Assembly (NCBI GenBank): GCA_903825315.1
Contig: CAIKAD010000005.1
Span: 1-64,000 of the forward strand
DNA from: an uncultured Candidatus Peregrinibacteria bacterium
Lineage (GTDB): Bacteria > Patescibacteriota > Gracilibacteria > Peribacterales > Peribacteraceae
Direction of reading: 5' to 3'
DNA length: 64,000 nucleotides
Shown: piece by piece, positions 1 to 64,000 of the stretch
Layout of the letters: every line of letters begins with the position of its first letter
How positions within the stretch are numbered: the first letter of the stretch is position 1
Made by a program: the position numbers and the translations under genes
Notes under the pieces: generated by a model
Seen by the model: the letters and a program-made list of their open reading frames with translations, nothing else
What the model was told of the DNA's origin: nothing
The model's database searches: none

Positions 1-499
1 GATCATTATCACCAGCTTTCGCTTCTGATCGACATGTCCGTCTCACAGTTAGGCTCACTTGTGCGATTACACGACGGCGCCGATTTCCATCCGGAGTTAG
101 TGAACCATTGCGCGCCTCCGTTACACTTTAGGAGGCAACCGCCCCAGTTAAACTACCCAGCAAACACTGTCCTCCGCTCTGTTTCAGAGACGGAGTGAGC
201 GACGTCGGAACGCGAGGGTGGTATCTCAACGGCCCCTCCACCGCAGCCAAAGCCACGACTTCAAAGGGTCCCACCTATCCTGCGCACGCAAACCAACGAC
301 GCAATGTCAGCATATAGTAAAGCTTCATAGGGTCTTTTCGTCCTACCGTGATCTACCCGGCATTTGCGCCGGGACTGAAATTTCACCGGACCTCGCGTCG
401 AGACAGTGCCCAGACCGTTATACCATTCGTGCGGGTCGGAACTTCATTGAGGTTCCCCCGGTGGTTAACCGGGACTCCCGCTAGGGGAGCGCACTAACC

Positions 500-573
500 G
501 TATGTGGAATTTCGTATGTGGTATTTGGCATCAACATTATTTCAGATTCCAAATTCCGTATTCCAGATACACG
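500..573. repeat. Word-repeat inverted repeat inside the intron
   Basis: The left arm (500-529, words GTATGTGGAATTT and GTATGTGGTATTTGG) is an imperfect inverted copy of the right arm (543-573, words GATTCCAAATTCC and GTATTCCAGATAC). It forms a long irregular hairpin near the 3' side of the group I intron. The style (short near-identical words tandemly arranged on each arm) is the same as in several intergenic spacers of this window. Confidence 0.6.
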
Positions 574-996
574 CTGGTTTTTTACTGCGGTGCAATTTCA
601 CCGCGCCCTGTGTCGCCACAGGGATCGGACTTTCTCTTCTTCCTGACGATGCAGGAGCGTGGCGTAAAGTCTCTGAGGATCTCCTTCGCTTTCGCTCGGG
701 GTTTCCTGCTGATTGTCCCTCGCCATAAACCGGAGCTCAAAGAGCGACTGGTTCATGGACCACTCCGTACCTTGCGGCATGGGAGATACAGGGAGATTCC
801 AGCATATGGCCACGTTAAAGCACTGTTTTGACGGTCTGATTATCATTCATTCTTGAACTGGCATGGATAAGAAAATTCGTTTGAGCCCATCCCCCGCTCG
901 GTGCGAGGGATGCCACCGTGTCTCGACGGTGGGACTTCTCAAAAACACTGCAGAAACTCCTCAGTGCCGATCCTTGCGGATCGTTCGGGCAAGCTT

Positions 997-1027
997 GCCA
1001 CGTTGCGCCGAAAGCGCTTTACGTGGT
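997..1027. repeat. GC hairpin in intron P1 extension, copy 1
   Basis: A hairpin with outer arms GCCAC/GTGGT and the inner segment GCGCCGAAAGCGC lies between the 5' splice site (1035/1036) and the guide sequence (985-990), so it extends the P1 stem-loop. A near-identical sequence (GCCACATGGCGCCGAAGCGC, then TTTACGTGGC) occurs at 3365-3394 in the leader of the same 23S transcript. Confidence 0.65.
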
Positions 1028-1035
1028 TATCGACC

Positions 1036-1082
<47 letters not shown>

Positions 1083-1574
1083 GCGTTCGCTAGGGCTTAG
1101 ATCGGAGGCATACACCCCCTCACGTGACCTTCTAGCACTGGCCAGGCATCAGCCCCTATACATAGCCTTACGGCTTCGCAGGGACCTGTGCTTTTGATAA
1201 ACAGTCGCCTGGGCTCTTTTGTTGCAACCACGCGCATTGCTGCGCATGGTAGTCCTTATCCCGAAGTTACGGACGCTTCATTGCCGAGTTCCTTAACGCG
1301 AGTTTTCCCGTTCACCTAGGTCTACTCGACCACCCCACCGGTGTTGGTCTGCGGTACGGTCTCACGAGACTCTCGAAGCGATGGTTTTCTTGGAAGCAGA
1401 AACAGTCAGACTCGACCCCTTACGGGGCCATTTGGGATCGGCACTCAACTCAAGCGGGGGATTTGCCTCCCGCTCTCAACGCTTTATGCCTTCCACGTGC
1501 AGTCAATCACACGCTCTGGTGTTCCCGCTCCGTCACACCGCTCCTAGAATGCCAGTATCCTTTCTGTCAGGCAT

Positions 1575-1700
1575 ATTCTCCACCACCCTACTCCGTAGGA
1601 AAGTCCCAAATTCCAAGTACCAAGTACCAACACAGATACATGCATTGGTGCTTGAGCCTTGATGCTTGGTGCTTCGATACGAAGCACGGTGGTGGAGAAT
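1575..1700. repeat. Hairpin insertion in 23S domain III, same family as 2611-2732
   Basis: A perfect 13-bp terminal stem (ATTCTCCACCACC at 1575-1587 with its complement at 1688-1700) encloses a mini-hairpin CCTACTCCGTAGG, a word-repeat section (CCAAGTACCAAGTACCAA) and a second mini-hairpin (GTGCTTCGATACGAAGCAC). E. coli has nothing comparable at this point, roughly helices 58-59. Ends and inner order match the insertion at 2611-2732, so the two are copies of one element. Confidence 0.85.
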
Positions 1701-2078
1701 AGAGGTCGGACAAACTCTCAACTGACACCCTTGATCGATTCCCGTGAGGTGCAGGAATATTGACCTGCTGTCCATCGGCTACGCCTTTCGGCCTGACCTT
1801 AGGACCGACTAACCCCACGCCGATTGCCGTTGCGTGGGAAACCTTGGGGATTCGGCGGGCAGGGTTTTCACCTGCCTAGTAGTTACTCATGCCAACATTC
1901 TCGCTTCCGTACGCTCCACAGCACCTCACAGTACTGCTTCGCAGCTGTACGGAACGCTCCTCTACTACGACCTGATGCCCGAAGGCATCAGGACATTCAC
2001 CGCTTCGGTGTACCGTTTAGCCCCGTTGAATATTCGGCGCATCGATGCGTCGACCAGTGAGCTGTTACGCTTTCTTTA

Positions 2079-2109
<31 letters not shown>

Positions 2110-2610
2110 TTGTCGAAGCACTGACACTTCCTTTACCACTTAACGGTACTTTGGGACCTTAGCGAATGATGAGGGTTCTTTCCCTTTCGACGATGGCAGT
2201 TCGCTGTCACCGTCTCACTCCCGTCGCCTTTGACGGTAGGTATTCGGAGTTTGTCAGGATTTGGCAGGTCGAGGAGACCCCCGCATCCAAACAGTCGCTC
2301 TACCCCCTACCATGCACGACGAGGCTGCCCCTAAAGGCATTTCGAGGAGAACCAGCTATCTCCGGGTTCGGTAAGCTTTTCACTCCCATCCACAAGTCAT
2401 CCCAACGTCTTGCGATACGTTATGGTGCGGGCCTCCAGCCGCCTTTCGGCGACCTTCACCCTGCTCATGGATAGCTCACCCGGTTTCGGGTCTTGTCCCT
2501 GCGACGACGCCCTATTTGGACTCGCTTTCGCTCCGGCTCCGGCTGAATCTGCCTTAGCCAAGCCACAGGGAACAAAGTCGTTGGCTCATTATGCAAAAGG
2601 AACACTGTGA

Positions 2611-2732
2611 CCCCTACCACCCTACTTCGTAGGGAAATCCCAAATCCCAAGCACCAACGACCAAAGACGATTCGTTTTGGTCATTGGGATTTTGGTAATT
2701 GGAAAATTCCGTGCGAAGCACGGTGGTAGGGG
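2611..2732. repeat. Hairpin insertion in 23S helix 25 (IVS-like), same family as 1575-1700
   Basis: An 11-bp terminal stem (CCCCTACCACC at 2611-2621 with its complement at 2722-2732) encloses mini-hairpin CCTACTTCGTAGG, an inverted word repeat (CAAATCCCAAGCACCAA against TTTTGGTCATTGGGATTTT) and mini-hairpin CCGTGCGAAGCACGG. It replaces the tip of helix 25, the classic position of intervening sequences that RNase III removes in Salmonella and other bacteria. Fragmented 23S rRNA is therefore a possible outcome (inference). Confidence 0.85.
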
Positions 2733-3364
2733 CTCCAATTCCTTGAACGCATCACATTTCAGAGACTATTTCATCCCCCTTCCGGGGTGCTTTTCACCTT
2801 TCCCTCACGGTACTATCCGCTATTGATCTCTGCACCTGCTTTAGCCTTGGATGGTGGTCCACCCAGCTTCGGGCCGGATTACACGTGTCCGACCTTACTC
2901 AGGATACTCCTACCGCCTTCTGCCATTTCGTCTACGGGGCTATCACCCTCTATGGCCGCCCTTTCCAGGGACGTTCGCCTATGGAAGAAGTGTCGGATAT
3001 CGGAGTCCTACAACCCCTCGTGCAAGCACGAGGTTTGGGCTGTTCCCTGTTCGCTCGCCACTACTAAGGGAATCTCTATATTGATTTCTCTTCCTCCGGT
3101 ACTGAGATGTTTCAGTTCCCAGAGTGACCTTCGCGCGCATGAAGCGCGGATCCTAGAACATAACTTCTAGGGGGTTTCCCCATTCGGAGATCTTCGGCTG
3201 GTAGCGCCTGCCTAGCGGCTCACCGAAGCATATCGCAGCTGGCCACGTCCTTCATCGGAGTGCAGAGTCGAGGCATCCATGTGATGCGATGAGTAACATT
3301 TTTCTTATCACGAGCGCCCGAAGGCGTCGTGATGTCCTATTCATGTGCTACAACCTGGGTACGT

Positions 3365-3394
3365 GCCACATGGCGCCGAAGCGCTTTACGTGGC
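3365..3394. repeat. GC hairpin in 23S leader, copy 2
   Basis: Perfect outer arms GCCAC/GTGGC with inner GGCGCCGAAGCGC lie about 60 nt upstream of the 23S 5' end. The element is nearly identical to the hairpin at 997-1027 inside the 23S intron. It may be a processing or folding signal, or a small mobile hairpin. Confidence 0.6.
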
Positions 3395-3579
3395 AGACAC
3401 CTTAGCCATAGACATGTGTCCGTTATTCCTTGCGCGATAGGATACGCGCAGGGAATTGAAATTCAGTTTGATCAAATTTCATCGAGCCGATGATTCCAAG
3501 AAACGTACGGGCAGCAACGCCACCCCTCCCGTCCACGAGGAACGGAAGGCGCTCTTCTTTATGCCGGTTTCGCCGGGAT

Positions 3580-3610
3580 AAAAAAGAGCGGGTGGCTCAC
3601 GCACACCCGC
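3580..3610 (-). terminator. Terminator-like hairpin in the 23S leader
   Basis: On the minus strand GCGGGTG and CACCCGC form a stem followed directly by TCTTTTTT. It lies about 60-90 nt after the predicted start of transcription (about 3667) and about 275 nt before the 23S 5' end. It either ends a short separate RNA of about 88 nt or acts as an attenuator that rRNA antitermination must overcome. Confidence 0.7.
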
Positions 3611-3673
3611 AGGAATTTCGTCTCAGAAGACGATAGTCCTACGAGTGATTGAGCTGCACCATAGAGCCCGCAT

Positions 3674-3701
3674 ATCTTAGAGGAGGATCAAAAAGGGTCA
3701 A
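3674..3701 (-). promoter_or_regulatory. Promoter of the 23S rRNA transcript
   Basis: On the minus strand TTGACC (3701-3696) and TAAGAT (3679-3674) are separated by 16 nt, predicting a start near 3667. This is the best sigma-70-type promoter between ssb and the 23S gene and supports independent transcription of 23S. Confidence 0.65.
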
Positions 3702-4159
3702 GCTCAATTGGAGAGATTTTTTGCACAGGAAAGCCGTTTTCTCCACAAAAGCCCCCTCTGTTCCCATGAACAGATTGTAAGATTTTTCGCATCCTTTAGC
3801 TAAAATCAGGCATTCAGTCATCGAGCTCCACCCCCTTTTTCACAACACAGGAACGATGTGGATCCGGCCGGCGAATGAACCTCATGTGTCTCCCGGTAGA
3901 GCCGGGATAGCATCGCTCAGGCATGGATCACACCACGAACGTTGTGACGTGCCACTGCCATCACCCATGCCTGCTGTTCGAAATCCGCCAGATACGCCAA
4001 CCGCATGTTCTCCGTACGACGCAAGCCTTGTCGCATCCATGAGTGCATGGAACACGCGCGCACGACACAATATGACAAATCGCTGTTCTTCCGATCGTCA
4101 GGAATACAAGGACGGCCGCCTACCGGCGACCGCCCCTTCTACAGCCAAGATACGTGTTA
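3702..4159. other. Spacer between ssb and 23S promoter; one possible 43-codon frame
   Basis: No recognisable RNA gene is seen here. A minus-strand frame 4048-3917 would encode a 43-residue peptide containing ADFEQQAWVMAVARHNVRG; the composition looks protein-like, but there is no ribosome site and no homolog is recognised. Treat it as unproven. Confidence 0.3.
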
Positions 4160-4534
4160 TTACGCAGCCACTGCTTCCTCCGCCACAGCCGCTACCGCCG
4201 CTCCCTTCTTGGACGAAAGCAGCACGAGACGGTCCACAAGAATCTCCGTGCGACTGTGGGGCTTGCCGTCCTTCTCCCACTTGTTGGTATGAAGGTGGCC
4301 TTCCACGTAGAGCGGCGTGCCCTTGGCAATGCGCTTGCCGGCGAAATCCGCAAGGCTGCCGAAGCAGACCAGGCTATGGAATTCGGGCTCGCGTTGCATC
4401 TCGCCCTTGGCGTCCTTCCACGCGCGGGTAGTGGCAAGTCCCAAGGCGGTTACCTGTTGACCCGTCTTGGTGGCGCGCACCTCGGCATCCCGCGTGGCGT
4501 TGCCGAGCAGCGTAACCCTGTTCACGTTGAACAT
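4160..4534 (-). CDS. ssb: Single-stranded DNA-binding protein
   Basis: The 124-residue protein has the single OB fold of bacterial SSB. It opens with NVNRVTLLGNATRDAEVR, followed by the conserved HSLVCFGSLADF and LYVEGHLHTNKWEKDGK segments. It coats ssDNA during replication, repair and recombination. It is shorter than E. coli SSB (178 residues): the usual disordered tail and its acidic DDDIPF-like tip, which recruits partner proteins, are absent, and the chain ends in an Ala-rich stretch. It lies downstream of rpoB, 311 nt away and behind the rpoB terminator, so it is probably transcribed separately. No Shine-Dalgarno is seen before the ATG. Confidence 0.93.
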   Translation of the reverse strand: MFNVNRVTLLGNATRDAEVRATKTGQQVTALGLATTRAWKDAKGEMQREPEFHSLVCFGSLADFAGKRIAKGTPLYVEGHLHTNKWEKDGKPHSRTEILVDRLVLLSSKKGAAVAAVAEEAVAA

Positions 4535-4689
4535 AGAAAATGGGGGGAAAAGAAATACAGCGGATTACAGTAAAATGAATACCCTGAGTGGTGGGAGGGT
4601 CCAACGGAACGATTCTGCGATCAGCACTTATTTTTTGGCTTCTACTAGGGCTCCCGGAAGTTCCATGAGGACGCGGAACTCCCCCCTGT

Positions 4690-4776
4690 CCGACCATGAT
4701 TTGAAGGATTAATAGGATGAGCTTGATTCGAAACCATGGATAATCATGGAAATCCTTTCATCAAGTGAATCATGGT
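4690..4776. repeat. Word-repeat inverted repeat between rpoB and ssb
   Basis: The left arm (CCATGATTTGAAGGATTAAT) and right arm (reverse complement CCATGATTCACTTGATGAAA, then GGATT) form an imperfect hairpin built from the words CATGATT and GGATT. It is one of several such elements in the window. The rest of the 4535-4845 spacer holds only the rpoB terminator. Confidence 0.5.
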
Positions 4777-4781
4777 ACAGA

Positions 4782-4813
4782 CAAAAGGGACGCCGCTCTT
4801 CGCAGCGTCCCCC
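4782..4813 (-). terminator. Rho-independent terminator of rpoB
   Basis: On the minus strand GGGACGCTGC...GCGGCGTCCC forms a strong stem followed by TTTTGTCT. It begins about 33 nt after the rpoB stop codon. Confidence 0.85.
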
Positions 4814-4845
4814 ATATTCCTATCTTCGGATACTCCACTACCCGA

Positions 4846-7800
4846 TCATGCATTGTCCGCCGACTCTTCACTCGCCGCCTCCTTCATCTCTTCCTTAGCC
4901 GTCTCGCCGGAGGCCTCCATTTCGGTGCCTTCCTCAATGCCGGCACGAACTTCTTCGGAAGTTTCTGTTTCGGCGCCCACCTGCTCCAACTCAGCAATCT
5001 TGTCTACTTCCGCAATCATTTCCTCAGCCTCTTCCTCAGCCTCCACGCGGGAACTCATTTCCACCACCTCAGCTTCTTCCTTCTCCATGGTCACGCGCTC
5101 CTCGGGTGGCACTTCTTCCTTAAACTTGAGGAGTTCCACTTTGAGGCCAAGCGCCTGGAGTTCTTTGACCAAGACGTTGAAGGACTCGGGGATGGAGGGG
5201 CGGCGGATCGGCTCGCCCTTAACGATGGACTCGTACGCCTTGCTGCGCCCGATGACGTCATCGGACTTTATGGTGAGCATTTCCTGCAGCGTGTATGCCG
5301 CGCCGTAGGCTTCAAGCGCCCACACTTCCATTTCTCCAAAGCGCTGTCCTCCGTGCTGCGCCTTGCCGCCGAGCGGCTGCTGCGTAACGAGGGAGTACGG
5401 TCCCACGCTGCGGGCGTGGATCTTGTCTTCCACAAGGTGGAGAAGTTTTAACATGTACACCTGGCCTACGGTCGTCTCGTGCGCAAACGGCTGACCGGTA
5501 CGGCCGTCGAAGAGCTGCACTTTTCCTCCGTGCGGCAACCCCGACGCATCGAGGAAGCCGGAGATCTGGTCGGGGGAAATGCCGTTGAGCGCAGGCGTGG
5601 CAATCTTTATGCCCAGTTGCTTGCATGCCCATCCAAGGTGCGTCTCCAGAATCTGTCCGATGTTCATACGAGACGTGACTCCGAGCGGGTTGAGGATGAT
5701 ATCCACGTGCGTCCCATCGGCGAGGAACGGCATGTCCTCCCTCGGCACGATGCGTGACACGACACCCTTGTTCCCGTGGCGGCCGGCCATCTTGTCTCCC
5801 ACCTGGATCTTGCGGGTCTGCGCCACGAATACCTTGATCTGCTTGAGAACACCCGTGGGAAGTTCGTCTCCCTCCGCGCGGTCAAAGACATGCACGTCCA
5901 CCACCTTGCCACCGGCGCCACCCGGGAGGCGGAGCGAGCTGTCTTTTACGTCCTTGGCCTTGTCGCCGAAGATCGCCTGCAACAGGCGCTCCTCCGGCGT
6001 GAGTTCTGTCTCGCCCTTGGGCGTAATCTTCCCCACCAGGATATCCCCTTCGTGGACAGTTGCGCCGATGCGCACAATGCCATCGGGGCCAAGGTCTTTG
6101 AGCTTGGCTTCACCCACGTTGGGAATATCGCGCGTGACAAGCTCGGGTCCAAGCTTGGTGTCGCGAACGTCCGTGATGTAGCTCTCGATATGGATGGAAT
6201 CGAAGTAACCCTCCTGCACCAGACGGTCGCTGATAATGACCGCGTCTTCAAAGTTGTAGCCTTCCCAGGAGAGGTAGGCAACAAGAAGGTTCTGCCCAAG
6301 TGCCAGTTCCCCGTTCTCGGTAGCGGAGCCGTCGGCGAGTGGTTCGCCGCGGCGAACGGTCTGCCCGCGCATCACGCGGGGGCGCATATTGAAGCACGTA
6401 CCCTGGTTGCTGCGGGTGAAGGTATGCAGCTTGTAGGTCTGTTTGCGACCGGAGCGGTAGACGACGGAAATGAATTGCGCGTCGGCCCCCGTCACTTCGC
6501 CATCCTCCTCAGCAAGCAGCGCCTGGCCCGCCGCGCGCGCGGCAAGGCCTTCCATACCCGTTCCCACAAGCGGAGCCTGCGGGCGAATGAGCGGAACAGC
6601 CTGGCGTTGCATGTTCGTTCCCATCGACGCGCGGGTGTTGTCGTCGTGCTCAAGGAACGGAATGAGCGCCGTGGAGACGGAGAGAATCTGTCGTGGAGAA
6701 ACGTCTACGTGCGTCACATCGCGGACGTGCGCAAGGAGCGGCTCGCCGGACTTGCGGGACGAAACACGCGTGGTGTGCAACTCACCCAGCTCCGTAAGCT
6801 CGGTCTGCGCCTGCGCGATGGTGAGGTGGCGCTCCTGTTCCGCGTCCACAAAGGTCACCTTACTGGTCACATACGCGCGAACGGGAACCTCGTTTTTCCC
6901 CTCTTTCTTGATGAGAGAGCAGATTTTGCGGGCGAGCTCCTTGGTGTCCACCCTCTCTCCTTCCTTGGCAATGATCTTGCGGCTCTCCTTGACGGTCACA
7001 TCCAGAATACGGCCGACCAGCTTATCCGGATCCAAGGGGACCGTGTGCTTCACCTCGCGGTACGGAGTCTCGAGGAAGCCATATTCATTGACGCGCGCAA
7101 AGCTGGCCAAGTGAACGACGAGTCCAATGTTGGGTCCTTCCGGAGTGGCAATGGGACAAATACGGCCATAGTGGGAAGTATGCACGTCGCGAACGTCAAA
7201 GCTCGCGCGCTCGCGGGAGAGTCCTCCGGGCCCCATGGCGGAGAGGCGACGCTTACAGGCAAGTTCGGCCAGCGGGTTCGTCTGGTCCATGAACTGCGAG
7301 AGCTGCGATGATGCAAAGAACTCGCGCATCGCGGCGGTGATGGGACGGCAATTGATGAGCTGAGTGGGAGTGACGGTTTCCAGATCCATAACCGTCATGC
7401 GATCCTTAACAATGCGCTCCGTGCGCACAAGACCGACACGATACTTGTTCTGGACCAGTTCCCCGACGGAACGGACACGACGGTTGGACAGGTGATCGAT
7501 ATCATCGGCAACACCCATGCCGTTGTTGAGGCGGATGAGCTCGCGGAGAATCTCGATAAAATCCTTCACCTGGAACACCCGGTGCGCCTCGTCGCTCGGC
7601 GTTTCAACGTTAAACCGGCGATTGAGCTTGTACCGGGCAATGTTGCCCATGTCGTATTTCTTGAAGTCGAAGAACAGGGAATCGATCAGTTGCTTGGCGT
7701 TCTCAGGGGTAGCGAGATCGCCGGGGCGGATCTTGCGGTACACGCTCTGGTACGCATCCTCCACCGTGCGAACAGGATCCTTCTCCAGGGTGGTGAGAAT

Positions 7801-8778
7801 GTAGTCATGCTCGGCATCCGTCACATCCTTGAAGAGATCGAGAATCTTGGCATCGGTGTCGTACCCGAACACGCGCAGCAGTTGCGTGATATGGATCTTG
7901 CGCTTGCGATCGATCTTGCAAGTAATAATCCCGCGCCGGTCCGTCTCCACCTCCAGCCATACACCGCGCTTGGGGATTACCTTGGCGGCATGGTACTTGG
8001 GGTAATCCGGCATCTTGCTGAAGAACACGCCCGGGGACCGTACGAGCTGGTGAATAACCACGCGCTCTATGCCGTCCACGATAAATGTGCCGCCTTCTGT
8101 CATGAGCGGAATAGAACCGAGGAAGACATCCTGCTCCTTGATTTCACCCGTCTCCTTGTTAATGAGCTGCACGTGACCCTTCATAGCCGCCTCATAACTC
8201 AGGTTGCGGCGGCGGCAGGTGTCGGGGTCGTACTTTGGAGGATCGAACGTGTGGCCGAGAATACGGAGTTCCATCTTCTTTCCGGAAAAATCGGTGATGG
8301 GGGAGATTTCCTCGAGTAGTTCCTTGAGACCTTCCGTGAGGAACCACTGGTAACTCTGAATCTGCATCTCGATGAGTGAGGGCACCTGCACCTCGGAATC
8401 CTCGTCCACCAGGTACACGCGTCCATCTTCCAATTTCTTCGCCTTGATAGGATCCGGGAAGTCCTGGAGAACAGCAGGGATGCGACCGATGAGCGGGCGT
8501 ACGTGCGGCACGAGGCGCGGAAGCACGTCGGCTCCCACCTGCATCTGATAGCCCTTGCGCTCGGGCATGCGCTTTGTGCTCTTGCCCTCCATAGCCTTGC
8601 CTGCCGGCTTGGGAGCCTCCTTCTTTGGCTCGGGCTTCTTCGCTTCACCTTTCTTCTTCAAAGAGAACGAGGCCGACTTGGTCGACTTCTTGTTTTCCGG
8701 CTTCCGTACTACGGATGCCTTCTTCTTCGGAGGATTCTTCTTGTGATTATTCTTGGACGGCTTCTTCTTGCTGGCCAT
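4846..8778 (-). CDS. rpoB: DNA-directed RNA polymerase subunit beta
   Basis: This is the 1310-residue beta subunit. The rifampicin region (SSQLSQFMDQTNPL, then GPGGLSRERASF), CPIATPEGPNIGL, NMRPRVMRGQ, GDKMAGRHGNKGVVS and the C-terminal GGQRFGEMEVWALEAYGAA are all present. The start at 8778 (MASKKKPSK) is preferred over an upstream ATG at 9033 because a good promoter (TTGACG-16-TAAACT, 8933-8960) lies between them. Relative to standard RpoB there is a Lys-rich N-terminal extension of about 80-100 residues and a Glu-rich C-terminal tail of about 80 residues. rpoC and the rplKAJL genes that usually flank rpoB are absent here. The residue matching E. coli His526 is Cys. Confidence 0.97.
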   Translation of the reverse strand: MASKKKPSKNNHKKNPPKKKASVVRKPENKKSTKSASFSLKKKGEAKKPEPKKEAPKPAGKAMEGKSTKRMPERKGYQMQVGADVLPRLVPHVRPLIGRIPAVLQDFPDPIKAKKLEDGRVYLVDEDSEVQVPSLIEMQIQSYQWFLTEGLKELLEEISPITDFSGKKMELRILGHTFDPPKYDPDTCRRRNLSYEAAMKGHVQLINKETGEIKEQDVFLGSIPLMTEGGTFIVDGIERVVIHQLVRSPGVFFSKMPDYPKYHAAKVIPKRGVWLEVETDRRGIITCKIDRKRKIHITQLLRVFGYDTDAKILDLFKDVTDAEHDYILTTLEKDPVRTVEDAYQSVYRKIRPGDLATPENAKQLIDSLFFDFKKYDMGNIARYKLNRRFNVETPSDEAHRVFQVKDFIEILRELIRLNNGMGVADDIDHLSNRRVRSVGELVQNKYRVGLVRTERIVKDRMTVMDLETVTPTQLINCRPITAAMREFFASSQLSQFMDQTNPLAELACKRRLSAMGPGGLSRERASFDVRDVHTSHYGRICPIATPEGPNIGLVVHLASFARVNEYGFLETPYREVKHTVPLDPDKLVGRILDVTVKESRKIIAKEGERVDTKELARKICSLIKKEGKNEVPVRAYVTSKVTFVDAEQERHLTIAQAQTELTELGELHTTRVSSRKSGEPLLAHVRDVTHVDVSPRQILSVSTALIPFLEHDDNTRASMGTNMQRQAVPLIRPQAPLVGTGMEGLAARAAGQALLAEEDGEVTGADAQFISVVYRSGRKQTYKLHTFTRSNQGTCFNMRPRVMRGQTVRRGEPLADGSATENGELALGQNLLVAYLSWEGYNFEDAVIISDRLVQEGYFDSIHIESYITDVRDTKLGPELVTRDIPNVGEAKLKDLGPDGIVRIGATVHEGDILVGKITPKGETELTPEERLLQAIFGDKAKDVKDSSLRLPGGAGGKVVDVHVFDRAEGDELPTGVLKQIKVFVAQTRKIQVGDKMAGRHGNKGVVSRIVPREDMPFLADGTHVDIILNPLGVTSRMNIGQILETHLGWACKQLGIKIATPALNGISPDQISGFLDASGLPHGGKVQLFDGRTGQPFAHETTVGQVYMLKLLHLVEDKIHARSVGPYSLVTQQPLGGKAQHGGQRFGEMEVWALEAYGAAYTLQEMLTIKSDDVIGRSKAYESIVKGEPIRRPSIPESFNVLVKELQALGLKVELLKFKEEVPPEERVTMEKEEAEVVEMSSRVEAEEEAEEMIAEVDKIAELEQVGAETETSEEVRAGIEEGTEMEASGETAKEEMKEAASEESADNA

Positions 8779-9144
8779 AATAAGAGAGAGGGAATGAAGA
8801 TTGCCCACCAAGCCGGGAAGGCCGAGGGGATCTTCACGGGATCCAGACTCAAGAGAACACTGCTGGATTTCTCCCGCGAAGGTGGGCACGACTCTCACAA
8901 CACAATCGGAAGCCGCCGTGCGATGTGCAGGTAGTTTACGTTCTTTTTGGCGTACGTCAAAGGATTTTCTGGGGCATTTTGTTGATTTTTTTCTGCCACG
9001 AAAGAGCCCAGTTGCATCCGCTGCTTCTTCCATTTCCTTTTGGAGGAAAGAGCAAAACGGATCGTCTCGAGGCTATCGTTTCACTATTCAAGAAATCCAC
9101 GACCAACCCTCCGCACACCTCGAACGGAATTCGTCGCAACATTC
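8779..9144. other. rpoB leader and speB-rpoB spacer
   Basis: This 366-nt stretch contains the rpoB promoter and a leader of about 148 nt (8926-8779). The part between the promoter and the speB stop shows no clear terminator or gene. Long frames on either strand here are shadows. Confidence 0.6.
8933..8960 (-). promoter_or_regulatory. rpoB promoter
   Basis: Minus-strand TTGACG (8960-8955), a 16-nt spacer and TAAACT (8938-8933) predict transcription from about 8926. Confidence 0.6.
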
Positions 9145-10215
9145 TCACTTCTCCTCCTGCGACCGCAGCGACCAACCACAGAGAACAAAAAGGAGACTTG
9201 CTCCCACATTCGCATCCCACTCCGTGTCTCGGCCAGGAGCCACCTCCACCATATCGAAGCCGACGATACGATGCCCGGACTTCACAAGAGTCTTGATGAG
9301 GAATTGTGCCTGGTTGAAGGTAATGCCGCCGGGAACCGGTGTGCCGGTATGCGGGCAGAGCGAGGGATCCAGACCGTCGATATCGAAGGAGATGTAAACG
9401 TTCCGCGGAAGCTTGTCCGCGATCGCGGTGCACACATCGTGCCACGTCTTGCCCGAGAACATATCACCAGCCATATCTTCGTCGAAGAACACGTCGATCT
9501 TCCCCGATTGGCCTTCCACAAACTCCTTCTCCTCCCGGCAAAAATCACGGATACCCACCGAGACGATCTTCTCTACGCCCGGGACACCTTCCGCAACGTT
9601 GCGCATGATGGATGCATGGGACCATGGAAAATCCTCAAAGCTCTTCCGCATGTCCAGGTGCGCATCAATGTGGAGAACTCCAATCCCCTTCTCCGCTTCC
9701 GCGCACGCCCGAATGGCACCGAGCGGCGTGGAATGGTCGCCGCCAACAAGCCCGGGAATCTTCCCCTGCCGGAGAATATTCTTCGTCTCCGCATAGACGT
9801 AGTCGTTCAGCTTCTCTCCCAGCGCATTCACGCGGTCGCAGTACTTCCTGTTGGAAGCATCCACTCCGCCTTTCGCCAGGACTTTGACGGCATTCCGACG
9901 TGCCTCGTCGTTCCACTGACGCACATCCCGGGATTCCGGGAGCAGGCAGATGCCAGCCTTGTAGAAGAGACCGAGCTCCCGATCGTAGAGATCCACCTGC
10001 GTGCTCGCCCGGAGAATGGCCGCAGGCCCTTCCGCGGCCCCCCCTCCGTACGACACCGTCGCTTCCCACGGAACGGGGAGAAGGAGAATCTTCGCCTCTT
10101 CGGGCGTTGCCGTGAGACCGAAAATATTTGCCCCACGGGCAGCTGCGCCGTAGTGATCGAAGAGAACATCCTGGTCCACCGCATTTCTGAATGCATCGTC
10201 CGCGTGAGCAGTCAT
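9145..10215 (-). CDS. speB: Agmatinase (ureohydrolase family)
   Basis: This 356-residue ureohydrolase hydrolyses agmatine to putrescine and urea with a binuclear Mn centre. The metal ligands are visible: GGDHS (His161), DAHLD (Asp184, His186, Asp188) and SFDIDGLDPS (Asp278, Asp280). The pattern SHASIMRNVAEG after the DAHLD loop fits agmatinase or a close relative better than arginase; guanidinobutyrase remains possible. It is divergent from the PLP decarboxylase gene at 10319 and lies in the same locus as homospermidine synthase and a SpeD-like decarboxylase. This suggests the route arginine to agmatine to putrescine to homospermidine. Confidence 0.88.
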   Translation of the reverse strand: MTAHADDAFRNAVDQDVLFDHYGAAARGANIFGLTATPEEAKILLLPVPWEATVSYGGGAAEGPAAILRASTQVDLYDRELGLFYKAGICLLPESRDVRQWNDEARRNAVKVLAKGGVDASNRKYCDRVNALGEKLNDYVYAETKNILRQGKIPGLVGGDHSTPLGAIRACAEAEKGIGVLHIDAHLDMRKSFEDFPWSHASIMRNVAEGVPGVEKIVSVGIRDFCREEKEFVEGQSGKIDVFFDEDMAGDMFSGKTWHDVCTAIADKLPRNVYISFDIDGLDPSLCPHTGTPVPGGITFNQAQFLIKTLVKSGHRIVGFDMVEVAPGRDTEWDANVGASLLFVLCGWSLRSQEEK

Positions 10216-10255
10216 AGGGAGGAAAAAATCTCCGCAATCATACGGGAAAAATTGA

Positions 10256-10283
10256 TTGACAGCACCCCCGCGCTCCTTATAAT
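10256..10283 (+). promoter_or_regulatory. Consensus promoter of the fold-III decarboxylase gene
   Basis: Perfect TTGACA (10256-10261) and TATAAT (10278-10283) with a 16-nt spacer predict a start near 10290 and a leader of about 29 nt. It is the only exact consensus -35/-10 pair noted in the window. A minus-strand TATGAT at 10242-10237 just upstream could serve the divergent speB. Confidence 0.85.
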
Positions 10284-10318
10284 CCGGCGTTGTTTGTTTT
10301 CCTCATCAGCTTCAAGAA

Positions 10319-11851
10319 ATGGAGCCCCCTCCCAAAGAACGTTCCTGGAAAAAAGCACCGCGTATAAGCAGGCATCAGCGCATATCCACGCGCTACATGC
10401 GCGACCGCTGGGAACGTTTTCTGTCGCAGGACAAGCGCGGTATGCTGATGATCGAGGGTGTGCCGGTGGACGAGCTCGTTGCCAGATATGGAACGCCGAT
10501 TTACGTCTATGTGGAGAGCGAGATCCGCAAACGAGCCCAGCGCTTTAAGAAGGTATTCGGGCCGGAGATCGGCCTGCAATTCGCCGTCAAATGTAACAGC
10601 AATCTGGAAATTCTCCGCATCCTCCGCGAGGAAGGCTTTGAGCTGGACTGCTCCAGCGTCGGCGAGCTCATTTTGGGGCTCCTCGCAGACTACAAGCCCA
10701 AGCAACTCTCCTTCACCAACCTCTACAAGAACGAGCGGGATCTCTTTTTCGCCACCAAGATGGGCGTGCAATCGGTGACAGCGGATTCCATTGAGGACAT
10801 TGAGCAAATCGCCCGCACGGCCAAGAAGCTCAAGAAGCACATTGACGTGGCCATCCGCGTCAATCCCATGCTGGAGATCGGCTCCTACTCCACGCGGGAC
10901 AATAAATACGGCATCCCCATTGGCTACATCGACCGCGCCATCGATCTCGCTCGCAAGAGCCCCTTTGTGGATCTCAACGGCTTCCACTTCTTCGGAGGCT
11001 ACGTGCACGAGACACGCGTCTACAAAGCCGCTGCCCGGGCCATGATCAAGCTCGTCAGGCGCTGCCAGGACCGCGGTATCAAGATTAAGTCGCTGTCGCT
11101 CGGGGGAGGGTTCCCTGCTGCAGTGGGCGACGAGCATGCGTTCCCCATCGAAGACATGAAAGACTTTCCGCGCTGGTTCAATCGCCTCGTGGAACGCAAC
11201 GGCATTGTAAACCCTCTCCGCCTCGTCTTTGAACCGGGGAAGAGCATTGTGCTCAATGCAGGTATCGGGCTTACCAAAGTGGTTTCCAAGAAACGCCTGG
11301 GGCTCAAGAAGCGCATGGTGGTGGTAGATTCTTCCGCCTACAACTTCGTACCGGATGCCCTTGTGCAGGAAGGCCTCCACTACGATCTCCTGCCTGCCTC
11401 CAAGATGAACGCCCCGCGCATCCACAAGCTCACTGTGGGCGGCAACACCTGCGACGCCTGGGAGATCATTTCCAAGGACCTCCACATGCCCAAGCTCCGC
11501 GCCGGTGACCTGCTGGCCATTATGGACGTGGGCGCCTATGCGCAGGTGATGGCGTCGAACTTCAACACCATCAAGCGTGCCGCCATCGTCCTCATGCGCC
11601 CCGACGGCACCACCAAGCTCATCCGCCGACGGGACCGCTACTCCGAGATGTTCGCGCCCGAATTGGACGTCCTGAAGATTGCGGGCCGGGACGAGCTGGA
11701 GCACTACAACAACCTCTACCGCGTGAACGTGGATAAGTACTGGAGAGGTCAGGTGAAACGCCGGAAAGGCAGGAACGGAAACGGCAATGGCAACGGACAC
11801 AGCCCGCTCGCCAAGAAGTTCCGGGAGTTGGAGGAGGCAGCGGCTCGGTAA
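10319..11851 (+). CDS. PLP-dependent decarboxylase, alanine-racemase fold (LysA/ODC/ADC type)
   Basis: The 510-residue protein has the fold-III decarboxylase layout: N-terminal PLP barrel with FAVKCNSN (Schiff-base Lys91), phosphate loop SLGGGFP (262-264), EPGK (305-308), and C-terminal beta domain with GNTCDAW (Cys378, Asp379) and VGAYAQVMASNFN. The CD pair and HFFGG in place of HIGSQ differ from typical diaminopimelate decarboxylase and recall ornithine/arginine or carboxynorspermidine decarboxylases. The substrate cannot be fixed from sequence. Its neighbours (agmatinase, homospermidine synthase) favour a polyamine role. The Lys/Arg-rich start (about 40 residues) and the Asn-Gly-rich tail are extra. 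Expressed from a consensus promoter. Confidence 0.85.
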   Translation: MEPPPKERSWKKAPRISRHQRISTRYMRDRWERFLSQDKRGMLMIEGVPVDELVARYGTPIYVYVESEIRKRAQRFKKVFGPEIGLQFAVKCNSNLEILRILREEGFELDCSSVGELILGLLADYKPKQLSFTNLYKNERDLFFATKMGVQSVTADSIEDIEQIARTAKKLKKHIDVAIRVNPMLEIGSYSTRDNKYGIPIGYIDRAIDLARKSPFVDLNGFHFFGGYVHETRVYKAAARAMIKLVRRCQDRGIKIKSLSLGGGFPAAVGDEHAFPIEDMKDFPRWFNRLVERNGIVNPLRLVFEPGKSIVLNAGIGLTKVVSKKRLGLKKRMVVVDSSAYNFVPDALVQEGLHYDLLPASKMNAPRIHKLTVGGNTCDAWEIISKDLHMPKLRAGDLLAIMDVGAYAQVMASNFNTIKRAAIVLMRPDGTTKLIRRRDRYSEMFAPELDVLKIAGRDELEHYNNLYRVNVDKYWRGQVKRRKGRNGNGNGNGHSPLAKKFRELEEAAAR

Positions 11852-11984
11852 CTGTTTCTCGTTTCTGGCTAACTGGTTTCTCAATGCGGGAGTACGTCTC
11901 GCAAGAAACTGCCGTGTACTCATCCAGCAACGAGAGCCCGGCTCACCAGACACCTTTTTAATCCCTGAATACTCAAACAGTATG

Positions 11985-13475
11985 TCAGGCCACTAAAAAG
12001 TTCTGGAACTGCCATGGATCATCATCCGCGGGCGCAAAGTTGTTCACAGTCTGCGCAGCCACGGTGTCGTTGCCATGTGGGCTCCAGTCGAGCGGAACAG
12101 AAGGGCATTCACCCAGGTACGGCCCGGCTACGGACAAGATCTCCTCGTGCGGTAGCTGATCGGGGACAAGGACTCCTTTGGCAGGGTTCTTGATCATCCA
12201 AAAGACCGCTCCCAGGACGGAAGCCGCTACCTGCATCGTCGTAGCGTTCATGCCGGGAACGAGGCGGCGCGCCTCTTCGATGCTCAATACCGTACCGGTC
12301 CACCAGGACTTGAAATCATGCCCCATGAAGAGACATCCGAGCTCATCGATGCCGGAGACGATGTCGTCGTTCATCACCCGCATCTTCTCCTGTTTTACAT
12401 AGTGACGGTTGCGCAGCGCATGCAGGGAATCAATGGCGGCAAGGCTGGGACAGTACGCGTAGTGGACCGTAGGACGGTAGACTGGCGTGCCATCGGCGCC
12501 GTTGACGGTCAGGTAATCCGAGATGGTGAATGCCTCGCCGTGGCGTACGACCATGCCCACAATGTCCTGGCTCGGCACGCGGGATCGGACATAGGTATTG
12601 ATACCGAACTGCGCCATGCAGATCTGGTTCCGGGGCCCGCTCACGTGGATACGGGCGTTGGGGGGCAGCTTGCGCTCGTGCGTCCCCCACCCCATCTCCG
12701 CCGGCGCCGTCCCCTCCTCGTAGAACCCCTCGACGCTCCAGGTGTTCACGAATTCGTCAAAATCGTGGGGCTTGTTGCTGATCTGCGTATCAATCTCGCT
12801 GATGTGGATCACTTTGACGGAGAGGAGCATCGCCAGACGCGGGTAATCCCCGCTATCGATCGCTTTCTGGATGTCCTGAATGCGCGGATCCTTGGGCTTT
12901 GCCTCCATGAGCTTCTTAGCGATGTCCAACAGCCCCCGCTTGGTGAAATGGGAGACGAGTCCCGGATTGGCACCATGCTCGAGAATCGCCGTGGGCCCCG
13001 GCTCCTTCCAGCCCCGCATCATGGCGCGGATGGCCATGTGACGCACGTAGAGCGTGCGGTCCGTGGAGAGCTTTGTGTCCCAATTCTCGTAGGGATCCCA
13101 CAGCTCCACCGACGTGTTAACGTACAGGACACCGTTATCATGACACCACTGGAGAATGTCCGTGCAGCCGATGTTCCACGCCAGGTCAATGAGAATGTCC
13201 CCCTTGCCAAGATACTTCCCGAACTGCTGTCCCATGGTGGCCCGCTCAATCTTCTCGCAAACAAACTTCACCCCCTCCTTGAGAGCGGGTTGGAGAAGAG
13301 GATTCTTACTATAATCCACAAAGTCCATCACAGTGATGTGGTCCCGCGGCATATCGAGGTGCCGCAGCAGCATCGGAAGTGTGCACTGGGCAACACCGCC
13401 GTACCCTAGCAAAAGGATCCGGCCTGAAAACGTGGTGCGCAGTCTCGCCGCGATCGAATCGAGTGATTCCATCAT
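11985..13475 (-). CDS. hss: Homospermidine synthase
   Basis: The 496-residue protein resembles bacterial homospermidine synthase along its whole length. It has a Rossmann start (RILLLGYGGVAQCTLPML), then EHGANPGLVSHF, FDEFVNTWSVEGFYEEG, WGTHERKLPPNA, RPTVHYAYCPS, GIDELGCLFMGHD, and the ending DPWQFQNFLVA. The enzyme makes sym-homospermidine from putrescine by an NAD-dependent aminobutyl transfer. Start chosen at the double ATG (13475/13472); further upstream the frame is not family-like. It is convergent with the decarboxylase gene and lies 171 nt downstream of the SpeD-like gene on the same strand. Carboxynorspermidine dehydrogenase, a relative, is shorter and lacks these motifs. Confidence 0.92.
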   Translation of the reverse strand: MMESLDSIAARLRTTFSGRILLLGYGGVAQCTLPMLLRHLDMPRDHITVMDFVDYSKNPLLQPALKEGVKFVCEKIERATMGQQFGKYLGKGDILIDLAWNIGCTDILQWCHDNGVLYVNTSVELWDPYENWDTKLSTDRTLYVRHMAIRAMMRGWKEPGPTAILEHGANPGLVSHFTKRGLLDIAKKLMEAKPKDPRIQDIQKAIDSGDYPRLAMLLSVKVIHISEIDTQISNKPHDFDEFVNTWSVEGFYEEGTAPAEMGWGTHERKLPPNARIHVSGPRNQICMAQFGINTYVRSRVPSQDIVGMVVRHGEAFTISDYLTVNGADGTPVYRPTVHYAYCPSLAAIDSLHALRNRHYVKQEKMRVMNDDIVSGIDELGCLFMGHDFKSWWTGTVLSIEEARRLVPGMNATTMQVAASVLGAVFWMIKNPAKGVLVPDQLPHEEILSVAGPYLGECPSVPLDWSPHGNDTVAAQTVNNFAPADDDPWQFQNFLVA

Positions 13476-13646
13476 GATAAGTAAGGTAATAATAGAAGAC
13501 AGGTTCGTTCCCCAAGAACCCCCACCATTTCCGCTGCCCGCCGGTACCAAACAGATGCATTCAGGCAGGCCACCTCTCCAGCCATCAAGCGGGAGGGGAA
13601 GAAGAGGGATGCCAAGGAAACCTTCAGCATCACTCGGAATCGCATG

Positions 13647-14210
13647 TCAGGCAGCTACGAGCGAAGAGTTGAGAACAATGTTCCGCCCGGAGAACTCCTT
13701 CTGGTACGCCTTGGGGAATTCCGCGCAGCCACGGAGCAGGCAGTGTGCGTTGTACGAAGTCCCCTTAAAGAACTCGAGCGCGTAGTCGATCACCGTCTGC
13801 GCCTCGTAGAACTTGCAGCTGAAGACATCCAGATAGACGGAGCCGGTCTGGTTGGCAAAGTGTGCGGAGATGAGAGACGTCTCGATGAGCTGGGTCATGG
13901 AAAAACCTGCGACCCTCTCATCCTCGCCGAAGTTGACCACCAGCGTCTCGCCAAACCTCTTCATGTCGATCTTTACACACAGTTCCTTCACGAAATTCTT
14001 GATGGCTTCCGCGTCGCGGATGGTGGCGGGGTCGCAGCCGTGGATATCAATGGCGATGGCCATACCCCAGGCTTTGCTGTTTTCGTATTCTGCTTTCGAG
14101 AGCGGCTTAAAAGGCTTTACTGAGGAAGATATACGAGTGGCGGCCCTGGTGGGACGCGAGGCTGAACGTGAACGCGACGAGAGCGTCCGGCTAGCCGAGT
14201 GAGTGACCAT
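13647..14210 (-). CDS. SpeD-like pyruvoyl-dependent decarboxylase (AdoMetDC homolog)
   Basis: The 187-residue protein belongs to the class 1B S-adenosylmethionine decarboxylase fold. IAIDIHGCDP matches the family's first strand, and TSLISAHF...DVFSC matches the self-cleavage region. Ser112 (pyruvoyl source), His117 and Cys132 keep the exact spacing of the SpeD residues Ser63, His68 and Cys83 of Thermotoga. The residue before the serine is Thr instead of the usual Glu, and the following His is Leu. SpeD homologs that turned into arginine or ornithine decarboxylases are known in bacteria, including CPR lineages. With agmatinase and homospermidine synthase nearby and no spermidine synthase in the window, an arginine (or ornithine) decarboxylase role is more likely than AdoMet decarboxylation (inference). 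Confidence 0.78.
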   Translation of the reverse strand: MVTHSASRTLSSRSRSASRPTRAATRISSSVKPFKPLSKAEYENSKAWGMAIAIDIHGCDPATIRDAEAIKNFVKELCVKIDMKRFGETLVVNFGEDERVAGFSMTQLIETSLISAHFANQTGSVYLDVFSCKFYEAQTVIDYALEFFKGTSYNAHCLLRGCAEFPKAYQKEFSGRNIVLNSSLVAA

Positions 14211-14462
14211 GTCAATTAGTTGGGAAGAAACAATAATTGACCAAAAATATAAGCGCATGAATTCACATGTCAATGAATTTTTTTCCCAGTTTCCCGCTGC
14301 GAGGACTCCCGCCTACCTCACGCGGGCAGCTCCATTCTTTCTCTGCCCATCACCAAGCCATATTCGGGCAGCCCCAGACCTCGCGCTCGCCGCAGCCCCT
14401 TGCGAAATATCTCTTGCATGAGAAACGATTTCTTTCGTCGTTATCCCCCTCGGGAACTCCAC

Positions 14463-14504
14463 TCACTTCGCTTCGGAAAACCGACGGACAACTTCATCCC
14501 ATCC
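14463..14504 (-). pseudogene. Relic of a second superoxide dismutase C-terminus
   Basis: Read on the minus strand, this stretch ends GWDEVVRRFSEAK-stop. The intact sod gene 140 nt upstream ends NWDEVARRFTEAK-stop. Eleven or so matching nucleotides around AACTTCATCCC recur in both. Upstream of the relic the frame does not resemble SOD, so only the tail of a duplicate survives. The rest of 14211-14642 shows no gene. Confidence 0.5.
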
Positions 14505-14642
14505 GGCTTCGCGGCAGAGGAGTCTTGGGGATATAAAGTTCCCTGTGGGACAGGCATGGCGATACCGCTACGCCGCAATTGCCGGATGTCTCGGCGTAGT
14601 CCTGGCGGAGCGAAGCACAGCTGGCACAAAGCCGGGCAGTTC

Positions 14643-15245
14643 CTACTTTGCTTCGGTGAACCTTCTCGCAACTTCATCCCAATTCACCACGTTCCACCAT
14701 GCCTTCACGTACTCCGCCCGCCGGTTCTGGTACTTGAGGTAGTAGGCGTGCTCCCACACATCAACAGCGAGGAGGGGAATCTGCCCCATGGAAACCGGAG
14801 AGTCCTGGTTGGATGTTTGGGTAATCTTCAACTGGCCCTGGTCCAAAACCAGCCACGCCCAACCGGAGCCGAATTGGCCGAGCGCTGCCGCTTCGAACTT
14901 CTCACGGAAACCGTCGAACCCGCCGAATGGCTTCTCCAGGGCAGATTTGAGTTCCGCGGTCGGTTCCCGTGTCGGGCCACCCATAAAGGTCCAGAAAAGG
15001 TTATGGTTACAGTACCCGCCGCCCATCGTACGGACGGCATTCCGCTTTTCGGAGGGGAGCTTCTCCAGGTTCATCAGGACTTCCTCAATGGGCTTCTCCG
15101 CCCATTCGGTGCCGGCAAGGGCCTTATTGGTGTTATCACAGTACGTCTGGTGGTGCTTGGAATAGTGAACCTCCATCGTTTTGGCATCGATATGAGGTTC
15201 CAATGCGTCATAAGAATACGCAAGCTTTGGGAGGGTGTAAGGCAT
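14643..15245 (-). CDS. sodA: Superoxide dismutase, Mn-type
   Basis: The 200-residue enzyme dismutates superoxide in the cytoplasm. The Fe/Mn-SOD ligands are present: HYSKHHQTY near the N-terminus, GGGYCNHNLFW in the middle, and DVWEHAYY near the end. GGG before the second histidine region and QFGSGWAWLV point to Mn rather than Fe use. The start MPYTLPKL at 15245 matches the family. It has its own promoter (15269-15296), which overlaps the divergent FemX-like gene. An SOD suggests exposure to oxygen. Confidence 0.95.
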   Translation of the reverse strand: MPYTLPKLAYSYDALEPHIDAKTMEVHYSKHHQTYCDNTNKALAGTEWAEKPIEEVLMNLEKLPSEKRNAVRTMGGGYCNHNLFWTFMGGPTREPTAELKSALEKPFGGFDGFREKFEAAALGQFGSGWAWLVLDQGQLKITQTSNQDSPVSMGQIPLLAVDVWEHAYYLKYQNRRAEYVKAWWNVVNWDEVARRFTEAK

Positions 15246-15268
15246 AGGAATGAGAAGAAGAATGCGTG

Positions 15269-15296
15269 ATTGTACGCCTATTGATGACGTCCTCAA
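15269..15296 (-). promoter_or_regulatory. sod promoter
   Basis: Minus-strand TTGAGG (15296-15291), 16-nt spacer and TACAAT (15274-15269) predict a start near 15262 and a leader of about 16 nt. Confidence 0.6.
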
Positions 15297-15313
15297 AGCT
15301 CTATCATGTCCCT

Positions 15314-16318
15314 GTGACGATACGTCTTCTCACAACGGCAGCTGACCTTGCGTTGTATGACGCCTGGGTCAAAAACCATCCACTGGGAACGCTCTGGCAG
15401 TCCCTGGAATGGAAAGCGTACCAGGAGGCATTGGGGCGCCAAGTAAGGGTCTACGCAGGAATTGAAGACGAACAGATCGTCGCCTCCGCTCTCGTCGTCA
15501 TCGACCGGACGGCCTTTGGCCTTTCCACATGGGACATCGCCAAGGGGCCGCTGAGTGACAATACACATGTTACCGACCTCCTGAACCGCATCGAGCAGGA
15601 TGCCCATTCTTCCCAATGTTTGAGTCTCTCTATGTCTCCAGGTACGCCTCTCCCCTCCTGGGGGAGAGGAGGGAGAGAGGGCGGGGGAGATCGGCAATGG
15701 AAACAGAGCCGCCGTCACGAACATCCCTCCACCACCCGCATTCTTGACCTCACACAGCCCGAGGACTCCATCCTCGCGCAGATGCACCAAAAAGGCCGCT
15801 ACAACATCCGCGTGGCGGAGCGGCACGGTGTACAGGTTAGGCAGGGAACAACTGACGACGTTCCGGCCTTTTACAAGCTCCTCAAAGGGACGGCAGGACG
15901 CGACGGATTCGGTATCCATCCCCAGGCCCACTACGGGCGCTTCCTGACAGACCTCAAAAACAGCTTCTTTCTTCTTGCCACACATGAGAGGAAGACAGTG
16001 GCAGGACTTCTGGGCGTTACCTGGAACAACACAGGCTTCTACTACTATGGAGCTTCTGACCACGGCAGCCGCGCCCTCATGGCACCCTACCTGCTCCAGT
16101 GGGAAGCAATGAAGTACAGCAAGGAACAAGGATGCGCGACATACGACTTACTGGGAATAGCACCTCCTGATGCCGGCCTAGGCCACCCCTGGCAAGGCAT
16201 TTCGTCCTTCAAGGAGAAATTCGGCGGTACCGTGGTGACGTATCCACCGGAGCAGCAGCTGATCTTGAAGCCTTTGATGAATACTTTGCTTCACGTAAAA
16301 CGGAAAGTTCTGGGATAG
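15314..16318 (+). CDS. FemX/FemAB-family aminoacyltransferase with in-frame repeat insertion
   Basis: The roughly 334-residue protein resembles FemAB/FemX transferases, which add amino acids from aminoacyl-tRNA to peptidoglycan stem peptides. Family signs are GTLWQSLEWKAYQEALG near the start, MHQKGRYNIRVAERHGV in the middle, and YYYGASD plus GISSFKEKFGG at the end (two GNAT-like domains). The GTG start at 15314 is favoured because TATCAT lies exactly 6 nt upstream, predicting a leaderless mRNA; ATGs at 15266 and 15284 are alternatives. Around residues 110-140 a low-complexity segment (PLPSWGRGGREGGG) is encoded by a C/G-rich inverted repeat and looks like an inserted repeat that kept the frame open. 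Confidence 0.82.
   Translation: MTIRLLTTAADLALYDAWVKNHPLGTLWQSLEWKAYQEALGRQVRVYAGIEDEQIVASALVVIDRTAFGLSTWDIAKGPLSDNTHVTDLLNRIEQDAHSSQCLSLSMSPGTPLPSWGRGGREGGGDRQWKQSRRHEHPSTTRILDLTQPEDSILAQMHQKGRYNIRVAERHGVQVRQGTTDDVPAFYKLLKGTAGRDGFGIHPQAHYGRFLTDLKNSFFLLATHERKTVAGLLGVTWNNTGFYYYGASDHGSRALMAPYLLQWEAMKYSKEQGCATYDLLGIAPPDAGLGHPWQGISSFKEKFGGTVVTYPPEQQLILKPLMNTLLHVKRKVLG
15648..15673. repeat. C/G-rich hairpin repeat inside the FemX-like gene
   Basis: CCTCTCCCC and GGGGAGAGG flank a short loop, followed by more purine-rich sequence to about 15690. The same style of element (CCCCTCTCC/GGAGAGGGG) occurs in spacers at 25976-26012 and 46001-46040. Here it lies inside a reading frame without breaking it. 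Confidence 0.7.
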
Positions 16319-16401
16319 CCCGACTCGCAAAGGAATAGGTATGACCACAGGACGACGTGCGCCCTTCACCCTCTGGGGGAAGGGTTGGGGATGGGGGTAT
16401 A

Positions 16402-16431
16402 CAAAAAACCCTCCCCCTTTCAGGGGAGGGT
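16402..16431 (-). terminator. Terminator of the SLH protein gene
   Basis: On the minus strand ACCCTCCCC and GGGGAGGGT form a stem followed by TTTTTTGT. It starts about 40 nt after the SLH gene's stop codon. Confidence 0.85.
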
Positions 16432-16470
16432 CCTTGTGCCTTGTTAAAGGGCAGTGAATCGAGACAAGCC

Positions 16471-19400
16471 TTAGCTGGTGTAGCTCGTGGACTTGATGGT
16501 CGTGTCCGGATACTCGACCCACATGAACTGCGTGGAACCCGTGGCATCGTCGTCGTCAATCCAGGAAATGTTGCTGGCCGTCTGGCTAAAGTTCCTCCCG
16601 TGGTTGATGTCCGAGAAGTTCTGCAACGAGACCTGGAGAGTGGACGTGGAGCCGGCCGTTACAACCGAGTTGTCGATGTCGGCTTCGAGCACAAAGGTCT
16701 GGCTCTGGCCGGAGGCAATCTCGGTGTTGATGGCAGTCGTGTCCAAACACTGGATCTTGAGAGCGCCGGAGGACGAGAGCGAGGAGTTCAGGGCGGTGCA
16801 GGCCACCTTTGCCGCAGACGTGGCGTTGGAGGCGTTGTACCACTTGAAGCCCGAAGACTCGAGGTCCACGTTCGTGGCGGAAATCGTGAAGATCACGCCC
16901 GAGAGAGTCGCCTTGTTGAGGGCGTTCTTCGAGTTCGTGTTCGTCGCGGCTGTGAACGTGAAGCGGCCGATGGCGGCATCGGCGCCCGTCGGGACGGCCG
17001 TGCCGTTGGCATCGGGGTTGGCATTCGTGATGGAGGCGATCTTCGCCGTCACAATGTCGTTCCGCTTGCTGAACATGATGGCGTTGACCGAGGTGGACGC
17101 CGTAGCGCCAAGGATCACGGAACCCGTTCCGTTCGAACCACCTCTGTTGTTTCCGAGGGTGCCGCTGGAATCCACGCCGCGCGCGCGCACCGAACCGGTA
17201 CCCGTCGCGTCGTTGAGAGCGCCGTTCGGATCAATGAACAGAGCGAGGATCTGGCCGGTGGGGCTGTTCGTGTCGTTGTCGCTCTTGAGCCTCGGGCGGA
17301 CGATCACCTTCACCTCGTCATTCTTGGGAACAACGAGCTGCTGCGTCTGCATCTTGGCGCAGAATGTGGAGATCCTCACGCCAAAGTGTCTCGTCGGGAC
17401 ATCATCCGATCCGCATCCGTTGGTCGTAGCCAACGCGAAAGGCGTGGTGGCGCCGAGCTTGTAGAGTTCAAGGGCGTACACACCCGTCGCCGTGCTTCCG
17501 GAGGAGGAGAGCGCGATGGACGTCACGTCGATCGGCTCATCTTCGCTGCGGAGATCGAGGCGGAGGATTTCGTTACCCAGGCTGCCCGCGAGGAGCTGCT
17601 GGTTGCTGGGCTGCGTTGTGTCCTTGGTGACAAACAAATTCCCCTGGTTGACCAGCGTGAAGAGCGGCGAGGTGCCGGTCGTCAGGCTGATGTCGGACGA
17701 GGAGAGGTTGCTGCCGCGGTCAACGGTCTCGACCTCAATGGATTCGGCCGAGTCGTCGTTGAGACGGACCTGGAGACTGGAATCCGTGAGGGCACCGGCG
17801 ATATCAGCATGCACTTCGAATGCAACCGTCTGCTCCTTGGAGATTACGAAACCACCGTTGGTGATCGTATCGAAGGTCACCGTGTAGGTGGTGCTGCCTT
17901 CTGCACCCTTGTTCTTGTCGATGATCGTGTCGACGTTGCCGTCGTTATCCGTGTCCACCCACAGCGCGTAGTTCGTGCCGTTCTTCAGGTGAGCCTCGGT
18001 ACCGTCGGCGGAGTCGAGGACGAGCTTGGTGACAAGAAGGTTCTTTGCCTCGCCCGAGCGCATCGTGATGCGCATAAGACGAACGTTCTTGGCGTTCTTC
18101 ACTGCCCTGTCCGTGGCTGTGAGGGCTTCTTCCGTCACAGTCAGGCTGGCGTCGGCGACGCGTTGCGTGTTGCTGACGATGTTGCCGCCCGGACGAACGT
18201 CCGTGACGTCATCACCGGTGGAGAGGCCTTCGATGTCCATGTTCCAGGTTTCCACCTCGGTGATAAGACCACCAAAGGTGCATCCTACCGTCGTAGTGGC
18301 GGTGTTGATCGGCTCGCCACAGATAATGGCCTTAAACTGGTCGCCGTTCCGCGGGTGCTGGCCAGAACCATTGTCCGTAAAGTCTACCTTGAGCTGCCAC
18401 GTCTCCTTGCCGGAGACCGTGAAGTCGTCAAAGCGGTAAATCTGGTAGGAAGCCGTAACAGACCCGGTAGCGTCACCATGCGCAGTAGAAGCCGTCTCCG
18501 GCGTGCCCTCAAGAGAGGTGCCGGTAGCGGCATTGCGCAGCGTCACGTTGCTGAGGACTTCTTCGATTTCATCGTAAGAGGTGCTGGAGCGCCCAGTGAC
18601 AAGCGCGGAGCCCGTCACCGTCTGCGCCTGCACTGCGATCCAGAGCTTCTGGATGTTCACGGTCTCGCCACCGGACGTAAAGACTACGTTGGCAAGAACA
18701 GCGTCATCCTGGTCGCGCGTGTAGCTCTGCTGCGACGGACCGTTGATTTCGATCGTAAACTGACCGGCATCCACAGTGAGCGAGCTTGCTGTGCCGCTGG
18801 TCACGACCTTGGAGCCGTACAGCTGACCGTTGACGCCGTAGCCATACAGGCTGCCGACGGCAAAGATGTCGGACGTCTCATCGAAGTCCGTCACGACGGT
18901 CTTGGCTGCGCCACCTACCACGTCCGCCACCACTTCCAGCGTGAGCTTGTCGCCCTCAAGGACGACGAAGGGGGGGTTGAACGTGAGGGTCGCAAACTTG
19001 TTGTTGAACTGCGGGACGACGTTGGTGAGAACCGTGCCGTCCGTGCGGCGGATCTTGATGTTCGACACATCGCCATCGCCGACCGTGCCATTCTGGTGGA
19101 TGGTCATGGTGTAGATCGTCTGGTCCTCCACGCTGTTCGTGGAAACCTCAAAACGACCGATCACCTTGCCCTTGTCGCCCACCTCAACCTGGGAGGGGGT
19201 AACGGAGCGGTACGTAAGGGTGAGGACGCCGCTTGTCACGGCACCAACCTTAAAGCTGCCGCCCCGGAGGGGGAAGCTGCCCGTAACGCCCTTGGCGTTG
19301 GAGAGGAAATCGGATGCAAGTTCCACAGCGAGGTTGTGCTCGGCGCCCGCCGTGATCCCCGTGTTGAAGTCGGCAACGAGGTCAACAGTGGTCGTCTTGC

Positions 19401-20649
19401 AGGCCGGCACCACCAAAGGGGTGATGAAGCGGATGGTGGCCGTCTGGTCCGTGGAGCTGATGGAGCGCTCGCGGGAAACGCGACCGCCGTCCGCCATGGC
19501 GTAAACGCCCGTGATATCAGACTTGGCACCGAAACCCTCGTGGAGGACCGTAATGGACTCCACCGTCACGCTGTCATCGCAGGAAGCCGTAAGGTCCAGC
19601 GAGAGCATCGTAACCTGGTTGGCGCCCATGGGCACCGTGTCACCGGAGGGGTTCTTGGAGGAGACGGAGATTTCCAGCGTCCCGTTCCCTTGCGGGAGGG
19701 AGCTGTAACCGACGAGCTTCCCGGAGTCCGAGAAGGTCTTGCCGTCCTTGGTCTTCATGTTGGAGACCGTGAGCGTGTACTCCTTGCCCGAAGTGAGGGC
19801 CTCGGAGAAAACGAGTTCAACGGTCTTCTCGGACACGAGGGTGGCCGAGGAAATGGTGACAGCCGGGGTCAACGCGTAGTTGGCCAGTGTCTCGGCTGCT
19901 GCCTCATCCACAGCGACATTGAAGACAGCTTCCGCCTTGGAGGTGGAAGTCGCCGTCACCGAGGAGAGGGCCGGTGTGGAGGGGTTGGTCTGTCCGCCGC
20001 CACAGTCCGTGCCGTAGACCAGTCCCTGGTCGACACGGTTGAGCATGACTACCATTTCGGCGCGGTTCATGTTGTCCGTCGGACGAACGCGGCCGGTTGT
20101 GGAGTCGCCCTGGAGGACGCAGTGATCCGCAGCAATCTGGATGCTCTGCGTGTACCACTGGCCAGAGGGGTTGTCCACGAACTGGGAAGCGTCGCCTGTG
20201 GACTCGAGGGCGAAGGCGCGCACGATGAGTGCAGCAGCCTCAGCGCGGGAGATGTTGGCGGCCGGGCGACCGTAGCACGGATGCGTGCCGACACAGTTGC
20301 CGTCGCCTTTTACCCACAGCTCCTTAGCTGCCTCCTCCATGTAGCCGTAGTACCACGCAGATGCCTTGACGTCATCAAACGTGGGGACAGCGGGAGGAGT
20401 GGAAAGAATTCCACCGTTGAGCTCGACAACGAGCTTCACAAACTCGGCGCGGTTGGCCGTGTCGGTGGGGCGAAAGTTCGATTGCGCGGCATCGAGGTAG
20501 CCAGCGTCCGAGAAGGACGTGACAGCCTCTTCAAACCACGAACCGGCAGGAACGTCCTTGTAAGCGGCAAACACGCTCGAGACCTGCGTGAGCATGATCG
20601 CGCCAACGGACAACCCTGCGAGGACTTTCTTCAAGCGAGAAAGATCCAT
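16471..20649 (-). CDS. S-layer homology (SLH) domain surface protein
   Basis: The 1392-residue secreted protein starts with a signal peptide (KKVLAGLSVGAIMLTQVSSVFA, cleavage near residue 28). Three SLH repeats follow at about residues 30-80, 88-146 and 156-208, each with the F-x-D/W-Y...R-A-E pattern (FRPTDTANRAEFV, ISRAEAAALIV, VRPTDNMNRAEMVV). The remaining 1180 residues are Thr/Ser/Val-rich beta-sandwich-like modules of Ig or cadherin style, with one Ca-binding-like DTDNDGNVDT stretch. SLH repeats usually bind secondary wall polymer, so this is probably the main surface-layer protein. The gene has a 780-nt upstream spacer and its own terminator. The very long frame on the opposite strand is a shadow. 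Confidence 0.93.
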   Translation of the reverse strand: MDLSRLKKVLAGLSVGAIMLTQVSSVFAAYKDVPAGSWFEEAVTSFSDAGYLDAAQSNFRPTDTANRAEFVKLVVELNGGILSTPPAVPTFDDVKASAWYYGYMEEAAKELWVKGDGNCVGTHPCYGRPAANISRAEAAALIVRAFALESTGDASQFVDNPSGQWYTQSIQIAADHCVLQGDSTTGRVRPTDNMNRAEMVVMLNRVDQGLVYGTDCGGGQTNPSTPALSSVTATSTSKAEAVFNVAVDEAAAETLANYALTPAVTISSATLVSEKTVELVFSEALTSGKEYTLTVSNMKTKDGKTFSDSGKLVGYSSLPQGNGTLEISVSSKNPSGDTVPMGANQVTMLSLDLTASCDDSVTVESITVLHEGFGAKSDITGVYAMADGGRVSRERSISSTDQTATIRFITPLVVPACKTTTVDLVADFNTGITAGAEHNLAVELASDFLSNAKGVTGSFPLRGGSFKVGAVTSGVLTLTYRSVTPSQVEVGDKGKVIGRFEVSTNSVEDQTIYTMTIHQNGTVGDGDVSNIKIRRTDGTVLTNVVPQFNNKFATLTFNPPFVVLEGDKLTLEVVADVVGGAAKTVVTDFDETSDIFAVGSLYGYGVNGQLYGSKVVTSGTASSLTVDAGQFTIEINGPSQQSYTRDQDDAVLANVVFTSGGETVNIQKLWIAVQAQTVTGSALVTGRSSTSYDEIEEVLSNVTLRNAATGTSLEGTPETASTAHGDATGSVTASYQIYRFDDFTVSGKETWQLKVDFTDNGSGQHPRNGDQFKAIICGEPINTATTTVGCTFGGLITEVETWNMDIEGLSTGDDVTDVRPGGNIVSNTQRVADASLTVTEEALTATDRAVKNAKNVRLMRITMRSGEAKNLLVTKLVLDSADGTEAHLKNGTNYALWVDTDNDGNVDTIIDKNKGAEGSTTYTVTFDTITNGGFVISKEQTVAFEVHADIAGALTDSSLQVRLNDDSAESIEVETVDRGSNLSSSDISLTTGTSPLFTLVNQGNLFVTKDTTQPSNQQLLAGSLGNEILRLDLRSEDEPIDVTSIALSSSGSTATGVYALELYKLGATTPFALATTNGCGSDDVPTRHFGVRISTFCAKMQTQQLVVPKNDEVKVIVRPRLKSDNDTNSPTGQILALFIDPNGALNDATGTGSVRARGVDSSGTLGNNRGGSNGTGSVILGATASTSVNAIMFSKRNDIVTAKIASITNANPDANGTAVPTGADAAIGRFTFTAATNTNSKNALNKATLSGVIFTISATNVDLESSGFKWYNASNATSAAKVACTALNSSLSSSGALKIQCLDTTAINTEIASGQSQTFVLEADIDNSVVTAGSTSTLQVSLQNFSDINHGRNFSQTASNISWIDDDDATGSTQFMWVEYPDTTIKSTSYTS

Positions 20650-21432
20650 AGGGGTTTAGGGAAGAAGGAAATAAAGAAGGAATAATAGGTTGGTATGGAG
20701 GTTGATGAACAAAGGGAAGGGAGTGCTGTCCCGATGCGTATCCGCATCTCGTGTCGTGGGATGAGCGCCACTTGGGCCGCTCTCCTCCTTAAATATAAAG
20801 AGCACACACGCAGAGCAGACACTGATAGAAGTCCGGAACAGGACCCGCATACGAAAATGCGGATCGAACACTCACAAAAGAGCACGATCCCAGAGGGGAT
20901 GTGAAGCTTGTCCTGCGGTAAATCGCGCAGAGCAAGTGCCGATATGACAAGGATCATAAGGACAGATCTCGCCCACCTTCTGTTGAGCGGATCAGCGGGG
21001 ATGCTAGCGTTGAGCCTCTTCTTGTGGCAAGCCTCCGCCGCGGAGGAAGGTGGCAACAAGGAGAACGCCGACGCCCCCCATTTGTTACACCCCCGTATCG
21101 TCCGTAACGGGGTAACACCCAAAGATGCGGATGCTGATGCCATTTTCTTGGGGTGGTTTTGGCAGCCGTAACCGCTGAAATGCTGATTTTGGCCTTCTGG
21201 AAAATCTTGTTGCAAAAACCCCCTTTCCTGACAGAAAGGTAGTTCTTTGCATACATTTTTTGTTCGGATTTTGCCGCATCAGACTGTATATACAGCAAAA
21301 ATATGCAAACCTGACTTCACTCAAGTCCCCTCTTCCTACAGGAAATGGGCAGTGGGACGGGAGCCAACTGCTATTTTTTGGCTTCTTATAGCCAAAAATT
21401 GAAATCGGCGAAAATATGGCTGAGAAAAAGGG
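20650..21432. other. Long spacer upstream of the SLH gene
   Basis: This 783-nt stretch holds several hairpins, including CCTCCGCCGCGGAGG (about 21029-21043), an inverted repeat GTTACACCCCCGT/AACGGGGTAAC (about 21083-21115), and a palindrome CTGTATATACAG at 21284-21295. A structured SLH mRNA leader is plausible. No RNA family is recognised. One small plus-strand frame is listed separately. Confidence 0.5.
20944..21171 (+). CDS. Possible small secreted peptide
   Basis: A 75-codon frame begins MTRIIRTDLAH, has a hydrophobic stretch (LLLSGSAGMLALSLFLW) and a signal-peptidase-like QASA site before EEGGNKENADAP. That is the layout of a signal peptide plus a short mature peptide. No ribosome site, promoter or homolog is recognised, and the frame lies in the SLH upstream region on the opposite strand. 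It could be chance. Confidence 0.25.
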   Translation: MTRIIRTDLAHLLLSGSAGMLALSLFLWQASAAEEGGNKENADAPHLLHPRIVRNGVTPKDADADAIFLGWFWQP

Positions 21433-22902
21433 CTATTTTCTCCTCACCTGCTGGCCGTTAGCGGTGTCCTTCACCTCGTATCCCAGCGCTTCAATCTGAT
21501 TTCGAAGGCTGTCCGAAGCCAAAAAGTCCTTATTTGCCCTTGCATGCGACCGCTCCTCCACGAGTTTCTGAACCGCGGACGGTATTTCCTCGGCCTCCGG
21601 CTCAAAGCAGCCGAAGGTTTGGCGGACCATCTGAATACAGGACCGGAGCTCCTCCACCCCCTCCTGCGACCATGCCGGGACATTCCGCGACCAGGCCATG
21701 CAGTCAAAAACGGCTGCGAGCGCCGCCGGAGTATTCAAATCCGCATCCATCGCCTTCGTAAATTGCCCCGCATACCGGGCTATCTGATCGCCTATTGCCA
21801 ATGCCTGACCGTCCTCCACAACCGGTAATTGCCCCATCTCCTTCATCCATTCAACGATTCTTCTTCGCGCCTTCCTGGCGTCTTCGAGGCCCCTCCAGGT
21901 AAACTTAAGATTGGTCCGGTAATGAACGGAGAGGAAGTAGTAACGCAAATCGAGAGGACTAAATCCCTTCGCCACCACATCGGGGACCGTGAGAATATTG
22001 CCGAGACTCTTGCTCATTTTGGCGTCACCCATGTCGATGCGCCGTTTGTGGAGCCAGTACTTGGAAAACGGATGGGGGCCCGTCGACTCGCTCTGCGCGA
22101 TCTCAGATTCATGGTGCGGGAAGATGTTGTCCTCACCGCCGGTGTGGATATCGATCTGCGGCCCCAGATGCTTGCGCGACATGGCGGAACATTCGATGTG
22201 CCAGCCGGGAAACCCTGCGGACGGATCATCACCGGTAGTGCTGACACGCTCGCCGGTCGCATAGCTCCACCGCAAAAGATGCTGCGCGTTCTCCCCTACT
22301 GTCTTCTTCCATACCGCAAAATCCGCCGGGTGCTTTTTGGCTTCATTTACAGCAATTCTCGCTCCCGATTCCAGATTCTCCACGGTGTTGCCCGACAGTG
22401 TTCCGTATGCGGGGAATGTGCGGACATCAAAGTAGATACCGTCCTCCGTCTCATAGGCATGGCCGTTGGCAAGGAGCTCTTTAACCATGACGAGCATCTC
22501 CTTAATAGTCTCCGTGGCGCGCGGACGCACCTCCGGCTCGTGCAGATTGAGCGCCTTTTCATCCTCCAAAAACTGCTCCTCATACTTGCGCGCTATCGCA
22601 AGCGGGTCGACGCGCTCCGCCTTCGCCTGCTTCTCCACTTTATCTTCGCCCTCGTCACGATCCGCAACGAGGTGACCCACGTCTGTAATGTTCTTTGCGT
22701 GCGTCACGCGATAGCCCTTTACCTCCAACCACCGTCGAAGGAGATCTGCCATGAGGAAGGACGAGTAATTGCCGATGTGCGGGCGGCCGTAGACTGTTGG
22801 CCCGCATGTGTACATGAGGACGGACTTGTCTGTGATCGGTACAAATTCTTCCTCGCGCTTGGTGAGAGAATTGTAGAGACGGAGTGTTGACGCATCGAAC
22901 AT
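21433..22902 (-). CDS. cysS: Cysteinyl-tRNA synthetase
   Basis: The 489-residue class I synthetase charges tRNA-Cys. Visible are MYTCGPTVYGRPHIGNY (Zn-binding Cys and HIGH box), the second Zn segment GWHIECSAMS, HHESEIAQSE and the KMSKS loop (AKMSKSLGN). The C-terminal helical domain ends in a short basic tail. The start at 22902 (MFDASTLRLYNS) fits the family and has TATGAT exactly 6 nt upstream with CTGACG 17 nt before it, predicting a leaderless mRNA. The upstream in-frame extension to 23163 is not family-like. Confidence 0.95.
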   Translation of the reverse strand: MFDASTLRLYNSLTKREEEFVPITDKSVLMYTCGPTVYGRPHIGNYSSFLMADLLRRWLEVKGYRVTHAKNITDVGHLVADRDEGEDKVEKQAKAERVDPLAIARKYEEQFLEDEKALNLHEPEVRPRATETIKEMLVMVKELLANGHAYETEDGIYFDVRTFPAYGTLSGNTVENLESGARIAVNEAKKHPADFAVWKKTVGENAQHLLRWSYATGERVSTTGDDPSAGFPGWHIECSAMSRKHLGPQIDIHTGGEDNIFPHHESEIAQSESTGPHPFSKYWLHKRRIDMGDAKMSKSLGNILTVPDVVAKGFSPLDLRYYFLSVHYRTNLKFTWRGLEDARKARRRIVEWMKEMGQLPVVEDGQALAIGDQIARYAGQFTKAMDADLNTPAALAAVFDCMAWSRNVPAWSQEGVEELRSCIQMVRQTFGCFEPEAEEIPSAVQKLVEERSHARANKDFLASDSLRNQIEALGYEVKDTANGQQVRRK

Positions 22903-23165
22903 GCGGACATCATAACGGAAAACGTGCCCACCGTCAGAGAAAGGGCCTCTGGAGAAAACATCAATGCCCTTCTCTTCGATTGCCAGCTCGCATGATGAAT
23001 CCCCCCTAACACATTCCTCATGAGGATGTAGCCGGTACGAGAGCATACTGTGCATAGCAAGAATATAAGCATGACTGTTCAATGTCGTCTTTTTGTTTTT
23101 CCTTAGGGCTGTTCTTGAATTGTTAATCCTCATCTTTCTCACAAATTTTGTACGATCGGACAACA

Positions 23166-23199
23166 GAAAAACCGGCCGCCATCGTAGACGACGACCGGT
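23166..23199 (-). terminator. Terminator of the tandem csrA gene
   Basis: Minus-strand ACCGGTCGTC...GGCGGCCGGT forms a stem followed by TTTTTCTG, about 30 nt after the gene's stop codon. Confidence 0.8.
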
Positions 23200-23229
23200 A
23201 AGCTGCTACAGAGTAGCAGCTGCTGCTCC

Positions 23230-23541
23230 TTAAACGATTTCGTGCCGCCGGACTTGTACGTCCTTCGGCGCCGTAATCCCAATACGCACCCGTTTGCCTT
23301 GGATCTTGAGAACGGAGACGTTGATCATCCCCGCAATGGTGAATCCTTGGCCTTTTTTTCGGCTGAATACAAGCCTCCCATCAGTAATCCTGCCGGACCC
23401 GGGAACCTCGTCACGGCTGACTTGGAGGAAAGGGGCCTCGATCAGTAAACTGACCTGACTCTTCCTCACTTTTGTAACCGTAACTACGTTCCTCGAACCG
23501 ATGAGAATTCGTTCTCCAGCCATACGGGATAACACTAACAT
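23230..23541 (-). CDS. Tandem double-domain CsrA protein
   Basis: The 103-residue protein contains two CsrA domains in one chain. The first (about 1-48) begins MLVLSRMAGERILIG and ends QVSRDEV; the second (about 57-103) begins RLVFSRKKGQGFTI and ends VQVRRHEIV. CsrA normally acts as a homodimer in which the first strand of one subunit and the last strand of the other form the RNA-binding face. This looks like a covalent dimer, and both copies keep the R in the strand-5 V-x-R motif. CsrA binds GGA motifs in mRNA leaders. The start at 23541 has a strong AAGGAGGG ribosome site. A regular csrA gene lies 358 nt upstream, behind its own terminator. Confidence 0.85.
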   Translation of the reverse strand: MLVLSRMAGERILIGSRNVVTVTKVRKSQVSLLIEAPFLQVSRDEVPGSGRITDGRLVFSRKKGQGFTIAGMINVSVLKIQGKRVRIGITAPKDVQVRRHEIV

Positions 23542-23663
23542 TTCGTACCCTCCTTGAAGGAACAGCGTTTCGCCCTGCCTCCTTTTGAATCGCACAGTCT
23601 CTGCGGGAGACTGCGTTGACGCCATCCTGACGCCAAAAAAGAGGAATGAGCAAAACTCACTCT

Positions 23664-23692
23664 ATTATTCCATATTCTTAATTTATTATCAA
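23664..23692 (-). promoter_or_regulatory. Promoter and CsrA-site leader of the tandem csrA gene
   Basis: TTGATA (23692-23687), 17-nt spacer and AATAAT (23669-23664) predict a start near 23657 and a leader of about 116 nt. The leader contains a hairpin (CAGTCTC/GAGACTG) and two AAGGAGG segments, one of them the ribosome site. Both are potential CsrA targets, so autoregulation is plausible. Confidence 0.55.
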
Positions 23693-23785
23693 GTAATGTA
23701 TATCAATTATGTCAATGTTCTGTTTTCCTTTTGCATTAGGGCTATTCATGAATTTGTTATTGTTTCTCTATTCATCTTCTTCGAT

Positions 23786-23821
23786 AAAAAAAGCCCAGTG
23801 CAGCTACGCGACACTGGGCTC
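23786..23821 (-). terminator. Terminator of csrA
   Basis: Minus-strand GAGCCCAGTGTCGC...GCACTGGGCTTTTTTT forms a strong hairpin with a seven-T run, about 80 nt after the csrA stop codon. Confidence 0.85.
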
Positions 23822-23898
23822 GGTTCCCAATCCACAATGGACTGGGGAAATGACACTCTAGCTACGAAGGCCATCTCCTACTCCCTGTGAGAATAGAG

Positions 23899-24141
23899 TC
23901 AGCCTCCATCGGAGGGGGTAGTGTCCTTCGTTCCTTCGACCGTATCCCCTTCCTGGTCGCCCTTCTTGGCTTGGCCCTCGAAGCGCTTAATAGCGTCGTA
24001 TACCTCTTGACGGTGTACGGGCACTTCTTTGGGCGCCTCTACCCCAAGCCTCACCTTGTCGCCGCGGATCTCCACGACAACGATGGTGATGTCATTGTTA
24101 ATGACAATACTCTCGTTTTTCTTGCGTGAGAGTACCAACAT
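23899..24141 (-). CDS. csrA: Carbon storage regulator CsrA
   Basis: The 80-residue protein has a standard CsrA domain: [17 protein letters not shown] at the start, [25 protein letters not shown] through the RNA-binding arginine, then an acidic and flexible tail. It represses or stabilises mRNAs by binding GGA motifs near ribosome sites. The start at 24141 has a textbook AAAGGAGGT eight bases upstream, rare in this window. A second AGGAGG lies further up the leader next to a 47-nt hairpin (24213-24259). Confidence 0.93.
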
Positions 24142-24212
24142 ACGTACCTCCTTTTCCCTATCGGGACATTGTATTACCGTAACCTTGGAGAACGGGTTGA
24201 ACCTCCTAAGAT

Positions 24213-24259
24213 GCAACCCACAACGCATCCGGGGAATCCCCGGATCTGCTGTGGGCTGC
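24213..24259. promoter_or_regulatory. Long hairpin in the csrA leader
   Basis: GCAACCCAC and GTGGGCTGC form the outer stem, and ATCCGGGGA with TCCCCGGAT an inner near-perfect palindrome. It lies about 70 nt upstream of csrA and next to an AGGAGG. It may be a structured CsrA target; its exact role is unknown. Confidence 0.5.
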
Positions 24260-24488
24260 GTAGGATCAAGCCAGAGTGTTCAAAGATCAAAACCTCCAAC
24301 CAATCTGGAAGCCGGCGCATTCTAGAGAATAAATACTCAATTACCAGCAGATTTTGGCCCTAATAGCATTCTTGAAGCTCATACGACGCATAATCCTATC
24401 GGGGAATCTGCAGACATTGGTCAAAAGATATCGACGATCAAGCGGATATTTCATGCTAGGATCGAGGTACTTTTTCCCCCTCGCTCCC

Positions 24489-25559
24489 ATGGCTCTTTCC
24501 GTGAAAGACATCAAGAAACTCCTGGGCGATGAAGCGCACAACCTCCTCACCCACAAATGTTCCACTATCCCTAAGGAAAAACTCCACCTCCCCGGACCCA
24601 AGACGGTGGCCCAGATGTTTGCGCAGTCGGACCGCTCCGGCAAAGTGCAGCAGAACCTCAAGGAGCTCTACGCACACGGCCGGCTCAAGAACACCGGCTA
24701 TCTTTCCATCCTGCCCGTCGACCAGGGCATTGAGCACTCCGCCGGCGCGTCGTTTGCCAAGAACCCGGACTACTTTGATCCGGAGAATATCGTAAAACTG
24801 GCAATGGACGGAGGGTGCAATGCCGTGGCCTCCACCTTCGGCGTGCTGGGGATGGTCGCCAAAAAGTACGCAGCCAAGATCCCCTTCATTGTGAAGATCA
24901 ACCACAACGAGCTCCTCACCTTCCCCAACAAGTTCGACCAGATCATGTTCGGCACGGTAGAGGAGGCGCACCGCATGGGGGCACGCGGCGTGGGCGCGAC
25001 GATCTACTTTGGCTCACCGGAATCGGGACGGCAGATTGTGGAGGTGGGGAAGGCGTTCGCCAAGGCGCACGAGCTGGGGATGTTCACTGTGCTCTGGTGC
25101 TACCTGCGCAACAAGGAATTCAAGAAGGACAAGGACTACCACGTTTCCGCCGACCTCTCCGGCCAGGCGAACCATCTGGGCGTTACGCTCGAGGCAGACA
25201 TCATCAAGCAGAAACTCCCGGAGACGAACGGCGGCTTTAAGGCGATGAGCCCGGAGGGAAAGTATGGCAAGTTTGATGAAAAGATGTACACGGACCTCAT
25301 TACAGACCATCCCATCGACCTCACCCGCTGGCAGGTGGCCAACTGTTACATGGGAAGAATCGGCCTCATCAACTCGGGCGGCGCTTCCGGCAAAAACGAT
25401 CTGGCGCAGGCCGTGCGCACCGCCGTAATCAACAAGCGCGCAGGTGGTACGGGGCTCATCTCGGGGCGCAAGGCATTCCAGAAACCCATGGACCAGGGCA
25501 TTGAGCTCCTCAACGCCATCCAGGACGTGTACCTCTGCAAAGACGTTACGATTGCCTGA
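24489..25559 (+). CDS. Fructose-bisphosphate aldolase class I, archaeal/DhnA type
   Basis: The 356-residue TIM-barrel enzyme cleaves fructose-1,6-bisphosphate to dihydroxyacetone phosphate and glyceraldehyde-3-phosphate. It matches the DhnA/FbaB family: [18 protein letters not shown] near the start, [14 protein letters not shown] with a candidate lysine, [21 protein letters not shown], and [17 protein letters not shown] (phosphate loop) near the end. The start at 24489 ([12 protein letters not shown]) is preferred over a frame extension to 24354. It is a single-gene unit with a downstream terminator. This type is common in archaea and CPR. Confidence 0.93.
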
Positions 25560-25582
25560 TTGTTCTGCATTTCAGAAACGAA

Positions 25583-25628
25583 ACCGCGCCCCCTTCGATT
25601 GTTCAGAGCAAGCCGGGGCGTGGTTTTG
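25583..25628 (+). terminator. Terminator of the aldolase gene
   Basis: ACCGCGCCCC and GGGGCGTGGT pair across about 22 nt and are followed by TTTTGTTT. Confidence 0.7.
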
Positions 25629-25715
25629 TTTGAAATGCGCAAATCCGGAGATAAGAATGCCGATCTCCAAGCCCATTCTTGATCATGTAGAACCGGTTTC
25701 ACCCCTCAATGATGC

Positions 25716-25743
25716 TTGACAAGAAATTATATATGCATAAAAT
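25716..25743 (+). promoter_or_regulatory. Promoter of a candidate small RNA
   Basis: TTGACA (25716-25721), a 16-nt A/T-rich spacer and TAAAAT (25738-25743) predict a start near 25750. No protein-coding gene follows on this strand. Confidence 0.7.
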
Positions 25744-25749
25744 ACCTGA

Positions 25750-25870
25750 CCGTCCGTCCACTTTCGTTATCCATTCGGACGGACACCATACCCCAGAGGG
25801 CAGCACCGAGACACTCTTCGAACCACCTTCATTGTCTCACTTATCATCCCCCCGCTGCCCTCTTCTTTTT
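25750..25870 (+). ncRNA. Candidate orphan small RNA (about 121 nt)
   Basis: A promoter (25716-25743), a 5' hairpin (GTCCGTCC at 25752-25759 with GGACGGAC at 25777-25784) and a terminal hairpin with a T run (AGAGGGCAGC at 25795-25804 with GCTGCCCTCT at 25854-25863, then TCTTTTT) together describe a free-standing RNA. An inner stem GAGAC/GTCTC adds structure. It does not match SRP RNA, 6S, tmRNA or RNase P RNA as far as can be read. No convincing open frame is contained. Confidence 0.6.
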
Positions 25871-26027
25871 GTATGTGTGTAGGGGCGTTCTGTTCGTGTG
25901 TGTTGTTTCTGTCCTTCTCCAAGCTGGCCTGGGAGAAAACAACACACAAACAAACATCCACAAACACACACATCCCCCCTCTCCATTGGAGAGGGGGCTA
26001 GGGGGAGAGGGAAACAAAAAAAACAAC
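25871..26027. repeat. GT/AC and CT/AG inverted repeat downstream of yidC
   Basis: A GTGTGTTGTTT-type arm (about 25875-25910) pairs with AAACAACACAC (about 25935-25945), and CCCCCTCTCC pairs with GGAGAGGGGG (25976-26000), followed by CTAGGGGGAGAGGG. The CT-rich part is shared with 45995-46195. No gene is seen in it. Confidence 0.65.
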
Positions 26028-27320
26028 CTACACTCTCAAATGCTCTCTATTGACGATGATCTGCTGCCCGATGGCGAAGAGTGTGGAGATGCCCCAGTAG
26101 AGTGAGACGGCAGCCGGGAACTGGATGGCAAAGAATCCGATCATGAGCGGGAGTGCGTAGAGCATCACCTGCTGCTGGGTGTCCATAACGTTCTTCGGCT
26201 CTTTTTTCTGTTCTCCCACATCAATCACCTTCTGGTTCTTCTTTTTCTTGTTGTCCGCAATGGCAAACGTGAGCTTCATCTGCAGGTACTGCAGGACCAC
26301 GAGGAGGATGGGCATTACCCAGATGTTGGGCTTGAGGAGATCGAGCCCGAGGAACATGGTGCCAAAGCTCCAATTGAGATGCTGGTAAAAGGGATAGATG
26401 AGGTGGCGCGAGAGCCCCAGGGTGGACTCATCGCGAATCACGTAGAACAGCCCGATGAGGACGGGGAACTGCACGAGCGTGGGGAGGCAGCTCTGGAAGG
26501 GATTCACCTTGTGCTCCTTCCACAACTTGAGCGTCTCTTCCTGAATGCGCTGCTGATCGTTACCGTACTTCTTCTTGAGCTCATTGAGTTTTGGCTGGAG
26601 CATCTGCATCTTCTTCTGCCCCTCAAGCGCGTGCTGCGTAGGGATAAAAAGGAGAAGCTTAACCAGGATGGTGAGAAGAATAATGGCCACACCTAGGTTG
26701 TGGCCCGGCAGCCACGATCCCGCGAAAATGAGGAAGTTGAGGAACGGCGCCGAGATGAAGGTGCGGAAGAGTTTGGTGAACGTGCCCACCTCGCTGAGGG
26801 TAAACCGCGCCGTGAGGGGGTTCGTCACCGTCCCGCCGGATTGTGCGGCCTGCAGGGAACTGACGATTTCTGCCGGCAGCGTAAGCCGGACTTCGTACGT
26901 GCCGCTCTTACCGAAGAGGGAGTACTTCCACGGTGCTAGCGGTACCTGGATGGAACCGTGCGCGGGGACCGCCGGGGGATCCGTACAAGGAACTGCTGTC
27001 TGCGCGCCGGACCCCGATGAGGTCGTGAGCGGTACGAGCTGGCCCGACCCCGCTCCTTCCACGCGAAACACGTCGAATGGCGGCAACGGACAGCGGGAGG
27101 GAATGGTGAAGCCTGCGGCGGTATTGTCCTTTACCGTTACCACGGGATTGTTCCCCATGGTCACATTGGCCACCGTGAGCTGGACGGGGATGGGAATCTG
27201 CTTGGGTCCTCCGAACTGGCCCGGGAAGAACTGCCGCAACAGCACCTGGCTCCCCACGTACACCAGCGCAAAGATAAGGAGGAAATGCAGGAGGTTATTG
27301 CGCTTTTGTTGTGACGGCAT
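26028..27320 (-). CDS. yidC: Membrane protein insertase YidC/Oxa1
   Basis: The 430-residue insertase places proteins into the membrane, alone or with Sec. It has an N-terminal membrane helix (FLLIFALVYVGSQVL), a periplasm-type beta domain of about 150 residues rich in Pro and Ser, then the conserved 60KD core: GVAIILLTILVKLLLF, QPKLNELKKKYGND, CLPTLVQFPVLIGLFYVI and LPLMIGFFAIQFPAAVSLYW. The arginine of the hydrophilic groove is not certain. It overlaps rnpA by 26 nt, the usual rnpA-yidC order. Confidence 0.95.
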   Translation of the reverse strand: MPSQQKRNNLLHFLLIFALVYVGSQVLLRQFFPGQFGGPKQIPIPVQLTVANVTMGNNPVVTVKDNTAAGFTIPSRCPLPPFDVFRVEGAGSGQLVPLTTSSGSGAQTAVPCTDPPAVPAHGSIQVPLAPWKYSLFGKSGTYEVRLTLPAEIVSSLQAAQSGGTVTNPLTARFTLSEVGTFTKLFRTFISAPFLNFLIFAGSWLPGHNLGVAIILLTILVKLLLFIPTQHALEGQKKMQMLQPKLNELKKKYGNDQQRIQEETLKLWKEHKVNPFQSCLPTLVQFPVLIGLFYVIRDESTLGLSRHLIYPFYQHLNWSFGTMFLGLDLLKPNIWVMPILLVVLQYLQMKLTFAIADNKKKKNQKVIDVGEQKKEPKNVMDTQQQVMLYALPLMIGFFAIQFPAAVSLYWGISTLFAIGQQIIVNREHLRV

Positions 27321-27678
27321 TGGGGAGTGTGGAGAGGAACCGCCGGACGTCGTGTTGGAGCTCGGCGAACGGGGCTTTAAGACTAGAAGAACGCGGCGAA
27401 ATCAGCAACTGATGAGCGGACGGAATTGTGTAGTCCCGGAGGGTGAGGCGCCAGGCCTCCCTGCACCGCCGGCGCATGCGGTTGCGCCTGACCGCAGACT
27501 TCTCCAACTTGGCGGATGCGAGTGAACCAAAGTATATGCCGGGGGCCTCCGGATGGACGGCGGGGTGCCGCGGCGCGCCGGAGAGGTCTCGGACGAGCAT
27601 GTGCTTCCCCTTCCACACTTTGCCGCGCGCAAGGACGCGCTCGACAATCTTGCGGCCACGGAGTCGTGAGAGATCCAT
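27295..27678 (-). CDS. rnpA: Ribonuclease P protein component
   Basis: The 127-residue basic protein supports RNase P RNA in tRNA 5' maturation. The family motif RNRMRRRCREA is present (about residues 65-75), preceded by GIYFGSLASAKLEKSAVR. It begins MDLSRLRGRKIVERVL and has TATGAT exactly 6 nt before the ATG, predicting a leaderless mRNA. rpmH, normally just upstream, is missing; the divergent gatCA pair is there instead. Confidence 0.88.
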   Translation of the reverse strand: MDLSRLRGRKIVERVLARGKVWKGKHMLVRDLSGAPRHPAVHPEAPGIYFGSLASAKLEKSAVRRNRMRRRCREAWRLTLRDYTIPSAHQLLISPRSSSLKAPFAELQHDVRRFLSTLPNAVTTKAQ

Positions 27679-27689
27679 GGATCTATCAT

Positions 27690-27818
27690 AGAGGATGCCT
27701 AAGATTCCGACGATTCCAAAGATGCCAAGGATGCGCCACTATTGGAGCAAGAAGCTTTCTGAAGGCATTCCCTGGAATCATTGGCATCCTTGGAATCCTG
27801 TCCGATTCCCTCTATTCT
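27690..27818. promoter_or_regulatory. Inverted repeat carrying divergent rnpA and gatC promoters
   Basis: The arms (GATGCCTAAGATTCC...GATTCCAAAGATGCC on the left, GGCATCCTTGGAATCCTG on the right) form an imperfect word-repeat hairpin. On the plus side TTGGAA (27790-27795), 17 nt and TATTCT (27813-27818) precede gatC. On the minus side TATGAT precedes rnpA. The repeat seems to supply -35-like sequence to at least one of the two promoters. Confidence 0.55.
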
Positions 27819-27828
27819 CCCTCCTGTC

Positions 27829-28131
27829 ATGGCTCAGCTCACCTCCGACGACGTCCGGCACATTGCACAGCTCGCACGGCTGCGTTTGACGGATGCCGAA
27901 GTGGCAAAGTTTACGCCGGAGCTGGCATCAATTTTGACCACCATCAACAAGCTTTCCGAAGTGAATACGGAGAACGTGGAACCGACCGCGCAGGTGACCG
28001 GCCTCCATAACCGCTTCCGCGAGGATGTAATTTGGACCGATGTGCCGACCACCGAGGAAATGCTCGCTACGAGTCCCCTGCCGATTTCTGATCAACAGAT
28101 TGTCACTCCTTCCGCCCACGGCGAACGATGA
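27829..28131 (+). CDS. gatC: Asp-tRNA(Asn)/Glu-tRNA(Gln) amidotransferase subunit C
   Basis: The 100-residue GatC clamps GatA to GatB in the complex that amidates Glu-tRNA(Gln) and Asp-tRNA(Asn). It shows the typical DDVRHIAQLARLRLTDAEV start, ILTTINKLSEVNTENVEPT and LREDV-like FREDV. Its TGA stop overlaps the gatA ATG (ATGA), indicating translational coupling. Confidence 0.95.
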   Translation: MAQLTSDDVRHIAQLARLRLTDAEVAKFTPELASILTTINKLSEVNTENVEPTAQVTGLHNRFREDVIWTDVPTTEEMLATSPLPISDQQIVTPSAHGER

Positions 28132-29588
28132 ATCTCTCCGCACTGACCATAACGCAGGCAGCCGAACGACTCCAAAAGAGGGATATTTCTTCCACGGATC
28201 TCGTGAAAGCATGCATCGAAGCCATTGAGAAGAAGGACAAACAGCTCAATGCCGTTGTACACCGGAATTTTGAAAGAGCCCTATTTGAAGCCAAGAATAT
28301 TGATTCCGAGAAGAAGGCCGATGGGAATCCCCTTCGCGGCATCCCCTACCTCGCCAAGGACGTGTACTGCGAGAAGGACGTTCCCACTACAGCCTGTTCC
28401 AACATGCTCCGGAATAAAGATTATCTGCCGCCCTACGATGCGACGACGATCAGGAGATTGAAGGCCGTGGGCGCCATTAGCATCGGAAAAACGAATACCG
28501 ATGAATTCACGATGGGCGGCAGCACGGAAACAAGTTGCTACGGCGTAACCAAGTGCCCGTGGGATGTTTCGCGCGTTGCCGGTGGATCGTCCGGTGGCTC
28601 GGCGGCGGCAGTCGCGGCCGATGAGTGTGTCTTCGCATTGGGAACGGATACCGGCGGGTCCATACGTCAGCCCGCGAGTTACTGCGGATGCGTGGGCCTC
28701 AAGGTGACCTACGGGCGGACGAGCCGCTTTGGTGTGATGAGCATGGCCAGCTCGCTCGATACTATCGGCACATTCGGGAAAACCGTGGAAGACGCGGCTA
28801 TCATCCTGCAAGCGATAGCGGGACGGGATCCGCTCGACGGAACGACGGGCGATGTGCAAGTGCCGGACTATCGCGCCGCCCTCGCCAAGGGTGTAAAGGG
28901 CTTAAAGATCGGCTTGCCCAGGGAGTACTTTATCGAGGGGATGGATCCGGAAGTGGAAACCGCTGTACGTGAGGCTGCAAAGGCATTCGAAGGACTTGGC
29001 GCGACGATTGTGGACGTAAGCCTGCCCCACACCGACTACGGCATCGCCACGTATTACGTCATCTGCCCCAGCGAAGTGAGTTCCAATATGGCGCGCTACG
29101 ACGGCGTGCGGTACGGCCACACGGTCAAGAATCCCGAGAACCTGATTGAGTACTACGAACGCGTGCGGAGTGAAGGTTTTGGACCGGAAGTGAAGCGCCG
29201 CATCATGATCGGCACGTATGCGCTCTCCGCCGGCTACTACGACGCGTACTACCGCAAGGCGCAGAAGGTGCGCACGCTTGTGAAGAAGGATTTTGAGGAT
29301 GCGTTCCAAAAGGTCGATCTTCTCCTTGCGCCAACGGCGCCGACACCTGCTTTTGTCATTGGGGCACACACCAACGACCCCGTGCAGATGTACCTGGAAG
29401 ACGTCTTCACGGTCCCGGCCTCTCTCGCAGGAATGCCGGGACTATCGATTCCGTGCGGATTCAGCCGCAACAATTTACCCATTGGCATGCAGTTGATTGG
29501 CCCGCACTTCCGCGAAGACCTGCTCTTTCAGGTTGGCCACGCTTATGAACAATCGACGGACTGGCACACACGGAAACCAAATATTTGA
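28128..29588 (+). CDS. gatA: Asp-tRNA(Asn)/Glu-tRNA(Gln) amidotransferase subunit A
   Basis: The 486-residue amidase-signature enzyme releases ammonia from glutamine for the transamidation carried out with GatB. The Ser-cisSer-Lys triad region is visible: AKDVYCEKDVPTT (catalytic Lys), RVAGGSSGGSAAAVAA and TDTGGSIRQPASYCG (catalytic Ser). It is translationally coupled to gatC. gatB is not in the window. The pair implies Gln-tRNA and/or Asn-tRNA made by the indirect route. Confidence 0.97.
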   Translation: MNLSALTITQAAERLQKRDISSTDLVKACIEAIEKKDKQLNAVVHRNFERALFEAKNIDSEKKADGNPLRGIPYLAKDVYCEKDVPTTACSNMLRNKDYLPPYDATTIRRLKAVGAISIGKTNTDEFTMGGSTETSCYGVTKCPWDVSRVAGGSSGGSAAAVAADECVFALGTDTGGSIRQPASYCGCVGLKVTYGRTSRFGVMSMASSLDTIGTFGKTVEDAAIILQAIAGRDPLDGTTGDVQVPDYRAALAKGVKGLKIGLPREYFIEGMDPEVETAVREAAKAFEGLGATIVDVSLPHTDYGIATYYVICPSEVSSNMARYDGVRYGHTVKNPENLIEYYERVRSEGFGPEVKRRIMIGTYALSAGYYDAYYRKAQKVRTLVKKDFEDAFQKVDLLLAPTAPTPAFVIGAHTNDPVQMYLEDVFTVPASLAGMPGLSIPCGFSRNNLPIGMQLIGPHFREDLLFQVGHAYEQSTDWHTRKPNI

Positions 29589-29657
29589 GAAGGAACGCCT
29601 GTCTACATGCGTCTAGCTACCTCCTTCCCATACCGTACGCAAAGGAATGGAAACGAA

Positions 29658-29990
29658 TCATGAAAAAAAGTGATCCGCCCCCCGCGCATTCCCTTCAATT
29701 TTTTCGAAGGACGCTACCACTTCCTTGAGCCGATCCGCGGTAGCATCCCGCACATGCAAGATCCTTCCCTCCCGTTCAATATCCACACTGGGATACTGTA
29801 TCTGCAGCAGGTCGATCGTACCCTCCACTTCCAAGGTATCCGGTACTCTCAATTGTGTTTTGCGCGAATCATGACGCATGAGATGAAAAAGGAAATTGGA
29901 GGCCACTGTACCGTCCGGGACGGCAGCGTCAATGGATGACGGACCGCATCTTAAGAATTCGGCTGACCGAAGCGGATAACTTGATGTCAT
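29658..29990 (-). CDS. Hypothetical protein
   Basis: A 110-residue frame starting MTSSYPLRSAEF. The C-terminal half (RVPDTLEVEGTIDLLQIQY, then a DRLKEVVASFEKIE helix) looks like a small alpha/beta domain. No family is recognised. It ends near the gatA stop (convergent) and starts next to the word-repeat spacer 29991-30091. Confidence 0.45.
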   Translation of the reverse strand: MTSSYPLRSAEFLRCGPSSIDAAVPDGTVASNFLFHLMRHDSRKTQLRVPDTLEVEGTIDLLQIQYPSVDIEREGRILHVRDATADRLKEVVASFEKIEGNARGADHFFS

Positions 29991-29994
29991 CAGG

Positions 29995-30091
29995 AATTGA
30001 AACCGAAGAAACCGAGGAGAGCTGAGAGTGAAAGCTTGAAGTATCAATTGCCACTGACCTTCGGCTTCTTCGGTTTCCTTGGATTCCTTAT
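29995..30091. repeat. Word-repeat inverted repeat (CCGAAGAAACC family)
   Basis: The left arm GAAACCGAAGAAACCGAGGA (about 30000-30019) is mirrored by CTTCGGCTTCTTCGGTTTCC and TTGGATTCCTTA (about 30058-30090). The CTTCGGTTTCC...GGATTCCTTA words recur at 38750-38775, so this is a family with several copies. Confidence 0.65.
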
Positions 30092-31038
30092 TTCTTCACC
30101 TGCACCGCCCCCACCAGGTCCGAACCTCGCAAATGCAGTTCCCGCACCGACTTCCAGAAGAAGAACGCAATGACGCCAAAGGTGACAACGGGCGAGACCC
30201 ATGAGGGAATCTCCATGCCAAACGCATCGCTGATCATAATGGCGCCGAGGAAGAGGATGGAGTACATCGCGCCGTTCTTGAGGTAGTAGTACTTCTTTAC
30301 GCGGTCAATGTTTCCAATGGTGAGCTGGCGGACAAGGACCGCACCGAGCCCGTTGCCGAGGAGAATGAGCGGGACGGAGAGGGTAAAGGCGAACGCGCCG
30401 AGCACGCCGTCGATGCTGAATGTGGCGTCGATCACCTCAAGATAGAAGATCTTACTGATGTCCGAGAGGCCTTCCTTCATCAATTCCCGCTCACCCTTCT
30501 CCGCATTCTCCTTGAATCCGTGCGTGATGAAGAACGCCGTAGAACCGATAACCGCGCCGAACGCCATGAGCGGATCTTTCTGGATAGCGAACCACACAAG
30601 AATGGCGAGAAGGATGGAAACGACGGCATAGAACCACACGCCCTGGCGGACGAAGAAGCGTTCTGCGCGCAGCCCGAAGTTCTTCGTTTCCAAAAACAAC
30701 CAGTGGAAAAAGAGGAAGACGAGGAACGTGCCGCCGCCCGCGAGGAGAACGGGCGCAGAGCGCTCAATGGACTCATGGACGCGAGGATCCGATGAGAACG
30801 TTGCGGTGAGGGAGCCAAGGAAGCCGAGCCCGGGATTGGTCGCCCAGATAATGACCCACGGAAGCAGGCCGCGGATGACGAACACCGCGAAAAGGATGCC
30901 CCAGAAAAGGAACCACTTGCGTGCTTTCTTACCCATCGTACTCAAGACCTCCGCGTTGATGATGGCATTGTCGACGGAGCTGATGGTCTCAAACAGTGCG
31001 AGGCCGGTGACGGTGAGGAGAAGGGAGAGCCAGGACAT
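30088..31038 (-). CDS. TerC-like integral membrane protein (DUF475)
   Basis: The 316-residue protein has about eight membrane helices and the paired motifs of the TerC/DUF475 family: ETISSVDNAIINAEVL in the first helix and LEVIDATFSIDGVLGAFAF in the second half, with conserved acidic residues that probably bind metal. The family is linked to metal (Mn, Ca) handling or tellurite resistance; the exact substrate is unknown. TACAGT lies exactly 6 nt before the ATG. Confidence 0.9.
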   Translation of the reverse strand: MSWLSLLLTVTGLALFETISSVDNAIINAEVLSTMGKKARKWFLFWGILFAVFVIRGLLPWVIIWATNPGLGFLGSLTATFSSDPRVHESIERSAPVLLAGGGTFLVFLFFHWLFLETKNFGLRAERFFVRQGVWFYAVVSILLAILVWFAIQKDPLMAFGAVIGSTAFFITHGFKENAEKGERELMKEGLSDISKIFYLEVIDATFSIDGVLGAFAFTLSVPLILLGNGLGAVLVRQLTIGNIDRVKKYYYLKNGAMYSILFLGAIMISDAFGMEIPSWVSPVVTFGVIAFFFWKSVRELHLRGSDLVGAVQVKK

Positions 31039-31130
31039 GCGAATACTGTAGCAGAATTACGAACGGTCATAACACTTCCCAAGAGGGCATCCCACGCCCT
31101 TTCGGGCGCAGACGACGTCCGGCTGCCGCA

Positions 31131-33020
31131 TCACGGCAGATGCTGCTCCCCGATGAGCTGCTGGGACGCCTCCGTGGGCGCAGGTTCTGTACCGAGCGCC
31201 CGCGAGAGGTAGAGAGCACTGTTGATGAGACCGACGTGCGTGAACGCCTGGGGAAAGTTGCCAAGAAAAGCGCCCGTTACGGGATCGATTTCTTCGGAGT
31301 AGAGGCCCACATGATTGCCGCGGCGAAGAAGCTCTTCGAAGTGCTCGCGCGCCTCCCTGAGCCGCCCGGCAAAGGCAAGCGCATCCACAAGCCAAAACCC
31401 GCAAAAACCGAACGCGCCTTCCCGCCGGTGATGCGCGCTGCTGCGGTAAACCAGCGCCCCGTCCGCAAGTTCGCGAAGGATGGTGTCTAGTGTGCGGAGT
31501 GCGTACGGATGGTCCGGCGGGAGGAACTCGAGGATGGGGAAGAGCAATGCCGTGGCATCCAGCACGTCTGAGCCGAATGCCTGCACAAAGGAACCGCGCT
31601 TCTCGCTGTAGCCTTGCTCCATCACCATGTCATGGATGGCGGCGCGCTCCTTTTTCCACCGCTCCAGATCCGCATTCCAGCCATGACGCTCCGCGAGGCG
31701 GATGCCGCGGTCGAGCGCCACCCAGCACATCACCTTGGAGTACACATAGTGCTGCGGCTCCGCGCGCAGCTCCCAGATGCCATGGTCGGGATTGCGCCAT
31801 ACGTCGCACACGTACTCCACAAGATCCCGCAACGCGCCGGAGAGAATATGATCTACACTGGGATGGAGGTGCTCGGAACGATAGACCGTTTCGAGGATTT
31901 CGCCGTAGATGTCATGCTGGCACTGGTTCGAGGCACCGTTGCCAATACGCACAGGACGTGACTCAAGATAACCGCGCAGGTGGGTCAGCTCCTCCTCCTC
32001 GCCCAGCTCCGCTTTGTGCAGCGGATACATCACTTTGAGATCCGCCGGACGGCGCCCGCTCGTCACGAGGATATCTGCTATCCAGTCGAGGAACTCGCGC
32101 GCGTCGTTAAGGTGCCCCAACGCCGCAAGTGCCTGCACCGTAAAGGACGTATCGCGTATCCAGTTGAAGCGGTAGTCCCAGTTGTCGCTGCCACCGGGAA
32201 TTTCCGGAAGGGACGTGGTGGCAGCCGCCGCAATCCCCTTGCCGCCGGCGAGTACCTTGAGGACGAGCGCGGAACGCATGACTTTCTCTTTCCATGTTTC
32301 CGTACTCAACACGAACCGCGACGCAGTCACGTCGGAACCCGAGACGGAGACGGACGAAGCCGGATCCCGCTCCGTACACCACCGGTTCCAGAAGAGGATC
32401 GTCTGTTCCAGGCTGCGCTGTGGCGGCGGAATATCTTCCCGCTCCATGTTGCCGTACGCGCAGAGGAGAGGTAATTCCTCGCCGGCTTCCAGCGTCACTA
32501 TGGCCTCGGCCCCCCGGTCGGTAAGAGTGAACGGGCAGGACGCATAGAGACGTAGCACATCATGCTCTCCTGCTGCAGCAAGGCCGCCCTCGATGGGCGA
32601 GAGGGATGTGTTCCCGCGAGCATAATCGAGACGCGGATCGAAGAGAATGCGGCACCGGACCGTTCCCGTGACGCACCGTGCGAGACGGTACAGTGCGGGA
32701 AGACGGTGCTGCTCCTGTTCTTCAAAACTGAAGCTGCTCATGTGCATCCAGTCGGTCACTTCCAACACGCCGCCCTCGCACGTGAACGTCGTCCGCAGCA
32801 CATTGGTGTTGGGGTGATATTCCTGCGAGCCGGTCTGGCCGGCAACGTCCGGTGCCACGAGGAACGACCCGCCACGGTCAGGGTCCAGAAGCGCGCCGAA
32901 AACGCTCGGTGAATCGAGCCGCGGGAGGCAACACCAGTCGATGGACCCGTCCTTCCCCACGAGAGCGCACGACCCCAGGTTTCCGACAAAGCCGTACGAA
33001 GCAATGGGCTTAGAGGGCAT
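31131..33020 (-). CDS. Glycoside hydrolase family 15 protein (glucoamylase/trehalase-like)
   Basis: The 629-residue protein begins PIASYGFVGNLGSCALVGKD and has an N-terminal beta domain and a C-terminal (alpha/alpha)6 barrel. GH15 marks are DNWDYRFNWIRDTSFTVQAL, LRGYLESRPVRIGN, NPDHGIWELRAEPQHYVYSK (catalytic Glu region), and GALVYRSS...FGFCGFWLVDAL. No signal peptide is seen, so it probably acts in the cytoplasm on alpha-glucans or trehalose. Start 33020 was chosen by family alignment; the ORF extension to 33197 overlaps a neighbour. Confidence 0.9.
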   Translation of the reverse strand: MPSKPIASYGFVGNLGSCALVGKDGSIDWCCLPRLDSPSVFGALLDPDRGGSFLVAPDVAGQTGSQEYHPNTNVLRTTFTCEGGVLEVTDWMHMSSFSFEEQEQHRLPALYRLARCVTGTVRCRILFDPRLDYARGNTSLSPIEGGLAAAGEHDVLRLYASCPFTLTDRGAEAIVTLEAGEELPLLCAYGNMEREDIPPPQRSLEQTILFWNRWCTERDPASSVSVSGSDVTASRFVLSTETWKEKVMRSALVLKVLAGGKGIAAAATTSLPEIPGGSDNWDYRFNWIRDTSFTVQALAALGHLNDAREFLDWIADILVTSGRRPADLKVMYPLHKAELGEEEELTHLRGYLESRPVRIGNGASNQCQHDIYGEILETVYRSEHLHPSVDHILSGALRDLVEYVCDVWRNPDHGIWELRAEPQHYVYSKVMCWVALDRGIRLAERHGWNADLERWKKERAAIHDMVMEQGYSEKRGSFVQAFGSDVLDATALLFPILEFLPPDHPYALRTLDTILRELADGALVYRSSAHHRREGAFGFCGFWLVDALAFAGRLREAREHFEELLRRGNHVGLYSEEIDPVTGAFLGNFPQAFTHVGLINSALYLSRALGTEPAPTEASQQLIGEQHLP

Positions 33021-33112
33021 GCTGGGTAAGATGATGAAGGAGAGCGGGGGCAATATCAATGAACTGTGAAACAAATAGGCGAAGATATACAGGAGTGGGA
33101 ATACGGACATAC

Positions 33113-33144
33113 AAAACTCCCCCAGCCGCTGCTGCGACCGGGGG
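33113..33144 (-). terminator. Terminator after the 33167-33691 gene
   Basis: Minus-strand CCCCCGGTCGC...GCGGCTGGGGG forms a stem followed by AGTTTTGT. Confidence 0.6.
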
Positions 33145-33166
33145 AAATTCCTTTGCATAGTGGTGC

Positions 33167-33691
33167 TCAGACCGTTACGGACTTCACCGGAGCCCATTCC
33201 ATCAAAATGTGCATCGCATGATCGATGCTCACCTGAATGGCGTCTTCAGGAGCGAAGACCCCATTGTCCTCGTAACGCAGCGAACCGGACCAGATCTCAC
33301 CAACATCCCATGCTGCAGAGTCGGCGAACTGACGCACACGTTCGGGATCCTGGGAGCTCACGATGAGCTGAATTGTCCCCGTAAGCGCGTTATCAGGGTA
33401 TCGGAGGACGACCTTCATGCCCCGCTGCTCCCGTACTAAACGAAAATTACAGAGAGCAGTTGCCTCAAAGGTTAGCCGAGCGAATTCGTGATCATTCATC
33501 TCCCAGCAGGGGTTCAGAAACGTAAGCATCTCATCACTGCGATTGTGCCGGATTTTCGCCGAACGCGATGCCTTCCGGATATACTTGATCGCCTCCTCAT
33601 TGCAATAGTGGGGACCGGCAGCGAATGCTCTGAGCATTCTTCGCCAGTTTGCAGGGGTTGCCTCCGCCGAAGCCATGAGATGGTACTGCAT
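33167..33691 (-). CDS. Hypothetical protein
   Basis: The 174-residue protein starts MQYHLMASAEATPANW, with a GGAGG ribosome site 8 nt before the ATG. It has an alpha/beta look, with motifs DEMLTFLNPCWEMND and TGTIQLIVSSQDPERVRQF, and no signal peptide or membrane segment. Unrecognised. A terminator follows, so it is a single-gene unit upstream of GH15. Confidence 0.65.
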   Translation of the reverse strand: MQYHLMASAEATPANWRRMLRAFAAGPHYCNEEAIKYIRKASRSAKIRHNRSDEMLTFLNPCWEMNDHEFARLTFEATALCNFRLVREQRGMKVVLRYPDNALTGTIQLIVSSQDPERVRQFADSAAWDVGEIWSGSLRYEDNGVFAPEDAIQVSIDHAMHILMEWAPVKSVTV

Positions 33692-34014
33692 GGAACGAAC
33701 CTCCAATAAAAATTTACGCGGTGTCTCTGCCACAACATGTGGACGGTAGTTTCCGCGCCGCACATTCGAATCTGCAAACGCGCAGCGCGAAAACCACCGA
33801 TTACTCTGAGCGCCCTTGCTGCAAAGGAACTGCCAGAACAGAGGTTCTGGAATAGTTATATTACCATGTTTATTTATCCTGTAAATACATCGATAAATGG
33901 CTTTCTAAAGCCATTATTTATACATATGAGACATCTTCAGATTCCGATGAACGACTGTACGCTTTTCGGCTTGAGGGCAGTGCGGCAAGTCAGATGGCAC
34001 GATCAATCCTGCTG
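33692..34014. other. Spacer with a small A/T-flanked hairpin
   Basis: Only a hairpin ATGGCTTT/AAAGCCAT (about 33896-33914) flanked by A/T-rich sequence is noted. No gene is supported. Confidence 0.4.
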
Positions 34015-34506
34015 CTACAGCCACGGAATTTTGACCGTATGGCAGTAGTAATCCCACATGGAACCGAACATCTTCGCCAGCCGTTCCTCTTCCCGCGGTG
34101 CGTAGAACCGACATCCCACGTAGACGATGGCGCCGATCACAAACCCCAACCATGAATTGCAGAGCACGCCAAGCCACGGCAAAACGAGGAACGCCATGCC
34201 CGTATAGAGAGGATGTTTCACAATGGCATACGGCCCTGTGGTGATCAGTTCCCCCCGGGGAACCTTGATGAGGATCAGCAATGCCGACCACATCCAATTG
34301 ATGATGCCCACCGCAAGGATGACAATGGCGATCCATTGCACAAGAGCGGACGGTCCTCCCACGGAGAAGACGTCCGGATACAGGATATTGAGAATCAAAC
34401 CCACTCCCAGGAACGGCAGTGTAAACAATGCAATTTTCTCCCCGCTTCCCACGAGCAATTTCAATGTTCCCTGCGCGGCACCCGGAGGAGAAGATGAGGC
34501 ATCCAT
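34015..34506 (-). CDS. Isoprenylcysteine carboxyl methyltransferase-like membrane protein
   Basis: The 163-residue protein has about four membrane helices and the ICMT/phospholipid-methyltransferase signature GELITTGPYAIVKHPLYTG followed by EEERLAKMFGSMWDYY. Such bacterial enzymes methylate lipid or small acceptors using S-adenosylmethionine; the acceptor here is unknown. An ATG at 34527 is an alternative start. Confidence 0.85.
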   Translation of the reverse strand: MDASSSPPGAAQGTLKLLVGSGEKIALFTLPFLGVGLILNILYPDVFSVGGPSALVQWIAIVILAVGIINWMWSALLILIKVPRGELITTGPYAIVKHPLYTGMAFLVLPWLGVLCNSWLGFVIGAIVYVGCRFYAPREEERLAKMFGSMWDYYCHTVKIPWL

Positions 34507-34720
34507 CAATGGGAGAGCATACCACATATGAACAGCACACCGTTCAGGCTAACGTACGACTTCAACGGAATAATGGACCCCATCGTTGCGCCGATGTGAG
34601 AAAGGACATGCCACAAGCCACAGATCGCCGATTCTGATCATTGCCAAGCCTCCTCCGCTCTGTTACCGTATCCTTAGCATCGATCCTTGGTTTTCGCGTG
34701 ACATTTCTTTCGTAAATTCT

Positions 34721-34797
34721 GGAGCCGTAGCTCAGCTGGTTAGAGCGCCACACTGTCACTGTGGAGGTCGCGGGTTCGAATCCCGTCGGCTCCGCCA
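34721..34797 (+). tRNA. tRNA-Asp (GTC)
   Basis: A complete cloverleaf: acceptor GGAGCCG/CGGCTCC, D arm GCTC/GAGC, anticodon arm CCACA-CTGTCAC-TGTGG with GTC, T arm GCGGG-TTCGAAT-CCCGT, discriminator G and an encoded CCA. Confidence 0.97.
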
Positions 34798-34827
34798 TAC
34801 ACCAAGCCGGCAGTACGCCGGAGGAGA

Positions 34828-34854
34828 AACAGAGCACTTTCTCTGTTCTCTTTT
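34828..34854 (+). terminator. Terminator of tRNA-Asp
   Basis: AACAGAG and CTCTGTT form a stem followed by CTCTTTT, about 30 nt after the tRNA. Confidence 0.7.
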
Positions 34855-34950
34855 GGTATGGGGCCGGCTGGTTTATGGACGTCTTTCGTCGGGGTTTGCG
34901 TCTTCATATGTAGCCAAAGCCCTCTTTGCACGTTCTAAGAACTGGCTTAC

Positions 34951-35082
34951 CTACTCCAGACGCTCCCCAACCATCTTTCGAATACGCTTCTCGTCTTGGG
35001 TGATCTGCGCTTGCTTGGCGCGATAATCCTCGTCATCAAACGTCCCTTGCAGCACTTTCTGCCGGGCTTTCTTCTTCCTCAT
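34951..35082 (-). CDS. Small basic protein downstream of the sigma-54-like gene
   Basis: A 43-residue frame begins with an ATG one base after the stop of the sigma-54-like gene (TAG-G-ATG). It is highly charged (MRKKKARQKVLQG, then DDEDYRAKQAQITQDEKRIR). The DDEDYRAKQAQI stretch faintly recalls the coiled coil of large serine recombinases, but no catalytic domain is present. The tight spacing suggests co-translation. Function unknown. Confidence 0.5.
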   Translation of the reverse strand: MRKKKARQKVLQGTFDDEDYRAKQAQITQDEKRIRKMVGERLE

Positions 35083-35083
35083 C

Positions 35084-35950
35084 CTACTCAGACTCTGTTT
35101 CAGTCTCATCACGGGAAGTCCGTCTGCGTTTCAGTAGATGATCGTCTACCCACTGACGGTAATTGCTGACTGCTCTGCGTTGCACATCAAGCTGGTATTC
35201 ATCTCTCAGAATACGCGCCATTTCCTTGTCCGAAATTTTCCAGCCTTGTGCCGCATCAAAATAACGAGAGTCACGCGAGAGCAATCCCACAACATACCGC
35301 CCCTTCAGACCCGACAACTGAACGCCGGGAACGAGCACAGCAAACTCTCGGACCGTCATGTCCGGAAATTCGATAAGCAAATCTTTGATGAGGCGGCCGA
35401 TAGTCGTGTCATGGCAACAGATAACGTCAGCAAGATTTCGCTGGTTGAGCTCCCTGAGAAGAAGAGGGTTGTATGGTTCTGCGAGAAACTCTCTTTGATA
35501 TTGCACGGCATAAGACACAACTGCTTCACGGTTGCGCGTAATCCAATCAAACTCATCGAGAAATCGTTTAGAGAAAATCTCTTGGGGTTTCGTTTGCTCT
35601 GGTCTCCTTAAAACGCTCAAGCTGCGCTCAATTCTTTCGCGAACTTCTCCAGTCCTGCTCTGGAGCCTCAAATCAGAAGCAATTGCGTACTCCGGTTGGT
35701 GGTCTCGTGCGCAATGGGAGATCCTATGTGCTGACTCTACGAATAAACCTGAATCCATCAGATTCCCTCGGCAGTGAGTACTTCCAATACATGCATTGAA
35801 GTGACCATTCTGTGCCAATTCCACCATTTCATTCGCCAGTTCTTCCATTTCTTCGGTACTCAGGCTATTCATTGAAAGATTCCCCGGAGAGGGCACTCTT
35901 AGTGGCAGATCCTGAACGAGGCGCATTGACGGGCTGAGAGACAATTTCAT
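35084..35950 (-). CDS. Divergent sigma-54 (RpoN)-like protein
   Basis: The 288-residue protein resembles sigma-54 in layout. The start (MKLSLSPSMRLVQDLPL) recalls region I. The middle (FLDEFDWITRNREAVVSYAVQYQREFL, then LRELNQRNLADVICCHDTTIGRLIKD) matches the core-binding helix-turn-helix region. The end (KISDKEMARILRDEYQLDVQRRAVSNYRQ) matches the DNA-binding domain, where RRAVSNYRQ stands for the RpoN box ARRTVAKYRE. It is much shorter than usual RpoN (about 450-480). The ATG at 35950 is preferred because a promoter overlaps the upstream TTG. No AAA+ activator is seen nearby. It could be a relic or a specialised DNA-binding protein. Confidence 0.6.
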   Translation of the reverse strand: MKLSLSPSMRLVQDLPLRVPSPGNLSMNSLSTEEMEELANEMVELAQNGHFNACIGSTHCRGNLMDSGLFVESAHRISHCARDHQPEYAIASDLRLQSRTGEVRERIERSLSVLRRPEQTKPQEIFSKRFLDEFDWITRNREAVVSYAVQYQREFLAEPYNPLLLRELNQRNLADVICCHDTTIGRLIKDLLIEFPDMTVREFAVLVPGVQLSGLKGRYVVGLLSRDSRYFDAAQGWKISDKEMARILRDEYQLDVQRRAVSNYRQWVDDHLLKRRRTSRDETETESE

Positions 35951-35957
35951 ATAATCA

Positions 35958-35986
35958 TATTTAAAATCAATAGATAATTTTGTCAA
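35958..35986 (-). promoter_or_regulatory. Promoter of the sigma-54-like gene, predicting a leaderless mRNA
   Basis: TTGACA (35986-35981), a 17-nt spacer and TAAATA (35963-35958) put the start of transcription within a base or two of the ATG at 35950. Confidence 0.6.
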
Positions 35987-36098
35987 TAGTTCTCGCTCAG
36001 TTTTCGGAATCAGCCTACTACAATCGCTCCCATCCTCTGTGTAACCCCACCAAGATTCACTTTCATCAGTTCTAACAGCATCTTATTGATGCCGCCAC

Positions 36099-36566
36099 TT
36101 ACGAAGCAAAACGGAGAATGAAACCACCGAGAATCTTACTGCATGCAATGATTGCAACAGCTACAAAGACATGCCACGCCGTGTGGGAGAGAGGGTTCTT
36201 CTTCCTGTGTGCCGCGATGCGGTAACTCAGGGCGGTAAGGAGGATAAGCCCCCACAACGAAGCAAATATGAACGCGAGAGAAGGAGGAAAGAGATACACA
36301 ATCAGCGCAAACGTCAGCACCAATACGAACCGCGCGGCAAAGTTACCGAATGTCGACGTGCGCACTGCCTCCCTGGATGCCCCCTCGGACTCAAAGTACA
36401 TATGGATGCTGAAGGAATCGGAAATGTTGTCGGCAACCGCAATAATGAAGAGACCGGCAATAATGCCGACGCTCGAGTTTTCTCCCTGGGCAAGACCTGC
36501 AATTAACGCCATGCTCGTCATGATGGCGGCAGTCATCCCCATGCTGAACTTGTTCACGCGGAACAT
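36099..36566 (-). CDS. VIT-like (vacuolar iron transporter family) small membrane protein
   Basis: The 155-residue protein has about four membrane helices. IIAVADNISDSFSIHMYFESEG resembles the first, acidic helix pair of VIT1/CCC1 transporters, where Asp/Glu residues coordinate metal. It is shorter than full VIT proteins and lacks a clear cytoplasmic metal-binding loop. Metal transport is an inference. Confidence 0.55.
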   Translation of the reverse strand: MFRVNKFSMGMTAAIMTSMALIAGLAQGENSSVGIIAGLFIIAVADNISDSFSIHMYFESEGASREAVRTSTFGNFAARFVLVLTFALIVYLFPPSLAFIFASLWGLILLTALSYRIAAHRKKNPLSHTAWHVFVAVAIIACSKILGGFILRFAS

Positions 36567-36635
36567 GCGCTGAGTCTATAATGGCTCAGATATTTTTGGT
36601 ATAGGGAGGAACGGTCAGGAGAGCGCGACAGTGAA

Positions 36636-37685
36636 CTAGTCCAGATACAACATCGGATTCTTCTTCACACCGTTCACACGGACTTCGAAGTGGATATGGA
36701 TGCCAGTGGGTCCGTGGACGAGCCCGCTGTTGCCCATCCATGCAACCCTCTCTCCGCGCGTCACGTGCTCGCCTTTTTTGACGTACACTTCCTTGTTGTG
36801 CCCATAGAGCGTAATGAGCCCGTTGCCGTGGTCAATCTCGATCACGTTGCCATATCCACCGTTCCATCCAATATCCGCGCGTATCACCGTGCCGTCCTCG
36901 GCTGCAAAGACGGGCCCGCCGCCGCGCGTCTGAATATCCAGTGCGAAGTGGCTGGCGTTGTAGTACTGCGTGATGAGGCAATTCTCGCACGGCATTTGTA
37001 GGACGGTGCTGGTAATGGTAGCGCCCACTGCCGGGCCCGTGCCCGGCTTAACGCCGCCTCCCGTCGGCCGCACCTGCACTTGGACATCGCTGGCAGTCAC
37101 CTTATCCCCAAAGTGCAGATTGCCGGGCGTCACGGCCACCACAGCCCCGCCGCCCGGAAGCGGCTTGCCCCCGGGGATGATGAGCTGCTGCCCCACGGTA
37201 ATCAGGCTCCCCCGTATGTGATTGACGCGGCGGATGTCATCCACGGACACGTCGTAGAGCTCCGAAATCTTGAGAAGATTCTGGCCGCGGCGCACGGAAT
37301 GGAGCACGCCGTCCACGGGAAGGACAACCAGGTTCTGTCCGGGCTGGATGGCCGCGCCGTCCGCAAGACTGTTGGCCCATTGGATCGTCTGCACGCTGAT
37401 GCCGTACTCCTTGGCAATGGAAGGGAGCGAATCGCCGGAATGGACTTTATGAATGACCCCTTCGCCATACGCAAGGCGGGACCCCTGCGCCCCAATAGTG
37501 GACTGTTTCATGAGGAACCCGTCCTCCACAAAAAGAAACTGCTGCGATGCAAGAGGCACATCATCGCCCTCAAAAGCCTGCGCGGAGCGCGGCACGTACG
37601 GTGGCAAAAGCGACGCACACGCAAAAATCAGCACGCACACGATCCGCACGCGGAGCGACAGCCATCGCAGAAGAGGCGAGCGCAT
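36636..37685 (-). CDS. Secreted LysM and M23 peptidase domain protein
   Basis: The 349-residue protein has a signal peptide (VCVLIFACASLLPPYVPRSAQA), two LysM domains (HKVHSGDSLPSIAKEYGIS at about 79-125; HSVRRGQNLLKISELYDVS at about 128-173) and a C-terminal M23 endopeptidase domain. The Zn ligands are in HFALDI, and the second motif is HIHFEV. It binds and cuts peptidoglycan cross-links. It lies 6 nt downstream of dacA and is probably co-transcribed with it. Confidence 0.93.
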   Translation of the reverse strand: MRSPLLRWLSLRVRIVCVLIFACASLLPPYVPRSAQAFEGDDVPLASQQFLFVEDGFLMKQSTIGAQGSRLAYGEGVIHKVHSGDSLPSIAKEYGISVQTIQWANSLADGAAIQPGQNLVVLPVDGVLHSVRRGQNLLKISELYDVSVDDIRRVNHIRGSLITVGQQLIIPGGKPLPGGGAVVAVTPGNLHFGDKVTASDVQVQVRPTGGGVKPGTGPAVGATITSTVLQMPCENCLITQYYNASHFALDIQTRGGGPVFAAEDGTVIRADIGWNGGYGNVIEIDHGNGLITLYGHNKEVYVKKGEHVTRGERVAWMGNSGLVHGPTGIHIHFEVRVNGVKKNPMLYLD

Positions 37686-37691
37686 ACGCGA

Positions 37692-38618
37692 TTAGAGGAA
37701 GAGACTGGGCAAAACGGCCATCACCGAACGCATGTCCGAAAAACGCGAGCGGGAACCGAGGAGCACCACGATCTCCTCGCGGCCTCCTTCATGCACAAGG
37801 GAAAAGAGACACTGTCCGGCTGCATCCGTGGTCCCCGTCTTGCCAGCCTCCACGGCGCTCCCCGGCCGCAAGAGCACGTTGGTATTGGGAAATCCCATCA
37901 CCCGCCCTTCCAGGGAGCGGATGGAAGCGGAGGGGAGGGAAAGGCGCTGGCGCAGCTCCGGTTTTTGGAGGACAAATGCTGCCAGCCACGCGAGATCGCG
38001 CGGCGTGGTGTACTGCTCGGAATCGTCGAAACCGGCCGCATTGGCAAAGGAGGTACTGCGCAGCCCCAGCATCCGCGCCCGGGCATTCATCTGCATAACG
38101 AACTCCTCCTCCGAACCCGCATGGAAAACGGCCAGCGTGCGCGCCGCGTCATTGGCGGAGGGGACGAGGAGCGCCTTGAGGAGATCCCCCACCATATACT
38201 GCTCGCCGGGAACAAGGTGCGCGGAACTGCCGGGCGTGCCCGCCGCCTCTGCCGGCACGGTGACCACTTCCTCCATGCCGTGGTTCTCCACAATGATGAG
38301 CGCCGTCATCAGTTTGGTAAGGCTGCCCATGGGCCGTGGTATGTCCGCATGCCGCTCGTACACCGTCTGCGCAGTCGCAAGATCCATCACCACTACACCG
38401 GACGCCGTGAGACGCTGCCCGAGATTGTCGAGCAGGAGGGAAGCGCTCCCCGAAAGCGGGAGGGGAGCCGCAATGTTGAGGCTCTGGAGCGCTGCCTGAT
38501 CGGGCGAAGGCGGCCCGGCCACAGGAAGCATGCCCATCAGGAGCACCGACAGGACTATACTGAACATCGGACGGAGTGTAGGGAGGAGAAGGCTCTCCGT
38601 GAAGCGAAATCTCTGCAT
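37692..38618 (-). CDS. dacA: D-alanyl-D-alanine carboxypeptidase (S11, PBP5-like)
   Basis: The 308-residue serine peptidase trims the terminal D-Ala of peptidoglycan stems. It has an N-terminal signal or anchor helix (SIVLSVLLMGMLPVAG), SxxK (GSLTKLMTA), SxN (PSANDAA) and KTG (AGKTGTTDAAG). The C-terminal beta domain of PBP5 is missing. TACAGT lies exactly 6 nt before the ATG. First gene of a two-gene wall operon. Confidence 0.93.
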   Translation of the reverse strand: MQRFRFTESLLLPTLRPMFSIVLSVLLMGMLPVAGPPSPDQAALQSLNIAAPLPLSGSASLLLDNLGQRLTASGVVVMDLATAQTVYERHADIPRPMGSLTKLMTALIIVENHGMEEVVTVPAEAAGTPGSSAHLVPGEQYMVGDLLKALLVPSANDAARTLAVFHAGSEEEFVMQMNARARMLGLRSTSFANAAGFDDSEQYTTPRDLAWLAAFVLQKPELRQRLSLPSASIRSLEGRVMGFPNTNVLLRPGSAVEAGKTGTTDAAGQCLFSLVHEGGREEIVVLLGSRSRFSDMRSVMAVLPSLFL

Positions 38619-38635
38619 GTGTGGACTGTATTTGA

Positions 38636-38775
38636 CCGACTGTCAATTATTGGTGTCGAAGTGGATACCGACGAAACTGAAGAATCCGAGGAATACATGA
38701 AGAAAGAAAGATGCCACCTACAATGACCGCCTCTCAGTTCCCTTGGTTTCTTCGGTTTCCGCGGATTCCTTACCG
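38636..38775. repeat. Word-repeat inverted repeat (CCGAAGAAACC family)
   Basis: The left arm (GACGAAACTGAAGAATCCGA, about 38670-38695) mirrors the right arm (CTTGGTTTCTTCGGTTTCC, then GCGGATTCCTTA, 38742-38773). The right arm overlaps the last codons of ftsQ and matches the element at 29995-30091. Confidence 0.65.
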
Positions 38776-39714
38776 ATACACAATCCTCCCCACCAACCTC
38801 AGATCCACATACTCTTTAACCTCTCCCGGCTGCGCATTCTGAAGGAAGACCTTGTAACGCTGGAACTGATCGGCGAGAGGTGTGGCCATATCGAACCAAA
38901 GGACGTACTTGGATGTCTTGCAGTGGAACTCGCGCGCACGCATGTACACCGTGCGCCCGGTAACCGTGAGGCCGAACTGATCGCGCAGGGTCCCCTCCGC
39001 TTCCTGCATGCGCTTAAGAAGGTCTGCGGAGAAGAGCGGCGTGGACGGCACAGGATGCACAGCCCAGTCCACCACCGTAATGAGCGGGAGTGCAGTGGAA
39101 GACGCCGCTTCAAAGGGCAGGGAAATATAGAGACCGTTGTCCGAAAGATATTCATGCTGCGCAGACGGGATGGCCGCCCCGCTCCCTCCAGCCAGTTTTG
39201 CGCCGGAACCGGACGGAGGAGCGCTGTCCGCGGTCACCTTGAGGCGCGCCACGAGCGGATGAAGTTTGACGGTGAGCGAGAGTGTAGAAGGGTACTGCTT
39301 GTCCACCGTCACGTCCTCCGCGTCGGGCATGGCATCCTGCACGAGCACGCGGACATCGGATGGATCGAGGAAGAAGAGGTGCCGCCCAAAGACGGGCTTC
39401 AGGCTCCGCTGGATCTTTTCGCTGTCGAGCCGTGGATCGGTCCTCTTAATCCGCACTTCGCGCACGTGGACAATGGGTGAGAACAGCAGCGCCGCAAATG
39501 CGAGGCCGAGGATCGTGCAAACCGTAAGCAGGAACCACTGGCGGAGGAACTCCGCCGTCCATCCCAAAAACCGCTGCGACTTGCGCAGCCCGCGCGCCCA
39601 GCGCTCGCGGACATACTGTCGGCGCCGCTGGTGCCTTCGCTTGACGAAGGCTGCCGTGCCCTTGCTCACACGACGACTGAACCGTCGCGGAAGCCGCGTA
39701 GGACGGAGGAGCAT
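38770..39714 (-). CDS. ftsQ: Cell division protein FtsQ/DivIB
   Basis: The 314-residue bitopic protein has a long Arg/Lys-rich cytoplasmic part (about 1-65), one membrane helix (WFLLTVCTILGLAFAALLF), a POTRA domain beginning VREVRIKRTDPRLD and ending VKLHPLVARL, and a beta domain. It links early and late divisome proteins. The C-terminal codons overlap a repeat. TATGAT lies 8 nt upstream of the ATG. Confidence 0.85.
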   Translation of the reverse strand: MLLRPTRLPRRFSRRVSKGTAAFVKRRHQRRRQYVRERWARGLRKSQRFLGWTAEFLRQWFLLTVCTILGLAFAALLFSPIVHVREVRIKRTDPRLDSEKIQRSLKPVFGRHLFFLDPSDVRVLVQDAMPDAEDVTVDKQYPSTLSLTVKLHPLVARLKVTADSAPPSGSGAKLAGGSGAAIPSAQHEYLSDNGLYISLPFEAASSTALPLITVVDWAVHPVPSTPLFSADLLKRMQEAEGTLRDQFGLTVTGRTVYMRAREFHCKTSKYVLWFDMATPLADQFQRYKVFLQNAQPGEVKEYVDLRLVGRIVYR

Positions 39715-39769
39715 CGGTTCGTATCATAGAGTTTTTCCGGAGTTTGCGGAAATGGAGAATGACCGGGGA

Positions 39770-39860
39770 ATACATCACAAATCCCAAGAACCATTGGCCA
39801 AAACGCTAGAGTGAGGATTGTTTTGGTTATGGGGAATTTGGTCATTGGTCATTCGCGCTA
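39770..39860. repeat. Word-repeat inverted repeat (CCAAATCCC/GACCAA family)
   Basis: CAAATCCCAAGAACCATTGG on the left mirrors TTTTGGTTATGGGGAATTTGG and GTCATTGGTCATT on the right. The words match those inside the 23S insertion at 2611-2732. Confidence 0.65.
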
Positions 39861-39881
39861 CAACTCCTCTATGATAGAACT

Positions 39882-40982
39882 GTGAAATTGGCCATTGTTG
39901 CAGATTGGCTCACTGTTTTTGGAGGCGCAGAACACGCTATCGCGGAGTTCCATCGGCTCTGGCCGGAGGCTCCGTTCTTTACCACAATGGCAAATACACA
40001 ACGCCTCGGCCCGCTCAAGGACGCGGACATCCGCACGACCAGGCTCCAGAAGTGGTACAAGCTGACAGGACGCCACCAGATCCTGCTGCCCTGGATGCCG
40101 CGCGCAGTGGAAGACATCGACCTCCGCGGTTTTGACGTGATATTCAGCTCGTCCCACGCCGTTGCCAAGGGCATTGTTCCGCCCGCAACCTCCACACACG
40201 TCTGCTACTGCCACACTCCCGTGCGCTACGCATGGGAAATGGAAGAGGAATATCTCAACGACTTCAATGTGCCGCACTTTCTGCGCCCCACGATCCGCAA
40301 ACAGCTTAAAAAGATTCGCCGCTGGGACCTGGGGACTGCAAAGCGGGTGGATGCTTTTATCGCGAACTCCACGGAAACGCAGGAGCGCATCCGCCGCATT
40401 TACGCCCGCGAAAGTACGGTGATACTTCCTCCCGTGGCCGACCACTTCTTTGATACGCCGATGCGTCCTCTGGAACAACGAAGTGGCTTTCTTGCTGTGG
40501 GGCGCCTCGTCCCGTACAAGCGCTTCGATCTCCTCATCCGCATCGCGAATGCGTTACAGCTCCCGTTGACTATTGCGGGGCGCGGACAAGATGAACAGCG
40601 CCTGCAAAAACTCGCCGGACCCACCGTCACCTTTCGCGGCTTTGTGCCGGATGCCGATCTTCCGGCGCTCTATGCCGAAGCACGGGCTCTTCTCTTCCCG
40701 CAACACGAGGATGCCGGCATTGTTCCGCTCGAGGCACAGGCCTGCGGCACGCCGGTGATTGCACTCGGCGTAGGCGGTGCGCTGGATTCCGTGAAGGACG
40801 GGGTCACAGGAATCTTCTTCCGGAAACAGGATGAGGAATCACTGGCAGATGCCATCCGGAGATTCTCCGCGATGACCTTTGACCCTGACGTGATCCGCGA
40901 GCACGCACGCCAATTCTCCGCGACGCGGTTCCGGGAACGAATCAGGACGACGGTTGACGATGCGGTGGGACGACGTGTATAG
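39882..40982 (+). CDS. Glycosyltransferase family 4
   Basis: The 366-residue GT-B enzyme transfers a nucleotide-activated sugar, probably to a surface glycan. Visible are AIVADWLTVFGGAEHAI at the start, VCYCHTPVRYAWEM, LAVGRLVPYKRFDLLI and the donor-site EDAGIVPLEAQACGTPVIA (E-x7-E). The GTG start at 39882 has TATGAT exactly 6 nt before it, predicting a leaderless mRNA. It is flanked by word-repeat elements on both sides. Confidence 0.9.
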   Translation: MKLAIVADWLTVFGGAEHAIAEFHRLWPEAPFFTTMANTQRLGPLKDADIRTTRLQKWYKLTGRHQILLPWMPRAVEDIDLRGFDVIFSSSHAVAKGIVPPATSTHVCYCHTPVRYAWEMEEEYLNDFNVPHFLRPTIRKQLKKIRRWDLGTAKRVDAFIANSTETQERIRRIYARESTVILPPVADHFFDTPMRPLEQRSGFLAVGRLVPYKRFDLLIRIANALQLPLTIAGRGQDEQRLQKLAGPTVTFRGFVPDADLPALYAEARALLFPQHEDAGIVPLEAQACGTPVIALGVGGALDSVKDGVTGIFFRKQDEESLADAIRRFSAMTFDPDVIREHARQFSATRFRERIRTTVDDAVGRRV

Positions 40983-40984
40983 AC

Positions 40985-41105
40985 AGTTGTATATACAAAT
41001 ACATGATAAATATTCAATGATCAATTCACAATGGTAATGACGAATACAGAGCCCGAGCTGCGAAGTGTATTGATCATTGGTGATTGAATAATTGATCATT
41101 CGTTG
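40985..41105. repeat. Word-repeat inverted repeat (AATGATCAATT family)
   Basis: TTCAATGATCAATTCACAAT on the left mirrors GATCATTGGTGATTGAATAA and TTGATCATTCG on the right. Confidence 0.6.
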
Positions 41106-41136
41106 CCAGGCCTTCACTCGGCGGGCAAACGATCCG

Positions 41137-42099
41137 TCAAATACGCCGCTCATCCCTCATCTCCCCTACCAATTCCTCCAGAACATCCTTTAGTGTGACA
41201 ATCCCCAGCACGTTACCGTCCGCCTGCACGATCGCCAGGTGGAGGCGCCGGTCGCGCAGAAGCTGCAGAATATCGTCCGCGCGCATGTCCGGTGGAACGA
41301 GAACCGGCTCGTGAAGGATGGTTGTGACGGATTCTGTTCCCCGCCCCGCCACCACCGCCTGCAGCAACTCTCTGCTCATAACGAATCCGGCGGCATGCCC
41401 ATGAGCGTCGAGGACCGGATAGCGATGGTGCGGCCACTGCGCCGCGTACATCGCCGCACTCTGTATGGTCGCCCGGTCGGAGAGCGACGCAAACGATCCC
41501 ACACTCACCATGATGTCCTCCGCGCGCTTGTCATTGAGCGTAAACGTGCGGTTGATGAGGGTGCGCTCATCGGGCTCAATCCATCCCTGCCCCTCGCCCA
41601 TGGTTGCAAGCGCACGAATCTGCTCCTCGGTGCCGGTGGGACGCACCCCGCGCCTAAACGGCCGCACGATCCATTCGATGGCGAGAACGATGGGGTGGAA
41701 CAAGAGCGTTGCGGCATAAATGACCGGCGCACTGTACCGCGCGACGAGCGGCGCATGGTGCGTGCCGACTGCCTTGGGGATGATTTCGGAAAAGAGGATG
41801 GTGAGTGCGGTAAGAACCGCCGTAAGGAACCCGATAATCTGGTTACCAAGAAGGTACGTGGCGCGCACGCCGATGAGGATGGGGCCAAGAATGTTGACGG
41901 TGTTGGTGAGGATCACGAGCACGATCACCGCGCGCATCTGCCCGCGCAACAGTGCGGATAATGCTGCGCCCCCATACAGTTTGCGCGCAGCCGCCTCTTC
42001 CGCTTCTGCCTGGGTAACGCTCAGAATTGCCGCGTCCACCATAGCCAACAGACCGGAGAGCGCAACGAAGATGAGGATGAGGATGATGATTTCGGGCAT
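41137..42099 (-). CDS. CNNM/CorC-type membrane protein with CBS domains
   Basis: The 320-residue protein has an N-terminal DUF21/CNNM domain with about four helices (IIILILIFVALSGLLAMVDA; LTILFSEIIPKAVGTHHA) and a C-terminal pair of CBS domains (about 190-310; HHRYPVLDAHGHAAGFV and HLAIVQADGNVLGIVTLKD). The family includes Mg2+ and Co2+ efflux proteins; transport is inferred. A terminal CorC/HlyC domain is absent. Confidence 0.9.
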   Translation of the reverse strand: MPEIIILILIFVALSGLLAMVDAAILSVTQAEAEEAAARKLYGGAALSALLRGQMRAVIVLVILTNTVNILGPILIGVRATYLLGNQIIGFLTAVLTALTILFSEIIPKAVGTHHAPLVARYSAPVIYAATLLFHPIVLAIEWIVRPFRRGVRPTGTEEQIRALATMGEGQGWIEPDERTLINRTFTLNDKRAEDIMVSVGSFASLSDRATIQSAAMYAAQWPHHRYPVLDAHGHAAGFVMSRELLQAVVAGRGTESVTTILHEPVLVPPDMRADDILQLLRDRRLHLAIVQADGNVLGIVTLKDVLEELVGEMRDERRI

Positions 42100-42113
42100 G
42101 GTGAACGATTATG

Positions 42114-42290
42114 ATAGCAGAAAGGAGGATGCAGAAGATGCAAATAAGGAAGATGCAGAGGAAGCAAAGGATGCAGAAGATGCAGAGGACATTTCGCAGC
42201 ACACTCAGACAACCCTCTCTATCAGCTCTTCTGCATCCTCTGCATCTTCTGATTCTTCTGCATCCTTCCCCAATACGAGAACAAACTGGC
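42114..42290. repeat. Word-repeat inverted repeat (GATGCAGA family)
   Basis: The left arm is a run of GGATGCAGAAGATGCA-type words (42126-42192) and the right arm is their complement (TTCTGCATCCTCTGCATC, 42230-42270). It is the clearest example of the word-repeat hairpin structure. Confidence 0.75.
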
Positions 42291-42321
42291 AACAGCTTCC
42301 ACCCTAAGGCAGACTGAGACC

Positions 42322-43101
42322 ATGCAACGCGATCCCCTCTCCCACAAAGGCGAGAATGGCAAAGTGGCCGTCATTGGCGGAAGCCCGACGATTCATGGCG
42401 CGCCCCTTCTTTCCGCACTCGCTGCCGAAGCAAGCGGCGTGGATTTGATCTTCCTCGTCGTTCCGAAAATCCATCAGCAGGTGGCGCGGATGGCCTCCCT
42501 CAATTTCCAGGTCTATCCTTTTGAAGGTGATGAGCTCAGCGCCGACGACATTCCTGCGCTCCTCGAACTCCTTGCCACGATGGACGCTGCGGTAATCGGC
42601 CCGGGCCTCTCGCGGACGCCGGACGTTCTCGACGCCCTCAAGAACCTTGTCGCGGAAGCGCCATGCTCACTTGTGCTGGATGCCTCCGCACTTCAGCCGT
42701 GGACGGTGGAATCCGTAAAAGGAAAAAACGTAGTCCTCACGCCACACTTGGGGGAACTGGAACGGATGGAGATTGGCACAAAGGACATGGGCAAGGTGGC
42801 AAAGGAAGCAGGCATCACCATCCATCTCAAAGGACCGGAGGACCACATCGCCACGATGGACGGCAACGTGCACATGGTCCGTGGCGGAAACGCGGGGCTC
42901 ACCGTGGGTGGCACCGGAGATGCTTTGGCAGGCCTCATCGGCGGGCTGCTCGCGCAACGGCTGCATGCGGAAGAAGCCTGTAAGGCCGCAAGCACCATCA
43001 TCAAGCGTGCGGGCACCGTCCTCTTCGAAAAGAAGGGAACGGCGTATACAACGAGGGAGGTCATTGAACTTGTTCCGGAGCTTTTGCGTGCGTTAGATTG
43101 A
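42322..43101 (+). CDS. nnrD: ADP/ATP-dependent NAD(P)H-hydrate dehydratase
   Basis: The 259-residue ribokinase-fold enzyme repairs hydrated NAD(P)H. Family marks are KVAVIGGSPTIHGAPLLSA, VIGPGLSR, VLTPHLGELERM and the nucleotide/catalytic loop GGTGDALAGLIGGLLAQ. The N-terminal epimerase domain (NnrE) found in fused versions is absent. Confidence 0.92.
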   Translation: MQRDPLSHKGENGKVAVIGGSPTIHGAPLLSALAAEASGVDLIFLVVPKIHQQVARMASLNFQVYPFEGDELSADDIPALLELLATMDAAVIGPGLSRTPDVLDALKNLVAEAPCSLVLDASALQPWTVESVKGKNVVLTPHLGELERMEIGTKDMGKVAKEAGITIHLKGPEDHIATMDGNVHMVRGGNAGLTVGGTGDALAGLIGGLLAQRLHAEEACKAASTIIKRAGTVLFEKKGTAYTTREVIELVPELLRALD

Positions 43102-43205
43102 ATGGAGAAAATGGAAAATGGTACATGAGAAATTTTGGAAGCAATTGGCATACGAACTGATCTACATTCATTTCCAATTTTCCATTTTCAATTTACCCTT
43201 CCACT
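43102..43205. repeat. Word-repeat inverted repeat (GAAAATGG family)
   Basis: GAATGGAGAAAATGGAAAAT on the left mirrors CCAATTTTCCATTTTCAATT on the right. It fills the gap between nnrD and the laccase-domain gene. Confidence 0.65.
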
Positions 43206-43207
43206 GC

Positions 43208-43897
43208 ATGATTCAGCACCCCTTCTCCATCTTCGAGCAATTCAGCAACCGCCTCGACGTTGCGCTCTTTCGAAAATCGGAGGACGGCGCCGTGACCGAT
43301 GCGATCGTTGAGGAAAAAATGGGCGCCCACGGCGTGGCGGGGCTGTGGCAAATGCACGGGGGAACGGCGATCGTCACGCGCGAGGCGATCAAGCGGAATA
43401 TAAAGGCGGATGCAGTGGCAACTGATGCCGCACTCCTCGCATTGACCATACGGACAGCGGACTGCCAGTCGCTGCTTGTGTACGCTCCGCAACATCACGT
43501 AGCCGCGCTTATCCATGCAGGTTGGCGTGGACTCCTCACCGGCATCATTCCCTCCACGTTTGACCTGCTTTGGGAGGAATGGCAAATCCGCCCGGAAGAG
43601 ACGTATGTGGGGGCAGGCCCCTCGCTCTGCCAGAAGTGCAGCGGCTTTACGGACCCGCGGAAAGAACTTAAAGGCATCGACCCGGCATTTTTCAATGGCA
43701 ATCTTGTGGATCTCCGCGGCATTGCGGAAGACCAACTGTGGAAACTTGGCATCCGGGAGGAGAGATTCGAGCGTCAACCCGATTGCACGGCTTGCCGGAG
43801 CGGCGAGTACTGGACATACCGGGGTGGCGATCGTGATGCAGTAGCAAAAGGTTCGACCAATTTGCTGGCGTGCCGTTTGCACCCCCGCGTATCCTAA
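43208..43897 (+). CDS. Laccase-domain (YfiH-type) purine nucleoside phosphorylase/peptidoglycan editing protein
   Basis: The 229-residue protein has the YfiH/DUF152 fold. Cys-His catalytic motifs are TADCQSLLVY and ALIHAGWRGLL, with a third metal-binding region LACRLHPRVS near the end. Members act on purine nucleosides (adenosine deamination or phosphorolysis) or edit peptidoglycan precursors; which applies here cannot be told. Start 43208 lies just after the repeat. Confidence 0.88.
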   Translation: MIQHPFSIFEQFSNRLDVALFRKSEDGAVTDAIVEEKMGAHGVAGLWQMHGGTAIVTREAIKRNIKADAVATDAALLALTIRTADCQSLLVYAPQHHVAALIHAGWRGLLTGIIPSTFDLLWEEWQIRPEETYVGAGPSLCQKCSGFTDPRKELKGIDPAFFNGNLVDLRGIAEDQLWKLGIREERFERQPDCTACRSGEYWTYRGGDRDAVAKGSTNLLACRLHPRVS

Positions 43898-44080
43898 ACG
43901 CAGTCTCGACGACCCGTCATGTGGCAGCAACGTTTCTTCTCTAACAGCTTGTGAGGGAGGCCTACTCCCCCCCACCCTTCGCACGGTATACGGCAGCAAC
44001 CGGTTCACGCCGATTGTTCCCGTCCCCACCCGGAAGGATGAGGGGTGCGGTCACCCACCTGGACACGCCAGGGACAAGCG

Positions 44081-44296
44081 TCACTGCCCGACGATCGTTT
44101 GGACGTGTAACACAACTTCCAATTCCCGAGGATCGATACGAAAAAAAATCTCGCCCTCCACCGACGCGAGCGGCCCGATGGAACTCACAACATACCTGGC
44201 GAACTTCTGGTGCGGGGTCGTTTGGGGCATGCCACAAGCACAGTCAACACTGACAAAAGAAGCGCTGTTGTTTCCATAGTCAAAGTCCACACACAT
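44081..44296 (-). CDS. Hypothetical protein, third gene of the zinc-ribbon operon
   Basis: A 71-residue frame starts directly after the stop of the preceding g ene (44297). It contains ACGMPQTTPHQKFARYVVSS and SVEGEIFFRIDPRELEVVLH, which has a plausible beta-strand pattern. The tight arrangement favours a real, coupled gene. Unrecognised. Confidence 0.5.
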   Translation of the reverse strand: MCVDFDYGNNSASFVSVDCACGMPQTTPHQKFARYVVSSIGPLASVEGEIFFRIDPRELEVVLHVQTIVGQ

Positions 44297-44578
44297 TTAG
44301 ATGACTTCACTATCCTCAAAGACTTCCGATAAGTAGCGTGCCTGCGTGGGGCTCCCCCTCTTCGCCAGCGTCTTCCAAAGCTCGTGAATCGTCTCGTAAG
44401 AAATGCCGCCCAAACGCTGGCCCATATATAGCTTCATTTGTTCCGGAGTCTGGGCACTCTTCGCTTCATCATAAAGCGCATCGAAGGAAAAGCACCGTTG
44501 CTTAGCCATAGAAAGGAGTGTGAAAAGGGGCGACATTCTATCCTCTTCAGAAACAACATCAATGGAATAACCATCCAA
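44297..44578 (-). CDS. Hypothetical protein, second gene of the zinc-ribbon operon
   Basis: The 93-residue helical protein (CFSFDALYDEAKSAQTPEQM, then YETIHELWKTLAKRG) begins 6 nt after the zinc-ribbon gene. No family is recognised. An internal ATG (MSPLF, residue 15) could be the start. Confidence 0.6.
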   Translation of the reverse strand: MDGYSIDVVSEEDRMSPLFTLLSMAKQRCFSFDALYDEAKSAQTPEQMKLYMGQRLGGISYETIHELWKTLAKRGSPTQARYLSEVFEDSEVI

Positions 44579-44584
44579 AATTCC

Positions 44585-44869
44585 TCACGAATTCTTCCAG
44601 CGTTTCAGCCGCGGAATGTTCATTCTCGTAAGTTTGATCAAGAGCCAGGACATCCCCATGCCCCTCATCACTTCTTCCGCCTTCGCCTGCATCTCCTGCA
44701 TGGTCATCATCGGATTGATGAACTGCCCGTGCTGATAGCAGTAGCTGCAATACTCGGTGCTACGCCTTCCGTCTGTTTCCGTTCCGCCCTTCTGAGGATC
44801 ACCCGAAAGAGGCATGGAACAGCTTTGGCAAACCGGACCCGGTGACTGGAACATGGAGAGGAACGACAT
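44585..44869 (-). CDS. Zinc-ribbon domain protein
   Basis: The 94-residue protein has two Cys pairs spaced as in a treble/zinc ribbon: VCQSCSMPLSGD and STEYCSYCYQHG (about residues 14-50), then a helical, Met-rich tail (MMTMQEMQAKAEEVM). This fits the 'putative zinc ribbon' family found alone in many bacteria; function unknown. TATCAT lies exactly 6 nt before the ATG. Confidence 0.8.
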   Translation of the reverse strand: MSFLSMFQSPGPVCQSCSMPLSGDPQKGGTETDGRRSTEYCSYCYQHGQFINPMMTMQEMQAKAEEVMRGMGMSWLLIKLTRMNIPRLKRWKNS

Positions 44870-44920
44870 ACGAAAATGATAGCCCTCTTGTGATGGATAA
44901 AAAGGTATACTTCTTCCCCG

Positions 44921-45982
44921 ATGGAAGACCTCTCCCCATTTGCAGTCCCCCGGACGGGCATGCTGGGACGCCCGGCGGGCGAGCCGGAAGACCGGACTCG
45001 TAACCCCTTCCAACGTGACCGGGACAGGATCATCCACACGCAGGCATTTCGGAGATTGCAGGGAAAGACACAGGTGTTCGTCGCCGGTGAAGGTGATCAC
45101 TTCCGGACGCGGTTGACCCACACGATGGAAGTGGCACAAATTGCCCGGGACATCGCACGGACTTTGGGATTGAATGAGGACCTGGCGGAATGCATCGCTC
45201 TCGCGCACGATCTCGGCCATCCGCCATTCGGGCATCGCGGGGAGGAAGCGTTGCATCTCTGGATGACGAGGCACGGTCTCACGTTTGAACACAACGCGCA
45301 GTCCGTGCGGATCGTCACGCTCCTGGAGCAGCATTCTCCGCTTGCGGAAGGGCTCAATTTGAATCGTGAAGTTCTGGAGGGATTACAGAAACACCGTGAG
45401 GCGCTCGTCATTCCCCCGCCGGATTTTCCGCGAGCGCTCTCACTCGAGGCGCAAATCGTCAACGCCGCGGATGAAATCGCCTACCTGGGACATGATTGTG
45501 ATGACGGCCTGCGCGCCGGCCTCTTCTCCCTCACGGAAGCATCCGACGTGCCGCTGATCCACCGCGCCAACGATTTGAGGAAGAAGCGAAAGACGGAGCT
45601 GCGCGGTGCGGTAATCGATCTTCTCGTAACGGACCTGTATGACGAGACGAAACAACGCCTCCGACAGAACGGTATCGAAACTCTTCGTAACGTCTACGCG
45701 TGCCCTGTGACCCTCGCGTATTTTTCGGACACGATGGAAAATGACGTGAAGGCTTTGCGCACATTCTTGTGGGAGAACATGTACAACCATCCGCGCGTGG
45801 TCCAGGCGGGCGCGGAGGGACAGGAGATCATCCGCATACTCTGTGACCGCTACCTGCAACATCCGCCGGAAAAAGTCCTTGAGCTCCATCGGATGACCGC
45901 CGGCATGCTTCCCGAGGCAGTAAAGGATTACGTAGCGGGAATGACGGATGGGTATGCGAAGGTGCAGGCAGAGAAACAATGA
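44921..45982 (+). CDS. dgt: Deoxyguanosinetriphosphate triphosphohydrolase-like HD protein
   Basis: The 353-residue HD-domain enzyme hydrolyses dNTPs to nucleosides and triphosphate. Motifs are HTQAFRRLQGKTQVF, RTRLTHTMEVAQIARDIAR (first His), ALAHDLGHPPFGHRGEEAL (HD pair) and NAADEIAYLGHDCDDGL. It matches the type-2 dGTPase length class. TATACT lies 9 nt before the ATG; divergent from the zinc-ribbon operon. Confidence 0.93.
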   Translation: MEDLSPFAVPRTGMLGRPAGEPEDRTRNPFQRDRDRIIHTQAFRRLQGKTQVFVAGEGDHFRTRLTHTMEVAQIARDIARTLGLNEDLAECIALAHDLGHPPFGHRGEEALHLWMTRHGLTFEHNAQSVRIVTLLEQHSPLAEGLNLNREVLEGLQKHREALVIPPPDFPRALSLEAQIVNAADEIAYLGHDCDDGLRAGLFSLTEASDVPLIHRANDLRKKRKTELRGAVIDLLVTDLYDETKQRLRQNGIETLRNVYACPVTLAYFSDTMENDVKALRTFLWENMYNHPRVVQAGAEGQEIIRILCDRYLQHPPEKVLELHRMTAGMLPEAVKDYVAGMTDGYAKVQAEKQ

Positions 45983-45994
45983 TTGTTGTATTGT

Positions 45995-46195
45995 ATTTGT
46001 TTCCTCTCCCCCTAGCCCCCTCTCCGGTGGAGAGGGGAAATGTGTGTTCTGTGTGAGCTTATTCCTGTGCGTTGTCCTGACGTTCAACAAACCTCTCATT
46101 GAAATATTGGCATTGTCCCAGCAAGGGGTGCGCCCCCTTTCTCCCCCGGAGAAAGGGGGTTGGGGGGATAGAGGAAACACCCACAACAAACAATC
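45995..46195. repeat. CT/AG-rich inverted repeat, related to 25871-26027
   Basis: TTTCCTCTCCCCCTAGCCCC followed by CTCTCCGGTGGAGAGGGG at the left end is shared (on the opposite strand) with the yidC-proximal repeat. The right end holds CCCCCGGAGAAAGGGGGTT. It fills the gap between dgt and the M23 gene. Confidence 0.7.
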
Positions 46196-46210
46196 TACTT
46201 GCAACCTCTC

Positions 46211-47182
46211 TCATTTCCCCTCCGTCACAAAGCTCGACAGGGGCGGCAAGCTCAGCATGGGATCTACACCCATTCCGCCGTGGAAGACGGCAAAGTGCAG
46301 GTGCGGGCCTGTAGAAAGCCCCGCCCCCGGCGTTCCCGGGCGTCCGCCCGAGAGCCCGAGCACATCGCCCGCCTTCACCTCCATGCCTGCGCGCACGCGG
46401 AACTCGGTGAGGTGGCCATACATGGTCACCACGCCGTTGGCGTGCCGGACGGTGATGTAACTGAAGCCGAGCCCGTGGTCCACCACATCCTCCACCGTAC
46501 CTTCCGCGGCAGCCAGCACCGGCGTGCCCTGCGGCACGGGAATGTCCACTGCGTCGTGCTCAAAGCCGAAACGTTGTTTATAGCCAGCGTCACGGAACAC
46601 GGCCGAGATGCCAAGTTGCGGCTTAACCGGCCATGCCAACGTGATCATCTCCCCCTCTTCAGACTGCCGGCCGAGCGCAATCGCCTTGTCCTGCGCCTCC
46701 CACAATTGGTGGAGCGACGCGAGGAGGAAATCATCCGCACGGCGCTGGTCCTGGAGAAGGGCCCTGAGGATTTGCGCGGCATTTTCAAACTGCAATTGCA
46801 GCGTGGGGCTCACTTGGTCACCCATCGCTTTCTGCTCCGCTTCGAGCATCCGGATCTGCCCGCGTAGAATATCCGCTTTGTGCTTGAGCACTTCCTGCTC
46901 CTCCTGCCCCTGCCGCACGCTCTCTTCCGCCTGCCGCACTTGTTCCTGCTGCACATCTCCTCCCGTGGCACCCCTGATATCGTCGGCATATCCGGCACTA
47001 CTCACGGAAAAATTGTCGGGTCCATCCGCAGTCGCTACCGCTGCGGAGGAAGTACCTGTGACATTCGCCGTCTGCGCCTGCCCCTCGGTAAAACCGGAAT
47101 GATACATATACGCACCCCAGCCAATGGCTGCGAGGATCCCCAACACCAGGTATGGGCGCGGTATGTTTACTTCTATTTGCAT
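46211..47182 (-). CDS. M23 peptidase with coiled coil and N-terminal membrane anchor
   Basis: The 323-residue protein has an N-terminal membrane helix (YLVLGILAAIGWGAYMYH), a coiled coil (about 75-140; ESVRQGQEEQEVLKHKADIL) and a C-terminal M23 domain with FEHDAVDI and GPHLHFAVF, which carry the Zn ligands. It resembles EnvC/NlpD-type factors that cut or activate cutting of peptidoglycan. TATAAT lies 9 nt upstream of the ATG. Confidence 0.9.
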   Translation of the reverse strand: MQIEVNIPRPYLVLGILAAIGWGAYMYHSGFTEGQAQTANVTGTSSAAVATADGPDNFSVSSAGYADDIRGATGGDVQQEQVRQAEESVRQGQEEQEVLKHKADILRGQIRMLEAEQKAMGDQVSPTLQLQFENAAQILRALLQDQRRADDFLLASLHQLWEAQDKAIALGRQSEEGEMITLAWPVKPQLGISAVFRDAGYKQRFGFEHDAVDIPVPQGTPVLAAAEGTVEDVVDHGLGFSYITVRHANGVVTMYGHLTEFRVRAGMEVKAGDVLGLSGGRPGTPGAGLSTGPHLHFAVFHGGMGVDPMLSLPPLSSFVTEGK

Positions 47183-47332
47183 TTTCTTGTCATTATATCA
47201 AAAAATCGAATTCCTGACCACGGAGATATGTACGAATGGATAATGATAATTGATCATGACAAGTCTTTCATTCTCGGCAAATCCTTCGTCCCGTTCTGCC
47301 AAACCGACAAATCGGGAAAACATGAACATCAC

Positions 47333-48289
47333 TTAATCCAGGTGCCCTTTTCGCATGTCCATGAGCGCAGATTCGGCGGTCTTCTTCCCCTCTCTATAGA
47401 GGGATAATTGCCATGTGAGGTTCATACCCGTCTTCAGCCGCGTATCCGAGTGGAGAGAGAGAAGGAGTGCATCACCTGCTTTGCCTTGGATAGGCTTGGG
47501 GATGGGGAGGAAAATCTGCTCCCAGTGCGTCGGTTTGTCATAAGGACTTGTAGAGAGCATGACGCCGGGGACGAGTTCCGCTTCCCACCAGAGCGCCACG
47601 CCATGCACCGCCATGTCCGCCGCAAGTTTCCACTGCGTGGAGAGAGCGCGCTGGCTCCCGTTGGGTTCCGTGAAGTCGATCGTGTCGATCACCTGCACCG
47701 CGCCATCGCCTCGCAGGAGATCATCCGTATGCATCGTGCGAACATAGGCATTGTGGAACGCAATAGCGCGTGCGGGATCAAAATCTATCCCATAGCCCAC
47801 GTCTGCCCAGATATCGAACTCCTGGATGAGCCGATCACTCACCACCGGACACGCGTACTGCCTCAGTATGCCGGGAATGAGAATGCCGCCCGGTTTGAGA
47901 AAGCGCTGCCGCGCGTCGTCCATCGTCTCCACAATGTGCTCCTCCAGCGCGTAGTTGCCGAGCGTTTCGGAGACGACGATATCCGCAGGCACGGGATTTT
48001 TGACCTGCGTTGAATAGCGATGAATAAAACGACAATTGGTGATGCCGTTCTTTTCCGCAATCTGTTTGCCCACCGCCCAAACGTCTGCCGTCTCGTAGAG
48101 GTGACACTCCTTCGCCCCGAGCTTCCCTGCGAGAATTCCCAAAAATCCCGTTCCCGCACCAATGTCCGCCACCACGGATTCACCGGGTTTGACCACGCGC
48201 TTGAGCGCCTCCGCAAACGCGGCATTGCGCACTTTGTCTGCCAGCATTTTCCGGTGAAAATCAATCATCGGCGAACCAGACAAAACCAT
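47333..48289 (-). CDS. PRMT-like (protein arginine methyltransferase family) methyltransferase
   Basis: The 318-residue protein has a Rossmann methyltransferase domain with AdoMet motif VVADIGAGTGFLGILAGKLGA and the PRMT double-E loop SETLGNYALEEHIVETM. It starts FHRKMLADKVRNAAFAEALK, like PRMT motif X. The second domain carries THWEQIFLPIPKP and KAGDALLLSLHSD, matching the PRMT THW loop region and beta barrel. Protein arginine methylation is rare in bacteria, so the substrate is open; another nucleophile is possible. Confidence 0.75.
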   Translation of the reverse strand: MVLSGSPMIDFHRKMLADKVRNAAFAEALKRVVKPGESVVADIGAGTGFLGILAGKLGAKECHLYETADVWAVGKQIAEKNGITNCRFIHRYSTQVKNPVPADIVVSETLGNYALEEHIVETMDDARQRFLKPGGILIPGILRQYACPVVSDRLIQEFDIWADVGYGIDFDPARAIAFHNAYVRTMHTDDLLRGDGAVQVIDTIDFTEPNGSQRALSTQWKLAADMAVHGVALWWEAELVPGVMLSTSPYDKPTHWEQIFLPIPKPIQGKAGDALLLSLHSDTRLKTGMNLTWQLSLYREGKKTAESALMDMRKGHLD

Positions 48290-48359
48290 TGTGACACAGA
48301 ACTACCCCGTCTTCACGATAATCCGTTACGCCACATGTACGTCTGCAATCCTCTCCCCA

Positions 48360-48578
48360 TTACTCCCCTAATTGCCGCGCCCTATCGTTTATCAGTTTCC
48401 TAATTGCATTGCGTTCCGCAATAGTAATCTCCTCATCCCACACGAGGGCATCAATGATACTTTTCCTATTAGTGACCTCGTCCTGGTTATGTTCCTCCAC
48501 AGCCCGCATCGCCAGCATCAATTCTTCATCAGCAACCGGACAAAGCACTGATTCCCTGTGACCTTCTGGATGCGACAT
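48360..48578 (-). CDS. Hypothetical small protein
   Basis: The 72-residue helical, acidic protein (MSHPEGHRESV, then LMLAMRAVEEHNQDEV and ITIAERNAIRKLINDRARQ) has a normal protein-like composition. No family is recognised. It is preceded by a short spacer without a clear promoter. Confidence 0.5.
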   Translation of the reverse strand: MSHPEGHRESVLCPVADEELMLAMRAVEEHNQDEVTNRKSIIDALVWDEEITIAERNAIRKLINDRARQLGE

Positions 48579-48739
48579 CAACCCTCACTCTACAAAATCA
48601 ATTTCATGATGCAAGTTCTCCGGAGCATGAATACGATTATTGGCATGACAGAGCCAATAAATTAGAACGCTATCTGTCGAGGTGAAATCTGCATGACATT
48701 CGGCCCCGCTTGAGGGTTCTCCCGATATACTCCTCCTCA

Positions 48740-50533
48740 ATGGCACTCCCTACTCTTCCTCGGCCGCGAACGATTGTTGTCATCGCTCTCCTTACTTTTG
48801 CCCTCGTCTTCCTCGCCTTCGGCCGCGCGCTGTGGCAGGGATTCCAGTCGGACGACTTCTTTTTGATCGTGCAGAACCTTGCCGTCCGCGGCGTGACACC
48901 GGAGAGCCTCCGGCTCGCCTTTACCACCTTCGACCCCGAGCTCTACATTCCGCTCACGCTTGTCTCGTTCCAAATCGATTCACTGCTCGCCGAACTCCAG
49001 CCGTGGATGTTCCACCTCACCAATCTCCTCCTCCATACGGGCAACGCGCTCCTTGTGATGTGGCTGCTCCTGCTTTTGACCAAACAGCGCAGTGCGGCAT
49101 TCTTCGCCGGACTCCTCTTTGCCGTCCATCCTCTCCACACCGAAGCGGCTGTGTGGGTGGCAGGAAGAAAAGACCTCCTCTCCGCGTTCTTCATCCTCCT
49201 CTCCCTCATCACCTACATACGGTACCGGGACGGAAAACGCGGCGCGTATGCGATCAGCATTCTGCTGTTCGTCCTCGCACTGCTTTCCAAGATCATCGCA
49301 ATCACGCTTCCCGCCGTAATCGTTCTCCTCGATCTCTTGTGGGAACGGAGGAAGTTCAGCTTGCAGTGGTTCCTCGACAAAATTCCGTACGTCCTCCTTT
49401 CCGGCGTATTTTCCCTTGTCGGCTCCGGAGGGAAGGAGCGCATCCTTTCCATGATCTCCATTCCGGAAATGGCGCTCGTTGCCGGCAAAAGCATCGCATT
49501 CTACCTCTGGAAGTTTATCGCGCCACATGACCTCAGCATCATCTATCCGCAGACGGAAACCGTGAGCCTTCTCCAACCGGAATTCTTCCTCCCGCTCCTC
49601 CTTGTTCTCGCACTCGTCGCCTGCGCGCTGTTCCTCTGGAAACACGCTCCGCTCGCCGAAGACCCCGAGCGCAATCGGGGGCTCGCCTTCGGCATGCTCT
49701 TCTTCCTCATCACGCTCTCCCCCACTCTCCTCCATTCGCGGAAAGGTGACGGCATGATTTTTGCGGTGGACCGCTACGCGTACCTTCCGTCCATCGGTCT
49801 TCTCCTTATCGTGGCCCTTCTCCTTCCGATTCTTCTTGACCGCTTCCGCAGCCTTCCCAGGGAATCCGTGCGCATTGCCGCGGGCGTCCTCGTCGCCATC
49901 CTCATGCTCCTCTCCTTCCGCCAAGTGAAAACGTGGGACTCGCCGGAAATGCTCTACCGGAACGTGCTCCGCCTCTACCCCGCATCGGTGGATGCACGCG
50001 TGGCGCTCGCGGGCATCTGGCGAGAGGAAGGCAAAACGCAGGAAGCGTTCGACTTGCTCAAGGAGGGCCTACAGTACGGCGACCATGTACAGCTGCGGCT
50101 GGGGGCCGCGTACATTTACGCAGCCACGGGCGATGTTCCCTCTGCGCGCGAGCAGCTGCAAAAAGCGAGCGAGCTCCGTCCGCAGAATCCCGATCCCATC
50201 TACATGCTGGCGCAACTGGATGAGAAGGAAGGGGGCACGGGCGCAGCGGCAGATAGGTATCGTGAGGCGGTGATTCTCGATCCGTCCTTTGTGGGAGCAC
50301 GCGTTTCGCTTGCGAAGATTCTCATCGCGCGGGGAACGTTCCCCGAAGCAGAGGAGCAGTTGCGCGCGGCGTTGCAGTGGAACCCGAGTGACATCGGCAC
50401 GCATCTCGCCTATGCAACGCTTCTCGAAAAGATGGAGAAGAAGAATGAAGCTCTCGATCACGTCCGTACCGCGCTGCGGGTGGATGCGGGGAACGGGGAG
50501 GCAAAGGCCCTGCTGACTCGGCTGACGCAGTGA
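48740..50533 (+). CDS. Polytopic membrane protein with TPR repeats (TMTC/GT39-like)
   Basis: The 597-residue protein has about ten membrane helices followed by TPR repeats (about 430-597, e.g. NPDPIYMLAQLDEKEGGTGA, EAEEQLRAALQWNPSDIGTH). The N-terminal part has the layout of GT-C mannosyltransferases: FQSDDFFLIVQNLAVRG, HPLHTEAAVWVAGRKDLL (DUF1736-like). Surface protein or glycan glycosylation from a lipid-linked sugar is plausible but unproven. TATACT lies 8 nt before the ATG. Confidence 0.8.
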   Translation: MALPTLPRPRTIVVIALLTFALVFLAFGRALWQGFQSDDFFLIVQNLAVRGVTPESLRLAFTTFDPELYIPLTLVSFQIDSLLAELQPWMFHLTNLLLHTGNALLVMWLLLLLTKQRSAAFFAGLLFAVHPLHTEAAVWVAGRKDLLSAFFILLSLITYIRYRDGKRGAYAISILLFVLALLSKIIAITLPAVIVLLDLLWERRKFSLQWFLDKIPYVLLSGVFSLVGSGGKERILSMISIPEMALVAGKSIAFYLWKFIAPHDLSIIYPQTETVSLLQPEFFLPLLLVLALVACALFLWKHAPLAEDPERNRGLAFGMLFFLITLSPTLLHSRKGDGMIFAVDRYAYLPSIGLLLIVALLLPILLDRFRSLPRESVRIAAGVLVAILMLLSFRQVKTWDSPEMLYRNVLRLYPASVDARVALAGIWREEGKTQEAFDLLKEGLQYGDHVQLRLGAAYIYAATGDVPSAREQLQKASELRPQNPDPIYMLAQLDEKEGGTGAAADRYREAVILDPSFVGARVSLAKILIARGTFPEAEEQLRAALQWNPSDIGTHLAYATLLEKMEKKNEALDHVRTALRVDAGNGEAKALLTRLTQ

Positions 50534-50723
50534 AAAATAACCAGCCGCCTCGCGACGACTGGGAGTGAGCCCTGCATAGCAGGCAAGCGCAAGAATCGAG
50601 ACTTTCCTGAGCGTCTTCGGACGCCATTTCGCTCAATATCATCAAAGATCGTGTGCCGTAAGGTATTTTACTTATATTCGTATTTGTTGTATAATATATA
50701 TAAACACATACCACCCACTCCCT
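50534..50723. promoter_or_regulatory. Spacer with promoter for the secreted protein at 50724
   Basis: TTACTT (50668-50673), 16-nt spacer and TATAAT (50690-50695) predict transcription from about 50702. The rest shows no gene. Confidence 0.6.
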
Positions 50724-51383
50724 ATGAAAAAGTCCTCGCTCCATCTCTATACCGTCTTGAGCTTGTCTGTTGCGATGGTCGCGACAGCAGGAGTTACGAG
50801 ACTGACGACCGCGCAGGTTACAGGCGGTACCGCCCAAACAGGCACGACCGAGGCATCCAGTCCCACCATCTCCGCAGTACAGGAAGGGACTGTTCCGGCA
50901 TCCACCACCACGACGTCTCCGGGCAGTACCACCCCCACCGGTAACATCCCCCTGCCTTTGGGAGAGAATGGCCGCGACATGTACGGCAACGGCCCGGGTG
51001 ATTGCACGGACAAAGGTTGCCGCTGCGGCCCGGACGGCTGTGCGGGGAGCAACGACTTCGGCCCGGCCACTAAGAAAAGCGCACTGATGCGCCAGGTTGA
51101 ACAAATGGAGAGGATGTTCGGGGAAGACGAATGCCTTTCCCCGGAAGAGCAAACGAGAGTGCAGAAGGCCATAACGAAAGCGAAGATGAACGCCAAGAAA
51201 ATGACGAAAGTTATGACTAAGCTGCAGGAGAAAGCGGCGAAAGCCCCCGTCGAGAAGCGCGGGATGTACGAGAAGAAAATCGAGAGCTACAAGTCCCAGA
51301 TCGGCCAGCTCAACGACGGCGTCGACACCTTGGAGGAAATCCTGTTACTGGGATCCTGTGAGGATGTGGATATCGATGAGTGA
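50724..51383 (+). CDS. Secreted protein with Thr-rich linker and coiled coil
   Basis: The 219-residue protein has a signal peptide (MKKSSLHLYTVLSLSVAMVA) and a Thr/Ser/Pro-rich linker (about 32-75). A Cys-rich patch follows (DCTDKGCRCGPDGCAG, about 93-108), then a Lys-rich helical or coiled-coil region (KAITKAKMNAKKMTKVMTKL) and an acidic end. No family is recognised. It is probably exported and anchored or loosely attached to the surface. Confidence 0.6.
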   Translation: MKKSSLHLYTVLSLSVAMVATAGVTRLTTAQVTGGTAQTGTTEASSPTISAVQEGTVPASTTTTSPGSTTPTGNIPLPLGENGRDMYGNGPGDCTDKGCRCGPDGCAGSNDFGPATKKSALMRQVEQMERMFGEDECLSPEEQTRVQKAITKAKMNAKKMTKVMTKLQEKAAKAPVEKRGMYEKKIESYKSQIGQLNDGVDTLEEILLLGSCEDVDIDE

Positions 51384-51648
51384 CCAGCGGACATACCCGC
51401 TCAAGAATAACTGTAAACAATTATCCATTGCCCAACCTTGGCCAAATTTTGAGATACTTGAAGGTTTGTTCTGCGTGGCAATGACGGTACACTATCCGCG
51501 GTTCTTTGCCTTGTAGGCGCGTAGCTTCCACCTTCGCCCGCTGTTCGTTTTCCGGAAATCCCTCTGTAAGCTATGGATGCGATGGGATGGCTACGGTGAA
51601 CGAGAGTGGAAGCATCACATTCTCGACAGTTCGTTCTTTTCTCCTCGT

Positions 51649-51724
51649 AGGCGCGTAGCTCAGCTGGTAGAGCACAGGTCTCCAAAACCTGGGGTCGTAG
51701 GTTCGAGCCCTACCGCGCCTGCCA
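51649..51724 (+). tRNA. tRNA-Trp (CCA)
   Basis: A complete cloverleaf: acceptor AGGCGCG/CGCGCCT, anticodon arm CAGGT-CTCCAAA-ACCTG with CCA, T arm GTAGG-TTCGAGC-CCTAC, and an encoded CCA end. Confidence 0.97.
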
Positions 51725-51901
51725 AAATAGAAACACTTCCAAATGGGTTCCAGAATATGCAATTTGCGATAGGCCCTTGCACAGCTCCGAGTATCAGCGA
51801 GGAGCAAAGGAGGGCCGCGCCTGCCATGAACCAGAACTCGCTTCGCTCGTTCGGTTCAATGCGAGCTACAATGAATGGTGACCCGTCTGGTGTAACCGCT
51901 G

Positions 51902-52303
51902 TCAGTGTATCGCTCGAAAAGCCGGGGCAAATTTCCTCTGAACCCGCCTCAGTGTTGCCGCGGAAACTTCCTTTGCACGCAAAGGATTGAGCTGGTTCCC
52001 CTTATTTACCGGCACGAGATGTACGTGAATGTGCGGGACGCCGAAGCCCTCGATCGCAAGGCCGACTCGTTTTGCCTGCGTCAACTTCTGTAATATGGGA
52101 GCAACATCTTTTGCGGCTAGGAACAAGGCGCCGTACGCGGGCTCAGGCATGTCGAATATATTCTCAACATGCATTTTTGGTATGAGAATTACATGGCCAC
52201 GATTGATAGGCTTACGGTCTAACAATAGGAGTAACTGATCGTTCTCCCAGATTTTCACTGCCTCCATTTTTCCATCGATGATTTGGCAGAAGACGCATTT
52301 CAT
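51902..52303 (-). CDS. HIT family protein
   Basis: The 133-residue protein has the histidine-triad motif PHIHVHLVPV (catalytic His), a CVFCQIIDGKMEAVKIW start and RGHVILIPKMH. Members hydrolyse or transfer nucleotide phosphoramidates and dinucleotides (Hint/Ap4A-type). The ATG at 52303 has TATCAT exactly 6 nt upstream, predicting a leaderless mRNA. Confidence 0.9.
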   Translation of the reverse strand: MKCVFCQIIDGKMEAVKIWENDQLLLLLDRKPINRGHVILIPKMHVENIFDMPEPAYGALFLAAKDVAPILQKLTQAKRVGLAIEGFGVPHIHVHLVPVNKGNQLNPLRAKEVSAATLRRVQRKFAPAFRAIH

Positions 52304-52513
52304 GTCTTCATGATACCAAAGTATTAGCACATTGAGATACAATTAATGGCCACAAGAAGTTGAATCGCAACTTTGACCACTTTCTTTTTTTAGAGAAGCT
52401 TTTCTTGAAATAATTATTAAGAATTGTCATTTATTGTTTTGTATCTCAAGTATCCAAAGAACGCTTCGTCGCCTACATTCCGTTCCTCTTGAATCTTTGT
52501 TCAGCAGCAGCAA

Positions 52514-52744
52514 TCACAGAGACTCAAATTCTTTAGCGACAATAGTATGCAGCCTTACAGCGTCGTCCCCCTCCCGACCTACCCAATTTTGACATTCGTC
52601 TAAATCATCCACGAGATCTCGGATGCGTTCCCTATATTGTTCTGCCGTTAATTCTTCCTGCCACTGGGCAATGCGTTCCGTCAGAGAACGATCGAACAGT
52701 CGCACTCGATCTAGAAACGAATCTTCTTCTTTGTAATGACACAT
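52514..52744 (-). CDS. Hypothetical small protein
   Basis: The 76-residue acidic helical protein (MCHYKEEDSFLDRVRLFDRS, then LVDDLDECQNWVG) lies between the tRNA-His terminator and the HIT gene. Unrecognised; no ribosome site seen. Confidence 0.4.
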   Translation of the reverse strand: MCHYKEEDSFLDRVRLFDRSLTERIAQWQEELTAEQYRERIRDLVDDLDECQNWVGREGDDAVRLHTIVAKEFESL

Positions 52745-52761
52745 ACGGAGTGAAGGAAGAA

Positions 52762-52795
52762 AGAATGACCGCCAGACTACAAGAGTCTGGCGGTC
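52762..52795 (-). terminator. Terminator of tRNA-His
   Basis: GACCGCCAGACT and AGTCTGGCGGTC pair, followed by CATTCTTTCTT on the minus strand. Confidence 0.75.
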
Positions 52796-52801
52796 TCCGA
52801 G

Positions 52802-52876
52802 GGAGCACGACGGGCTTCGAACCCGCAACCACTGGATCCACAATCCAGTGCTCTAACCAATTGAGCTACGTGCTCC
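52802..52876 (-). tRNA. tRNA-His (GTG)
   Basis: A complete cloverleaf with anticodon arm CTGGA-TTGTGGA-TCCAG (GTG). An extra 5' G pairs with discriminator C, the mark of tRNA-His. Unlike the other two tRNAs here, the CCA end is not encoded. Confidence 0.95.
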
Positions 52877-52921
52877 ATCTTCAAGCAGTTTAAACAGACA
52901 CCCCGGGTATACAAGAGGAAG

Positions 52922-52940
52922 TTGTTTAGCGTGGTAAAGC
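52922..52940. repeat. 19-bp direct repeat, copy 1
   Basis: TTGTTTAGCGTGGTAAAGC occurs here, spanning the stop codon of the TrpR-like gene, and again exactly at 53471-53489. The core TTTAGCGTGGTAAA is partly palindromic (TTTA...TAAA), so operator function is possible. Confidence 0.7.
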
Positions 52941-53294
52941 GTGGATGCCTGTCGCCGGGAAAACGGGACTCACCTCTTTGTTCACCGATTGTTTCCCACG
53001 TAATTCACACACTTTCTGGTAACCTCCTTTTCCATATGTTAACCAATGCGCCACCCGTGCAATAGTAGTGCTGCTGGCTCCGGTTTTTTGTGTAATCACC
53101 CGATATGGGCAATTCTCCCAAACCATTTTTGCTATCGACCAGCGTTCCGTCATTTCCTTGAGTTCCTGAATTGTACACAGGTCACGAAGGAAGTTCTCAA
53201 AATCCTCAACGGTTTCGAGCATGAGCATAGACCTACAGAGGTCTCGCGACTCTTCGTTGGGAAAGTCGAACCTATGCGCATTTGTGGCAGTCAT
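52926..53294 (-). CDS. TrpR-family regulator (YerC/YecD/HisR-like)
   Basis: The 122-residue protein matches the YerC/YecD branch of the Trp repressor superfamily. ETVEDFENFLRDLCTIQELK is followed by ITQKTGASSTTIARVAHWLTYG, the helix-turn-helix, and GGYQKVCE. In Firmicutes this branch (HisR) controls histidine biosynthesis. Its position beside hisS and the his operon supports the same job here (inference). The last four codons lie in a 19-bp repeat that recurs upstream at 53471. Confidence 0.85.
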   Translation of the reverse strand: MTATNAHRFDFPNEESRDLCRSMLMLETVEDFENFLRDLCTIQELKEMTERWSIAKMVWENCPYRVITQKTGASSTTIARVAHWLTYGKGGYQKVCELRGKQSVNKEVSPVFPATGIHALPR

Positions 53295-53627
53295 ATGGAG
53301 GCAAAGTCGTAGTTTACAGCAAGCAAATACCTTGTAAATTGCAATTTAGAACCAACAGTCCTGAGAAGCTACAGCTCCTGGCAACATTCATAATTGATAT
53401 TGCGAGTTTTCCTCTTGTAATAAACAAATATTCAGTTCTACACACTCATAGAACCCCCCCTCCATAGAAATTGTTTAGCGTGGTAAAGCATTGTTGCTCC
53501 ACCCTGCTACTCGTTGCCATGAGCGTCTCTCTATGAGATGACATGCCATGGCTCTTTTACACCATCGGGAGAGTCACAAATATTGCAGATCACCAATCCC
53601 TCGCAACAGTACAGGAGTAACAGTAGC
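53295..53627. promoter_or_regulatory. Leader/spacer of the LOG-hisS unit
   Basis: The 333-nt spacer contains TTGATA (about 53395-53400) with TAATAA about 18 nt on, a possible plus-strand promoter, and the second 19-bp repeat (53471-53489) between it and the gene at 53628. No gene is seen. Confidence 0.45.
53471..53489. repeat. 19-bp direct repeat, copy 2
   Basis: Exact second copy of TTGTTTAGCGTGGTAAAGC, lying 138 nt before the gene at 53628 in the probable leader of the hisS unit. A binding site for the adjacent TrpR-family regulator is the simplest reading. Confidence 0.7.
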
Positions 53628-54323
53628 ATGAACGCCTTCTCAGAGAACCTTAACCAAGCAGTGGAGAATTTCCGACAGCAGCATGGACTGCATCATTTCA
53701 TCGCGTTCTCCGGCGGAGCATCCACCGATCTCCCCGGAGTACCCAAAGATGATCCGCTCCAGAAGCAATTCGAGCAGATCCTCGCGGAACGCGAAGTGCG
53801 GCTCGTGCAGGAGGTCCTCAATATCCTGCGCCACTACCGGATCGCCGTCCTCACCGGCGGAACCCGCTTCGGGTTCCCCAAGACGGCCATGGAAACCGCC
53901 AAGGCTATGAAGCTCAAGACCATCGGCGTCTTCCCCAAAACCGCGCTTGAAAAAGGGTACGTCCTTCCGGACATCGATTTTCCCATTTGCGTCGATCCGC
54001 CGTACGGCGAGAGCGCATGGGGCGACGAGAGCAGCGTCTTCGCGAAGCTGCTCGATGCCGTGATCGTCGTGGGCGGAGGAGCAGGTACACTCATCGAAGC
54101 CTCGCACATCCTCAAGATGAACGAGAGTCTTCTCAAGTACGGCCACCCCCTCAAGATCGTCATTCCGATTCACGGCACCGGCGGTGTCGCGGACGGACTG
54201 CCCTTTGTTTGGGGCAAACAGGAAATCAAAAATGCCTGCATGCCTCAAAAACCCATGTTGTGCGGCCAGGATGCTGCGGTGTACATTCAGGATCACCTCG
54301 ATTTGTTTCCCTTTTCCCAATAG
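53628..54323 (+). CDS. LOG-family/Rossmann-fold nucleotide-binding protein
   Basis: The 231-residue protein shows LOG/TIGR00730-type features: VLTGGTRFGFPKTAMETAKA and VVGGGAGTLIEASHIL (instead of PGGxGTxxE). The second glycine-rich motif deviates, so phosphoribohydrolase (cytokinin-type) activity is uncertain. It lies 10 nt before hisS and is probably co-transcribed. AGGAG lies 12 nt before the ATG. Confidence 0.7.
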   Translation: MNAFSENLNQAVENFRQQHGLHHFIAFSGGASTDLPGVPKDDPLQKQFEQILAEREVRLVQEVLNILRHYRIAVLTGGTRFGFPKTAMETAKAMKLKTIGVFPKTALEKGYVLPDIDFPICVDPPYGESAWGDESSVFAKLLDAVIVVGGGAGTLIEASHILKMNESLLKYGHPLKIVIPIHGTGGVADGLPFVWGKQEIKNACMPQKPMLCGQDAAVYIQDHLDLFPFSQ

Positions 54324-54333
54324 GAGCAAGACC

Positions 54334-55731
54334 ATGCCTTCCGTTTCTGTCAGTTCGATCTCGGGCTTCAAGGAATTCCTGCCCGAGGAACAAATCGTGC
54401 TTGAGCGGATGAAGGACATCATCCGCAAGCACTACACCCTGTTCGGCTTCGCTCCGATCGAAGTTGCTGCCGTCGAGCGCGAGCAGGTGCTCCTCTCCAA
54501 AGGAGGAGAGAACACCAAGCAAATCTACGGCATCCATCTCCTCGATCGCGCCGACCAGGAGCACGGTGAAAGCGCCGACAAGCGCCTCGCTCTGCACTTT
54601 GATCTCACTGTGCCCCTCGCGCGGTACGTCGCACAGAACTATGGAAAGCTCGACTTCCCGTTCCGCCGCTACCAGATCCAAAAAGTCTGGCGTGGAGAAC
54701 GGGCTCAGGAAGGGCGGTTCCGGGAGTTCTACCAGTGCGACATCGACGTCATCGGCGATGGCGAACTCGGCCTCCTCCATGATGCGGAGATGCCTGCGGT
54801 CATCCATGGCATCTTCTCGGAATTGCAGGTGGGCAAGTTCGTGATTCGCCTCAACAACCGCAAAGTGCTCAATGGACTGCTCGAGCATTTCCGGATTCCT
54901 CTCCAGTTCACGGTTCCTATTGAATCCGAGGGAACTGGCGAACCGATCGGCGGTAACACCTTCAACACCTTGGGCCTGATCGACAAGATGGAGAAGGACG
55001 GAATCGAAGAGACCCGCAGGCGATTCCGCGACCATGTCCATGTCTCTGATGAGCAGGTTTCGACGCTGCTCGCCGTGCTGACTTTCAAGGACACTACTGC
55101 GGCTACCCTGAAGTGGCTGCAGGAGCAACAGTGCGGAGAGCTCTTCTGCCAGGGAGTTTCCGAATTGGCGGAAGTGGTCGGCTCCATGCGGGCGTTGGGA
55201 GTGCCGAGCGAGAGCTTTACCATCGATCTCGGGATCACACGGGGCCTCGACTATTATACCGGCACGGTGTACGAGACAACCCTCGTGAATCATGAGAGCA
55301 TCGGCAGCGTCTGCTCCGGCGGACGCTTCGACGACCTGGCAAGCACGTTCATCGACCGGAAACTGCCGGGGGTCGGCATCTCCATCGGCCTCACGCGGCT
55401 GTTCGCCTCGTTGCAGAAACACGGCGTAATCCAGGTCGGCCCGAAGTGCCCGTCCAAGGCGATCATCTTCCAGATGTCGCCGCAGCTCCGCGAGGACTAC
55501 TTCGCTCAAGCCATGGCACTGCGCCAGGCGGGCATCCCCACCGAGGTGTACCTGGAAGACCGCAAGTTCGATCGCCAGACGAAGTACGCCGTGAAGAAGA
55601 GGATCCCTCTCGGGATCTTCTTAGATGCCGCCCGCAAGGAGAAAGGCGTCTGCACCGTTCGCGATTTCCGCAACGGCGATGAGCAGAGCGTGCCGCTGAA
55701 GGATCTTGCTGAATACCTTCATCGGAAGTAA
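54334..55731 (+). CDS. hisS: Histidyl-tRNA synthetase
   Basis: The 465-residue class II synthetase charges tRNA-His. It has motif 2 region FRRYQIQKVWRGERAQEGRFREFYQCDIDVIG, and the histidine-specific signatures ITRGLDYYTGTVYE and GSVCSGGRFDDLAST. The C-terminal anticodon domain is present. AGGAG lies 8 nt before the ATG, a Shine-Dalgarno unlike most genes here. It heads a histidine-themed region. Confidence 0.96.
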   Translation: MPSVSVSSISGFKEFLPEEQIVLERMKDIIRKHYTLFGFAPIEVAAVEREQVLLSKGGENTKQIYGIHLLDRADQEHGESADKRLALHFDLTVPLARYVAQNYGKLDFPFRRYQIQKVWRGERAQEGRFREFYQCDIDVIGDGELGLLHDAEMPAVIHGIFSELQVGKFVIRLNNRKVLNGLLEHFRIPLQFTVPIESEGTGEPIGGNTFNTLGLIDKMEKDGIEETRRRFRDHVHVSDEQVSTLLAVLTFKDTTAATLKWLQEQQCGELFCQGVSELAEVVGSMRALGVPSESFTIDLGITRGLDYYTGTVYETTLVNHESIGSVCSGGRFDDLASTFIDRKLPGVGISIGLTRLFASLQKHGVIQVGPKCPSKAIIFQMSPQLREDYFAQAMALRQAGIPTEVYLEDRKFDRQTKYAVKKRIPLGIFLDAARKEKGVCTVRDFRNGDEQSVPLKDLAEYLHRK

Positions 55732-55759
55732 ACGACTCTTCCGAACCGAAAGAGCCTCC

Positions 55760-55806
55760 GTGCCCTGAGGTCCGTTTCGACGGACTTCAGGGCACACCTC
55801 TTTGTT
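55760..55806 (+). terminator. Terminator of the hisS unit
   Basis: GTGCCCTGAGGTCCG and CGGACTTCAGGGCAC form a long stem, followed by a weak CCTCTTTGTT tail. Confidence 0.65.
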
Positions 55807-55881
55807 CAAGATTATTTTCGCTCTACTGTATGTGAGGATCCTGATATATCATCATACCTTTTAAACACTTTCTCCCGTTAT

Positions 55882-56694
55882 ATGACGATTGACTTCGTCA
55901 AAATCCTTCCAGGCGGCAACACAACCATTCTCGTAGAATCTCCTGTGAAGATCGAAGATAGGGCTGCAGTTTCAAATCAACTCATGTCCGCAGAAATGCT
56001 ATCCGCGGAACAAGTCGGCTTTATCAGCGCCCCTCCACGCGGAATGGATGCCCGACTTGATATGATGGGAGGGGAATTATGCGTCAATGCACTACGTTCC
56101 CTCTCTGCACTGCTGTTTTCCCGTGACTCCTCTAAAGAAACATGCATCCTGTCCTCATCCGGCGCAGAATCGCCAGTCACCTGCAACAACGTCTTGCTTG
56201 ATAATGGTAACTATTATTCTTCTCTCGCGCTGCAGATTTCAACGAATATTGAACATCTGGAAGACGATTGTGATCTCGTGCGGTTAAACGGTATTGCGCA
56301 CATACTCCAACGGGTGCATGCGGCTCCCACGCATCGGGAGATACTGAATGTATTCAACAACGTTCGCAGGAAATACGATAAGAGCATTGAGGAGTATCCA
56401 GCCTTCGGCGTGATTCTTTACGTACAAAACGGCTCTTCTCTCGCCGCCTTTCCCGTAGTCCATGTGCGCCAAACGGACAGTACGGTATTCGAAACTGGCT
56501 GCGGCAGCGGAAGTATTGCTCTCGCCTTGCTCAAGAATCCCCGACCAGATCAGAAGCTCATCATTCTCCAGCCGAGTGGATATACCTACGACGTATCTAT
56601 TTCTCCTTCAGAAAGAGGAGTATCCGTTCGATTGGGGAGTGAAGTCCGTATTGTAGTAAAGGGAACCGCCATTCTCCCCCCTGTCCGCCCATGA
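55882..56694 (+). CDS. DapF-fold amino acid racemase, CntK/histidine-racemase-like
   Basis: The 270-residue PLP-independent racemase has the two half-barrels of the diaminopimelate epimerase fold. The catalytic cysteines are Cys67 (GGELCVNALRSL) and Cys207 (ETGCGSGSIAL). The N-terminal motif LPGGNTTILV and NQLMSAEMLSAEQVGFI resemble CntK, the histidine racemase of the staphylopine pathway, more than true DapF (GLGNDF). A histidine substrate also suits the neighbourhood (hisS, his operon), but this is inference. Its stop overlaps the next start (ATGA). Confidence 0.7.
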   Translation: MTIDFVKILPGGNTTILVESPVKIEDRAAVSNQLMSAEMLSAEQVGFISAPPRGMDARLDMMGGELCVNALRSLSALLFSRDSSKETCILSSSGAESPVTCNNVLLDNGNYYSSLALQISTNIEHLEDDCDLVRLNGIAHILQRVHAAPTHREILNVFNNVRRKYDKSIEEYPAFGVILYVQNGSSLAAFPVVHVRQTDSTVFETGCGSGSIALALLKNPRPDQKLIILQPSGYTYDVSISPSERGVSVRLGSEVRIVVKGTAILPPVRP

Positions 56695-58295
56695 CTTCCA
56701 TTTCTCTGCGCGCCGAGAGGCAAATTCCGGATCGAACGGAAACCGCCAGCCGCGTTCTCGCCTTTGCCGAGCGCCTCATTCCTTCTCTTCAACAACGTTG
56801 GCAGGGGACTCTCTTTTCAATGGAACGCGGCAGCATGAAGCTTACCGAAGCAGGCGATCTTCACTTGATGCTTGCGGCACGTATCCGTACTTCGATAGAG
56901 GACATTCCACCTGAACAAGTTCCAGCCATTCTGCGCAACTCTGCTACGGTCCTCTTCGCGTTTTTGCAAACGAAGGATCTCATAGCCAATATCGATCAAA
57001 GGGGGCTTATCGATCTAGTAGTCATGTCAATCGAATCCTGCAAGGATCCGCAGTATTTCCACGACATGGAGATCCGCATAGGTTACGGAGCCGCCAATCT
57101 TCCTACTCCAAACGCCCGGGCTGCTTCCTATGTCGTCCCTGCAAAAATTATCCTCACATCTTTGCGCTGTGGACGCGAAAGGCAGGAGCTTGTGGCAATA
57201 GCAGATGGTGCTGCCCTTGGAGAACTTGCTGCGCCGTACCAAAAAATTCGCGGGAAACTGATCGATAATCTGCCATTAACCAAGGAGCAGGAAACGCTCG
57301 TCACGGCTCTTGCGGAGCACGTACGAGATTTTCCCATCGATGATGAATCAGCATCTCGGGTTGCTTTTCCACAAGCCCTACCCCGGATTATTGTCTACTC
57401 GGCCCATCACTTTGTCGGCCAAACGAATAATGGGGAAGCAGAACAGATGCATGCGAATGCCGCACAGAACGCAGCCCTCGTCCGCCGCTATATCGAAGAA
57501 AGCTGCGATCCGCGCATAGCGGAACGTTTCTCGTTGGATGCGGACGTGGAGGTGAATCCTGCAAGCATGCTCGCACGTCAGATCGAATATTTCACTCATT
57601 GCCTCCGTACTACGATCGATCCAAAGGGACAGGAGAATCGCGAGAAAATTCTTCGCATGGGACAGAAACACGCGAGAGATAATGAAGAAGGCTCATTGCA
57701 ATATGCTGCCGCCCATGCACTGTATTCATCCGACGATGTTCAGGTTCCTCCAGTGAGTATCCTGCAGCACACGCCCACCCATCCTTCAAAACTGATCATG
57801 ATCGGCGGAGAGCCTGAAAAGACATTCTGGAGGGTGCGGCAGACGGTTGCGCGCGAAGCCTCTATTCCGAAAGGCATTGAATATTTCCGCAGCCGACTGG
57901 CTGAGCTTGGCGTTGCCAACTCTGATGGGTACTGCGAGATTCTGACCATGTACGAGCGCGCCCGGGAGGTAAACGACCAGGACCACAACGTGCTGCGCGC
58001 GCAGCTTATCTGCAAAATCGGCGAACTTCCGGTATACGCGGGTGGTTATGACAATGATCCATCCATCGGACAGATCGCAAACGAACTCTCACTGTCCGAT
58101 CTGGTGGCCTTACGCACAGCTCGCACGTCCATGAAAGAGGATTTATTTCACATCATCGCGGACCTTGCAGGAGTGTCTTCTACAGAGGCTATGTCACTCC
58201 TCAAGGCAAAGCAGCCCAATCCTGCCCTCTTGGGAAAAATGGAGCAGGGATACCAAAGATTCCGTCGGATCTGCGCATCTGTACAAGCGGAATAA
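56691..58295 (+). CDS. Unknown 534-residue protein of the racemase/decarboxylase cluster
   Basis: The protein is soluble, mostly helical, without a signal peptide. Segments include MKLTEAGDLHLMLAARIRTS, RIIVYSAHHFVGQTNNGEA and KLIMIGGEPEKTFWRVRQTV, none of which I can assign. It is translationally coupled to the racemase gene by ATGA overlap. Its size and context suggest an enzyme acting on the racemase product, but no nicotianamine-synthase or opine-dehydrogenase signature is seen. Confidence 0.75.
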   Translation: MTSISLRAERQIPDRTETASRVLAFAERLIPSLQQRWQGTLFSMERGSMKLTEAGDLHLMLAARIRTSIEDIPPEQVPAILRNSATVLFAFLQTKDLIANIDQRGLIDLVVMSIESCKDPQYFHDMEIRIGYGAANLPTPNARAASYVVPAKIILTSLRCGRERQELVAIADGAALGELAAPYQKIRGKLIDNLPLTKEQETLVTALAEHVRDFPIDDESASRVAFPQALPRIIVYSAHHFVGQTNNGEAEQMHANAAQNAALVRRYIEESCDPRIAERFSLDADVEVNPASMLARQIEYFTHCLRTTIDPKGQENREKILRMGQKHARDNEEGSLQYAAAHALYSSDDVQVPPVSILQHTPTHPSKLIMIGGEPEKTFWRVRQTVAREASIPKGIEYFRSRLAELGVANSDGYCEILTMYERAREVNDQDHNVLRAQLICKIGELPVYAGGYDNDPSIGQIANELSLSDLVALRTARTSMKEDLFHIIADLAGVSSTEAMSLLKAKQPNPALLGKMEQGYQRFRRICASVQAE

Positions 58296-58354
58296 TACAG
58301 CGCTCTACCGAGTTACAGTGGTGCAGATCGCGAATGTACACGTAGGATAGCATC

Positions 58355-58855
58355 ATGCATTCTTGGCATACCCGCAAAGGAACCGTATTTGTGACTTCCG
58401 GCGTGGGTTACGGGAAAACTTCTCTGTCTGCCTTCGATGCCGCAGAGCTGGATGCTAAAATTCATGCAACCAATGCGATACGCGTTACATCGTTCGTACC
58501 GCCGCACTGGAGCATTTCCAAACAGCAGGACAGGCTCGCGACAATGAGCGGGAAGGGGGCTTTTCTGCCCATGGCTTACCAATATGCCATTTCGGTTAAG
58601 GAGAGCGTCGCTGCCTGTCTCGTCATCGGAATCAATGCCGATCTTGAGCAGGCTTCCATCATTATGGAGCACGCGGAGACAGGCATGGAACCGGAGGCGC
58701 TTCAACAGATTGCGCAAGAATCGGTTTGCGAGGTGTTCCGTTTCCGTGGATGGACGATTGCCGACTTCGTCAAATCGGAGGCCTTTGGCAAACCCAAAGA
58801 CGGCCTCTTTGTCTGCGCACTCGTAGCCGCTCTCTATTTCCCAGGAGAGAATTAA
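58355..58855 (+). CDS. Pyruvoyl-dependent decarboxylase (PvlArgDC family)
   Basis: The 166-residue protein matches the pyruvoyl arginine decarboxylase family, which is related to pyruvoyl histidine decarboxylase. FVTSGVGYGKTSLSAFDAA is followed by IRVTSFVPPHW, where autocleavage before Ser46 would yield the pyruvoyl group (archaeal enzymes have VSSIFPP). ESVCEVFRFRGW near the end also fits. Substrate: arginine by family, histidine by context; undecided. It is 59 nt behind the unknown gene and ends 7 nt before the convergent hisIE stop. Confidence 0.8.
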   Translation: MHSWHTRKGTVFVTSGVGYGKTSLSAFDAAELDAKIHATNAIRVTSFVPPHWSISKQQDRLATMSGKGAFLPMAYQYAISVKESVAACLVIGINADLEQASIIMEHAETGMEPEALQQIAQESVCEVFRFRGWTIADFVKSEAFGKPKDGLFVCALVAALYFPGEN

Positions 58856-58862
58856 CGCTCGT

Positions 58863-59468
58863 TCACTTTCTCCGCCTCCTCAATTCGGCGGCAATATCCG
58901 CCAACTCAACCTTTTCTCCCCGCAAGAGCACAAAGAGGTGATAAAGCACATCAGAGGCTTCCTCAATAGTCCGCTGTTTCCCCTCGCTCCGCGCCGCGCG
59001 TACGACTTCTTCCGCTTCCTCCATCACCTTTGCGCCGTAGGCTTCCACTCCTCCGTCGAGAAGTTTTTTCGTGTAGGAATTAGCATCTTTGCCTTCGTCC
59101 CTCTCACGAATTGTCCGCAGGAGCAAGCCCAGGGTTTCCAGCGTGCCCTCTTGTTCCCCAAAGCATGAACGCATGCCGGTGTGACACGTGGGACCGGTGG
59201 GGACGGCGCTGATGAGGAGCGCATCGCGGTCGCAGTCGGAGGAAGCGGATAGGAATTTCAGAACGTTCCCCGAGACTTCACCCTTCTTCCAGAGCCGTTG
59301 TTTGGAGCGGCTGAAAAACGTCACAAAGCCCGTGCTCATCGTTACCTGTAGCGCCTCCTCGTTCATGTACCCCAACATAAGCACAGTACCTGCTTCCGCA
59401 TCCTGTACGATGGCAGGGAGGAGGCCGTCGTCATTCTTGGTCCAGTCGAGAGAGGGAAAATTGTTCAT
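58863..59468 (-). CDS. hisI: Bifunctional phosphoribosyl-AMP cyclohydrolase/phosphoribosyl-ATP pyrophosphatase
   Basis: The 201-residue HisIE catalyses steps 2 and 3 of histidine synthesis. The HisI half has VLMLGYMNEEAL, FFSRSKQRLWKKGE and SDCDRDALL plus CHTG Zn/Mg ligands. The HisE half (about 110-201) has SYTKKLLDGGVEAYGAKVMEEAEE and EASDVLYHLFVLL. It overlaps hisAF by 4 nt and ends the his operon. Confidence 0.95.
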   Translation of the reverse strand: MNNFPSLDWTKNDDGLLPAIVQDAEAGTVLMLGYMNEEALQVTMSTGFVTFFSRSKQRLWKKGEVSGNVLKFLSASSDCDRDALLISAVPTGPTCHTGMRSCFGEQEGTLETLGLLLRTIRERDEGKDANSYTKKLLDGGVEAYGAKVMEEAEEVVRAARSEGKQRTIEEASDVLYHLFVLLRGEKVELADIAAELRRRRK

Positions 59469-60982
59469 AGTCGAACGGGGTAAGAAGCTTCTCGGAGAGC
59501 CTGTTTGACTTGCTTGATAGAGAACGTGCCGAAGTGGAAGACACTCGCGGCGAGGACGGCGTCGGCATTGCCGCTGTTCACGGCATCCACAAAAGAAGAA
59601 AGGGTACCCGCTCCACCCGATGCAATCACGGGCACCCGCACGCGCTTCTTCACGTGCGCAAGGAGTTCAACATCGAAACCCTCGCCGGTTCCGTCCCTGT
59701 CGAAGGAGGTGACAAGGAGTTCGCCCGCTCCACGGCGCACGGCCTCCTCCGCCCATTCGAGGGCATCGATTCCCGTGTCCTCGCGCCCTCCCCGCACGAG
59801 AACATTCCAACGATCCCCGACTTTCTTTGCATCAATGGCACAGACAGTGTTCGCCCGCCCCAATTCTTCCGCCATCCGGGAGAGAAGAGTGGGATCGTTC
59901 ACGGCAGCCGAATTGATGGATACCTTGTCCGCCCCCGCCTCCAGAAGGCGCCGGGCATCCTCTACGCTTCTAATGCCTCCTCCTACAGTAAACGGGATAT
60001 TCACGGCATCGGCCACGCGGGCGGCAAGGTCGAACACTGCATCCCGCCTCTCGGCAGTTGCCGTGATATCGAGAAAGACGAGTTCGTCAGCTCCTTCCTC
60101 GCAGTACCGCTTGGCAAGTTCTACGGGGTCTCCCGCGTCCCGCAAATTCTGGAAGCTCGTACCCTTCTTCACGCGACCTTCGTCAATATCGAGACAGGGG
60201 ATAATGCGTATGGCAAGACCGTTCCCCGTCGGGATTATTCCCTGCCATTCGGAACCTTGAGGATATGCTTCAAGGAGTTCCTTGAGCATCACCGATCCAT
60301 TAAGGAGCGCCTTGCCGATGACGACGGCATCGCACGGAACTTGTGCGAGCGCCTCCACATCATGCGAATCCCGAACGCCGCCGCTTGCGGTGATCATGAG
60401 CTCAGGGAATCGCATACGAAGGCCCCTGTACAATTCGACGTTCGGCCCCCCTTCCATGCCATCCAACGCAACGTCTGTCACCAATATCTCGCGGATGCCC
60501 ATCTCCTGCGCTAAACGGCATGCCGCATCAATGTCGCAACCGCTGCCCTCACGCCAACCATGCGTCCGTACCTCGCGTCCCTTTACATCGAGCGCAGCTA
60601 TAAACCGGCGAGGTCCGAATAGCGTGAGCGCGGATCGAACAAGGTCGGGTTTTGAGAATAAGAGCGTGCCGACCACGATTTTCTCCGCCCCCGCATCCAG
60701 TGTGGCTTGGATATCCTTGAGCGAACGCAGCCCTCCTCCCGTCTGGATGCGCAGCGCCGTTCCCGCGGAGATCCGCTGAATCAAACCGAGGAATTCCGCC
60801 GTTACCTGTCCCTCCTTTGCGCCGGAAAGGTTTACGAGGTGCAGACGCTGCGCGCCCGCAACTTCGTAGTTGTGAGCCAGCGCGAGAGGAGACTGGCTGT
60901 AGATCGTTGTTTGTGCAAAATCCCCCTGCTTCAAGCGCACGGTATTACCGTCGAGCACGTCAATGGCGGGGATTATTTGCAC
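59465..60982 (-). CDS. hisAF: HisA-HisF fusion (ProFAR isomerase plus IGP synthase cyclase)
   Basis: The 505-residue chain contains two complete TIM barrels without a stop between them. Residues 1-245 are His[13 protein letters not shown] (Asp8), [20 protein letters not shown] (Asp132) and ITASGGVRD. Residues about 255-505 are His[19 protein letters not shown] (Asp265), [21 protein letters not shown] (Asp384) and VIASGGAG. All four catalytic aspartates are kept, so both steps should work. The GTG start at 60982 overlaps the end of hisH; the frame upstream is not HisA-like. HisH, the glutaminase partner of HisF, is encoded just upstream. HisA and HisF are usually separate. Confidence 0.93.
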
Positions 60983-61548
60983 AATTCTACAAAGGAAAGG
61001 AGATAATTGTCTCCTGCCTGCCCCGATTTTTCCGGGTGCCACTGGAGCCCGAAAAAGTTCTTCTTTCGAACACCGGCGCAGATCTCGGTACCGTACTGCG
61101 CTGTCATAGTGGTCATGAGGGGATCATGCGGCATGCACGAATACCCATGCACAAAATACGCGTAGGAACCTGTGCTCAGCAGGTTCCATCCCATATGCGG
61201 CTTGATGACATCATCGGGCAATATACTCACGTTTCCCGGAATAATGCCGAGGCATTCCGTATCGCCTTCCTCCGAATGGTCAAAGAGGAGCTGCATGCCA
61301 AGACAAAGACCAAGAAATGGCCTGGGGTAGTCTTTGATCACATCTATAAGCTTCTTCTTCCGGAGATCATTCATCGCGGATTGCGCTGCCCCCGCTCCCG
61401 GAAAGATAAGGCCGTCAACTGCAGCGATTCCCTCGGATGTCTCTACGATGCATGAAGAAATGTGGAGTCGCATGAGTGCGCGCTGGACGCTCCCCGTGTT
61501 TCCTGCGGAGTAGCGAAGAATGCCGATGAGCGGCGAATAGTTGGCCAT
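60973..61548 (-). CDS. hisH: Imidazole glycerol phosphate synthase subunit HisH
   Basis: The 191-residue class I glutamine amidotransferase supplies ammonia to HisF. Catalytic Cys is in FLGLCLGMQLLF, and His/Glu in FGLQWHPEKSG. PHMGWN is also typical. It starts one base after hisB ends, and its last codons overlap the hisAF GTG. Confidence 0.95.
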   Translation of the reverse strand: MANYSPLIGILRYSAGNTGSVQRALMRLHISSCIVETSEGIAAVDGLIFPGAGAAQSAMNDLRKKKLIDVIKDYPRPFLGLCLGMQLLFDHSEEGDTECLGIIPGNVSILPDDVIKPHMGWNLLSTGSYAYFVHGYSCMPHDPLMTTMTAQYGTEICAGVRKKNFFGLQWHPEKSGQAGDNYLLSFVELCK

Positions 61549-62610
61549 CTAGAGGGAACCTTTTGTAGAAGGAATGCCGTGCTCGTGCGGGCAGTTACGG
61601 AAGGCTTGTCGGAGGCAACGTCCAAGACCTTTGAAGAGAGCTTCGATCTTGTGGTGCTCATTCCTCCCGCGACGGATGGTCATATGCAGGTTGCATTTGA
61701 GCGCCTGTGCGAGCGACTCAAAGAAGTGCGCGACGAGTTCGGTGGGCAATTCTCCAACGTACTCGCGTTTGAATTCGCCATCAAAGACAAAGTACGGACG
61801 TCCGGAGAGATCCAGGGCAATTTCCACAAGAGCCTCATCCATGGGCAGGAGGAAGCCATACCGTTCAATACTGCGCTTTTCTCCCAATGCTTCCGCAAGC
61901 GCATTGCCGATGGCGAGAGCGACGTCTTCTACTGTGTGATGCTCATCCACGTTGAGGTCCCCCCTTACGGTGAGTACAAGATCAATCAATGAGTGTTTTG
62001 CGAGGAGATCCAGCATGTGATCAAGAAAGCCGATACCCGTAGCAATTTCCGACCGGCCGCTTCCATCGATATTCACTAATACAGAAATATTTGTCTCCTT
62101 TGTATTTCGCTGGAGGGACGCAAAGCGCGGGAATCCTCCATTCGTATCCATGCGGACAAATTGTGTCTTTAGATTCTTGGCAAATTCTGCATCCGTCTCT
62201 CGATCGCCGATCACAAAAGAAGAAGATAGATCGAAGCCCTTATTCTTCAGAAATGATCTCACAAGTCCCGTTTGCGGTTTCCGGCAATCACAACCGTCTT
62301 TTGGAAGGTGTGGACAAACGAATATTTCCGTGAATGTTATGTCATGTTCTGCAAGCTGGCGAAGGAATTCCTTTTGCGGTATTTCGAAGTCTCGTTTCGG
62401 AAAGGCGCGCGTTCCCAGTCCATCTTGGTTACTGACCATGACCAGCGCAAAACCGCTTTTCTGCAATGCCCTTAGACCCTTGATGACACCGGGCAAGATC
62501 CGGAGTTTCTGCAAGCTATCGATCTGCTTCGTCTCGGGAGGTTCCCAGAGCATTGTGCCGTCCCTGTCGACAAATGCGACCCGTGGCGAGCGATATCGTA
62601 TTGCCTTCAT
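61549..62610 (-). CDS. hisB: Bifunctional histidinol-phosphatase/imidazoleglycerol-phosphate dehydratase
   Basis: The 353-residue protein joins an HAD phosphatase (FVDRDGTMLWEPPE, Zn-binding CPHLPKDGCDCRKP, IGDRETDAEFA) to an IGPD domain (GFLDHMLDLLAKHS, DEHHTVEDVALAIGNAL, HHKIEALFKGLGRCL). It covers steps 6 and 8. This fusion is known from gamma-proteobacteria and Bacteroidetes, so a transfer is possible. Start by hisC overlap (ATGA) at 62610; a longer frame to 62694 lies in hisC. Confidence 0.94.
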   Translation of the reverse strand: MKAIRYRSPRVAFVDRDGTMLWEPPETKQIDSLQKLRILPGVIKGLRALQKSGFALVMVSNQDGLGTRAFPKRDFEIPQKEFLRQLAEHDITFTEIFVCPHLPKDGCDCRKPQTGLVRSFLKNKGFDLSSSFVIGDRETDAEFAKNLKTQFVRMDTNGGFPRFASLQRNTKETNISVLVNIDGSGRSEIATGIGFLDHMLDLLAKHSLIDLVLTVRGDLNVDEHHTVEDVALAIGNALAEALGEKRSIERYGFLLPMDEALVEIALDLSGRPYFVFDGEFKREYVGELPTELVAHFFESLAQALKCNLHMTIRRGRNEHHKIEALFKGLGRCLRQAFRNCPHEHGIPSTKGSL

Positions 62611-63671
62611 AAGAGTGTGGTGAGAGCTGAAAGGAGGAGATCGTTTTCTCGTCGGGTTCCGACAGTGATACGCAGCATCTTCTTGTTTTGCCATTCAATG
62701 AGACGCAGCACAATGCCATTATTATTCCGTAGATTCATGTACGTCTCTTCGGCATCGTTGCCTTTCGGGAGATCAATAAGAAAGAAGTTCGTCACGGACG
62801 GATAAGCGCGGCATCCGAGCTTGCCGAGCGCCCGCATAAGACGCTCACGTTCGGCAACGAGGGTGCGCACGTTGCATCTCATGCGGTCAGAATCCCCCCA
62901 GAGACGCAGCCCGATTTCCTGCGTGAGACTGTTCACATTGTACGGCGATTTCATCTTCAGAAGCGTCTCGATGATCTCTTGCGCAGCAATGCCGTATCCC
63001 AAGCGGATGCCGGCGGCAGCGAATGCTTTGCTGAACGTCCGAAGCACAATGAGATTCTTTTTCCCTTCGTGGACCAGTGTAATCGCAGAGGGAATATTGG
63101 AAGCATCGGCAAATTCACCATATGCTTCGTCCACCACTACAATACCTGGGAAAGCATCCAATACCCTCTTAACCGCTGGGAGGCCGATCACGGTCCCAGT
63201 GGGATTATTCGGACTGCATAGGAACAAGAGATCGGCGTTCTTTGTGCGGCGCAGAAAAGACCTGATTTTGATGTCGCCATTCTTTCCAAGCGGTACCGTG
63301 CCGTAAGCGGCGCCATTCGTTTCGGCGCTCACGCGGTACATGCCGTACGTCGGCGCAACACTAAGAATGCGCCTGCCCTTACGCACAAAGGACCGAATGC
63401 TTAGATCAATCAACTCATCCGAGCCGTTTCCTATGACGATATTCTCCCGCCCCACGCCATACGAAGCGGCGATTGCATCCCGCAGCTTGTCTGCAGTGGG
63501 ATCAGGATACCGATTAAGCGCGGAACAGTTGTTGCGGAAGAACGGAGGAGCGGAGGGCGACTCGTTGGCATCCATAAAGATCCATTCGTCCCCTTTGAGG
63601 AGCGAACGCGCAGAAGCATAGGGTTTCAATCGCTTCACATTGGCCGGCAGAGGAAGAGATGAAGTTCTCAT
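62607..63671 (-). CDS. hisC: Histidinol-phosphate aminotransferase
   Basis: The 354-residue fold-I PLP enzyme converts imidazole-acetol phosphate to histidinol phosphate. It shows FMDANESPSAPP, LNRYPDPTADKLRDAIAASY, NGSDELIDL, CSPNNPTGT, DEAYGEF and the Schiff-base segment LRTFSKAFAAAGIRLGYG. Start overlaps the hisD stop (ATGA), and its own stop overlaps hisB. Confidence 0.95.
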   Translation of the reverse strand: MRTSSLPLPANVKRLKPYASARSLLKGDEWIFMDANESPSAPPFFRNNCSALNRYPDPTADKLRDAIAASYGVGRENIVIGNGSDELIDLSIRSFVRKGRRILSVAPTYGMYRVSAETNGAAYGTVPLGKNGDIKIRSFLRRTKNADLLFLCSPNNPTGTVIGLPAVKRVLDAFPGIVVVDEAYGEFADASNIPSAITLVHEGKKNLIVLRTFSKAFAAAGIRLGYGIAAQEIIETLLKMKSPYNVNSLTQEIGLRLWGDSDRMRCNVRTLVAERERLMRALGKLGCRAYPSVTNFFLIDLPKGNDAEETYMNLRNNNGIVLRLIEWQNKKMLRITVGTRRENDLLLSALTTLL

Positions 63672-64000
63672 GGTTTCTCAGAGAAACGGATGTCCACTGC
63701 CCTCGCGTGCGCTTCCAGACCTTCGGTGCGAGCGAGGTTCGTTGCGGTTTCGCGGAGCGTCCGGAGCCCGCCTTTCGTGAGCTGTTGAGCCGTGAACGTC
63801 TTCTGAAACGTCCGGATGGAGACGCCGCCCTGCACGCGCGCGGTCCCCGACGTGGGGAGGACGTGGTTCGTACCCGAGCAATAGTCTCCAGTCGCTTCCG
63901 GTGAGAACGGGCCTAGGAAGACAGAGCCTGCATTGCGAATACGTTTAAGGATTTCCTCCGGTTTCTTGGTCTGGATGCATAGGTGTTCGGGTGCATAGAG
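63668..64000 (-). CDS. hisD: Histidinol dehydrogenase (C-terminal part, 5' end outside window)
   Basis: The last 110 codons are present. The reading includes GSVFLGPFSPEATGDYCSGT, NHVLPTSGTARVQGGVS and TFQKTFTAQQLTKGGL, the usual HisD end, then a short tail RFSEKP and stop. HisD oxidises histidinol to histidine in two NAD-linked steps. Its TGA overlaps the hisC ATG, making it upstream in the his operon. Confidence 0.93.
   Translation of the reverse strand, partial: LYAPEHLCIQTKKPEEILKRIRNAGSVFLGPFSPEATGDYCSGTNHVLPTSGTARVQGGVSIRTFQKTFTAQQLTKGGLRTLRETATNLARTEGLEAHARAVDIRFSEKP

Follow-up and report, generated by a model that had tools for sequence, protein, structure and literature searches.

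A racemase-coupled protein with a predicted class Ic aminoacyl-tRNA synthetase-like fold in a possible histidine cassette of a candidate-phylum bacterium

In this study, we analysed a window of 64,000 nt (positions 1 to 64,000 of contig CAIKAD010000005.1, assembly GCA_903825315.1) from the genome of an uncultured Candidatus Peregrinibacteria bacterium, here called G000. The three open reading frames on which the original prediction was based are all present on the forward strand. The first (55882–56694) encodes a 270-aa histidine-racemase-like protein of the DapF fold, in which Cys67, Cys207 and Glu65 are kept. The second (56691–58295) encodes a 534-aa protein, referred to below as U, which is class Ic aminoacyl-tRNA synthetase (aaRS)-like in its predicted fold and lacks the HIGH and KMSKS motifs. 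The third (58355–58855) encodes a 166-aa pyruvoyl enzyme of the PvlArgDC fold. The stop codon of the racemase gene and the ATG of U share the sequence ATGA, a 4-bp overlap that bears out the translational coupling claimed earlier, and the decarboxylase gene starts 59 bp 3′ of U. Outside the trio, VanX-like and ammonia-lyase-like neighbours were also seen, both named from their translations.

The trio is convergent with a group of histidine-biosynthesis genes on the reverse strand (58863–63671), namely hisI/E, a hisA-F fusion, hisH, hisB and hisC, the names being read from translations without profiles. This operon runs past the end of the window to hisG, identified by a profile match, and has a second TrpR-like gene (PF01371; L136) at its head. 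On the other side of the trio lies HisRS2 (54334–55731, forward strand), a divergent second full-length histidyl-tRNA synthetase with an anticodon-binding domain, and 3′ of it a 16-bp terminator-like hairpin (55760–55795, forward strand). The trio had been described as flanked by hisS and the histidine operon; the operon is indeed there, but the synthetase gene is this divergent second copy and not the housekeeping one. HisRS2 is adjoined on the same strand by a gene for a SLOG-family protein (PF18306; 53538–54323), an arrangement also found in genomes G062 and G311. Further upstream, the reverse strand carries a gene for a TrpR-family regulator (PF01371, 70.5 bits; 52926–53294), possibly a histidine repressor of the HisR/YerC type, and a second tRNA-His gene with the anticodon GTG (52801–52875), which was found by ARAGORN and has a G at −1, C73 and no encoded CCA. 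Between the regulator gene and the SLOG–HisRS2 genes lies a 20-bp palindrome with one mismatch, TTGTAAATTGCAATTTAGAA (53332–53351). Palindromes of 20 bp are typical of the operators of HisR repressors of the TrpR family (PMC9413887), and judging from its sequence this one is a candidate operator.

The racemase had been predicted to be a CntK-like protein of the DapF fold with both catalytic cysteines, and this was confirmed by profiles, by the PDB and by residue comparison. Among the NCBIfam profiles, HisR-Fuso matched it at 109 bits (E = 3e-31) and CntK at 94 bits, and the DapF model gave no match. Because these scores lie below the equivalog cut-offs (400 bits for HisR-Fuso and 300 bits for CntK), we label the protein histidine-racemase-like. 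Its top PDB match was the Fusobacterium histidine racemase (E = 1e-22), the lower matches being entries labelled diaminopimelate epimerase, including S. aureus CntK (E = 4.5e-14). The diaminopimelate epimerase family PF01678 matched nothing anywhere in the genome, the window racemase included. With the cofactor-independent racemases CntK and HisR the protein shares the DapF fold, both catalytic cysteines (Cys67 and Cys207 align with HisR Cys67 and Cys209) and the equivalents of Asn18, Glu65, Asn69 and Glu206, which are kept in nine relatives as well; it departs from them in its scores below the cut-offs, in a Val at Gly68 and in having no staphylopine genes adjoining. The histidine-contact roles of HisR residues have been proposed (PMC11602996), and all the contact residues checked are kept except Gly68, which is Val, and Ala210, which is Gly. 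The window enzyme is a likely histidine racemase.

U homologues were searched for in whole genomes of the class Gracilibacteria (n = 353, TGA-recoded members included) and then phylum-wide. Fourteen of the 353 genomes, this one counted, hold a homologue, and two more were found across the phylum; a scan of genome contigs gave no loci beyond those already found. The homologues fall into a long form of 430–663 aa and a short form of about 290–330 aa. In 14 of the 16 loci, a count drawn from incomplete assemblies, a racemase-type gene adjoins U or its short form, and these racemases belong to three unrelated folds. The long form is paired with a DapF-fold racemase in G000, G228, G019, G062 and G291, which are five of the 10 genomes among the 353 that have such a racemase at all; in G198 and G256 its partner is a class III PLP enzyme. 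The G198 enzyme had its best PDB matches in two racemases, one of broad specificity for amino acids (247 bits) and one for Ala/Ser (218 bits), which scored above an acetylornithine aminotransferase (184 bits). Short forms stand next to a racemase of the Asp/Glu fold in G048, G227, G056, G047, G183, G185 and G204. A racemase neighbour is lacking only in G245 and in G510, where U is a fragment. Because the racemases next to the short homologues are of other kinds, the core partnership is that of U with a racemase and is not confined to histidine. The expectation that the trio would recur as a unit in other genomes was borne out, in that the order racemase–U–decarboxylase is found again in G228 and the adjacent pair of DapF-fold racemase and U, there without the decarboxylase, in G019, G062 and G291.

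The assignment of the third protein to the PvlArgDC type also held. It matched PF01862 at 74 bits (gathering cut-off 22.7) and, as in PvlArgDC, the self-cleavage Ser and the equivalents of Asp35 and Glu109 are kept. It may therefore be an ordinary arginine decarboxylase for polyamine synthesis and no more than a neighbour of the racemase and U, a reading that is quite credible although we lean slightly away from it. Genes for agmatinase (9145–10215) and AdoMet decarboxylase (13647–14273) are present in the same window, and the racemase–U pair exists without a decarboxylase in three genomes. However, the gene stands here outside any polyamine operon, and PvlArgDC was found in only two of 96 relatives, and chance would hardly place it in both trio loci. 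Moreover, the G000 and G228 enzymes differ from that of M. jannaschii at Leu38, which is Glu, and Ile54, which is Phe, two residues that presumably line the pocket, whereas a PvlArgDC copy in G092, near an arginase-like ORF, keeps both the Leu and the Ile. The reference sequence, which we take to be that of the M. jannaschii PvlArgDC, agrees with the PDB alignment over the parts shown. A decarboxylase gene joins the pair in three of the 14 loci; in the third, G048, the adjoining enzyme is of the PLP fold and MfnA/histidine-decarboxylase-like, which also speaks against a chance neighbour.

HisRS2 matched TIGR00442 at 341 bits (cut-off 287), compared with 441 bits for the housekeeping HisRS of the same genome (G000 C1:380108–381331), to which it is 23% identical. 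Its anticodon-binding domain matched PF03129 at 42 bits. A HisZ identity was ruled out by this domain and by HisG, which is of the long form (HisG_C domain). The HisRS2 copies from six racemase loci, together with that of G046, form one clade (support 1.000). The gene for the second tRNA-His, which is 1.5 kb upstream of HisRS2, has a folding z of −4.3; among the 47 tRNA genes of the whole genome, taken from overlapping pieces, CAT and GTG are the only anticodons present twice. A same-genus control without the cassette has one tRNA-His in about half of the genome examined. No second tRNA-His turned up next to any other cassette; some of these are on short contigs.

These two genes could be a spare set for translation, acquired from outside and controlled by histidine, with no tie to U, which we consider possible but somewhat doubtful. 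HisRS2 has an anticodon-binding domain, and the strong terminator-like hairpin between it and the trio suggests that it is transcribed separately. In G046, HisRS2 stands beside the his operon without a racemase or U, so that it may also act in histidine control on its own, and several control genomes also have a second HisRS, so HisRS2 may not be dedicated to the cassette; conversely, G019 has U and the racemase without a second HisRS. What argues against a mere spare pair is that, in six genomes from five families, HisRS2 and a histidine racemase are no more than about 2.5 kb apart.

By sequence, U matched nothing in Pfam, NCBIfam, PADLOC, PHROGs or the PDB. Its earlier description as a protein of no known family thus stands as far as sequence families are concerned, but U is not featureless, since a class Ic aaRS-like fold is predicted for it. 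A phage or defence role was rejected, as neither PADLOC nor PHROGs gave a match. The fold search that had been proposed for this protein was carried out on a homologue and on the long form with AlphaFold2 models, which rest on four sequences, have low-confidence parts and reach a mean pLDDT of 64 (short form) and 69. All 13 Foldseek matches with E ≤ 1e-3 for the modelled short-form homologue of G048 (pTM 0.69) were TyrRS or TrpRS, and its comparison with TyrRS/TrpRS by VIA gave Z 14.1 over 243 aligned residues (rmsd 4.3). For the long-form model (pTM 0.68), VIA gave Z 9.9 with TyrRS. From these models, the fold of U appears to be class Ic aaRS-like. Unlike TyrRS and TrpRS, the family has lost the ATP-activation motifs: neither KMSKS nor a true HIGH is present in any of 15 U homologues, whereas both occur in all 13 TrpRS controls. 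Besides U, the genome encodes both a normal TyrRS and a normal TrpRS. The U profile had no significant match to TyrRS/TrpRS profiles, which does not count against the fold because cyclodipeptide synthases (CDPSs) against TyrRS, with these thin profiles, were not significant either. A global profile alignment of U was uninformative.

The known family that U most resembles in sequence profile is CDPS (PF16715). CDPSs are derived from class Ic synthetases (PMC2922099) and have a Rossmann fold of that origin without ATP motifs, which U appears to share. They were the nearest profile match of long-form U, with a score of 28.3 against a mean of 14.7 and a maximum of 24.9 for 100 column-shuffled decoys, although the match is weak in itself (E = 0.008, probability 5%). 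In this weak alignment, the invariant Tyr338 of U falls on the catalytic Tyr178 of CDPS and His342 on Glu182, a position that is His or Asn in the U family. Three of the four CDPS catalytic residues, whose roles have been described (PMC7566563), namely the Ser, the Glu and the second Tyr, are absent from U. The GxSxxN motif is found in none of the 15 U homologues, compared with nine of 10 CDPSs, and PF16715 had no match in U and 10 homologues at E ≤ 1. The reference used for S. noursei, which we take to be the AlbC sequence, agrees with the PDB alignment over the parts shown. In the fold searches, CDPS appeared only at E > 1 with the long model and was absent among the 50 best matches listed for the short one. 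Among 192 genomes of the class, PF16715 likewise found no CDPS, but as its controls gave no match either, absence does not follow. U further differs from CDPS in its long helical N-terminal extension and in having a racemase neighbour nearly always. Because HIGH, KMSKS and the CDPS serine motif are all absent, U counts, on the features examined, neither as an active synthetase nor as a CDPS. Nine residues are invariant in all 15 homologues (G133, N246, Y338, G372, G373, E376, G444, P447 and Y449), of which the polar N246, Y338, E376 and Y449 look catalytic from their conservation.

An aaRS-like fold without ATP motifs points to aminoacyl-tRNA chemistry rather than to a plain pathway of racemase and decarboxylase. 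Of the small pathway originally envisaged, the conserved unit and the histidine link survive, the latter through the residue conservation in the racemase, HisRS2, the second tRNA-His, the TrpR-family regulator and the adjoining his operon; the plain racemase/decarboxylase scheme now seems less likely. We propose, with a probability of roughly 45%, that these genes make up a histidine cassette with U at its centre, and that U, a diverged protein of the class Ic aaRS type without the motifs for ATP activation, takes histidine from His-tRNA and joins it to an acceptor. In this scheme, HisRS2 would charge tRNA-His, perhaps mainly the second tRNA-His. U would then bind the His-tRNA and pass its histidyl moiety on to an acceptor amine, giving a dipeptide-like or amide product, a step modelled on that of CDPS though lacking the serine acyl-enzyme formed there. 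The coupled racemase would provide D-His as the acceptor or invert a stereocentre of the product, and the PvlArgDC-fold enzyme would supply or make an amine. The relatives may follow the same scheme with other amino acids by way of the Asp/Glu-fold or PLP racemase.

Alternatively, U may work without tRNA, as a D-amino-acid ligase (ATP-dependent or -independent) or as a binding or regulatory partner of the racemase in which the amino-acid pocket of the synthetase alone is kept. That U is so strictly tied to racemases, whichever of the three folds they have, would suit the passing of a D-amino acid straight from one protein to the other, the residues needed for ATP activation and most of those of CDPS catalysis are gone, and no HisRS or tRNA-His gene stands beside the short-form loci. 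This reading and that of an ordinary arginine decarboxylase are the strongest competitors of the proposal. Even so, we consider a U without tRNA rather unlikely, given that a second HisRS and a second tRNA-His adjoin this copy of U, that the nearest profile match is a tRNA-using family and that its invariant polar residues have a catalytic look. It is highly improbable that U is an isonitrile synthase of the DIT1/PvcA type: PIsnA was the top Foldseek match of the long model, at a non-significant E of 0.16 (VIA Z 8.3), but TyrRS scored above PIsnA with both models and Pfam DIT1_PvcA matched none of the homologues scanned. A staphylopine-like, opine-type metallophore pathway, which the CntK-like racemase might bring to mind, was rejected as the least probable of all, because U is neither nicotianamine-synthase-like nor an opine dehydrogenase and the trio and adjoining genes include no CntL- or CntM-like gene.

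The proposed cassette, with U using His-tRNA, has a parallel in the nocardioazine pathway, where NozR, a homologue of Asp/Glu racemases, inverts the product of a CDPS (PMC10156859). Both would combine a peptide-forming enzyme of aaRS fold with a stereoisomerase, of the Asp/Glu fold in NozR and in some U loci, although the enzyme family, the taxa and the probable amino acid differ. MshC is a further paralogue of a synthetase. Tentatively, and with slightly less than even confidence, we suggest that U represents a third kind of aaRS-derived non-ribosomal enzyme beside CDPS and the MshC-type paralogues, forming in Gracilibacteria a constant partnership with racemases of three unrelated folds that can stand in for one another, and fed here by its own HisRS and tRNA-His, so as to make small peptides containing D-amino acids.

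To our knowledge, very few enzyme lineages use the tRNA-charging fold for small-molecule synthesis, and we know of no established role in secondary metabolism for candidate-phylum bacteria. If the proposal is true, a family without ATP motifs or the CDPS nucleophile, partnered by racemases of three folds, would add another chemistry to this fold and would be a source of D-amino-acid products in ultra-small, genome-reduced bacteria. The duplicated HisRS and tRNA-His set allows the question of tRNA use to be tested directly. The cassette suggests a new route to a histidine-derived small molecule.

Beside the gene for HisRS2, the second, divergent histidyl-tRNA synthetase, lies a gene for a SLOG-family protein (window 53538-54323), and HisRS2 also has a SLOG-family neighbour in the relatives G062 and G311. 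A tRNA-Trp gene (window 51649-51724) is located 1.1 kb from the second tRNA-His gene; at the G048 locus encoding a short form of the synthetase-like protein U, tRNA-Trp (L025:8763-8838) likewise adjoins the cassette. TrpR-like ORFs, named from their translations, are close to the short-form U genes of G048, G056, and G047 (loci L025, L028, and L029), and the his operon of the window's genome is headed, just beyond the window, by a second TrpR-family regulator (G000:C5:65909-66292; L136:3909-4292).

In a polyamine-like cluster (window 9145-14273), agmatinase and AdoMet decarboxylase are accompanied by a decarboxylase of the alanine-racemase fold (10319-11851) and a saccharopine-dehydrogenase-like ORF. 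The PvlArgDC of G092 (L068:4630-5181) scored 193 bits, above the window copy; it is followed by apparent deoxyhypusine-synthase-like and arginase-like ORFs, a setting that differs from that of the window gene.

Judging from translations, a GNAT acetyltransferase-like domain is joined to a histidine-racemase-like domain in G029 (L061:5013-6491), G311 (L062:5699-7099), and G095 (L063:5543-7069). By the same naming, a VanX-like D,D-dipeptidase-like ORF adjoins the fusion in G029 and G311, and a histidine-ammonia-lyase-like ORF is also present at the G311 locus. The three fusion loci apparently represent a second D-histidine system.
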